Source: a virus
IMG/VR virus record: IMGVR_UViG_3300046012_000791
Coordinates: 1 to 32,643 of that record
DNA: 32,643 nt
Direction: 5' to 3' (one strand)
Position numbers and translations under genes: made by a program
Shown here: positions 1 through 32,643 of the stretch, piece by piece
Numbering within the stretch: the first letter of the stretch is position 1
Layout of the letters: each line of letters opens with the position of its first letter
The notes under the pieces: generated by a model
Told to the model about the DNA's origin: nothing
What the model saw: the letters and a program-made list of their open reading frames with translations, nothing else
Database searches by the model: none

Positions 1-386
1 ACAGCCGGAGCAAAACGGGGTACATCAATTGTGTGAGGGCCACGGACGCCGGCCAGCTCACGGCGCAGACCCAGATCAGGATTAACAGCTGCTGTCCAGT
101 AATACTGATCACGCCCGATCTTGGAGCCTACGTGGACACCACGCTGGTAGCTCCGGTCGTTAAGACGCTCCTGTATTTTCCCGAGTACCTTGTCCTGCTG
201 ACGGTTCGTGATCGTCCCGAGATACCCGTCCGGGTACTCAGCCTCGGGCGTACGTCCCATCATAGAGCGCTTAGCGTCCAGGGTGTCCCTGAAGGCAATA
301 CCTGAGCCGTAACCACCGCCGGCAACGCCAGGAGACCCCGGGAAGGTCGCTCCCGGGGCTGTCAGCTGCTGCCAGTTACTGGGCAT
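1..386 (-). CDS. Unknown phage protein, C-terminus cut off
   Basis: An ATG-started frame (start MPSNWQQLTAPG) runs open to the left edge for 128 codons, so the C-terminus lies outside the window. The first 30 residues are rich in Gly, Pro and Ser. The rest is mixed and charged, with a stretch TNRQQDKVLGKIQERLNDRS. No family recognised. The ATG at 386 was chosen because the neighbouring ATG at 390 meets a stop after four codons. An AGTAGGT stretch, which also holds the stop of the preceding gene, could serve as ribosome site. It is the last of five short unknown genes in a row and is probably co-transcribed with them. Confidence 0.75.
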   Translation of the reverse strand, partial: MPSNWQQLTAPGATFPGSPGVAGGGYGSGIAFRDTLDAKRSMMGRTPEAEYPDGYLGTITNRQQDKVLGKIQERLNDRSYQRGVHVGSKIGRDQYYWTAAVNPDLGLRRELAGVRGPHTIDVPRFAPA

Positions 387-393
387 GCATTAC

Positions 394-597
394 CTACTTA
401 GAAGACCCCATCGGGACGGCATGTTTGCCGGAATAGAACTTATGCACAGGTCCCTGCCGGCCGGGGTGGACCTCAGCCGCCCCGACACTCGGGCTGCCAC
501 TGGACCGTGACCCCAGCACCGGAACGGCCTTGGTCCCACCAGTCACCCGATGTTTGCCTTCATAAGAACCCAGCTGCTGCTGGTTGAGATTGCTCAT
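394..597 (-). CDS. Small Gly/Ser-rich unknown protein
   Basis: 67 residues, rich in Gly, Ser, Pro and His, with no membrane segment and no recognisable domain; it is probably largely disordered. The ATG overlaps the stop of the preceding gene as ATGA, which supports translational coupling and fixes the start. The stop lies 8 bases before the start of the edge gene. Its basic, low-complexity make-up resembles the neighbours at 594-806 and 806-1039. Function unknown. Confidence 0.7.
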   Translation of the reverse strand: MSNLNQQQLGSYEGKHRVTGGTKAVPVLGSRSSGSPSVGAAEVHPGRQGPVHKFYSGKHAVPMGSSK

Positions 598-806
598 GAC
601 TGCCTGTCAGCGCGCTTCTGGCGAGGCGCGTTGTTGGTGTGATGGGGATGCAGGATCAGCGGCTTGGGTAGTTTACCGCCGGCGATCTGCATCGTCAGGG
701 GGCCGGTTCCTGCTGTAGAGGAATTAAAAGCTGCCTTGAAGTACCCCGAGCGCGAGCTGGAATTGTCGCGTACCGGGTCAGTCAGCAGCCTGCGTGGCTG
801 TCCCAC
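594..806 (-). CDS. Small basic unknown protein
   Basis: 70 residues starting at a GTG that overlaps the TAG stop of the preceding gene (TAGTG). It is basic overall, with a possible beta-forming middle (GPLTMQIAGGKLPKPLIL) and a His/Arg-rich tail. No known domain. The four-base overlap with 394-597 and the one-base overlap with 806-1039 place it in one translationally coupled string. Confidence 0.7.
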   Translation of the reverse strand: MGQPRRLLTDPVRDNSSSRSGYFKAAFNSSTAGTGPLTMQIAGGKLPKPLILHPHHTNNAPRQKRADRQS

Positions 807-1039
807 TAGTCCCCTCCCTTCAGTACGGCACTGGCCAGCGCGCCGGCTTTCTGGCCCACAGTCGCACCATGCTGGAAAATACCCTTGCGGTCCGGCGTGC
901 TGCCCGGGCGCCCGAACCTGGCGCGCTCACCGATATTCCCCTCCCGTACCGGTGAACTGCCGTGCCGGGTGGAGGCTGAGAGCGCGCTAGTTACCCCGGA
1001 CAGGCCGTAAGGGTCAAAGGCAGTAGGCTCCTCAGCCAT
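806..1039 (-). CDS. Small Gly/Arg-rich unknown protein
   Basis: 77 residues from ATG at 1039 (MAEEPTAFDPYG), rich in Gly, Ser and Arg. The frame stays open to a GTG at 1081, but that would overlap the preceding gene by about 50 bases. The ATG at 1039 gives an 8-base overlap, as is usual in this operon, and is preceded by a GGGG tract. The C-terminal 20 residues could form a helix. Function unknown. Confidence 0.7.
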   Translation of the reverse strand: MAEEPTAFDPYGLSGVTSALSASTRHGSSPVREGNIGERARFGRPGSTPDRKGIFQHGATVGQKAGALASAVLKGGD

Positions 1040-1367
1040 TCTGCTGGCCCCAGGCGCGCTTGCCCCAGAAGTCCCGGTCACCCATCGCCGGTTTCATGAT
1101 CCGGGTGTTGCGCTGAGTAGCAGACGCCTCAGCGGCGTTGGCCTTGTAGAGGGTGGCAACCGGCCGGAACGTGGGACCATGCGCCTCATTGATCATGGTG
1201 CGGCCACGGTTGGCCTTGGTGCCGGTCGGGGATGCGCCCCGGCCCTCGGTCTTGCGGCCGACCAGCTTGGTGTAAGCAGAGCGGTCGCCGGACATATTGA
1301 CCACGGACTTGGGGATGCCCTGGTCACCCATCTTCTCGAAAGAGGTGGTGTAGCTTTCTCCGGCCAT
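1032..1367 (-). CDS. Unknown phage protein
   Basis: 111 residues, basic, with repeated Gly/Arg/Thr and NxxG-like stretches and no membrane segment. The frame could begin at a TTG at 1388. The ATG at 1367 is better: it has GAGGTAA seven bases upstream, and that site overlaps the stop of the SpoVS-like gene. No family recognised. Together with the three following genes it makes a run of short, Gly-rich, basic proteins. A structural or DNA-binding role is possible but is inference only. Confidence 0.75.
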   Translation of the reverse strand: MAGESYTTSFEKMGDQGIPKSVVNMSGDRSAYTKLVGRKTEGRGASPTGTKANRGRTMINEAHGPTFRPVATLYKANAAEASATQRNTRIMKPAMGDRDFWGKRAWGQQNG

Positions 1368-1377
1368 ATGATTTACC

Positions 1378-1656
1378 TCATTCAGCAATGATCCGCAGAA
1401 GGATAGCCGTAACTTTCCCGTCCGGCATCATTACATCCGTAAACCCGGGACGGCAACTGATAATCAGTCCTCGCGCGCCCACGTAGGACTGGGCGATAGC
1501 GATGCCCTTGACAGCCTGGTTGACAGCCCCTGCGCCGATTGCGCGTAATACTACGTTCTTATTCCCGTAGACCCCATGGGCGATAGCAGCTGCCAGTGCG
1601 GACGCTGACGAACTGCCCTTTACCCTCAGGATGGTCTCGATTCCTGGTTCAGCCAT
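1378..1656 (-). CDS. SpoVS-like (stage V sporulation protein S) protein
   Basis: 92 residues matching the whole SpoVS family in length and pattern. There is an N-terminal strand (IETILRVKG), a Ser/Ala-rich helix, the hallmark IGAGAVNQAVKGIAIA at residues 40-55, a strand LIISCRPGFTDV at 64-75 and a final strand after a Gly turn. Known SpoVS proteins are small Alba-like proteins involved in sporulation in Firmicutes. A phage copy might act on host development or bind nucleic acid (inference). The start ATG has AGGAG six bases upstream. The 43-base gap before it holds TATTATAG, a possible -10, but no convincing -35. The family assignment is firm from the motif; the role in the phage is unknown. 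Confidence 0.85.
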   Translation of the reverse strand: MAEPGIETILRVKGSSSASALAAAIAHGVYGNKNVVLRAIGAGAVNQAVKGIAIAQSYVGARGLIISCRPGFTDVMMPDGKVTAILLRIIAE

Positions 1657-1699
1657 GTTGTTCTCCTGATAAGCCCGACTGTTTCATTCTATAATAGCG

Positions 1700-2107
1700 C
1701 TACTCATCAGCCTGCCTCAGGTAGCGCACCCAGGGTGTTGCCTCCAGGTACAGGGCAGCGCGCCGGAAGGCATCAGGGTCATCCCGGAGGTGACCGAGCA
1801 TGCTGTTGCAGGGCCGGCATAACAATCCCCGCACCTTCCCGGTTTTATGGTCGTGATCGACACAGAGCCTGCGCGTCCGGCCCGTGGCCCTTCGGCAGAT
1901 CGCGCACCTACCTCCCTGGAACTTGTGCAGGGCGAGGTACTGCTCGCCGGTAATCCCGTACTTGCGCGCTATATTCCTGGCATGCTCAATATCAGCACGC
2001 GCTTTCCTGACGATGAACAGGCACTTGCCGCAGTACTTCTGGTTAATGTACTTCGGGCCTTTCTTTCCCTCGCACATCGCGCAGGGCTTGCCGGCCCAGC
2101 TGCTCAC
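1700..2107 (-). CDS. Recombination endonuclease VII-type HNH nuclease
   Basis: 135 residues. Two zinc knuckles bracket the active site: CAMCEG at residues 10-15 with YCGKC at 25-29, then GGRCAICRR around 65-73 followed by CVDHDHKTGKVRG and LLCRPCNSMLGH. This Cys/DHDH/Cys layout is that of the T4 gp49 (endonuclease VII) family, whose founder resolves Holliday junctions and branched DNA; many phage relatives are free-standing HNH nucleases. The GTG start overlaps the methyltransferase stop (GTGA). A broken relative lies at 26442-26815. Confidence 0.9.
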   Translation of the reverse strand: MSSWAGKPCAMCEGKKGPKYINQKYCGKCLFIVRKARADIEHARNIARKYGITGEQYLALHKFQGGRCAICRRATGRTRRLCVDHDHKTGKVRGLLCRPCNSMLGHLRDDPDAFRRAALYLEATPWVRYLRQADE

Positions 2108-2988
2108 AGCGCGTTCCAGGGCAGTAATTCACTGATAGCCAGGGCTGCCTGCTGGGGGACCACGCCGTTGCCCAGCGCGTGAATCTGCTCCTCCCAGGAC
2201 AGGCCGGGAACACCCGTTACCCATCCGGCCGGCAATCCCATCAGCCACTCCACGAAGCGGGGGCTGGTGTAGGGCTCACCGGCTCCGGATGGGATAAGAG
2301 GGAAAGGGGCAGTAAAGCCGGTGATCCCTTCCCATCTCCAGACCGCATTCCCGTAAGGCCCCCAGAAGCTGCCTTTGCCAGCTCGTACAATTCGCTGGCT
2401 AAGTATTTCCCGTGCTTCCCCTCTCTCTGCGAGGGAGTACGAGCGCGCGTCCTGAATTCTGCGGGCGAGGCCCGGGGAGTCGGGAGCAACTGCGGTGAGG
2501 AAGATCCTCTCGCGCTGATGAGGCGCGCCGGCATCGGATGCACGGAACACCCCGTATGATCCCACGTACCCGATGCGGGAAAGGGAGGATAGAACACGGT
2601 AGAACACCTTTCCCTCATTACCGTAACGCAGGGCAGCCACGTTCTCAAATATCAGCAAGCCGGGCCTGGCTGGCATTTCCTCCACCAGGCGCACGATCTC
2701 ATCAAAAAGATACCGCTCATCCTCCAGCCCCCTGTGGTGCCCCAGCGAGGAGAACGGCTGGCAGGGGAAGCCAGCCGCCAGCACGTTGACAAATGGCAGT
2801 TCGTCGCCTTTGACAGCTGTGATGTCACCTATATTAGGGACGCTGGGATGGTGATGGGCGAGGATGCGGGATACGGCCGGGTTATTATCAGCAACATATT
2901 CCAGCCGGGTCCGGCCGAATACGCGCTCGATCCCCATCTCCAGGCCCCCGTAGCCAGAACAGAGGGAACCGACCCGTATCCGTCGCAT
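2104..2988 (-). CDS. DNA cytosine-5 methyltransferase
   Basis: 294 residues with the ordered motifs of C5-cytosine methyltransferases. Motif I is GSLCSGYGGLEMGIE (residues 7-21, AdoMet binding), motif IV GFPCQPFSSLG carries the catalytic Cys, motif VI is FENVAAL, motif VIII-like GAPHQRERIF, and motif X ALGNGVVPQQAA sits near the C-terminus. It transfers a methyl group from AdoMet to C5 of cytosine in DNA. No restriction partner is obvious next to it, so an orphan phage enzyme that protects against host restriction is the simplest reading (inference). The target-recognition region between motifs VIII and IX is short. The ATG overlaps the preceding stop (TGATG). Confidence 0.93.
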   Translation of the reverse strand: MRRIRVGSLCSGYGGLEMGIERVFGRTRLEYVADNNPAVSRILAHHHPSVPNIGDITAVKGDELPFVNVLAAGFPCQPFSSLGHHRGLEDERYLFDEIVRLVEEMPARPGLLIFENVAALRYGNEGKVFYRVLSSLSRIGYVGSYGVFRASDAGAPHQRERIFLTAVAPDSPGLARRIQDARSYSLAERGEAREILSQRIVRAGKGSFWGPYGNAVWRWEGITGFTAPFPLIPSGAGEPYTSPRFVEWLMGLPAGWVTGVPGLSWEEQIHALGNGVVPQQAALAISELLPWNAL

Positions 2989-3170
2989 CAGTATTTGTGC
3001 AATTCCTCGAAATAATTCACATTATTTGCCCAGTCGAAGTACGCCTTCGCCGTCTCCGCACTGGGGAAATCCTCACCAAGAAGAATCTTCTTGCCGTAGA
3101 CGGTGATAACCGCACCCCAGGTGCCGTCCAGATTGGGGTACACACCGGCTGTCTGATCAACGTACGCCAT
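2988..3170 (-). CDS. Small unknown protein
   Basis: 60 residues with alternating strand-like segments (GTWGAVITVYGKKILLGEDF) followed by a helix (SAETAKAYFDWANNV). This resembles small beta-beta-alpha phage proteins, but no family is recognised. The start ATG has AGGGAAAA about ten bases upstream. The stop overlaps the start of the methyltransferase gene. Confidence 0.7.
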   Translation of the reverse strand: MAYVDQTAGVYPNLDGTWGAVITVYGKKILLGEDFPSAETAKAYFDWANNVNYFEELHKY

Positions 3171-3185
3171 ATCGGATTTTCCCTG

Positions 3186-3395
3186 CTATCCGTAGGGATA
3201 ATTCTTCTGCCGCTCCCGGAACGCTTCCTGAACGCCATCAACGAACGCCTGGGTGGTGGTATTCGGCGTCACCGTTTCGGGGGGATCCAGGTACTCCCCG
3301 ATGGACACCTGCTCCTCGCGCAGGATGTCCCGGATCTCAATCAGGAGTTCCTTCATCTCGCGCAGGAACTGAAGAATCTCTGCGTCATTCACCAC
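3186..3395 (-). CDS. Small helical unknown protein
   Basis: 69 residues. The N-terminal half (EILQFLREMKELLIEIRDILREEQ) is an amphipathic helix with coiled-coil spacing; the rest is polar. It starts at GTG (3395 or, equally possible, 3392), with AAGGAG six bases before the first GTG, one of the best ribosome sites in the operon. It overlaps the end of the preceding nuclease-like gene by 11 bases. Function unknown. Confidence 0.72.
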   Translation of the reverse strand: MVNDAEILQFLREMKELLIEIRDILREEQVSIGEYLDPPETVTPNTTTQAFVDGVQEAFRERQKNYPYG

Positions 3396-3891
3396 GCTGC
3401 TCTCCTTCCGCTACGGCCAGCCGTAACACCGTGATGGGGCTCAGCTCGTGCTGGTCGATTACCCAGGCCGGGGGGCGCCCGTTCCTGGCTATATCAGTGT
3501 TCCAGTGCGCCTCGGTCTTGATGTCCTCGCCGGGCATCCAGCCGTGGACCCGGAACTCCGGGTTGCCAGCCTCCTTAGTCACCAGGACGTAACGGCGCCC
3601 GTCCACCGGGTCGGAGGGACGGACAATCATCTCCCACGCGTGATTGCGGCGCGTTTTCACCTCGATATCAGGCTCCAGGTCCGGGGTGCCGTGAAACGTG
3701 TTCACGTACGCCGGCCAGGTGATGCCCAGGCACTTCGCCGCAGCCAGCTCCCCGCCGGCGCCGGCCACGTGGATAGCCAGGCCCCCGGTGGCCCCTGCAC
3801 GGTCCCTGCGCGAGCCATCTCCCTGGCGCACCCGGGCAACCTCAGTGACCCAGGCTTTCTCTTCATCAGTGAGAATCACGGTCTCATGCAT
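3385..3891 (-). CDS. Possible PD-(D/E)XK-fold endonuclease
   Basis: 168 residues. A helix GAGGELAAAKCLG at about residues 44-56 is followed by PDLEPDIEVKTR around 70-82 and a strand WEMIVRPSD. The helix-Glu, then Asp, then E-V-K arrangement is that of restriction-endonuclease-like folds. The C-terminal half is strand-rich (RYVLVTK, FRVHGWM). Such genes sit in many phage replication modules as Holliday-junction or single-strand nucleases. The family assignment is by motif only. The start ATG overlaps the stop of the Cas4-like gene (TGATG). Confidence 0.6.
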   Translation of the reverse strand: MHETVILTDEEKAWVTEVARVRQGDGSRRDRAGATGGLAIHVAGAGGELAAAKCLGITWPAYVNTFHGTPDLEPDIEVKTRRNHAWEMIVRPSDPVDGRRYVLVTKEAGNPEFRVHGWMPGEDIKTEAHWNTDIARNGRPPAWVIDQHELSPITVLRLAVAEGEQRGE

Positions 3892-4090
3892 CAGGATCCA
3901 TCTCCTTCACTGCCAGGCGCCATTCGGCTCTGATCCGTCCCATCCCCATGCGCAGGGTTGCCAGGTTCTTCATGCAGTCCTCCTCGCTGCACACGTCGCT
4001 TACCACTGCGAACACGCGCAGCAGGGGGTCGGTCGCCGCTATCAGCACGCTCACCCGGTCCAGGTACGGGGGAGATTTCCTCCGGCTCAT
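3884..4090 (-). CDS. Protein-like ORF inside the end of the Cas4-like gene
   Basis: A 68-codon frame from ATG at 4090 (MSRRKSPPYLDRVSVLIA) that overlaps the last 200 bases of the Cas4-like gene in another frame and continues 7 bases beyond it. Its composition (hydrophobic core segments, VCSEEDCMKNL, RIRAEWRLAVKEMD) looks more like a real protein than the Cas4-like frame does here, which turns into Gly/Arg/Pro-rich sequence after its last Cys cluster. It may be a separate overlapping gene, the true C-terminus reached by a +1 shift, or the trace of an indel. A GGAGGAAA stretch lies just inside its 5' end. Confidence 0.4.
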   Translation of the reverse strand: MSRRKSPPYLDRVSVLIAATDPLLRVFAVVSDVCSEEDCMKNLATLRMGMGRIRAEWRLAVKEMDPDA

Positions 4091-5081
4091 AGATACGGCA
4101 CTCCTGGCAGTTGGCGTGAATGCAGCTGGGCGCTGTTCCCGTTTCCCGGGCCGCAGCTATGTCCCTGGCGTGATCAGCCAGCGGCTCTGCGATCTCAGGG
4201 CTGTACGGCACCAGGAATTCCTTGACCTGCTGGTTGATTTTGAACTCGTACACCACAGCCGTTTTGTCGAACGGGAGCCCCATCTGACGCGCCAGCCACA
4301 TGTAGATGTTAACCTGCCGGACGTGCGAAGGGAAGGGCCTCTTTATCGCGCGCCATATACCCTCCAGATCGTACTGGGCCAGCTCACGGACGTAGTAGTT
4401 CGCCAGCAGCTCGGGATTCTCCCACCGCAGGGTGCCCAGGCCGACCGACTTGATTTCCACCAGGGCGTTCGCGCCCGTCAGCGCGCCATCCTCGTGCCCG
4501 TGGATGTTGGTCCCGTTATCCCACAAATAGACTTCCTGGTACTCCCAGCGATGACGGAAATCCGAGCCCAGGCACATCATGTCCGTCCAGCCGGGATCAG
4601 CCGTGCGACGGACAGTCGCCATGCATCGCGTGCAGTGCCAGTCCCCCCATAACTGGCCGGTGCGCGCCAGCCAGTCCTGCCATTTGGCGTGGATGGAATG
4701 ACCCTCGGCAAAGACATTAGCCAGCGTCATGGAGAAATTGCTGTCTTTTGCCCGGGCCGGGGTGCCTGCGAGCTTGTGATAGGCAGCGCATGGGCACCAG
4801 CTCTCCTTGGCCATCTCGCTGGGGTGCAGCACGTCCTGCCGGCGGCCGGGATCAGGTGTGCCGTGATGACGGGATAACTCATCCTTGATCAGGGGCAGGA
4901 CGATCCCCGGGCCGGCACGCTCCTTCGAGCGAACGGCGTTTCGCCCGGTCAGCCGGTACCGGCCTCCTCCATTTCCCTGCGCAGCTTTTCCTCGTCCATG
5001 CCAGCCAGGGCCGTAGCACGGTCCATCCACTTCCACTCCGGGCGTACCGGCTGGCCCCTGTTCCGCATTCGTGTCGGCCAT
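3891..5081 (-). CDS. Cas4/RecB-like PD-(D/E)XK exonuclease
   Basis: 396 codons in the longest frame. Near residues 85-100 is LHPSEMAKESWCPCAAYHKL, like the N-terminal Cys/Ser-box of Cas4-type nucleases. It is followed by GHSIHAKW (catalytic His helix), a zinc-finger-like CTRC...C insert, GHEDGALTGANALVEIKS (Asp and E-x-K active site), and a late Cys cluster CIHANCQEC typical of an Fe-S-bound Cas4/AddB nuclease. Role: 5'- or 3'-end processing in phage recombination or replication. The true start is unclear. ATG 5081 has AAGGAA upstream but overlaps whiB by 133 bases, and the first 60 residues look non-native; a strong GAAGGAG at about 4917-4923 has no in-frame ATG or GTG close behind. The end is also odd (see 3884-4090). 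Confidence 0.8.
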   Translation of the reverse strand: MADTNAEQGPAGTPGVEVDGPCYGPGWHGRGKAAQGNGGGRYRLTGRNAVRSKERAGPGIVLPLIKDELSRHHGTPDPGRRQDVLHPSEMAKESWCPCAAYHKLAGTPARAKDSNFSMTLANVFAEGHSIHAKWQDWLARTGQLWGDWHCTRCMATVRRTADPGWTDMMCLGSDFRHRWEYQEVYLWDNGTNIHGHEDGALTGANALVEIKSVGLGTLRWENPELLANYYVRELAQYDLEGIWRAIKRPFPSHVRQVNIYMWLARQMGLPFDKTAVVYEFKINQQVKEFLVPYSPEIAEPLADHARDIAAARETGTAPSCIHANCQECRIYEPEEISPVPGPGERADSGDRPPAARVRSGKRRVQRGGLHEEPGNPAHGDGTDQSRMAPGSEGDGS

Positions 5082-5350
5082 CGTTTCCTTATTGCCTTCC
5101 GTGTGATGGGTTCCGTGCCGCCCCAGACGCCATCAGCGCAATCGTTAGCAAGAGCAAAGATCAGGCATTCATCGCGCACTGGGCATAACACGCCGTCATC
5201 GGTCCCGTTGCAGAAGTCCACAGCCGGGCTGTAGTCCGTTTCGTCAAAAAACGGGTCGTATCCCCTGCCCGGGATAACTCCCCGGCATTTCGCGTGACGC
5301 CATCCCTGAGGAGGGCTGACATGCAGGGCAGGGATGGAGGAATCACTCAT
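4949..5350 (-). CDS. WhiB-family regulator
   Basis: 133 residues. C22, DPFF (32-35), C47, C56-PVR and C62 followed by GVWGG (74-78) and a basic tail (KAIRKRW) define a WhiB-like Fe-S protein. These are small [4Fe-4S] regulators, unique to actinobacteria and their phages, that bind the principal sigma factor. The spacing between the second and third Cys is eight residues instead of the usual two, so a six-residue insertion sits in the cluster-binding core; C71 is an extra Cys. The tail after residue 95 is longer than in many host WhiB proteins. The start overlaps the deaminase stop (ATGA). Phage WhiB proteins can repress host whiB genes; here this is inference. Confidence 0.9.
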   Translation of the reverse strand: MSDSSIPALHVSPPQGWRHAKCRGVIPGRGYDPFFDETDYSPAVDFCNGTDDGVLCPVRDECLIFALANDCADGVWGGTEPITRKAIRKRWPTRMRNRGQPVRPEWKWMDRATALAGMDEEKLRREMEEAGTG

Positions 5351-5763
5351 GATGGGTACACCACCCTGGTGATACCGACCCCGGCGATCAGCTTGCGGCA
5401 GCCATCACAGGGCTCCCGGGTTGTGTACAAGGTCGCTCCCACGCACCTGGCGTAATCCGCATACAGCAGTGCGTTGGCCTCGGCGTGGATGGCAATGCAC
5501 GCACCCGGGCCGGTGTCGTAGGAGGACCCCGGCTCAGCACCGGATTCAGCGCGTGGGCAGTGGCCTTCCAGACAGGAAGGCCGCCCGGCCGCAGCGCCGT
5601 TGTAGCCGGTTGCAACTATCCGGTGATCCCTGACGATGATTGCCCCTACCCGGGCCCGTCTGCATTCCCCCCGGGTGGAAACGGTGTACGCAATATTAGT
5701 GAAATACATGTCCCAGTCCGGCCGGGCGTATTCCCAGGTGCTACTGCTGGTTTCCGTCAGCAC
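5347..5763 (-). CDS. Deoxycytidylate (dCMP) deaminase family protein
   Basis: 138 residues with the zinc site of the cytidine/deoxycytidylate deaminase fold: HAE at 93-95 (His ligand, catalytic Glu) and PCDGC at 118-122 (two Cys ligands). An N-terminal extra Cys/His set (GEC, SCLEGHC) resembles the second zinc site of dCMP deaminases. It converts dCMP to dUMP, feeding thymidylate synthesis during phage DNA replication. The GTG start has GAGG four bases upstream and overlaps the preceding nuclease by 23 bases. Confidence 0.88.
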   Translation of the reverse strand: MLTETSSSTWEYARPDWDMYFTNIAYTVSTRGECRRARVGAIIVRDHRIVATGYNGAAAGRPSCLEGHCPRAESGAEPGSSYDTGPGACIAIHAEANALLYADYARCVGATLYTTREPCDGCRKLIAGVGITRVVYPS

Positions 5764-6058
5764 GTTCCCTCAGCTCCAGGTAATCTCTTTCGTGTAATAC
5801 CACGTAACGGGCCCGGTGTTTCTCGAACTGGATCTGGAAAACCATTCTCCGGCCATCCGTGATAGCCGTTTTGTAGGCTTTCCATAACTCCAGGTACTTC
5901 AGGGTGAACTGGTGCGCCGAGGTGGTTTTGCATTCGATGGACTCAGTGTCGGTGCGAACATCATTCTTCCGGATCCAGCCATTGCCGGATCCGGAATTAA
6001 CGCGCCCACCATAGGCAGCGGCAGTATCTTTTTCCTGTTTTTCCCACGCTGCGGTCAC
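5741..6058 (-). CDS. PD-(D/E)XK endonuclease (phage Holliday-junction resolvase-like)
   Basis: 105 residues from GTG 6058. The core NGWIRKNDVRTDTESIECKTT gives Asp and E-C-K catalytic residues. It is followed by a helix (TLKYLELWKAYKTA) and strands MVFQIQF and YVVLHERDYLEL, the pattern of small phage resolvase-like endonucleases. The frame stays open to 6085, but GTG 6058 overlaps the preceding stop as GTGA and has AGGAG five bases upstream, so it is preferred. Expected role: cutting branched recombination intermediates alongside RecA. Confidence 0.75.
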   Translation of the reverse strand: MTAAWEKQEKDTAAAYGGRVNSGSGNGWIRKNDVRTDTESIECKTTSAHQFTLKYLELWKAYKTAITDGRRMVFQIQFEKHRARYVVLHERDYLELRERADGNQQ

Positions 6059-6210
6059 ACAGACTCCTGCTTTGTGCGCACCCACAGGATCCGTGTGTAG
6101 TTAACCCACTGGCTCCGGGGAATGACAAACTGAATTTCCCAGCCTTCAGCGGCAAATTCATTCATCTCCTCCTCAGTGGGAGGAAGGTCAAGCAGCTTGT
6201 ATTCCTTCAT
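6055..6210 (-). CDS. 51-residue DUF4177-like protein
   Basis: Translates as MKEYKLLDLP, a short helix (TEEEMNEFAAEGWEIQFV), then strands ending in ILWVRTKQ. The pattern of an N-terminal EYK strand, a helix with EGWE, and two strands is that of the small DUF4177-type fold. The function of that group is not known. Both ends fit the operon exactly: the ATG overlaps the preceding stop (ATGA) and the TGA overlaps the GTG of the resolvase-like gene. Confidence 0.7.
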   Translation of the reverse strand: MKEYKLLDLPPTEEEMNEFAAEGWEIQFVIPRSQWVNYTRILWVRTKQESV

Positions 6211-6407
6211 TCATCCTCTTCCAGAATGGCCAGCTGAACAAGGGACTCATACGGCAGGGCCAGGCGCTCGCCTTCCAGCTGAACGAACTCAGCTGTCACC
6301 TCGTCCGGCACCCATTCCGAGCCGGTCACCTCCACGATGGCGCCGGTTAACGGGTGGATAATCCTGTCCCCCGGCTTTAAATCCCGTGCCCAGATGAGAT
6401 CCATCAT
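6207..6407 (-). CDS. Small beta-rich unknown protein
   Basis: 66 residues with MMDLIWARDLKPGDRIIHPLTGAIVEVTGSEW. This is a small beta-barrel-like pattern in which KPGD-R-I and a following turn resemble SH3- or Hint-like strands. It is acidic at the C-terminus. The first ATG overlaps the recA stop, and GGAGG sits just upstream within the end of recA. Function unknown. Confidence 0.7.
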   Translation of the reverse strand: MMDLIWARDLKPGDRIIHPLTGAIVEVTGSEWVPDEVTAEFVQLEGERLALPYESLVQLAILEEDE

Positions 6408-7465
6408 TCCTCCGTGAAAATCCTCCGTGGGTCTGCGGCAGCAGCGAGGATCTGCGCGCGCAGGTCAGTCCTCAGCTCCATTTCGGCCAGTACATCAGCC
6501 TGCATAGCCGCCTTCCCCTGCCATTTACGGCCATCGAAGGTGTACCACCCGGTGCCACGGATGACACCGAATTCGATTCCCAGACGGACATACTCCTTAC
6601 CGAGATCATAGTCCCCACGCCGGAAACCACGGACAGGCGCGTCCCGGAAATAGAAATCGACAGCTGCTACCTGCTGGGGAGGTGCTGCCTTGTTCTTCAG
6701 CGTGGTCATCTTGATGGACTGCCCGACCTTCACCGGCCCGCCCGTGATGGAGGGCCACTTCTCGGTGAGCCACTCATCACGCGCCAGGCGCAAGCGCACG
6801 AAGTACGCGAAATCCTTGCCGTGCCCGCCGGGTGAGGTCTGCGGGGTCCCGGCCGGGGACCAGCCGCCGATCTTATCCCGGAACTGGTTGATAATCAGCC
6901 CGATGAAAGGCCGCTCAGTACCGTCCGAGGCGCGCTGTGAGGCCGCTCCTGCCTTGCGCCAGAACTTGTTGAACAGCTTGGCACCCAGGGCCACGGAAAA
7001 CTCGTCCATGGCCTTCTCAGCCTCTTCATCAGGAAGCAGGGCCGGGTAGGAGTCCAGGGCAATGCAGTCAAACGCCCGGGATTCAGCGCTCTGGATCACC
7101 AGCTCCAGGGCCAGCTCCATCTTCTGGGTGCGCACCAGTTCCACCCGGTCGTTATCCACACCCAGCGCGCGTGCCTGGTCACTGTCAAAATGCTCCCCGG
7201 CCACCCACAGCGTGGTGAAGGACGGGTCCAGGCGCTGGTTGGCAGCGATGGTCTTGAGCAGGATCGCCGTCTTGCCGGCCGACTCGTTGCCGATGATCTC
7301 TGACCACTGATTGCCGGGCCAGCCCCCTCCCAGGATCACGTCCAGGGACAGGGAGCCGGTGGTGAACTTCGGGGGAACGACCATCTCGCTGGCCGTTACC
7401 AGGGTATGGGGGCCCAGGTGCTTGTTTAACCGGGCCTTCAGCTCGTCTAAGGTTTCAGTGGGCAC
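6404..7465 (-). CDS. recA: RecA-like recombinase
   Basis: 353 residues, close to the length of bacterial RecA. FTTGSLSLDVILGGGWPG (34-51) leads into a Walker A GNESAGKT (59-66). A Walker-B-like strand CIALDSYPALLPD lies around 134-146, and the L2-like region INQFRDKIGGW...TSPGGHGKDFAYFVRLRL around 193-230. It forms filaments on ssDNA and promotes strand exchange; in a phage it would drive recombination-dependent replication and repair. The GTG start has GAGG six bases upstream and overlaps the preceding gene by 11 bases. It lacks the long acidic RecA tail and is diverged from host RecA, so it looks phage-adapted. Confidence 0.88.
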   Translation of the reverse strand: MPTETLDELKARLNKHLGPHTLVTASEMVVPPKFTTGSLSLDVILGGGWPGNQWSEIIGNESAGKTAILLKTIAANQRLDPSFTTLWVAGEHFDSDQARALGVDNDRVELVRTQKMELALELVIQSAESRAFDCIALDSYPALLPDEEAEKAMDEFSVALGAKLFNKFWRKAGAASQRASDGTERPFIGLIINQFRDKIGGWSPAGTPQTSPGGHGKDFAYFVRLRLARDEWLTEKWPSITGGPVKVGQSIKMTTLKNKAAPPQQVAAVDFYFRDAPVRGFRRGDYDLGKEYVRLGIEFGVIRGTGWYTFDGRKWQGKAAMQADVLAEMELRTDLRAQILAAAADPRRIFTEE

Positions 7466-7628
7466 GAGGTTCCTCAGTGGTAAGGGAAGTCAGTAACTTC
7501 CACATCCGGATTTCCAGGGAAGTAGCTGGGTGGGCATGCCCAGAAGGGAGTTCCACACGCGCCTCATTCCCGGATATCCACCGGAATTCAGTGATGCCCA
7601 GAATACCTTTTGCATCCAGCAGCGTCAA
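7455..7628 (-). CDS. 57-residue unknown protein, TTG start
   Basis: Reads MTLLDAKGILGITEFRWISGNEARVELPSG and so on to SLTTEEPRAH, starting at a TTG whose last two bases are the first two of the preceding TGA (TTGA). The frame is open much farther upstream, but there it runs opposite the reading of the zinc-ribbon gene and is Arg/Pro/Gly-rich, so the short form is preferred. No family recognised; it has strand-like segments followed by a helix. The stop overlaps the recA start by 11 bases. Confidence 0.6.
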   Translation of the reverse strand: MTLLDAKGILGITEFRWISGNEARVELPSGHAHPATSLEIRMWKLLTSLTTEEPRAH

Positions 7629-8125
7629 GAGATCCGGCCTGCCTGCGTGTCGGTCGGGTTGTAATTCGCACGTCCTCCTGCGCCGGCCGAGGCAGCCACC
7701 GAGCCCAGGATGCGCCCCGAGCCGTCCGTGACCGTCATGGACGAGACCTGACGTGCGGGTTTGCCCGGCGCACCTCCTGCTGCGGAGGTAGAGGACATCC
7801 CGGAAGTGGACTGCACGACGGGATAGCCGCAGGCGAAGCAGCGCTTGCGCTGGGTGCCGGTGGGGGCAAAGTAATCCGTGCCCCCGCAGCCCGGGCACAG
7901 GCCCTCCTGGGTGGCAGCTGCGTACCGGTTCGCCCGGATGGACTCCAGGCCGATAACCCGGTGGTCGTCCGGGCCGGGCTGCTGCGGGGGCTGAGCCTCC
8001 TGCTGCGGGGCAGCCGGCTGGGGATGGGGGGTGGCCCACCACGGCCCGGACAGGGGGGCCTGGGCAGGACGCTGGACTGGCTTAGGGGCACTTTCTGCTA
8101 CCTTACGCGCCCAGAAGTTGCTCAT
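7625..8125 (-). CDS. Zinc-ribbon protein with Pro/Gln/Ala-rich linkers
   Basis: 166 residues. The first 55 and the last 50 are low-complexity (Pro, Gln, Ala, Gly, Ser). The middle holds a zinc ribbon, GLCPGCGGTDYFAPT...RCFACGYP, at about residues 75-101. The ribbon would bind one zinc and could contact nucleic acid or a replication partner. The start ATG has GAGGT five bases upstream and lies 25 bases after the polymerase stop. No named family; its place between polymerase and recA suggests a replication accessory (inference). Confidence 0.75.
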   Translation of the reverse strand: MSNFWARKVAESAPKPVQRPAQAPLSGPWWATPHPQPAAPQQEAQPPQQPGPDDHRVIGLESIRANRYAAATQEGLCPGCGGTDYFAPTGTQRKRCFACGYPVVQSTSGMSSTSAAGGAPGKPARQVSSMTVTDGSGRILGSVAASAGAGGRANYNPTDTQAGRIS

Positions 8126-8150
8126 CTGCTACCTCACACTCTTCCAGCCA

Positions 8151-10160
8151 CTATTTGGCTTCGCTCCAGCGATCTGCGGTATTGACCTCGATGGACAGGG
8201 GGACGCGCACCAGGTCCTGCATCGCCAGGCCGGTCATGGCCTCACGCAGGATATCTTCTGCCAGCTCCGTCTTGCTGTCGGGTGCGGACAGCACGATCTC
8301 GTCGTGGACGGTCATGAGCATCTTGATGTCCTCACCCCTGCGAGGATCATTGTACGCCCGGATCATTGCCAGTTTCTGGAGGTCAGCGGCACTTCCCTGG
8401 ATCAGGGAATTAAAGCACTGGCGCTCAGCCGGCATACGGTACTTGTCGTCAGGGGACAGCAAATCCAGGATGCGCCGCTTGCGTCCCAGGAGCGTCGTCA
8501 GGCAGGGGTAAGGCTGCGCCTTGCGGGTATTGCGCAGCAGGGCCTGCCGGTAGCCGTAGACCTCGGGGAAGCGCCGCTTGTGCTCGTTCAGGATCTCGCG
8601 CGCCTGCGTGTCGCTGACCTTGGCCATTGCCGCTACTTTCTTGACGCCGGCGCCGTAGACCGTGGCGAAACCCAGGGTCTTGCCCAGATCCTGGCGCTCG
8701 TCCTTGGTGACCTCCTCCTGGCTCTTGCCCAGCACCATCGCAGCAGTCATCCGGTGCGGGTCACCGCCAGCGTGGAAAGTGTCGAACAGCGCGCCGTAGC
8801 CGATGTAATGCGCCAGCACCACCAGCTCGATCTGGGCGAAGTCAGCAACGACCAGCTGATGCCCGGGCTCAGAGATGAACAGGCCCCGGATGGTCCGGCC
8901 CAGATCAGAGGAAGGACGTGGGATGTTCTGGAGGTTGGGCTCCCGGCAGGAGAAGCGACCAGTCTTGGTGCCGTACTGCACGAAGTCAGCGTGAATACGG
9001 CCGTCATAAATACGGCGTGGCTTTCCCGGGTTATCCGGATCGCCCAGATAGCCGATGATATACGTGCCCAGGATCTTGAAAGTCTCCTGGTACGCCAGGA
9101 TGGCGGCAGCTAACGGGTTGCTGTAATTCTCCTGGAGCGCTTCCTCATCAGTGGAGAAGGAATAGACGTCGGGCTTAAAGCCCTTGGGGTCCTCATCCTT
9201 CTTTTTGCGCGCGCTCTTGGTCAGCCGGGTGGTTTTCAGTCCCTGGCCGCCCTCAGATTTAGGCCCGTACAGCAGCTTCTGCTTCTGCGGGGTGGAATTC
9301 AGGTTGAACTGAAGCGGTTTGGTGTTCCTGCCCGCAGCCGTGAACACGTCAAATTTCAGGTTCTCCACCCGCTGGCCCAGCCTGGCCTTCTGGGTGCGCA
9401 TCTCCTCTTCGTCCACCAGCGCGCCGGTCAGGCGCATGTTCACCATCACCGGAAGCAGCTCGTGCTCGATCCGGTGGATATCCTCCAGGCCGTCAGCCTC
9501 GATCTGGGGGGAAAATCTCCGGTACAGCAGCCAGCAGAGCCGGGCGTCCAGGTAGGAGTACAGCGCAACCTTGGAGAACGGGTAGCTCTCCACGCAGGTG
9601 CCGATTTCCTCGTCATCATAACTGAAATGAAAGATATCCCTGACAAGGTATTTCAGGCCGAACCGGCGCCGGTTCTCATCCAGCAGCCACGCGTCGATGA
9701 TGGTGTCCTCATACGGCGCGCAAGGGACGCACCCGTAGTACTTTTTCAGGGCTGCAAAGTCAAAAGACGCGCCGTGGGCAATCTTGATGATGGCCGGGCT
9801 GAAAAATAACGGCTCCAGGACACGGAACACCGTCTCGGGATACAGCTGCACCGGGGCCGGCTCGTACACCGGCACCGATTTATTGTAGAATTTCCCGGCT
9901 TTGGTACTGTCATCCCCGTAAGGGGTCGGGATTTTGTCCATGCGCACAACACGGTCCCCGATGGGATGACCGAAAGGAATGGCCACAGCCATCCCGTCCG
10001 TGGCCAAGGACAGCCAGGACAAGCTATTGAGGTGGGGGACGCCCCGGTTCTCCCCCTGAGCCTCAGTGTCAAAAGCAAATGCCGGGCGCGCCAGAAAATA
10101 ATCCCGTACCTCGCGCAGATGTTCCTCGGTGAGAACAATACTGGGGGAAAGACCCGTCAT
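8151..10160 (-). CDS. Family A DNA polymerase with 3'-5' exonuclease
   Basis: 669 residues. An N-terminal exonuclease domain is present: FDTE at 30-33, AHGASFD as motif II, YSYLD as motif III. The polymerase follows: motif A VVADFAQIELVVLAH, motif B RQDLGKTLGFATVYG, motif C MTVHDEIVLS near residue 616. No 5' nuclease domain is present, as is usual for phage replicative enzymes. Two signature positions differ from the common form: the motif-A Arg (DYSQIELR) is Val, and the motif-II Asn is Gly. Phe in motif B is the residue that usually excludes dideoxynucleotides. It is the likely replicative polymerase. The ATG overlaps the preceding stop (ATGA); the nearest GGAG is 13 bases away, so translation is probably coupled. 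Confidence 0.93.
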   Translation of the reverse strand: MTGLSPSIVLTEEHLREVRDYFLARPAFAFDTEAQGENRGVPHLNSLSWLSLATDGMAVAIPFGHPIGDRVVRMDKIPTPYGDDSTKAGKFYNKSVPVYEPAPVQLYPETVFRVLEPLFFSPAIIKIAHGASFDFAALKKYYGCVPCAPYEDTIIDAWLLDENRRRFGLKYLVRDIFHFSYDDEEIGTCVESYPFSKVALYSYLDARLCWLLYRRFSPQIEADGLEDIHRIEHELLPVMVNMRLTGALVDEEEMRTQKARLGQRVENLKFDVFTAAGRNTKPLQFNLNSTPQKQKLLYGPKSEGGQGLKTTRLTKSARKKKDEDPKGFKPDVYSFSTDEEALQENYSNPLAAAILAYQETFKILGTYIIGYLGDPDNPGKPRRIYDGRIHADFVQYGTKTGRFSCREPNLQNIPRPSSDLGRTIRGLFISEPGHQLVVADFAQIELVVLAHYIGYGALFDTFHAGGDPHRMTAAMVLGKSQEEVTKDERQDLGKTLGFATVYGAGVKKVAAMAKVSDTQAREILNEHKRRFPEVYGYRQALLRNTRKAQPYPCLTTLLGRKRRILDLLSPDDKYRMPAERQCFNSLIQGSAADLQKLAMIRAYNDPRRGEDIKMLMTVHDEIVLSAPDSKTELAEDILREAMTGLAMQDLVRVPLSIEVNTADRWSEAK

Positions 10161-10378
10161 GGAGAATTATCATCTCCTAAAAGATTCACTTTTACTGCCA
10201 CCCAGTTATGTACTTCCGGGTGAATTGAAGTACAGCGATGGTGTACCACGATACTGTCGCTATCAGCATCAATTTCCACAGAAGGCTGGCAGCCGCATAA
10301 TTCGTCAACGAGATGATTTCCCCCGGGGAACTGCATCATGGACGGGGGAAAGCACAGGACGTGAAAAAGACTGCTCAT
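10157..10378 (-). CDS. Small Cys/His-containing unknown protein
   Basis: 73 residues from ATG 10378, which has AGGA five bases upstream. The pattern NHLVDELCGCQPSV followed by DSDSIVVHHRC is reminiscent of small actinophage proteins with a CxC motif and a following VxHH strand; their function is unknown. The frame is open to 10486, but the upstream part spans a long palindrome and is unlikely to be translated. The stop overlaps the polymerase start. Confidence 0.65.
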   Translation of the reverse strand: MSSLFHVLCFPPSMMQFPGGNHLVDELCGCQPSVEIDADSDSIVVHHRCTSIHPEVHNWVAVKVNLLGDDNSP

Positions 10379-10396
10379 GTAATTCCTATGATAGAG

Positions 10397-10428
10397 CCCC
10401 GGGGATCCTGGTGCCAGGATCCCCGGGG
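10397..10428. repeat. Perfect 15-bp inverted repeat (hairpin)
   Basis: CCCCGGGGATCCTGG and its exact reverse complement are separated by two bases, in the 55-base gap between 10434-10670 and 10157-10378. There is no T-run on either side, so it is not a standard intrinsic terminator. It could be an RNA processing or stability element, or an operator. It precedes the polymerase gene pair. Confidence 0.7.
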
Positions 10429-10433
10429 ACTGA

Positions 10434-10670
10434 TCAGGAACGCAGCCTGTCGTACTCTGCCTGACGGACCCACCGGATCTTGCCATTGCCCGTGGAAAAG
10501 TCCAGCCACATCACCATCTGGTGGGCCTTCGTGATTTCCTGGGCTGCCTGGATCTCGCCTTTGACGGCGTGCTTCTTGGGACGCGCCTGGCTGCTGTTGG
10601 ATGTACGGGACTTATAGTGCCCCGTCCCCCCTACACGGTACTTGCGCCGGAGGGGGATTTCCACGCTCAT
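10434..10670 (-). CDS. Small basic unknown protein
   Basis: 78 residues. The first half is very basic (LRRKYRVGGTGHYKSRTSNSSQARPKKHAVKG). The second has a helix (QAAQEITKAHQMVMWL) and ends in KIRWVRQAEYDRLRS. The basic tail suggests nucleic-acid contact, but no family is recognised. The ATG has GGAG five bases upstream, within the end of the ssDNA-binding protein gene. Confidence 0.7.
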   Translation of the reverse strand: MSVEIPLRRKYRVGGTGHYKSRTSNSSQARPKKHAVKGEIQAAQEITKAHQMVMWLDFSTGNGKIRWVRQAEYDRLRS

Positions 10671-10672
10671 GA

Positions 10673-11296
10673 CTACTCCAGGGTCTCTGCGATCTCGCGC
10701 AGATCCTCAACGCTGTCGGGACGGATGTACTCGTTGCCGTGCCGGGCCAGCTCGGCCACCTCAGCCAGGACCAGGGGCTCCACGTTCCAGTCGTCCTCCA
10801 GGTCCCGGTCCTTGACCGGGAGAAGGGAGTAGGAGAAGAAGTTATTGGACTCCTTCAGCTTACTGACGGAGAAGTAGAGGTTGTCCCGGTTAATAGGCGA
10901 GTTCTTGTCAGACTTGGCCATCGCCTCGATTTTGCCGGCAGGCCCGGGGGATGCTGCCCACACCTTGACGGTGGAGGGGTCATCCAGCATGTCGATCACG
11001 TTGAACAGCACCAGGAAAGAGGGCTGATCACCCTTTTCGCACAACGGGCAGTCATCACCCAGGCAGACGAACGTCTGGCGCTGTCCCTTGGGCTGATTGC
11101 GCAGCCAGTGACGGTAATAGGACTCGAACGGCTCGGCGTCCAGGAACTTGACCAGCTTGTCCTCACCCTCGGGGACCTGGAAGTCCTGGGCGAAGGTGCC
11201 ACGGGCCTTGCGGGCGCTGCGGAACGCGTCCCAGCCGGCGCCCTGGGCGCCAGTAGGTGCATCGACGGTGGTGGGTAATGGCGAACGACGGGTCAT
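10673..11296 (-). CDS. gp32-like single-stranded DNA-binding protein
   Basis: 207 residues. H63 together with CLGDDCPLC (C78, C83, C86) forms a zinc knuckle inside an OB-like region (KLVKFLDAEPFESYYRHWL ... QTFVCLGDDCPLC ... FLVLFNVID). Acidic stretches follow and the C-terminus is acidic (DSVEDLREIAETLE). This layout is that of phage gp32-type ssDNA-binding proteins. It would coat ssDNA and coordinate polymerase, helicase and RecA, which all lie nearby. The ATG overlaps the preceding stop (ATGA). Confidence 0.75.
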   Translation of the reverse strand: MTRRSPLPTTVDAPTGAQGAGWDAFRSARKARGTFAQDFQVPEGEDKLVKFLDAEPFESYYRHWLRNQPKGQRQTFVCLGDDCPLCEKGDQPSFLVLFNVIDMLDDPSTVKVWAASPGPAGKIEAMAKSDKNSPINRDNLYFSVSKLKESNNFFSYSLLPVKDRDLEDDWNVEPLVLAEVAELARHGNEYIRPDSVEDLREIAETLE

Positions 11297-11523
11297 GAGG
11301 GGGTTTCCTGCTTCCAGTGAAAGATGAACGACTTGTCGGCGGTGAGCCCGGAGGATTCCCGGACCTCCATAATATCCTTCCTCAGCTGATCGTCAAGGAT
11401 TTTCTGGAGTAAGTCTCCTGATCCTTGCAGTTCCTGCTCTGTCGCCTCCACCTCAGCGTGGAGTTCCACCCACTCGTAATTGCCGAGGTTGACGTGGAGA
11501 ACAGTTCTTCGCCTGACGATCAT
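11293..11523 (-). CDS. Small unknown protein
   Basis: 76 residues: an N-terminal beta hairpin (IVRRRTVLHVNLGNYEWVELHAEVE), then a helix (EQELQGSGDLLQKILDDQLRKDIMEV). No family recognised. The ATG overlaps the MerR-like gene stop and the TGA overlaps the ssDNA-binding protein start, so it is coupled on both sides. Confidence 0.7.
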   Translation of the reverse strand: MIVRRRTVLHVNLGNYEWVELHAEVEATEQELQGSGDLLQKILDDQLRKDIMEVRESSGLTADKSFIFHWKQETPS

Positions 11524-11942
11524 ATCTTATCCAGCTCCCTGAAAAGTGCGGTAACTTTTTCCGTGAACCCGGTCTCCTTTATTTTCTTCGTCAGATCATC
11601 CAGCAGGCCCTCCTCTGCTGCGATGTTGACAATGCCCTGAATGTGGGCAAGGCCGTAGAGACGCCTGTCCCCCCTCTTGTCGCGCGTGCCATCGAGGTTG
11701 CTGATGCCACGGACAAGATAGGGGGCACGGGGGATGATTCCCTGGGATTCCCATCGCCGCAGGGTCACCGGCTTGCGCAGCAGGGCAGCAGCCAGCTGGC
11801 CGAGTGTGTACATCGGCCAGACGCCCTTGCGTCCTTTAACCGGGTAAAAGCCATACGGCTCGCCTAACTCCGGGGGAGGGGAAGAGGGCTTTTCCTGATA
11901 CGACTTCCGGGGAGTTTTACTCCCGGGGTAATAGTCAGTCAT
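11520..11942 (-). CDS. MerR-like helix-turn-helix protein
   Basis: 140 residues. After a disordered Pro/Ser/Lys start, MYTLGQLAAALLRKPVTLRRWESQGIIPRAPYLVRG (about 44-79) is a winged helix-turn-helix of the MerR/excisionase type. RGDRRLYGLAHIQGIV is the usual wing and following helix, and a C-terminal helix follows. No cysteine sensor or effector domain is present. It could be a phage transcriptional regulator or a DNA architectural factor. Its start overlaps the stop of the 30-residue membrane peptide gene. Confidence 0.75.
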   Translation of the reverse strand: MTDYYPGSKTPRKSYQEKPSSPPPELGEPYGFYPVKGRKGVWPMYTLGQLAAALLRKPVTLRRWESQGIIPRAPYLVRGISNLDGTRDKRGDRRLYGLAHIQGIVNIAAEEGLLDDLTKKIKETGFTEKVTALFRELDKI

Positions 11943-12027
11943 GGTAATCAGCCCATATGGCGTACCCGCCGACAGTAACTGCGCCGGCCAGGAGGAATGC
12001 CATCAGAAGCTCCAGCAGCAGGTCCAT
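11935..12027 (-). CDS. 30-residue single-pass membrane peptide
   Basis: Reads MDLLLELLMAFLLAGAVTVG followed by GYAIWADYHD. It has one membrane segment with a short polar C-terminal tail and starts with MDLL like its upstream neighbour. The ATG shares one base with the preceding stop (TAATG) and the TGA overlaps the start of the MerR-like gene by eight bases. These junctions are the main support for such a short gene. Function unknown. Confidence 0.55.
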   Translation of the reverse strand: MDLLLELLMAFLLAGAVTVGGYAIWADYHD

Positions 12028-12113
12028 TACCGGGCCGACCAGAGAAGATAGCCCATCACCGTAAGAAATGCGGTGACAACGCTGGTAATCAGCAAAATGA
12101 TAAGCAGATCCAT
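12027..12113 (-). CDS. 28-residue single-pass membrane peptide
   Basis: Reads MDLLIILLITSVVTAFLTVM followed by GYLLWSAR. One membrane segment, then a short basic end. It begins in TGATG overlap with the gene at 12113-12553 and ends in TAATG overlap with the next peptide. The two share MDLL at the start and GY(A/L)(I/L)W after the membrane segment, so they are probably a tandem duplication. Confidence 0.55.
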   Translation of the reverse strand: MDLLIILLITSVVTAFLTVMGYLLWSAR

Positions 12114-12553
12114 CAGGAGCCCTCCTCGGGAAGGAGAGACCAGGTTACCGTGCGGTCCTCCAGGGAGTCAAGGACCTCATCGGGGATCTTGCCCTCCTGG
12201 TTGAGGATGTAGACCATCTCCCAGTCCGGCTCGCGCCGGGCCGGGATCTCGGTCATGATCTCCTCCAGCAGGCCGTGCTCAGCCAGCCACTCCTGCGCGT
12301 CATCAGTGCGCAGGAAGGGGGACACGGCCTTGCGGGCGACTAACCCGGTGTAGGTCACCCCGTTAATGGTCAGGGGCTCCTCAAAGTCAATATGGCGATG
12401 GCCACGGTCATCCTCGTAGCCGTTCTCGATGACGTAGGGCTTGAGCCAGTCACGTGCCTGGGTCAGCGCGCTGTCAGCCTGCTTGCGCGTGTCACGCTGG
12501 TATAAGAAAGCCTGGGCCGTCATAGCGAGCTGGCTGATGCTGCGTCTGGTCAC
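12113..12553 (-). CDS. Unknown phage protein
   Basis: 146 residues, GTG start at 12553, with an internal ATG at 12523 as alternative; neither has a clear ribosome site. Helical N-terminal part (ADSALTQARDWLKPYVIENG), then HIDFEEPLTINGVTYTGLVARKAVSPFL and an acidic C-terminal half. This is soluble and conserved-looking but not assigned to a family. It lies 13 bases after a small membrane protein gene. Confidence 0.7.
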   Translation of the reverse strand: MTRRSISQLAMTAQAFLYQRDTRKQADSALTQARDWLKPYVIENGYEDDRGHRHIDFEEPLTINGVTYTGLVARKAVSPFLRTDDAQEWLAEHGLLEEIMTEIPARREPDWEMVYILNQEGKIPDEVLDSLEDRTVTWSLLPEEGS

Positions 12554-12565
12554 ACGCCGACACTA

Positions 12566-12754
12566 TCACAGCTGCTCAGAAGGGCCGGGGGTGGTATCAG
12601 GACGGCCATACGCCAGGTACACCAGCACGTCACAGACCAGGCAGGTCAGGAACGCAGCGAACAGAGGATGAGGCTCCAGTGTCCCCAGGGCAGGAAGAGA
12701 CATCACCAGGAACACGGCCATATTCAGCAGGATCCCCCTGGTTACAGTTACCAT
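12566..12754 (-). CDS. Small two-pass membrane protein
   Basis: 62 residues with two hydrophobic segments, about 8-25 (LLNMAVFLVMSLPALGTL) and 31-49 (LFAAFLTCLVCDVLVYLAYG), and a polar tail. The ATG has GGAG five bases upstream. It follows the terminator of the DUF1707-like gene. Size and topology fit a holin or another small membrane effector, but lysis genes were not seen nearby, so this is only a possibility. Confidence 0.7.
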   Translation of the reverse strand: MVTVTRGILLNMAVFLVMSLPALGTLEPHPLFAAFLTCLVCDVLVYLAYGRPDTTPGPSEQL

Positions 12755-12770
12755 CGCATCTCCTTATACG

Positions 12771-12806
12771 CAAAAGGCTCCCGTGTTCCCAGGGAACACG
12801 GGAGCC
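12771..12806 (-). terminator. Intrinsic terminator after the DUF1707-like gene
   Basis: Perfect 15-bp inverted repeat GGCTCCCGTGTTCCC / GGGAACACGGGAGCC followed on the minus strand by TTTT. It begins 10 bases after the stop of the DUF1707-like gene. Confidence 0.8.
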
Positions 12807-12815
12807 AGAGCGGTG

Positions 12816-13472
12816 CTACTGGTCGAGATAGCAGCAGAGGTTGATAATCAGGGCGATGAACGCGACGCCGCCGATCACCGAGCAGGGAATCCCCGCCAGG
12901 GGGACCAGCAGGCCGGCGTGCGCAGAAGCCAGGAAACTGACCGGGACAATCGCCGTGATCAGTGCGGCCACGATGCCGATGAGGGTGACGGTCACCCGGA
13001 ACGCCCGGTTATTCTCCAGCTTCCAGGCCAGGGTGTCCTTCTTTGCCTTCTCAGCGGCTTTCTCGGCGTTCTTCTCCGCCTTCGCCTCAGCCTCGCGCTG
13101 GTCGGCCTCAGGGTCCGGGAGAGCAGGCAGGTCGGCCATCAGCACACGCAGTGCCTGGGCCGTTTCGGAGCTGTCCACAGCCGCTGAGCGTGCGTCGTAC
13201 TCAGCCTCGGTCACGTACCCCATGACTTTGCACTCCTCCAGGTGGGAGCGGTAGCGCAGGCGCTCGTCGTTGCAGACCCGCTGGGCCGGCAGGACGTTCA
13301 CGCCCTCGGGCACAAGCTTGCCCAGCGCGAGGTTGTCCCCGTGGCTGTTCTCAGCCGGGGGCATCCGCTTGGCCCGGACAGCAGGTACATCACGGCGAGG
13401 GATGGGAGCAGGCTGATCCGGGACGATGCGACCGTAATCGTATGCGTAGTCGGGCTGGTGCGGTGCTGGCAA
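12816..13472 (-). CDS. DUF1707-type membrane protein
   Basis: 218 residues from TTG 13472, which has AAGGAG five bases upstream; the frame is open farther up, but through a 19-bp hairpin. Disordered first 65 residues, then VCNDERLRYRSHLEECKVMGYVTEAEYDARSAAVDSSETAQALRVLMADLP, the pattern of the actinobacterial DUF1707 helix-hairpin. A charged Ala/Lys/Glu helix follows (EAEAKAEKNAEKAAEKAKK), and two membrane segments lie at the C-terminus (RVTVTLIGIVAALITAIVPVSFL and LLVPLAGIPCSVIGGVAFIALII). It has its own promoter and terminator, so it is an autonomous unit in the inner membrane. Function of DUF1707 proteins is not established. Confidence 0.78.
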   Translation of the reverse strand: MPAPHQPDYAYDYGRIVPDQPAPIPRRDVPAVRAKRMPPAENSHGDNLALGKLVPEGVNVLPAQRVCNDERLRYRSHLEECKVMGYVTEAEYDARSAAVDSSETAQALRVLMADLPALPDPEADQREAEAKAEKNAEKAAEKAKKDTLAWKLENNRAFRVTVTLIGIVAALITAIVPVSFLASAHAGLLVPLAGIPCSVIGGVAFIALIINLCCYLDQ

Positions 13473-13490
13473 AATGACTCCTTCTGTACC

Positions 13491-13532
13491 GATCAGGAGA
13501 CGTACATGAATGATCATGTACGTCTCCTGATC
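13491..13532. repeat. 19-bp perfect inverted repeat in the leader of the DUF1707-like gene
   Basis: GATCAGGAGACGTACATGA and its exact reverse complement around a four-base loop. In the minus-strand transcript it lies about 20 bases before the ribosome site at 13478-13484. It lacks a T-run. It may protect the messenger or set its translation. Confidence 0.75.
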
Positions 13533-13561
13533 TCCAACGGTGCCTCGCCAAGGCAAGGCTT

Positions 13562-13590
13562 ACGCTACCCGGGTACCACCCGGGTGTCAA
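13562..13590 (-). promoter_or_regulatory. Sigma-70-type promoter for the DUF1707-like gene
   Basis: TTGACA (13585-13590), a 17-base spacer and TAGCGT (13562-13567) on the minus strand. The spacer holds two copies of CCCGGG. The -35 box directly abuts the stop codon of the lipoprotein gene, and the leader of about 80 bases holds two hairpins. Confidence 0.65.
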
Positions 13591-14538
13591 TCACTTGCTG
13601 ACGGGAATTGAGTTCGGGTTGCCGATGACGAACGTGCAGCCGGCACCGGACTGCTTGCACTGCTGGATAGCCTGGAACACACCGGTCCAGTAGCCCCACT
13701 GGTCACCGTAGAGCTTCTTGGCAACAGCAGCCCGGCTTGCGGCGATCTGGCCCTGGAGATCGGACTCGTTCGCCTGGCTGTACTGCTGGGCAATGGCCCC
13801 GTCCGTGGGAACCACGTCCTTGATCAGCACGGTGAACGGCGTGCACTTGCTCTTCGTGGAATCCGGCCCGCAGAAATAGTTGTCCGCACCGGCACCCATG
13901 GTCAGGCGCAGCTCCTTGGGCAGGAACGAGGCGATGGAGCCGGCGTAATCGTTCCACACGCCCGTGTTGTGCCACAGATCCGGGCCGAAGGTCGCGCTGG
14001 CGTCACGGACAGCGTTGTCCACAGCCGTGCTGAACTTGTCCCGCACCATATCCAGCCAGCCCTTCGGGCTGTTCAGCTTCAGGGTGTTGTTCTGGTTGGA
14101 CGTGTCCGGCGTCAGGCTGCCGCACCCGTACTTGACGCACTGGGCGTTGTAGAACTTGTACAGCACCGCATGGTTGGGGTTCAGCTCCATGACCACGTGA
14201 TCATAAGTGAGCACCTGGATCGGCTTCACGCCGTTCTCGCCCTTGGTGTAGGACGGGTCGGGATTGGTCCGGTCAGCGCCCTCGGTGCCCGGCTTAGCGG
14301 TGATGAAGTCACGCACGCCAGCCGGGACATACAGCACCCGGTCGCCGTTGGAAACCTTGATATGCACACCCGGGTCCACGATGTAGTGCACGTTCTGGTT
14401 CGAGCTGGAGCCACCGCCGACCACAAAAGCAAACTCACCCGGCTGGGGGACAACAGGCTTGTTCGCACAGCCGGACAGCACAACAGCTGCGCCTGCAAGC
14501 AGTCCTGCCACAGGCAGGAACTTCCTAGTAAATTTCAC
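13591..14538 (-). CDS. Band-7/SPFH-like lipoprotein
   Basis: 315 residues, GTG start with AAAGG six bases upstream. A lipoprotein signal peptide ends at LSGC (C24), so the protein should be anchored on the outer face of the membrane. Residues of about 50-160 (HYIVDPGVHIKVSNGDRVLYVPAG ... IQVLTYDHVVMELNPNHAVLYKFYN) and a Gln/Ala-rich C-terminal helix (DLQGQIAASRAAVAKKLYGD) look like a band-7 (SPFH, prohibitin-like) domain. Several Cys could form disulfides. Similar proteins occur in large Streptomyces phages; their role is unknown, with membrane scaffolding or superinfection exclusion as guesses. Confidence 0.75.
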   Translation of the reverse strand: MKFTRKFLPVAGLLAGAAVVLSGCANKPVVPQPGEFAFVVGGGSSSNQNVHYIVDPGVHIKVSNGDRVLYVPAGVRDFITAKPGTEGADRTNPDPSYTKGENGVKPIQVLTYDHVVMELNPNHAVLYKFYNAQCVKYGCGSLTPDTSNQNNTLKLNSPKGWLDMVRDKFSTAVDNAVRDASATFGPDLWHNTGVWNDYAGSIASFLPKELRLTMGAGADNYFCGPDSTKSKCTPFTVLIKDVVPTDGAIAQQYSQANESDLQGQIAASRAAVAKKLYGDQWGYWTGVFQAIQQCKQSGAGCTFVIGNPNSIPVSK

Positions 14539-14803
14539 GTTCAGCCTTTCCGCTGATAACCGATGGGTACTCCTGGTGCAGACGGATCAGATCAGCCTGG
14601 AGCTGCTCCGGGAGACCGAAGTCGCCCGTCTCCTGGATCACCCAGTTGATTGCTGCCTGCTGCTCCTGCGCCAGCCGGGCGATACCACGCTGCTTCCTGC
14701 GCTGCCGGGCAGAAGTACGCCAGGCTCGCCAGACCTGGAACAGGACCAGCGAGCTGAGGGCGCATATAATCAGGGCTACCGCAACGGACAGCCACAAATG
14801 CAT
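14525..14803 (-). CDS. Membrane protein with coiled-coil tail
   Basis: 92 residues from ATG 14803, just after the preceding TGA (TGAGATG). The frame reaches 14857, but that would overlap the preceding gene by over 50 bases. One membrane segment (LWLSVAVALIICALSSLVLFQVW), then a basic Arg/Gln helix (RTSARQRRKQRGIARLAQEQQAA) and a soluble end. Probably works with the lipoprotein that overlaps it by 14 bases. Confidence 0.68.
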   Translation of the reverse strand: MHLWLSVAVALIICALSSLVLFQVWRAWRTSARQRRKQRGIARLAQEQQAAINWVIQETGDFGLPEQLQADLIRLHQEYPSVISGKAEREIY

Positions 14804-14804
14804 C

Positions 14805-15023
14805 TCAGCTGTGTACTGCTGGACCGGCACCAGATTCCTCCTTCCTCTCTTGTGCACGCGCCATCATCGCGCCGATGATCCTGGCCTCTTCCCTGCGCAG
14901 CTTCGCTAGCTTGCGGAAGATTTCTTCCTGTTCCTGCTCGCGCTTCTGATGCGCAGCAGCGATCAGCGCGAGCAGGAAAACAGCCGGGACACAGGCTCCG
15001 GCAAGAACGATAAGGACAAGCAC
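14805..15023 (-). CDS. Single-pass membrane protein with charged coiled coil
   Basis: 72 residues from GTG 15023, which has AAGGAGG six bases upstream. ATG 15047 in the same frame lies only 3 bases behind the -10 box, so it would be at or before the transcript start; this favours the GTG. One membrane segment (LVLIVLAGACVPAVFLLALIAAA), then EQEQEEIFRKLAKLRREEAR, a coiled coil. It has the same layout as the following gene. Confidence 0.68.
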   Translation of the reverse strand: MLVLIVLAGACVPAVFLLALIAAAHQKREQEQEEIFRKLAKLRREEARIIGAMMARAQERKEESGAGPAVHS

Positions 15024-15049
15024 GCAGTTCCTCCTTCCTCTTGCCATAT

Positions 15050-15079
15050 ATCCTATGACGGGAAGGAGGGCTACGTCAA
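15050..15079 (-). promoter_or_regulatory. Promoter for the membrane-protein/lipoprotein unit
   Basis: TTGACG (15074-15079), 18 bases, TAGGAT (15050-15055) on the minus strand. The -35 box overlaps the stop of the gene at 15076. It would drive 14805-15023, 14525-14803 and the lipoprotein as one messenger. Confidence 0.6.
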
Positions 15080-15321
15080 GAGGTCCCGGAGATCCTGTCC
15101 GTCAGGATCATCAGCTCGGTCGTGTTCTGGCTGAGCAGTTCCTGGGCAGCCTCCAGGTGATACCGGATGAGCCGGGCCACCTTCCGCTGCTGACGGAAGC
15201 GCCAGGCAGGCAGCGCGTCGCGCTCCTCCACGAACCCGTCCAGGATGATGAGGTACAAGTCCACCCGGTGAGCGCGCGCCTCGATCCGGGTCAGGATCTC
15301 CTCCAGCTCCTGGCCGGTCAT
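15076..15321 (-). CDS. Small helical unknown protein
   Basis: 81 residues, almost wholly helical (QELEEILTRIEARAHRVDLYLIILDGFVEERDALPAW ... VARLIRYHLEAAQELLSQNTTELMILTD). No family. The ATG overlaps the preceding stop (ATGA). Another frame (15071-15325) is open over the same stretch but is Arg/Pro/Gly-rich and was left out. Confidence 0.68.
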   Translation of the reverse strand: MTGQELEEILTRIEARAHRVDLYLIILDGFVEERDALPAWRFRQQRKVARLIRYHLEAAQELLSQNTTELMILTDRISGTS

Positions 15322-15476
15322 GCAAACGCCAGGATGTTCTCTGCGATCAGCAAGGCGATGGTCACGCCCATGATGATCCAGATCTGGCGCGCTGGCCAGC
15401 GCGCGCCCACGACATAGGCAGTGAGCACCAGGCCGAGCGTAACGACGATACCCAGTATCTGGGAGGCAGTTTGCAC
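15318..15476 (-). CDS. 52-residue two-pass membrane protein
   Basis: Two hydrophobic segments (SQILGIVVTLGLVLTAYVVG and IWIIMGVTIALLIAENILAF) joined by a short basic loop (ARWPARQ). GTG start with AGGA eight bases upstream; the TGA overlaps the next ATG (ATGA). It lies 10 bases after the SNF2 helicase stop. Size and topology are holin-like, but there is no other evidence for that role. Confidence 0.65.
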   Translation of the reverse strand: MQTASQILGIVVTLGLVLTAYVVGARWPARQIWIIMGVTIALLIAENILAFA

Positions 15477-15486
15477 AGCGCGTATC

Positions 15487-17106
15487 CTATCCCTCGCCCA
15501 GAACCTGGGTCAAGTGGCTCATCAGGGATTTCAGGTCATTGACCACGGCCCCGTCCGTATCCTGGCCATGCCCGTCCAGGATGGCGCTGCCCACCCGGAA
15601 CTTGATGGCGAGCATCTGCTGACGGCGCTCCTCGATAGTGCCGGTGACGATCAGGTCACGGATGCACACGCTGGCGAATTTACTGGAGGCGCGCACGTGC
15701 CGGCCGTTAATCTGGGCAGCTTTGCCGGCTGACCAGGGCAGATCGTAATTAATTAAATAATTGGCCATGTGCATGTCGTTACCGTAGGCCCCCGCATGGG
15801 AGGACAGGAATATCCTGCACTTCGGGTCGCCCGAAAACTTTGCGACAGCAGCTGCCTTTTCCTTTGCGTTCAGGCCGCCATGAAAGCGCACGCACGCCCA
15901 GTCCGGGCCAGTTAATTCATCCTCAAATATATCCTGCATGCCCACGAACCGGGAAAAGATAATTATTTTATTCCGGGGATCGAATTCCAGGATTTCCGGC
16001 ACTATCCCGGTGAGATAATCCAGCTTGGGGGATGAGTGCGTGATCTCGAAATCATCCTGAACCAGCAGTTCGGATAAATATTTAGATCCTTTTTCCCCGT
16101 GGGTATTTAAATAATTGACTGCACTTTTTACCAGCAAACGTGGGTGGTCGAGCAGCATTTCCAGTGCAGTCTGGCGCGCCATCACCTTTCCCAGAGCACT
16201 ATTCTCCTCAAAGGAATTAGTGCCGGTGTAGTAGGCAGCCAGGTCAAATGATCCTGTCGCCGGCAGCTCCCGCAGTGCCGTCAGCAGGTCAGCGGCGATC
16301 ACCTGGTAGGTGGCAGCCAGGGTGGTGTCCATCCCCACCGGCCACACACCGTGCTCCACAGTGGGCAGGTATGGCGCTACCTCGGGATCGAGCCGGGATT
16401 TGCGCGCAATGGCAGGGGCCAGCCGCTTGTGCAGGATGGGCAGGTTCCGGTACGAGGCCACGCGCCCGTAGTGATCACGCTGGATATAGGCCCGGTCGAA
16501 CAGATCATACCGTCCCAGCGCATCGGCATCCACCCACTGCATGATGGAGTACAGCTCCTCGGGGCGGTTCTCCACCGGCGTTCCGGTCAGCCCCAGCCGG
16601 TACGGCGAGGCGAGCAGCCTCTTGACCTGCTTGGTGCGCTTGGCCCGGAAGGACTTGATGGCCGTGCACTCATCCAGGACGGTGAACCCGGGCCTGAGGG
16701 CGCGCACGTGGCGCGCATCCCGGACCACGGTCTCATATCCCATGATGATGTACTCCGGCCGGGACCGGGCGATCTGGTCGTACTGGTGCCTGCGCATCAC
16801 GGGCGTGCCGTCAATAACCCGGCACGATTCAGGCCGGGGGATAATGATGTGCTCGTTCTTGACGCGCAGGGCCACGGACGGCAGGTCGGTGAACTCAGCG
16901 ATCTTCATTGCCCAGTGGTATTTCAGGGACGCCGGGCAGACGATCAGCGCGCAGTCAATGTCACCGCAGCCCAGTAATTCCTCGGCGCAGGCAATGGCAA
17001 CGGGGGTTTTTCCCAGGCCCATCTCGAATGCGACAAGCAGGTTGCCTCGCAGCAGGAAGCGGTCCACCGGCTCGTCCTGGTAGGGGTACAGGGGCTTAGC
17101 CAGCAT
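15487..17106 (-). CDS. SNF2-family DEAD-like helicase
   Basis: 539 residues from ATG 17106 (GAGG four bases upstream, 11-base overlap with primase). Superfamily-2 motifs appear in order: LYPYQDEPVDRFL (Q-like), FEMGLGKTPVAIA (Walker A, 27-39), VCPASLKYHW (Ia), VLDECTAIK (II, DECT rather than DEAH), LTGTPVENRPEEL (III), KIIIFSRFVGMQD (IV), VRFHGG and FLSSHAGAYGNDM (V), QINGRHVRAS (VI). This is the layout of SNF2/SWI2-like ATPases that move along dsDNA. Phage copies next to primase and polymerase are taken to aid fork remodelling or recombination. Confidence 0.88.
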   Translation of the reverse strand: MLAKPLYPYQDEPVDRFLLRGNLLVAFEMGLGKTPVAIACAEELLGCGDIDCALIVCPASLKYHWAMKIAEFTDLPSVALRVKNEHIIIPRPESCRVIDGTPVMRRHQYDQIARSRPEYIIMGYETVVRDARHVRALRPGFTVLDECTAIKSFRAKRTKQVKRLLASPYRLGLTGTPVENRPEELYSIMQWVDADALGRYDLFDRAYIQRDHYGRVASYRNLPILHKRLAPAIARKSRLDPEVAPYLPTVEHGVWPVGMDTTLAATYQVIAADLLTALRELPATGSFDLAAYYTGTNSFEENSALGKVMARQTALEMLLDHPRLLVKSAVNYLNTHGEKGSKYLSELLVQDDFEITHSSPKLDYLTGIVPEILEFDPRNKIIIFSRFVGMQDIFEDELTGPDWACVRFHGGLNAKEKAAAVAKFSGDPKCRIFLSSHAGAYGNDMHMANYLINYDLPWSAGKAAQINGRHVRASSKFASVCIRDLIVTGTIEERRQQMLAIKFRVGSAILDGHGQDTDGAVVNDLKSLMSHLTQVLGEG

Positions 17107-18007
17107 GCGCCCTCGCTGACTGCCGGGCCAGCCAGGCGACCGGGACCAGGGCATTCTGCACGCCCCAGCGCAGCTCGTCGTCGGTCATGCCGTCCCCCGG
17201 GTCCTTGGCAGGGCTGCCCCCGTAGTTGAACAGCATAACCCGGGGGTGCCGTGCAATGAGCCGGCGCGTCTCCCTGCGCCCGGCCTCGTCGTTGTCCAGG
17301 GCCAGCAGCAGGGCCGAGGCGCAGTTGGTGATCAGCGCGCACTGCGCAGCACTGACCGAGGCGCCGAAGGAGGACACCGCTCCCTCGATCCCGGCGCTGC
17401 GGAAGCGGACCGCATCGAGGGGGGATTCCACCAGGATCACGCACTGCCCCCGGCGCACCGTCCACAGCCCGAACACCGAGCTGGACTTAGGGACGGTGCG
17501 GGGCCTGTTGCGGAAGAACCGGCCGTCCTTCTCCTGCCAGCCCAGCAGGTTGCCGGCCCGGTCCCGGATGGGCAGCACCCAGGCCCGGGAGGAGCTGTCC
17601 CAGCGCACCTGGTACAGCTGAGCGGCCTCCGGGGTCAGCATGCGCTGTGCAAGGCGCTCAGAGGGCACAGGAGCCATCGAATCAAGCGCCGCCTCCCCAT
17701 ACCTCCAGGAGCTGTCTAAAGGGGCTGAGCGTGGAGCTGGGGAATGCACAGGGCCACTGCGGATTACCTGCTGCGTGACCCATACCCGGGCTGCCTGGGT
17801 GCTGCCCCCGTTCAGCACCCTCACCAGGGACGGGAAGCCCCCTCCGAAACCGCAGGCGAAGCAGTGGTGCATCCCGGTGCGCAGGTTGACCGACCAGGAC
17901 GGGTGGGAGTCGGGGTGCCCAGGACTGGGGCAGCACGCCGATGCCTCGTCGCCGTGAACGGTGTAGTCGATGCCCAGGGCGTCCAGCGCCGGCGTGATGT
18001 CACTCAC
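17096..18007 (-). CDS. DNA primase (CHC2 zinc finger and TOPRIM)
   Basis: 303 residues. Zinc finger near the N-terminus: CCPSPGHPDSHPSWSV (C25/C26, H31) with CFACGFGG (C49, C52). TOPRIM part in the C-terminal half: CVILVESPLDAVRFRSAG (catalytic Glu), AVSSFGASVS, and LLLALDNDEAGRRE (DxD-like). It makes RNA primers at the replication fork. It is shorter than bacterial DnaG, with no helicase-interaction domain, as in phages that encode the helicase separately (here 18409-19896). GTG start, 8-base overlap with the preceding gene. Confidence 0.88.
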   Translation of the reverse strand: MSDITPALDALGIDYTVHGDEASACCPSPGHPDSHPSWSVNLRTGMHHCFACGFGGGFPSLVRVLNGGSTQAARVWVTQQVIRSGPVHSPAPRSAPLDSSWRYGEAALDSMAPVPSERLAQRMLTPEAAQLYQVRWDSSSRAWVLPIRDRAGNLLGWQEKDGRFFRNRPRTVPKSSSVFGLWTVRRGQCVILVESPLDAVRFRSAGIEGAVSSFGASVSAAQCALITNCASALLLALDNDEAGRRETRRLIARHPRVMLFNYGGSPAKDPGDGMTDDELRWGVQNALVPVAWLARQSARAHAG

Positions 18008-18275
18008 CGGCCAGCTCCACCCAGGTCCCCGGGTCGTCCATGATCTTCCCGTGCTGGGCAGAAGTCAGGTACCGGGACATCTCGTCGTCACCCAGGTTCC
18101 GGTCCACGGTCCCCTGGTACACCGTCTGGTCCTTCGCCGGGTCGTACTCCCACAGGTGCCAGATCTCCTTCACCGGCTCCTGGCCCCAGGGCGGGGACTG
18201 GTCATCACCGGGCTCCCTCGCCTGGGACTTGCGTAGGTTGCTGGGCCCGCTGCCCCTGCTGTTGCGCAGTGCCAT
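18000..18275 (-). CDS. Small acidic unknown protein
   Basis: 91 residues. Polar first 30 residues, then EIWHLWEYDPAKDQTVYQGTVDRNLGDDEMSRYL and an acidic end. No family recognised. The ATG has GAGG seven bases upstream. It sits between helicase and primase, so a loader or adaptor role is conceivable but unsupported. Confidence 0.7.
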   Translation of the reverse strand: MALRNSRGSGPSNLRKSQAREPGDDQSPPWGQEPVKEIWHLWEYDPAKDQTVYQGTVDRNLGDDEMSRYLTSAQHGKIMDDPGTWVELAGE

Positions 18276-18337
18276 CGTGCTTCCTCTCCAGATGGTTCCT
18301 TCATGCCGCCCTCCCTAACAACTTCGTCTTATAGGGA

Positions 18338-18438
18338 GGGAAGTGCGTTGGGAAGTGCGTCGGGAAGTGCGTTACGCGCTTCCCACGCACTTCCCAGCGA
18401 TATGAGGCTTAGTGGGGAAGTGCGTCGGGAAGTGCGTT
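18338..18438. repeat. Iteron-like cluster of GGGAAGTGCGT(T/C) repeats
   Basis: Three perfect tandem 12-mers GGGAAGTGCGT(T/C) lie at 18338-18349, 18350-18361 and 18362-18373. Two units in inverse orientation follow (18374-18384 with one mismatch, 18385-18395), then two more direct units at 18415-18426 and 18427-18438 inside the last codons of the helicase gene. The inner direct and inverse units can form a stem of about 22 bp. An extra inverted repeat (CCCTCCCTA / TAGGGAGGG, 18309-18340) flanks it. Repeats of this kind beside a replication helicase gene resemble iterons of a replication origin; a protein operator is the alternative. Confidence 0.75.
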
Positions 18439-19896
18439 GGACACGGTGTCCAGCAGCTCCCAGAAGGTGAACTTCCCGTCCCGCAGGGCGGTCACCTTTC
18501 CCTGCTCCCGCAGGCTGCTGAGCGCCTCGTAGAACAGCTTCTCCTTGACTCCGACCCGGACCCGCAGATCCTTGGAGGACAGCCGGCCGGCTGCCAGGGC
18601 CGTCAGGATCTTCGCCTCGGTGCTCATCTCGGCCGGGGCGTGCCTGGTGGTGGTGTCGGAAAGCTCACGCGTAGCCCGGTTGTACAGCAGCTCGCACCGG
18701 TAATTGATGTCCCGGCCCCGGGCCGTGAACCTGCGCATGCCGTCGATGTCATCAGGAACGGTGTTGCGCAGGTCGATGATCGTGTCCGGCCAGTCCCCGA
18801 AGGCTGAGGCGCCCCGTGCGCGCCCCTTGTCAGCGTGCCCGGCGTGGTGCACCACCACCAGCTCCGTGGCGCCGCAACGCGTCTTGAGGACCGTCAGGGC
18901 ATACAGCAGCCGGCGGATGTCAGAGTTGGAGTTCTCGTCCAGGCCCAGGGACGCCATCAGGGGGCCCAGGGGGTCGATGATCAGGATGTCGGTGCCCTCC
19001 AGCTTGGAGGCCAGCTCGGATAAGTGCCGGTCATCAAACAGGGCCAGGTCCCCGGCCCGGCCGGCCAGGAACACGTACTCCACATTGGCCTGCTCATGCA
19101 GGCCGAGCTGCATGACCCACTCTTTGGCAGTCGGGAGCGGCATCTCCATGTCGATGATGCGGATCATCCCTGCCCGGGCAGCCACCCTCTTGGTACCCAG
19201 GAAAGAACCGCCCTGGCTCAGGGCGCGCACCAGGTTCAGCACCAGGGTGGTCTTGCCGGACTTGTAGGCGGCGTTGATCAGCACGTTGGAGCCGGAGCTG
19301 ATCAGGTCCTCGATGCGCCACTCCCGCACGACATCACTTGCCGCCAGCTCGGCACCGGTCCACAGTTTCAGCTCGTGACGCTGCTGGTGCATGGCGTTAA
19401 ACCGGTGCCGGGCCTCAGCCTGGGTGCGCATCCTGCGCAGCTCGGTCTCCACCCCGATGTTGAACTCGATCCGGGCCGGGGACAGGTCCAGGGAGCCCGC
19501 CAGCGCGCGCACATCCGCAATCAGCTGCTCGGTGCGGCCCTCCTGGGCCAGGTCCACCAGCGAGGCCAGCTGAACCGACAGGATGGCGCTGGTGACCGCA
19601 TCCAGGGCCTGGTCCACCAGCTCAGCGGCCCGGTAATCCGAGGACACCGGGCCGTAGACGGGGAAGTTGCTGCTGAATACATCCAGGGTGGGGACAAAGC
19701 CGTACTCAGCGTGGTAGCGCAGGATGTACTCATACGCGCGCAGGTCCTCGTCATCAGCAAAGACTGCGGCAAAGGAATAGGCGTCCCGGGTAGCCAGCCA
19801 GTCCCGGTCCAGGGACGCGTCCAGGAAAGGCTGGAGATCAGATTCCTGGAGGACATACTCGACAATACGACGGCCGATATTGAACGTGGGTAACAT
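18409..19896 (-). CDS. RecA-fold replicative helicase (RepA/DnaB-like)
   Basis: 495 residues from ATG 19896 (GGAG ten bases upstream). An N-terminal helical domain (about 1-150) resembles DnaB N-domains. The ATPase follows: Walker A NAAYKSGKTTL (about 208-218), MIRIIDMEMPLPTAKEW, Walker B TDILIIDPLGPLM, and VVVHHAGHADKGRARGASAFGDWPDTIIDLR, as in RepA/AAA_25-type hexameric helicases. The C-terminus is a winged-helix-like segment (AKILTALAAGRLSSKDLRVRVGVKEKLFYEALSSLREQG). Its last codons are made of the repeat units of the iteron-like cluster. It would unwind the fork for the polymerase and primase. Confidence 0.85.
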   Translation of the reverse strand: MLPTFNIGRRIVEYVLQESDLQPFLDASLDRDWLATRDAYSFAAVFADDEDLRAYEYILRYHAEYGFVPTLDVFSSNFPVYGPVSSDYRAAELVDQALDAVTSAILSVQLASLVDLAQEGRTEQLIADVRALAGSLDLSPARIEFNIGVETELRRMRTQAEARHRFNAMHQQRHELKLWTGAELAASDVVREWRIEDLISSGSNVLINAAYKSGKTTLVLNLVRALSQGGSFLGTKRVAARAGMIRIIDMEMPLPTAKEWVMQLGLHEQANVEYVFLAGRAGDLALFDDRHLSELASKLEGTDILIIDPLGPLMASLGLDENSNSDIRRLLYALTVLKTRCGATELVVVHHAGHADKGRARGASAFGDWPDTIIDLRNTVPDDIDGMRRFTARGRDINYRCELLYNRATRELSDTTTRHAPAEMSTEAKILTALAAGRLSSKDLRVRVGVKEKLFYEALSSLREQGKVTALRDGKFTFWELLDTVSNALPDALPH

Positions 19897-19908
19897 ACGT
19901 GATACACT
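19880..19908 (+). promoter_or_regulatory. Candidate plus-strand promoter at the helicase start
   Basis: TTGAAC (19880-19885), 17-base spacer, TACACT (19903-19908) reading on the plus strand, opposite to all genes. The spacer covers the helicase start codon. It points at the terminator at 19944-19980, so a transcript of about 65 bases is predicted. Confidence 0.45.
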
Positions 19909-19914
19909 CCGAAT

Positions 19915-19980
19915 CAGCTGCGAGGTCGGCTCTAACCACACTGCACCCGGATCAGGTGAGCGCCTGATCCGGGTGTTTTT
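19915..19980 (+). ncRNA. Candidate antisense RNA to the helicase leader
   Basis: A short RNA predicted between a plus-strand promoter and a plus-strand intrinsic terminator. It would be complementary to the 5' untranslated part of the helicase messenger, from just before its GGAG ribosome site back to the stop of the upstream zinc-ribbon gene. Short antisense RNAs of this kind control replication proteins in plasmids (for example CopA/RepA). No sequence match to a known RNA is claimed. Confidence 0.4.
19944..19980 (+). terminator. Intrinsic terminator on the plus strand
   Basis: CACCCGGATCAGG, loop TGAGCG, CCTGATCCGGGTG, then TTTTT on the plus strand. Read on the minus strand the hairpin is followed by CAGTG, so the T-run works only for plus-strand transcription, although the surrounding genes are all on the minus strand. 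Confidence 0.7.
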
Positions 19981-20101
19981 ACTTTGCGGGCTTCGTCCAG
20001 CCCCTGCCCTTGCAGGCACGGCACTTCACGGGCTTACGGCCCAGCACCGCTACCTCACCCTCGCCCCGGCAGAACCTGCACGGGGGCCCTTTGCGTGGCA
20101 T
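19979..20101 (-). CDS. 40-residue zinc-ribbon protein (DnaJ-type CxxCxGxG pairs)
   Basis: Starts MPRKGPP and holds CRFCRGEGEV and KCRACKGRGW, two copies of the CxxCxGxG element of DnaJ zinc centres, enough to bind one zinc ion. Small proteins of this type are common in actinophage genomes; function unknown. ATG start 6 bases after the preceding stop. Its TAA runs into the A-tract opposite the plus-strand terminator. Confidence 0.68.
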   Translation of the reverse strand: MPRKGPPCRFCRGEGEVAVLGRKPVKCRACKGRGWTKPAK

Positions 20102-20107
20102 CTGCGG

Positions 20108-20545
20108 TTAACCTCCCAGCTGACTGGCGTCCGTGACCACCCGGCCACGCGCGCCGTACGTAAATACGTGTGCCTCATCCGGGTCGTACACCGCTGATAC
20201 GTCCGGCATGTACGCGAGCTGCCGGGACAGCTTCGCCGGGGTGGTGTGCCATACCCTGTGGACAGGCATGTCCTCCTCGTCCATGCGCGCTGCCAGGACA
20301 TCGGCAAACGGCTGGGAGATGAAGGTAATGATCTCGACGGTCAGGGAATGCCGGAAGGACAGGTCCCAGATCTTGCGCAGCATCTGCTCGTCCAGGCTCC
20401 AGCAGTACAGCGCGTCTACCCAGCGCTGCTTGCGGAGGAACTTCTGGTAGCTGGCTTCCTTATCCGGGGGCAGGTGCCCGATGGCGCCCTCAAAAACAAT
20501 GAGGATCTTGGGCACTACCTCCGACGATAAATCACCGTGCTGCAT
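20108..20545 (-). CDS. Unknown phage protein
   Basis: 145 residues. A strand-rich start (PKILIVFEGAIGHLPP), helix (EASYQKFLRKQRWVDALYCWSLDEQMLRKIWDL), strand LTVEIITFI, then PFADVLAARMDEEDMPVHRVWHTTPAKLSRQLAYMPDVSAVYDPDEAHVFTYG. The alternation of strands and helices with a late VYDPDE suggests a Rossmann/HAD-like fold, but the nucleophilic Asp pattern of HAD enzymes is not present, so no function is given. The ATG has GGAGG about ten bases upstream. Confidence 0.72.
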   Translation of the reverse strand: MQHGDLSSEVVPKILIVFEGAIGHLPPDKEASYQKFLRKQRWVDALYCWSLDEQMLRKIWDLSFRHSLTVEIITFISQPFADVLAARMDEEDMPVHRVWHTTPAKLSRQLAYMPDVSAVYDPDEAHVFTYGARGRVVTDASQLGG

Positions 20546-20705
20546 GCTGCCCCTCCGAAAGGATCTGCCCGGCCCTGGTCAGGGCCTCGTCCAGGTCCTC
20601 ATTCTCCATGTAGTCACCGTAATACGCACCGGGATCCGGGCAGTGCTTCCAGAAATGATTCCAGGCGTCATTCAGCAGGCGCCACGCGTTAAGCTCGTTA
20701 TCCAC
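20532..20705 (-). CDS. 57-residue acidic unknown protein
   Basis: GTG start with GGGAG six bases upstream, directly after a terminator. Reads MDNELNAWRLLNDAWNHFWK and continues with CPDPGAYYGDYMENEDLDEALTRAG. Aromatic-rich N-terminal helix and acidic middle. No family. It overlaps the next gene by 14 bases. Confidence 0.6.
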   Translation of the reverse strand: MDNELNAWRLLNDAWNHFWKHCPDPGAYYGDYMENEDLDEALTRAGQILSEGQHAAR

Positions 20706-20717
20706 AAAGGTCTCCCG

Positions 20718-20754
20718 AAAAGAAAAGGCCCCGGATACAGGAGCCTTTTCTTTT
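20718..20754. terminator. Strong terminator hairpin, T-rich in both directions
   Basis: AAAAGAAAAGGCTCC, a seven-base loop, and GGGGCCTTTTCTTTT on the minus strand. The stem ends in A-rich/T-rich arms, so it can stop transcription from either side. It overlaps the last codon of the zinc-ribbon gene at 20753. Confidence 0.8.
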
Positions 20755-20872
20755 ACTGCTTAGCTGTCCAGTCCTTGCACTTAGAGCACCAGCCGAACAG
20801 CGCGTTCCTGTATTTTGTTTCTTTTCTGCCGCATCGTGGGCAGATGAAGGAGCCGATGAGCAATTTACTCAT
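20753..20872 (-). CDS. 39-residue zinc-ribbon protein
   Basis: Reads MSKLLIGSFICPRCGRKETK and continues through WCSKCKDWTAKQ: a CPxC plus CxxC pair about 16 residues apart, enough for one zinc. The ATG overlaps the preceding stop region by eight bases (GATGAGTAA). The stop is followed at once by the terminator stem. Function unknown. Confidence 0.65.
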   Translation of the reverse strand: MSKLLIGSFICPRCGRKETKYRNALFGWCSKCKDWTAKQ

Positions 20873-21722
20873 CAATAAGCCATCCGGCTTCCTTCAGGTC
20901 AGTGATCTGCGCATCGGTCAGCTCGACCAGGCGCAGGCCCGAGGCCAGCCGCCCCGGCTTGCGGGGACGGTGCATGCCCAGCTCGTCCACGGTGTAGCGC
21001 CGGGTCGGGGCAGGGGGATCGGGCTCAGAAACCCAGGGAGTGCTGTCATCCTGGCCCTCGGGCTCCTCCGGCAGCTCAGCGATATCCGCCGGCTGCGTCA
21101 TGGCAGCGGGGGGCGCGCCGGGAACACCGGCCTGGGACGGCGCCAGGACGGGCTTGTTGACGCCGGGGACGAGTCCTGCCACAGCCAGTTCCTCCCTGAT
21201 CAGGGCACGGATGATGCTTTCCAGCGTAGCACCGGGCCCGGTGATAGCCGGGGCAGCAGGTGCGGCCTCCGGTTCCTGCCGGGGCACGCCCCGCAGCCGT
21301 GGGACGGAGACTGCGGGCTCGGGCTCGGGGTCCGGCTCGCGCCAGGTCAGCTCGATCATCCCGTTGCGCAGATCCAGCACCCGGATGCCGGCCTGAACTG
21401 CTTCTTTCACCAGCTCCCCGTCCTGCTCCGGGTCGTGCAGCAGCACCAGGGTGGTGTCGTAGTCCTGCTTCCTGTAATTCAGCAGGGACAGCAGGACATC
21501 ACTGGCCTCTTCCAGGTCATCAGCGTCGTACTCGGACCTGATCCAGTCCCGGATCAGCCGCATGCCCCGGTCCTCGGCGCGCCCCTTGGAGATCCCGGCC
21601 GGGATCACGAACAGGCACTCCTCGGGCATGGAATCCGACAAGTTCGCGCTGATGAACGTGGCCTGGGCCTGCTCGACGGAAGCCGAGCCGGCGAACCCGT
21701 AGACCGGCAAGTTGTCTCCCAT
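20865..21722 (-). CDS. Unknown phage protein with Rossmann-like N-terminal half
   Basis: 285 residues. Residues 1-130 alternate strands and helices (LPVYGFAGSASVEQAQATFI, ECLFVIPAGISKGRAEDRGMRLIRDWI, YDTTLVLLHDP, VKEAVQAGIRVLDLRNG), suggesting a Rossmann-type nucleotide-binding fold. The middle is a Pro/Glu/Ala-rich linker with one helix (LESIIRALIREELAV). The last 40 residues (YTVDELGMHRP ... LTDAQITDLKEAGWLIDE) look like a small helical domain. ATG with AGGGGAAA just upstream, and its own promoter. No known family. Confidence 0.72.
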   Translation of the reverse strand: MGDNLPVYGFAGSASVEQAQATFISANLSDSMPEECLFVIPAGISKGRAEDRGMRLIRDWIRSEYDADDLEEASDVLLSLLNYRKQDYDTTLVLLHDPEQDGELVKEAVQAGIRVLDLRNGMIELTWREPDPEPEPAVSVPRLRGVPRQEPEAAPAAPAITGPGATLESIIRALIREELAVAGLVPGVNKPVLAPSQAGVPGAPPAAMTQPADIAELPEEPEGQDDSTPWVSEPDPPAPTRRYTVDELGMHRPRKPGRLASGLRLVELTDAQITDLKEAGWLIDE

Positions 21723-21752
21723 TATTTCCCCTTCCTGACGTGGACTGGGATC

Positions 21753-21781
21753 ACCCTACCGTGCCCGGGCCCAGGTGGCAA
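21753..21781 (-). promoter_or_regulatory. Promoter for 20865-21722
   Basis: TTGCCA (21776-21781), 17 bases, TAGGGT (21753-21758) on the minus strand, about 30 bases before the start codon and right after the terminator of the upstream unit. Confidence 0.55.
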
Positions 21782-21789
21782 TACCCGGG

Positions 21790-21834
21790 AAAAGCGGGAG
21801 CCCCCCGGCCACTACCCGTGCCTGGGGGGCTCCC
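21790..21834 (-). terminator. Terminator after the tRNA-like region
   Basis: GGGAGCCCCCC and GGGGGGCTCCC form an 11-bp stem, followed on the minus strand by GCTTTTCC. It closes the transcript that carries 22241-23002 and the tRNA-like segments. Confidence 0.75.
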
Positions 21835-21847
21835 TGAGCTGAATGTA

Positions 21848-21896
21848 AGTGACTGCCGGCGAGTCACTCTCCAAAGGAATGTGCCGGCATACATTC
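21848..21896 (-). ncRNA. Two stem-loops with the same GCCGGC loop core
   Basis: On the minus strand GAATGT / ACATTC (6 bp, 21896-21877) encloses ATGCCGGC, and AGTGACT / AGTCACT (7 bp, 21868-21848) encloses CGCCGGC. Both loops contain GCCGGC, which is self-complementary, so the loops could pair with each other. The pair lies between the last tRNA-like half and the terminator and has no open reading frame of note. Confidence 0.5.
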
Positions 21897-21945
21897 ACGC
21901 CATCTTCTCAGCGGCAGTGCGTAAGGCACAGGATAACTTGCTAGA

Positions 21946-22020
21946 CCGGACGCTTTTCCGTTAAGCCACCCCGGCGCGAGAGCCGGGGGCAGGAATCGAA
22001 CCTGCAATCTTCCGAACGGT
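21946..22020 (-). tRNA. tRNA-like unit 2, 3' half before 5' half
   Basis: Read on the minus strand, a 3' half comes first: TCGGA (anticodon stem), AGATT, GCAGG-TTCGATT-CCTGC (T arm) and CCCCGGC-T (acceptor, 21988-21981). Four bases later comes a 5' half: GCCGGGG (acceptor, perfect 7-bp complement), TG, GCTT-AACGGAA-AAGC (D arm), G, TCCGG (anticodon stem). Sequences just outside the unit, GCACAGGA (22021-22028) and TCCTGTGC (21926-21933), are exactly complementary. No CCA is encoded and I cannot place an anticodon with U33, so specificity is left open. U at the discriminator position is seen. Confidence 0.5.
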
Positions 22021-22096
22021 TCCTGTGCTGGGCAGACCTGCGCGCCAGATGACCGTATGCTGATGCTAGAGCGAGATGAACAATCCTGATCCCGGC

Positions 22097-22189
22097 CTGG
22101 ATGCTCTGCCAATGAGCTACCCCGGCGAGTACGGGCCCAAAGGCCCAGAGCCGAGGGAAGGAATCGAACCTTCTGCCTTCCGGTGATGT
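22097..22189 (-). tRNA. tRNA-like unit 1, 3' half before 5' half
   Basis: The 3' half is CCGGA (anticodon stem), AGGCA, GAAGG-TTCGATT-CCTTC (T arm), CCTCGGC-T (acceptor, 22156-22149). After 22 bases, which include GGGCC...GGCCC pairing, comes a 5' half GCCGGGG (22126-22120), TA, GCTC-ATTGGCA-GAGC (D arm), A, TCCAG. The acceptor pairs with one G-U; the anticodon stem has one A-C mismatch. Flanking CCGGC (22194-22190) and GCCGG (22096-22092) can pair. A plain tRNA is not possible here because no 5' acceptor strand precedes this T arm. The alternative is a broken tandem tRNA array. Confidence 0.45.
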
Positions 22190-22240
22190 GCCGGTAAAAC
22201 GGTGACAACGATGCTGATGCTGTGTGCTCTGCGCACCAGT

Positions 22241-23002
22241 CTACCGGGTGGGGAGGTCCCCGTCAATCAGGAAACCGAGCAGCAGCGCCGACTCGCTGAA
22301 CTCCTCCACCGGGATGGAGTTAGCTGCGATACGCGCCGCCCGGACTGCCTCCAGGAGCTTCGCGCCCCGGTCGATCATCGCCTGGCGCTCACCGTGCTTC
22401 ATCGCGCCCGTGTAGTCCGTGTGGGTCCAGGTACCGATCGGGACGTCGGTGGAGTGCTGGGCCAGCAGGGTGGACTGGTGCCGGTCAGTGGCAGGCGCGA
22501 TCTCGTAGTGCACGGCCTTGCCGTGGCGCTGGGTCTGCACCGGCACGCCGGCCGAGACTCCCTCGCGCTCGGTGTCGGACCACACCACTCCCAGGGGGCG
22601 CGTGGGGATCGCCTTGAGCAGGGAGATGAAGTTGGTGAGCTGGTGCTCCAGGAACAGCAGGTGAGTGACCGGGACCTGGCCCAGCACGGTCACGCCGTTC
22701 ACTACCACGTCACCCCGGGCCACGGTGTTGCCCTCGTCCCGGGTGCGGTTGATGTCCCACATCCTCGCCCACAGCTCACGCGCCCTGACCAGCTCATCAG
22801 CTGCGACGTGCTGGACCTCGACCTTCTGCTCGGGCAGCCGCAGGCCGTTCTCCTCATCGTCTGGCTTGTAGGTCTTGAGGAACCCGTGATAGGACGCGCC
22901 ATTCTGGGCCTGCGCGCCCTGGTAGATCTTGTTGATCTGGGTCTGGTTGTCCTTGGTCACGGCTGCCGAGATACCCACGGCAGTGGCCATGATGATAGAC
23001 AC
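22241..23002 (-). CDS. Unknown phage protein
   Basis: 253 residues from GTG 23002 (AAGGAG six bases upstream); a second in-frame ATG lies at 22990. N-terminal VSIIMATAVGISAAVTKDNQ is helix-like. The middle has VEVQHVAADELVRARELWARMWDINR, VVNGVTVLGQVPVTHLLFLEHQLTNFISLLKAIPT, WSDTEREGVSAGVPVQTQRHGK, and a C-terminal helix pair (RQAMIDRGAKLLEAVRAARIAANSIPVEEFSESALLLGFLIDG). It resembles proteins annotated only as hypothetical in actinophages. Its messenger has a long structured leader, so its level is probably controlled. Confidence 0.78.
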   Translation of the reverse strand: MSIIMATAVGISAAVTKDNQTQINKIYQGAQAQNGASYHGFLKTYKPDDEENGLRLPEQKVEVQHVAADELVRARELWARMWDINRTRDEGNTVARGDVVVNGVTVLGQVPVTHLLFLEHQLTNFISLLKAIPTRPLGVVWSDTEREGVSAGVPVQTQRHGKAVHYEIAPATDRHQSTLLAQHSTDVPIGTWTHTDYTGAMKHGERQAMIDRGAKLLEAVRAARIAANSIPVEEFSESALLLGFLIDGDLPTR

Positions 23003-23195
23003 GGCTGACTCCTTCGGTCCTGTGGATGAGCTGCCAAGCATAGCGCAGCCCTGGCCGGGATACCAGCAGGTTTCCCCGTAAGCAGGGGAAACCCCGCCAA
23101 CCGTCAGTAGAAGGAGTCAGGTTGCTACCAGGCACCCGGCCAGGGCGCGCACGCAAAGAAGGGACCAGCCCGAAGGATGATCCCCTCTTCGCTTA
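23003..23195 (-). promoter_or_regulatory. Long structured 5' leader, candidate riboregulator
   Basis: About 190 bases without a gene. In the minus-strand RNA, GCCCTGGCCGGG (23146-23135) pairs with CCCGGCCAGGGC (23059-23048) over 12 bp. Inside this closed loop are an anti-ribosome-site CTGACTCCTTC (23120-23110) and a 9-bp hairpin GGTTTCCCC / GGGGAAACC (23093-23069). The anti-site is an exact 11-base complement of GAAGGAGTCAG (23015-23005), which contains the ribosome site of 22241-23002. The two pairings would form a pseudoknot or compete. Confidence 0.55.
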
Positions 23196-23201
23196 GCCTC
23201 C

Positions 23202-23230
23202 ACCGTAGGGGCGAAGGCGCGCACTGTCAA
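23202..23230 (-). promoter_or_regulatory. Promoter for 22241-23002 and the tRNA-like region
   Basis: TTGACA (23225-23230), 17 bases, TACGGT (23202-23207) on the minus strand. The -35 box overlaps the stop codon of the DGQHR gene. Confidence 0.68.
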
Positions 23231-24159
23231 GCGGCGACAGGCAGGCCCTGGCGAGGGCTGGGGGTGCGCAGCAGGTTCATCGTGGAACCGGCAATCCAGT
23301 GGTTCCACGCCGTCACGATGAAATGGGTGTGCACCTCGGTGTTGTTGGCCACGCGCCCACGACGGGCGAAATCGTTGCGCAGGCGCTCGCGCAGGACCCA
23401 GATCGGGCCGTCCACCTCCAGGTTGGTGCCGGTCAGCAGCATCTCGAAGAAGTCCGTGACGCGCTCGCCCAGCGAATCAGTGCGGGACTCCTTGAGGATG
23501 AGGTAAACTGCCGTCCCCACTGCGGTGTCCGAGGCCAGGTGCTGGCCACGGAAGCGCATGGCGATCTCCACAGCCAGTTCCAGCTGCCCGCCGGCGATGA
23601 CGGTTTCGACCTCCTCGATGGTGGGCTGGAAGTGACCAGTGAAGCTGCGCAGGCCGGCGTCAATCATGACGGCGCGTGCAGCCAGCTTGTCGAGCAGACG
23701 GGGTGCGTCGTAGCCCTTGTAGCTCAGCTCGATGTAACGCTGCCGGACCCGGTTGGTGTCGATGTGCGGATGTGCCTCCTGGGGCACGCCGAACATCACC
23801 TTCACCACCTGGGGCAGCCCGGTGTTCGAGATAGCCAGCAGACGGTGCTGCCCGTCGAACAGGGGAAGGGTGCCGTCCTCGACACCTTCCTTTCCGTACA
23901 CGGGCTGACCAAACTTGAACGTGTGCAGCAGCCCGAAGAACTTGCCGGCCTCCATGGACCGGGCGTACCGGCGCCACGTGTAAGCCGTGACGGTGCGCTC
24001 GTTCATGAGCCTGTGATTCTCCAGGATGGACGAGGCATCCTCCGGGGTGATCAGGACATTCCTGACCTCAAAAAACGGCTCAGCGCTGGCCTCAGCCTGC
24101 CGCAGGGCCTCCGCAAAGGGAACAGTGCGCTCCACAGTTGCGATAGAAGCGGTCGTCAT
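23227..24159 (-). CDS. DGQHR-domain protein
   Basis: 310 residues from ATG 24159 (AAGGAG five bases upstream). LFDGQHRLLAISNTG at about 100-114 is the signature of the DGQHR group, related to ParB-like/DndB folds. Around it are NHRLMNERTVTAYTWRRYARSMEAGKFF and VKVMFGVPQEAHPHIDTNRVRQRY, typical of phage members. The rest is helical. DndB regulates DNA phosphorothioation in bacteria; phage relatives are unassigned, with DNA binding or nuclease-like activity as guesses. It has its own promoter 30 bases upstream. Confidence 0.85.
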   Translation of the reverse strand: MTTASIATVERTVPFAEALRQAEASAEPFFEVRNVLITPEDASSILENHRLMNERTVTAYTWRRYARSMEAGKFFGLLHTFKFGQPVYGKEGVEDGTLPLFDGQHRLLAISNTGLPQVVKVMFGVPQEAHPHIDTNRVRQRYIELSYKGYDAPRLLDKLAARAVMIDAGLRSFTGHFQPTIEEVETVIAGGQLELAVEIAMRFRGQHLASDTAVGTAVYLILKESRTDSLGERVTDFFEMLLTGTNLEVDGPIWVLRERLRNDFARRGRVANNTEVHTHFIVTAWNHWIAGSTMNLLRTPSPRQGLPVAA

Positions 24160-24187
24160 GGGTACTCCTTCTTGTTGACGTACGCAC

Positions 24188-24217
24188 ACACTAACAACGA
24201 CGATATGCGGGTGTCAA
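24188..24217 (-). promoter_or_regulatory. Promoter for the DGQHR gene
   Basis: TTGACA (24212-24217), 18 bases, TAGTGT (24188-24193) on the minus strand, followed by a short leader and AAGAAGGAG. Confidence 0.68.
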
Positions 24218-24247
24218 GCATCAAACAGGAAAACTTTCCCGCAGCAG

Positions 24248-24311
24248 GCCAGTGGCGCGCCTGCTGCTGTCTGCCTGGAGGCTGGCAGGAGCAGCGAAGC
24301 GCGCCACTGGC
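24248..24311 (-). terminator. Long hairpin after the secreted-protein gene
   Basis: GCCAGTGGCGCGC (24248-24260) and GCGCGCCACTGGC (24299-24311) are a perfect 13-bp inverted repeat with further inner pairing (GCTGCT.../...AGCAGC). On the minus strand GGGAAAGTTTTCC follows about ten bases later. It separates the secreted-protein gene from the DGQHR promoter. Confidence 0.65.
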
Positions 24312-24326
24312 GCTTGCGGACGGGAG

Positions 24327-24989
24327 TCAGAAGATGTTGTTGAAGATACTGTTCGTCTGACCGTCGTTGTTGGTGCTGGACTCGTCCCAGTGCTCAGCGA
24401 GTCCGGAAGCGGGGACAGGGTTGTAGTGCAGGCTGTAGGACGACACGCCAGCGAAAGACGGGCTGTTCCACAGCAGGGGAGCCACACCGCTCAGGCGCAG
24501 GGAGTCCCCGGTGAACAGGGTGAAGTCCAGGTCCCGGGAGGGGGCCGTGGTGGCGAACACCTGCTGCACCAGGACGGAACCGTTGCCCAGCACCACCGTG
24601 GCACGGTGCGTGATGGTCCTGCCGGCGTTGGGCCCTGCCTGGTTGGGAGCCAGGGCACCCACGTCCGTGACCAGGGAGCTGCCGCTGATGTCACTGGTGA
24701 CGGTGAACTCCGTGCAGCCCGGCGTGTTGCCGCAATCAGCAGCAGGCGCACTGCCCACGGTCAGGATGCTGATCTTGTCCTTCAGCGTGCCCGGGTTGGC
24801 AGCGGAGGGCAGCGTGCGGTAGGTGCCCCAGGCACCGCCGGCACCAAAGTCGTGATGGTTCCCGAAGAACACCGTTACCCGGAGCGGCACGGTGCTGGCA
24901 TGGGCAGAGGCGCTGGCCGTGGAGGCAAACGCGCCGGTCAGGGCGATACCGGCAGCAAACGCGCCGGTGAGGATGGCCTTGAGATTCAA
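24327..24989 (-). CDS. Secreted protein, unknown
   Basis: 220 residues from TTG 24989 (AAGGAG five bases upstream). MNLKAILTGAFAAGIALTGA and the following ASTASASAHA form a Sec signal peptide with Ala-x-Ala sites near residues 28-31. The mature part is Ser/Thr/Gly-rich and strand-rich, with two Cys close together (DCGNTPGC) that could form a disulfide. No family recognised. A secreted product without a cell-wall motif may act outside the infected cell or on its surface. Confidence 0.78.
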   Translation of the reverse strand: MNLKAILTGAFAAGIALTGAFASTASASAHASTVPLRVTVFFGNHHDFGAGGAWGTYRTLPSAANPGTLKDKISILTVGSAPAADCGNTPGCTEFTVTSDISGSSLVTDVGALAPNQAGPNAGRTITHRATVVLGNGSVLVQQVFATTAPSRDLDFTLFTGDSLRLSGVAPLLWNSPSFAGVSSYSLHYNPVPASGLAEHWDESSTNNDGQTNSIFNNIF

Positions 24990-25011
24990 TGAGACTCCTT
25001 CTGCTGGTACG

Positions 25012-25073
25012 AAGAAGAGGCTGGGCGCCCGCTTCCTGATGGAAGTCTAACGCGCCCAGCCTCTTCTTGTCAA
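25012..25073 (-). promoter_or_regulatory. Promoter nested in a 17-bp inverted repeat
   Basis: TTGACA (25068-25073), 18 bases, TAGACT (25044-25049) on the minus strand drive 24327-24989. The spacer is the first arm of a perfect 17-bp inverted repeat, AAGAAGAGGCTGGGCGC (25052-25068 on the minus strand), with its second arm at 25012-25028. Transcripts coming from the gene upstream contain the full hairpin, ending in CTCTTCTT, and may stop there. Transcripts from this promoter contain only the second arm. Confidence 0.65.
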
Positions 25074-25106
25074 TATACGGGAGTGGAACTCCTGTGAACT
25101 ACCAGG

Positions 25107-25880
25107 TCAGTGACCTGGGGTGAAACCGGCAGGGCCAGTGAAAGCCCACTCCTGACGGTCGATGACGAACGCGCCGGACTCGTTCTCCTGCTGGAGGGTG
25201 ATGTGGTTGACCGGGTTCTTGGTGTCCGGGTCGAACGTGGCCACCAGCGGGTTGCTGGCCGAGCGGTCAGCAGCGAACTCCAGCGGGAAGTAGACCAGGA
25301 TGTGCGGGCCGCCCGGGTAGGTCACGGTGACATTCCGGCTACGGGCCAGGTCACCAACCCAGAAGGAACGGGGGTCGCCGCAGCGCACGAGGCGCAGCTT
25401 GAAGCCGTCCGTAGCAGCCAGGGCACCCACGCACTGGCCGTTCTCGTTGGAATCCGGGGCGAAGTTGCCCTGGTAGACCGGGTAGTTGCCCGGGTAGTGC
25501 AGGCAGGCGTAACTCGTCGGGTCCAGGGAGTTCTGGCCCGGGGTCGGGAACACGATGTTCGGGCAGAGCTGGTCGGTCAGCCCGACGAACTTGACGATGA
25601 AGTCCTCGTTCGTGCGCGTGTCGCTGGCCTGGCGCAGGTTCAGCCGGCGGCCGGGGATAACCTGCCCGGTCGTCGCGTTCATGACCATGGACGGCGAGTT
25701 GTCCTGGTTCAGCAGCAGATTGCTGATGTTCAGGCAGGCCGGGCTGCTGTTCGTGCAGACCGTGGTCGCGTGGGGATTGACGTGCGTGGAGGCAATGGCC
25801 GGGGCGCCGGACAGAGCCAGGCCGGCGAAGCCGGCGGAGACGGACAGCACGAGGGCTGCCGTCCGGAAGCGTGCATGCAT
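25107..25880 (-). CDS. Secreted protein, possibly beta-trefoil-like
   Basis: 257 residues; ATG with AAGGAG nine bases upstream. A Sec signal peptide (MHARFRTAALVLSVSAGFAG, cut near ASTHV about residue 31). The mature part has ISNLLLNQDNSPSMVMNATTGQVIPGRRLNLRQA and, later, GQCVGALAATDGFKLRLVRCGDPRSFWV, with paired Cys in hydrophobic repeats that look like ricin-B-type lectin units, though the QxW signature is not clear. No enzyme motif. It has its own promoter, and stands beside another secreted protein. Confidence 0.75.
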   Translation of the reverse strand: MHARFRTAALVLSVSAGFAGLALSGAPAIASTHVNPHATTVCTNSSPACLNISNLLLNQDNSPSMVMNATTGQVIPGRRLNLRQASDTRTNEDFIVKFVGLTDQLCPNIVFPTPGQNSLDPTSYACLHYPGNYPVYQGNFAPDSNENGQCVGALAATDGFKLRLVRCGDPRSFWVGDLARSRNVTVTYPGGPHILVYFPLEFAADRSASNPLVATFDPDTKNPVNHITLQQENESGAFVIDRQEWAFTGPAGFTPGH

Positions 25881-25915
25881 AAAAGCGTGCTCCTTCTGTT
25901 GGATTGGCTGCTCAA

Positions 25916-25945
25916 ACCGTAGGGGCCAGCCGGGGCTGGTGTCAA
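25916..25945 (-). promoter_or_regulatory. Promoter for the secreted-protein gene at 25107
   Basis: TTGACA (25940-25945), 18 bases, TACGGT (25916-25921) on the minus strand, about ten bases after the stop of the upstream membrane gene. Confidence 0.68.
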
Positions 25946-25955
25946 GCTGCTTGTG

Positions 25956-26273
25956 CTATAGACGGGGGATCCGGTGGCCTACTCCCTGGGGGGTGGAGGG
26001 AGCTTTCCCACGCGCCCCGGGGGGCACGGAGATCTTCCTGGGACGGGGGATATCCACAGGTGGCAGGGACCTGACCTGGAGGATTACCCGGATCACCCCG
26101 GCGGCGCCGGCTGCCCCTAAGGCCAGCAGGACCCGGCCGGGCAGGAAGGTGCCGGCGTAAGCCATGCCGGCGATGAGGAACGCCGAAACCCTGGGGTGGA
26201 TGGTGAAGAAGGCGATGGATTTCAGCGCCTCCCAGCCCCACACCAGGGCCAGCGACAGCAGCAGCAGGCTCAT
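25956..26273 (-). CDS. Small membrane protein
   Basis: 105 residues. Hydrophobic segments at about 2-23 (LLLLSLALVWGWEALKSIAFF), 31-42 and 44-63 (LPGRVLLALGAAGAAGVIRVIL), then a basic Pro-rich tail of 35 residues that should lie in the cytoplasm. The ATG starts 9 bases after the zinc-ribbon gene stop, without a clear ribosome site. No family recognised. Confidence 0.65.
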   Translation of the reverse strand: MSLLLLSLALVWGWEALKSIAFFTIHPRVSAFLIAGMAYAGTFLPGRVLLALGAAGAAGVIRVILQVRSLPPVDIPRPRKISVPPGARGKAPSTPQGVGHRIPRL

Positions 26274-26282
26274 CGGCTCAGT

Positions 26283-26432
26283 CTACTGCTTCGGCCTGTA
26301 TCTGAAACCGGGTGTTGGAAAAATCTCGCTCTCCAGCTTGTCACACGCGTTGCATAGCTCTAGGCTTTTGTTGCTCCCCGCTAAAATCTTGATCACTGCT
26401 GAAGGGTCCTGGCCGCACATTTCACAGTTCAT
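26283..26432 (-). CDS. 49-residue zinc-finger protein
   Basis: Reads MNCEMCGQDPSAVIK and continues through LELCNACDKLESEIFPT. CxxC and CxxC pairs 24 residues apart would hold one zinc ion. ATG start with TAGGT upstream, 9 bases after the stop of the broken endonuclease. The sequence here and in that gene is less GC-rich than its neighbours, which may point to separate acquisition. Function unknown. Confidence 0.62.
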   Translation of the reverse strand: MNCEMCGQDPSAVIKILAGSNKSLELCNACDKLESEIFPTPGFRYRPKQ

Positions 26433-26441
26433 TAATTCGAC

Positions 26442-26815
26442 CTACTGAGGTTTGAAAGAAGCAAACTCTTTAAGATAATCCAGCATGTTCCGCAAGATAC
26501 GCTGGTCATCTCGCACCATGCCGAGGATCCGGTTGCAGTCGTTGCAGATCAGGCCCCTGACGCATTTACCGCAGGATCTGTCGCTCGGACAGCACAATCT
26601 ATCATGATCAATAGAAAGCCCCGGATGAATTCTTCACCTCGCCAACGAGCAGGGATGCATGCGCAGATTGCACAGGTTCCGCACTGTAAGTTTGCTCGAA
26701 CCTGAAATTCTTCGGGTGTCATCCCGTAGCGCTTGAACCGACCTAGGCGGTCGGCAACTTTACAATAATCCTTATTTCGGCTGCGCCAGTTCCGCATGTA
26801 CTCCGCACGATCCAT
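26442..26815 (-). pseudogene. Frameshifted endonuclease VII-type HNH nuclease
   Basis: The first frame (ATG 26815) reads MDRAEYMRNWRSRNKDYCKV and then RYGMTPEEFQVRANLQCGTCAICA, the N-terminal part of an endonuclease VII-like HNH protein. It then runs out of pattern and stops at 26549. From about 26625 another frame gives LSIDHDRLCCPSDRSCGKCVRG and LICNDCNRILGMVRDD to a TAG at 26442, the missing catalytic half. One base appears lost near GAAGAATTC. TCACAATA occurs on both sides of the start. It is either decayed, or intact in nature if the base is a sequence error. Confidence 0.75.
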
Positions 26816-26828
26816 ATTGTGATCCAGA

Positions 26829-29078
26829 CTATTGTGAAAACGGGACGCCGAACTGGGCAGGGCTGTGCAGGATGCCCAGGGGCGTGTTCTTCACCAGCAC
26901 GTCCTCGACCAGGTGCTCCTTGGCCGTGAACTGGCTGTAGTAGTAGGAGCGCCCGGAGGTGATGGCGAACGGGAGCACCTGGACCTCATCGACCTGGAAC
27001 GTGATGGTCGCGCCGGGCGTGCCCGAGGCGCTGATGATGATGTTGGCAAACGCCGCACTGGAGGGCGCCGTGCCGGTCACGCTCAGGTAGGTGGCAGCGC
27101 CCAGGGTCAGGGGGACAGCCGCAGCGCTGGTAGTGGACAGGTGCGCGCCGGAGGAATTGAGCCACTCGATGGCAATGACCAGCCCCGACGCCCAGCCCTG
27201 GAAGGAGAAGGACCACGCGCTGGCCGTGTAGGAGTCACCCACGATCACCGGGACGGTGCCGGTGGAGTTGATGCCCGGCGAGGCAGTAATGCCGTTGCCG
27301 TGGAACTTCGCTGAGGTGGTCCCCTGGTATGCCCAGGTGGTGGCCGTAGTCAGGGTGGCGCCGCTGATAGCCAGCCACGTGCCCAGACCTGCGTTAAACG
27401 TCCACAGCGTGGTGGCAGAGCCCGTGATCGTCCCCTCCCAGAACGCGTCGGTCCCGAAGGACCCGTCGAAGTAGGGCTGAAGCAGCTGCCCGTCCTCGAC
27501 CAGCACCGCATCGGTCCAGAAGCTGATCGGGTAGGAGGCGCCCGGGACCTCCAGCGCCGTCAGGGACAGGGTGTGGGAGTCAGCGGTGGCCGTGAACGTG
27601 CAGGCCGCTCTGTACCACTGGCCCGTGCCCAGCTGGGCCAGGGTGGCAGGCAGGCCGCCGTAGGGCCCGGAGCCGAAGCCTCCTGAGCCGTAGGGGATAC
27701 CGGAGCGGGCTGCTGAGCCCGTGGAGCCGGCGATAGTCAGCTCCACGTCAGCGATGCCCGTGCCGGGCTGGATGTACGCACTGGCCGTGTAGTCCCGGCC
27801 GATGATCAGGTTGCTGATCGTGGCCTGACAGCCCTGCCCGGTGCCGGCGGAGGCAATGGAGGTCTTGAGGGACACAGCGCCGGCGTTGTAGAGCAGGTTC
27901 CCGTAGCTGCCTACCTGCGGCGCGAACTGGGTGGCATCCGTGGCGATGGACGCGCCGGTCCCGATGGCGCTCCAGCCCGTGGTTCCTGTTGTCTCAAACG
28001 ACGGGTTGGTCACGTAGTTGAGCCGGTTGGGCTTGACGATGGTATTGATGACCCGGGGTGTCTGCCAGCCACGGGGGGTGACCGGGTTCGTGCCGCTGAT
28101 CTGGGGGAACTCCACCTGCACATTGGTCAGGTTGGCAGCCGCACCAGCAGCCAGGTTGACGAACTCGTAGCCCACGGCAGCGAAAGCCGCACGGCGCCAG
28201 GCGAACTGGCCCCCGGACACCGGGTAGTCCAGGGGAGGGGTCACGTACATGTAGCCCTGGTTGTAGTTGTTGTACCCGGTCATGACACCGGAGTTGTTCC
28301 ACAGTGCGTAGGTCATCGCCGGGTCGTTGTCCGTCAGCTCGAAGATGGCGAAGTCATCAAAGACCGAGACAGGGGAGACAACCGTGGGCGTGACGGAGTT
28401 GGTCACCGTGACAACGGTGACCTCCGGGGGGACATCGAAGATCTCGCCCGGGACGATGGTGGAGACACGCCCGGACACGGTAACGCCGGCGGAGACGCTG
28501 GTGCCGTGCTGGAAAGGACGGAAGGACGTGGATAACCCGGGCGTGCCGGTCCAGAAGCAGCCGGCCTGGTCGCCGTCGCAGAAAGGGGTGGCCGGGGACT
28601 CGGGCTCGACCTGGAGGGAGTCAGCCCAGAAGGTGAACTTCTGCGCGCTGGGGGTCTGGACAAGAATCTGAACCGGGACATTCGTGCCGGTAATTGCCAG
28701 GGAGTCCAGGGTGTAGCGCGTGAAGGTGGTGTTCAGGTGGATGGTGACCGATCCCAGGACGGCACCGCCGGCCGTGACCGCAGAGATGGTCAGGGTGCCG
28801 GGCTGGCCCATCAGGTACAGCGAGACGGAGCCGGTGGACGTCACGGGGACCGTGGCCACCGGCGAGCTGAACCCCTCACCGGCGACCAGGCCGTCCGTGG
28901 AGATCTTCAGCGAGGAGGACCCGAACACAGCCGTGGTGGTGTCCCGGGTGATCAGGGTGCCCGGGAGCTGGGTGTACCCGGTGGTGCTGACCTCAAAAGA
29001 GGGGTTCGGAACGTAGTTCGTGGTGTAGTCCCCCAGGGGGCCACCGTAAACAGACGTGTATGTCGGGGGGTACGTCAT
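26829..29078 (-). CDS. Minor tail protein with repeated carbohydrate-binding-like modules
   Basis: 749 residues. Three related beta-sandwich modules: NYVPNPSFEVSTTGYTQL from residue 21, NYVTNPSFETTGTTGWSAIG near 355, and LWTFNAGLGTWLAISGATLT near 565. The first two end with FW(A/T)D...V(E)...G..FW(T/E)GT, as in CBM-type jelly rolls of phage tail proteins. The C-terminus (SGRSYYYSQFTAKEHLVEDVLVKNTPLGI) is probably a tail-attachment or trimerisation part. It would bind host surface polysaccharide. ATG start with AGGAG eleven bases upstream, close behind the tailspike gene. Confidence 0.8.
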   Translation of the reverse strand: MTYPPTYTSVYGGPLGDYTTNYVPNPSFEVSTTGYTQLPGTLITRDTTTAVFGSSSLKISTDGLVAGEGFSSPVATVPVTSTGSVSLYLMGQPGTLTISAVTAGGAVLGSVTIHLNTTFTRYTLDSLAITGTNVPVQILVQTPSAQKFTFWADSLQVEPESPATPFCDGDQAGCFWTGTPGLSTSFRPFQHGTSVSAGVTVSGRVSTIVPGEIFDVPPEVTVVTVTNSVTPTVVSPVSVFDDFAIFELTDNDPAMTYALWNNSGVMTGYNNYNQGYMYVTPPLDYPVSGGQFAWRRAAFAAVGYEFVNLAAGAAANLTNVQVEFPQISGTNPVTPRGWQTPRVINTIVKPNRLNYVTNPSFETTGTTGWSAIGTGASIATDATQFAPQVGSYGNLLYNAGAVSLKTSIASAGTGQGCQATISNLIIGRDYTASAYIQPGTGIADVELTIAGSTGSAARSGIPYGSGGFGSGPYGGLPATLAQLGTGQWYRAACTFTATADSHTLSLTALEVPGASYPISFWTDAVLVEDGQLLQPYFDGSFGTDAFWEGTITGSATTLWTFNAGLGTWLAISGATLTTATTWAYQGTTSAKFHGNGITASPGINSTGTVPVIVGDSYTASAWSFSFQGWASGLVIAIEWLNSSGAHLSTTSAAAVPLTLGAATYLSVTGTAPSSAAFANIIISASGTPGATITFQVDEVQVLPFAITSGRSYYYSQFTAKEHLVEDVLVKNTPLGILHSPAQFGVPFSQ

Positions 29079-29081
29079 GAA

Positions 29082-30785
29082 TCAGCTCGCTCCTGCCCAG
29101 AAAGTCAGCATGTTTGTTGAGCTGTTGCTGGCCGGCGTGATGGTGCCGGGGAGCGCCGACAAGCCCGTTCCGTTGATAGCCCACCTGTAGTTCGCCGCTG
29201 TCAGCCCGACATTGGGGAGGTTGCCGGTCGCCGTCAGGCCCTTGAGCAGGGTGGGCTGGGTGGTGCCCAGGTTAGTCAGCAGGGCAGCCCAGACGAATGT
29301 GCCGCCGGCCAGCGTCTGCGGCGTGGTCAGGTTGCACTGGGCCGGGGCAAGGGTTTTCAGCGGCGTGCTGATATCAGAGGACCCGGACAGCAGCGTCCCC
29401 GCACTGCTGTACAGCCCCACGAAAGACGTGGTGCTGGTGCCGGCGCCAATCGTGGTCACCAGGAACCACAGGCTGGAGATCTTCACCAGGTAGCGCACGG
29501 GCAGCTTCATCAGGTACAGCGTGCCTGCGATGGTGATAGCGGTGGAAGTCAGTGCCATCGGGTCGCCGGTAGCCAGCAGCAGGTTGCTGTCGGCCGGGGT
29601 CCAGGTGGCATTGACGGATTCAACCTCGGCCTGGCAGCCGGTGCCGGGAAGCTGGCTTATCACCGTGTGCTGGGACGCTGTGATTCCCCGGACCCTGGCC
29701 GTGACATTCGTGGCGCTGCTGAAATCAATGAGCGGGTGGACGGTGGCAATACCGCCATCGGCTGGCTCGTTGAGCCCGTTGCAGATGAGGCTGGCACCGG
29801 ATCCGGAGAACCGGAAGATGCCGTTGTAGCTGGTGCCGGTCATAGTGCAGAACCGGATGGAGATCCCGTTGATGATGGTGGTCCCGGCATTGGCCGTCAG
29901 CACAAGCCCGAACCCCGGGTTCCCGGACAGCTCCAGATGCTCCAGGTGCAGCGCGTTGATGGTGACACTGCCGCATAATGTCAGCGCGATAGCGTCTGAG
30001 TTGAACACCTGGGCGTGCTCGATATTGAACTGGTTGAGCACCAGGTCATCAAAGCTCTGGAACCGCACCGGCCAGGAGGATGAGTTCGCGTCGGACCCGG
30101 TGAAGTTGTTGTGGACGTAGGTGTTATTGAACACGCAGCCCGTGCAGTTCGCGCCGCCCAGTCCCGCATTAGCCTGTAAATTAATTGCCGAGATCGAGTA
30201 GCCGGTAACCTCGTTGTTGTCGAACTGGCAGGAGAACAGCCCGGCTGCGGTGGTGATGGCCGGGTTGATTGACATGCCGTACGCGCCCAGGCTGCACCGC
30301 AGGTCCGAGAAATGGGACATGAAGCAGGAACCGGCGGTGTCGTCACCGAAGCTCATGCAGATAGAGCTGGTGTTGGAGGCGTTCTGCTGGGTGGCGTACG
30401 AGAAATTGATGCCCGAGATCTTCTGGCACTGGCCGGCGACCTGGACAATGGTGGTGTTGCTGGTGGCCTGCTGGATCTTGGTGACGTTAGCGCCGTCCCC
30501 GATGACCACCAGGCCGGGCAGCTTCCAGTTCAGGGTAGAGCTGATCTTGTAGGTCCCGGCCGGGATCCGGACGGGACGCGAGGCAGCGCTGGCAGCAGTG
30601 ACCGCAGCGTTGATGGCAGCGGTGGAGTCCGCTGTCCCGGTGGGATCCGCTCCCCCGGCATACGCCGTGTTCAGGATACTGAAACCCAGGCCCGAGCCTG
30701 TCAGGACATCAGAGACATTATTGATGTCCAGGGGAGGATTGCCCGACCCGACAGTGCGCGTGTCCGGGGGAATGGTATATGCCAT
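29082..30785 (-). CDS. Tailspike with pectate-lyase-like beta helix
   Basis: 567 residues. FSILNTAYAGGADPTGTADSTAAINAAVTAA (about 35-65) with RPVRIPAGTYKISSTL is the signature start of the pectate-lyase-3 / glycosyl-hydrolase-28-type right-handed beta helix. Long runs of Asn/Ser/Thr-rich rungs follow to about residue 390. The last 170 residues form a different beta domain (LYLMKLPVRYLVKISSLWFLV ... AANYRWAINGTGLSALPG), probably for trimerisation or receptor binding. Such spikes bind or cleave host polysaccharide. The ATG overlaps the preceding stop (TAATG), with GAGG upstream. Confidence 0.85.
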   Translation of the reverse strand: MAYTIPPDTRTVGSGNPPLDINNVSDVLTGSGLGFSILNTAYAGGADPTGTADSTAAINAAVTAASAASRPVRIPAGTYKISSTLNWKLPGLVVIGDGANVTKIQQATSNTTIVQVAGQCQKISGINFSYATQQNASNTSSICMSFGDDTAGSCFMSHFSDLRCSLGAYGMSINPAITTAAGLFSCQFDNNEVTGYSISAINLQANAGLGGANCTGCVFNNTYVHNNFTGSDANSSSWPVRFQSFDDLVLNQFNIEHAQVFNSDAIALTLCGSVTINALHLEHLELSGNPGFGLVLTANAGTTIINGISIRFCTMTGTSYNGIFRFSGSGASLICNGLNEPADGGIATVHPLIDFSSATNVTARVRGITASQHTVISQLPGTGCQAEVESVNATWTPADSNLLLATGDPMALTSTAITIAGTLYLMKLPVRYLVKISSLWFLVTTIGAGTSTTSFVGLYSSAGTLLSGSSDISTPLKTLAPAQCNLTTPQTLAGGTFVWAALLTNLGTTQPTLLKGLTATGNLPNVGLTAANYRWAINGTGLSALPGTITPASNSSTNMLTFWAGAS

Positions 30786-32643
30786 TAAGTCGCCTCGTAA
30801 ATCAGTCCATGGTTTGTGGCCGTGGAGTTAAAAGAATCAGTAGCTGACAGCACGGAAATACCATTCCGCAGCACGGTGATGGAGCTTCCTGACAGAACCA
30901 CGGTCATCCGGTCCAGGTCTGAGAAAGGGGTGGAGTACGTGCCGACAGTAGTAAATACCCCGGCAACATTCTTTCTCAGTGTAGTCCGGCCGGCGCGCCA
31001 GTAATTAGAAGTCGAGGACTCCCGGAAGATGATCCCCTGGGTCATCCCCGCATCGGGTGACGTCTTGAAGGTAACTGCCACCTGGCAGTCAGCCTGGGCA
31101 GTGATCAGCCCGATCGAGCGCGTGCCGGTGACCGTAGGATGCGCTGTGCCATCCATGAACCCATCGGTCTGGAATGCGCCGGCGGGGACGGACCAGGTGG
31201 TGCCATTGGCTACGTCCGGGGTCTGCCCGGCCAGCGTGGTGCCCCAGCTACCGGTGAAAGACTCGAAGTAGATATTGTTCGGGTACAGCGCGAATGGACC
31301 GATGTTGGAGTAGGTGATAGGCGTGGTGCCGAAGGTCGGGGGCGTGACATTCTGGCACCAGAAGAAACGGTTGCCGTTGGTCAGCCCGCCAAAGCAGCGC
31401 AGGAACTGCCCGACATGCGAAGCAGCGGTGTACTGACGGGTAGCTGATGCCTGTGTGCCTGCCGAGCCGGCATTAGTCAGCTTCCACACCCCGTTATTGA
31501 CGGGGTTAGCCTCACCGGTCAGCAGGAACAGGTCATTAACCGCCAGGGATATCCCGTCCAGCAGGGGGAACGCGCCATTGGATGTGCAGGTGAATGTGGT
31601 GCCGGTGAAGGAGTACGGGCAGGCCGTCGAGCAGGGGGTGGGCGGGCATGCCTTGACATCAGGGACAGCGGTGTACTGGCCCCGTGCCTGCTCCTGGGCA
31701 ATGAACTCTCCCCACTGGTCATACCAGGCGACATAGGGGTAGACATTCACCTGCTGATTGGCCGTGGTATTAAGGTTCTGGGATGTCTGCCCGCTGATCA
31801 TCAGGGCGATGCGCTTATCCAGGCCAACCGGCTGCCACTCGGTGGTCGGCACATTGTTCAGGGGAGGGACAGCGCCGGTAGATGCGCGCAGGGCCTGGAA
31901 CGGCTGGCCCTGGTAGTACACGATGTCATTGGTCATGTACTCAACGGTGGGGTCATACGTGTGCGAGGCGATAATCCAGGGGACCGGCAGCGCGTCGAGG
32001 ATGACCTGCTCGGGATCCGGGTGGTCTTTCAGCAGGCCGATGTCAGTGGTGGTGCGCGCCACGGATTTCAGCTCGCAGTTCTGCGGGGAACCGCCCCGGT
32101 TGTACACCCGGCAGCAGCCGTGCAGGAACCGGGAGAAGAACAGCGCCAGCAGGAAGCTGAAGGATTCCGGGTCCGGGCAGCCGACACCCTGCTTCAGTGC
32201 CGTGACCGAAGGTATCCCATGGGATACCCCCGGGTAGCGTGCCTCCCACGTGTTCACGCCGGCAGTTACCGGGTTGACCAGCGCGCCGGTGGTGTCATCA
32301 GCGGAGTAAATGACCCCCCAGTTGGCATTGGATGTGTTCGTGCCGGTCGGGGCAGTGTTGAGGGTGGGGGTAATCAGGCATTTGTAGACGAACCCGTTGA
32401 CCGTGACGAACTCCCCGGAGAAATAGGAGATCGTCGGATTGTACGGGTCGTATGTGAACACCGGATTGAGGAAGAATGCCTGATCGTTTTCCAGTACCTG
32501 GTTGTACCCGGTCTGGATGTCAACATCCCACCCGCAGACAATCTCGATCTCCTCGGCAATCCCTGCCAGCGTTCCCCTCTTGCGCGCGACCGTAGCCTGG
32601 TTCAGCACGCCCTTGCGGGTCAGGCGCGCCTCAATCTCGGGTC
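30785..32643 (-). CDS. Tail_P2_I-like tail protein with CBM and lectin-like modules, N-terminus cut off
   Basis: The frame is open to the right edge (starts EIEARLTRKGVLNQATVARK in view), so the 5' end lies outside; the GTG at 32608 is not a real start. The first part in view (VARKRGTLAGIAEEIEIVCGW) is the end of a phage tail protein I (P2 gpI-like) domain. Then come CBM5/12-like units (YDPYNPTISYFSGEFVTVNGFVYKC and YDPTVEYMTNDIVYYQGQPFQA, each ending in W), a Cys-rich repeat region, and a C-terminal concanavalin/LamG-like domain (YFESFTGSWGTT ... GLIYEAT, about 160 residues). It is a receptor-binding or baseplate component. Confidence 0.8.
   Translation of the reverse strand, partial: PEIEARLTRKGVLNQATVARKRGTLAGIAEEIEIVCGWDVDIQTGYNQVLENDQAFFLNPVFTYDPYNPTISYFSGEFVTVNGFVYKCLITPTLNTAPTGTNTSNANWGVIYSADDTTGALVNPVTAGVNTWEARYPGVSHGIPSVTALKQGVGCPDPESFSFLLALFFSRFLHGCCRVYNRGGSPQNCELKSVARTTTDIGLLKDHPDPEQVILDALPVPWIIASHTYDPTVEYMTNDIVYYQGQPFQALRASTGAVPPLNNVPTTEWQPVGLDKRIALMISGQTSQNLNTTANQQVNVYPYVAWYDQWGEFIAQEQARGQYTAVPDVKACPPTPCSTACPYSFTGTTFTCTSNGAFPLLDGISLAVNDLFLLTGEANPVNNGVWKLTNAGSAGTQASATRQYTAASHVGQFLRCFGGLTNGNRFFWCQNVTPPTFGTTPITYSNIGPFALYPNNIYFESFTGSWGTTLAGQTPDVANGTTWSVPAGAFQTDGFMDGTAHPTVTGTRSIGLITAQADCQVAVTFKTSPDAGMTQGIIFRESSTSNYWRAGRTTLRKNVAGVFTTVGTYSTPFSDLDRMTVVLSGSSITVLRNGISVLSATDSFNSTATNHGLIYEAT

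Follow-up and report, generated by a model that had tools for sequence, protein, structure and literature searches.

Two tRNA-like units encoded in tandem on the minus strand of a viral DNA are probably the heads of a single conserved noncoding RNA family that is inherited together with the DUF7873 gene and that would form, independently of Ro60, a tRNA-mimic ribonucleoprotein. Judged from sequence, this RNA, for which we found no description, is widespread and lies beside DUF7873 in phages and in hundreds of bacterial genomes.

The window, that is the whole stretch of 32,643 nucleotides analysed (32.6 kb), is a viral record that shows no end repeats and is probably a fragment. Its minus strand carries phage replication and modification genes encoding endonuclease VII, C-5 cytosine methylase, dCMP deaminase, RecA and family A DNA polymerase. 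On the same strand, positions 21926-22221 read T arm, acceptor 3' strand, loop, acceptor 5' strand and D arm, twice in a row. An earlier note on this DNA had described this permuted order, and each coordinate that it gave holds in the sequence. In unit 1 (T arm 22173-22157, D arm 22119-22103), the acceptor 3' strand CCTCGGC (22156-22150) pairs with the acceptor 5' strand GCCGGGG (22126-22120) with one G-U pair, the intervening loop covering 22149-22127. In unit 2 (T arm 22005-21989, D arm 21968-21952), CCCCGGC (21988-21982) pairs with GCCGGGG (21975-21969) at 7/7 positions around the loop TCTCGC. The 11-mer AGCATCAGCAT indeed stands ahead of each unit, at 22221-22211 and 22067-22057; by eye, the first copy lies roughly where relatives have the CTGAAACTGAA motif upstream of unit 1 and the second roughly where they have the linker motif CAGACTCAGCAT. 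Outside the second head, GCACAGGA (22028-22021) and TCCTGTGC (21933-21926) are exact complements, and a 5-nt/12-nt asymmetric internal loop separates the two continuous helices of this unit. The minimum free energy z-scores of the units are weak (-1.3 and -2.1), so that folding energy alone is insufficient to reveal them. A GC-rich hairpin after unit 2 is also present in many relatives; a strict terminator scan of the window did not call it. All features are collected in Table 1.

Table 1. Positions of the DUF7873 gene, the two-headed RNA and accompanying features in the window
Feature	Position	Strand	Evidence
Five replication/modification genes	1700-2107, 2104-2988, 5347-5763, 6404-7465, 8151-10160	minus	
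DUF7873 (PF25283) gene, 266-aa ORF	22241-23041	minus	Pfam E 3.5e-49; alignment of relatives; AlphaFold2 pLDDT 92
Candidate sigma-70-like promoter TTGACG-17-TAGACT	22238-22266	minus	consensus scan, weak
AGAGC, possible 5' strand of unit 1 outer helix (consensus GAGCG)	22226-22230	minus	inferred from alifold of 59 bacterial relatives and window fold
First 11-mer AGCATCAGCAT	22211-22221	minus	sequence; by-eye comparison with relatives
Unit 1, first tRNA-like head and flanks	22071-22204	minus	model R1, 39.8 bits, E 4e-9; order from sequence
Unit 1 T arm and acceptor 3' strand	22150-22173	minus	
Unit 1 acceptor 5' strand and D arm	22103-22126	minus	
GCTCT, possible 3' strand of unit 1 outer helix (consensus CGCTC)	22068-22072	minus	inferred from alifold of 59 bacterial relatives and window fold
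Second 11-mer AGCATCAGCAT	22057-22067	minus	sequence; by-eye comparison with relatives
Unit 2, second tRNA-like head and basal helix	21921-22033	minus	full-length match (1-115) to model R1, 77.4 bits, E 5.8e-20
Unit 2 basal helix, 5' strand GCACAGGA	22021-22028	minus	fixed-position helix test
Unit 2 anticodon-position stem, 3' strand TCGGA	22011-22015	minus	paired-stem test
Unit 2 T arm and acceptor 3' strand	21982-22005	minus	
Unit 2 acceptor 5' strand and D arm	21952-21975	minus	
Unit 2 anticodon-position stem, 5' strand TCCGG	21946-21950	minus	paired-stem test
Unit 2 basal helix, 3' strand TCCTGTGC	21926-21933	minus	fixed-position helix test; covariation
Terminator-like hairpin GGGAGCCCCCC...GGGGGGCTCCC	21796-21834	minus	sequence; relatives

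A covariance model, R1, was built from 23 relatives, the window being left out. It matched unit 2 over its full length (77.4 bits, E 6e-20); unit 1 obtained 39.8 bits (E 4e-9). Both matches, given by a model that had never seen the window, are far beyond chance. It should be noted that tandem identical tRNA genes reach about 52 bits with R1, a background level that unit 2 exceeds; unit 1 scores below it, is therefore uncertain when taken alone, and owes its assignment to its place beside unit 2. Because the T arm and the acceptor pairing were used in selecting the units of relatives, they are no proof by themselves. By contrast, the stem at the anticodon position (at tRNA spacing, with at most 1 nt between it and the D arm and 3-6 nt between it and the T arm) and the basal helix played no part in this selection. 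This stem was fully paired in 101/175 distinct units, with 59 different sequences, compared to 10% of the mismatched controls, and the basal helix of unit 2 reached at least 7 bp in 31 of 39 phage loci, with 31 distinct sequences, compared to 8% of the controls. In the fixed-position test, the inner/basal helix of unit 1 was no different from the control. For the full structure the covariation score was 0.741, a value to which the selection of units raised the contribution of the T and acceptor pairs, compared to 0.258 after shuffling and about 0.18 after sliding. These comparisons demonstrate, at the level of sequence, a common anatomy maintained by covariation.

The earlier note had taken the units for circularly permuted tRNA genes that would be spliced at the anticodon loop, circularised and opened at the acceptor end to yield working tRNAs. 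The order is truly permuted and the acceptor stem is paired; among the units of relatives N73 is never C, C74 is found in 85% and 53 of 202 encode an NCCA end, all but the C74 figure being points that we count in favour of tRNA genes; the N73 and C74 figures also count for the tRNA-mimic reading. The first units of some cyanophage-type relatives (L028, L065 and L071) further contain an extra hairpin like the anticodon arm of tRNA-Leu(UAA), which the related Pam2 (L030) lacks. However, the window offers no U33, no seven-base anticodon loop and no bulge-helix-bulge; the note had itself named the missing U33 and the unreadable anticodon loop as its weak point, and this was the right clue. A join of the two halves at an anticodon loop is not supported, as the stem continues into an internal loop and the basal helix. 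The 8-bp outer complement, which had been read as the mark of such a join, is real, conserved and covarying, but it is this basal helix, preceded by the internal loop. In addition, acceptor sequences differ freely from locus to locus. We know of no archaeal/eukaryal splicing endonuclease in bacteria. The known permuted tRNA genes are processed by precisely such an enzyme (PMC3978253). We thus consider it very improbable that the units are permuted tRNA genes, and the RNA probably acts as a tRNA mimic and not as a tRNA. The encoded NCCA ends count against a mimic, as a mere mimic has no need of them.

The units could also be what is left of an ordinary array of tandem tRNA genes, or a single tRNA split by an insert. 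The best Rfam match at its cut-off is indeed tRNA (RF00005, 46.2 bits, with an 85-nt insert), made of the 5' half of unit 1 and the 3' half of unit 2, and R1 gives 52 bits to tandem identical tRNA-Asn genes. Such an ordinary-order model spanning both units requires the halves to pair across units, and this cross pairing reached 6/7 in only 8 of the 69 relatives with tandem units and failed in the 61 others, so that in the window it reflects the coincidence of two similar acceptor stems. An intron- or insert-bearing tRNA was rejected on the same count. ARAGORN found no ordinary tRNA in the window, no complete ordinary tRNA was found at this place in close relatives, and the helices are conserved and the gene link is kept across phyla. 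Remains of tRNA genes are therefore hardly credible as an explanation.

Any search for permuted tRNAs can pick up tandem identical tRNA genes as false positives. Tandem identical tRNA-Asn genes, at 2990-3098 (minus) of L198 and 2604-2712 (plus) of L199, obtained about 52 bits with R1, and weak R1 matches in the genomes G034 and G073 were discarded from the family as tandem tRNA-Asn genes.

The window gene next to the RNA encodes a member of the DUF7873 family (PF25283, 168.2 bits for a cut-off of 27), whose true start, judged by homology, may be an internal ATG near 22990. Relatives of this protein were detected in 160 viral contigs and, among bacterial genomes taken one per species, in at least 499 stretches. 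The best 80 of these bacterial stretches belong mainly to Streptomyces and other Actinomycetota, and also include Armatimonadota, Acidobacteria, Deltaproteobacteria and Herpetosiphon. With R1, the RNA was recognised beside DUF7873 in 59 of the 63 phage loci examined and in 78 of the 80 bacterial ones; two loci, L179 and L189, have the DUF7873 gene and no strong RNA match nearby. A simple detector found at least two units in 52 and one unit in 21 of 80 distinct phage-type loci; in the 80 best bacterial loci, it found two units directly downstream in 59, one in 19, and no match elsewhere. Comparison with related phages recovered the same permuted units beside the gene: in the relatives from Arthrobacter, Gordonia, Rhodococcus, Pseudanabaena and Vibrio phages they lie just downstream of DUF7873, mostly as two. 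In a sample of 79 genomes from one class, DUF7873 was detected in five, strong RNA matches occurred in exactly those five, at most about 350 nt from the gene, and none was found in the other 74. These results demonstrate that the RNA and the gene are linked and co-inherited. No other conserved neighbour was seen in the bacterial loci, and the other gene flanking the RNA in the window (20865-21722) had no relative in the viral contigs or phages searched. Rfam recognised no family at its cut-off in 16 bacterial DUF7873 loci.

The RNA usually lies 50-300 nt past the DUF7873 stop codon on the same strand, a position suggestive of a cis-acting 3' UTR element stabilising or controlling the DUF7873 messenger. 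Nevertheless, the RNA is on the opposite strand at one locus (L047) and upstream of the gene at another (L050), and is thus not strictly a 3' UTR element. In the window, the weak promoter-like site immediately ahead of the RNA, which overlaps the 3' end of the DUF7873 gene (1 found compared to 0.3 expected by chance), also argues against such an element, which we regard as quite unlikely.

Two variations of the locus should be mentioned. In two Streptomyces loci (L126 and L127), the head of unit 1 has apparently been lost, as seen from an alignment gap, and the flanking motifs and unit 2 are kept. A unit-2-like RNA with a poor basal helix was also detected (58 bits; L197, 2743-2853, minus) in a genome, G094, from which both DUF7873 and TROVE were absent at the thresholds applied; ARAGORN called no tRNA there, and this RNA is possibly a third setting.

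In the bacterial Y RNA YrlA, the head imitates the D, T and acceptor arms of a tRNA and binds PNPase, and the Ro60 orthologue Rsr is bound through the basal stem (PMC8394870). At lower stringency, the YrlA model (RF02553) matched unit 2 end to end and unit 1 in part, with 34.1 and 26.6 bits, both below its gathering cut-off of 69; the units of Ro60-carrying phages likewise fall under this cut-off. One or two such units adjoin the Ro60 gene in Ro60-carrying actinophages, and a pattern scan recovered one viral contig with the same layout, two units being directly followed by a TROVE/Ro60 gene. The RNA could then be an ordinary Y RNA of Ro60. No TROVE/Ro60 gene was found in the window, where the neighbour is DUF7873; the record being probably a fragment, a Ro60 gene could lie in the unsequenced part of the same phage. 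However, TROVE/Ro60 was missing from all seven DUF7873 phage records searched whole and TROVE from 4 of 15 bacterial DUF7873 genomes, although other genomes carry both, and most units of Ro60 phages match R1 over the tRNA-like part only or with low scores. An ordinary YrlA is therefore unlikely. In a Ro60 phage contig, a third hairpin RNA (L002, 4795-4910, minus) was observed between two YrlA-like units; it shares the CGGATACTTC motif and has no tRNA-like head.

The AlphaFold2 model of the window DUF7873 protein is confident (pLDDT 92). Foldseek comparison of this model with the PDB gave no convincing match (the best, with E 0.03 and TM 0.14, is meaningless), and a sequence profile compared with the PDB gave nothing convincing either. 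The model resembles a 179-aa protein of a crAss-like phage (BFVD A0A7M1RW91, uncultured phage cr118_1; Foldseek probability 1.00, TM 0.56 by target length). In-frame stops seen in four DUF7873 matches turned out to be merely gene ends. With a net charge of -5 (median -4), the protein is slightly acidic and not basic, and Foldseek recognised no RNA-binding fold in the PDB, so that it is the gene linkage by itself which suggests that DUF7873 binds the RNA. No paper naming DUF7873, and none on a permuted tRNA-like RNA in Streptomyces, was found in the literature covered, which left outside most subscription papers and all bioRxiv preprints.

We infer the cellular role of the Ro60-independent tRNA mimic as follows. 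The RNA would be made, be stable and be left unspliced, and the transcript would form a hairpin capped by a tRNA elbow without an anticodon loop, unit 2 having the internal loop and a basal helix of 7-9 bp. DUF7873 would bind perhaps the basal helix, or else the conserved unpaired motifs around it, and the closed acceptor ends and elbows of the heads would attract proteins that handle tRNAs. The particle could serve as a tether, in the way that YrlA links Ro60 with PNPase, or alternatively as a decoy for enzymes attacking or modifying tRNA; in phages, its role during infection might be to protect the tRNA pool or to direct its use. To the broader proposal of an unrecognised class of ribonucleoprotein, in which DUF7873 with a new fold and a dedicated two-headed tRNA-mimic RNA would act in tRNA handling or protection, parallel to and independently of Ro60/Y RNA, we give an even chance. 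If true, there would be a second system of permuted tRNA mimics, independent of Ro60, and permuted tRNA-like units in phages would likely be mimics and not tRNA genes. It would also give a testable function to DUF7873, a family whose structure is predicted with confidence and for which no relative is known, and would provide a genetic handle in laboratory Streptomyces.

Several known systems can be compared with this RNA. Like tmRNA, it is noncoding and would use a tRNA-like domain as a tRNA mimic; unlike tmRNA, the DUF7873-linked RNA is two-headed and gives no tmRNA match at the Rfam cut-off. Among the relatives, Gordonia phage Phendrix (L033, 485-1013) has a tmRNA match of 89 bits for a cut-off of 47, at a place where the annotation shown lists no feature, and Pseudanabaena phage PA-SR01 (L028, 5254-5433) has a permuted-tmRNA match of 31.9 bits, below the cut-off of 47. 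The circularly permuted tRNA genes of algae and Thermofilum pendens similarly have the 3' half first and the intervening sequence at the acceptor end, but they have bulge-helix-bulge junctions and U33 and give a mature tRNA (PMC3978253). The Y RNAs of the Ro60 actinophages (L013, L018 and L020-L027) are also phage-borne, next to or inside tRNA arrays and often in tandem units; they differ in adjoining annotated Ro-like genes and in that most of them match R1 mainly over the head. With YrlA (RF02553), the RNA shares the permuted T-acceptor-D head closed by a loop and the basal stem formed by the two ends of the RNA, whereas its partner gene is DUF7873 instead of the TROVE ring protein Rsr/Ro60, its loci usually encode two heads, and the basal sequences differ.
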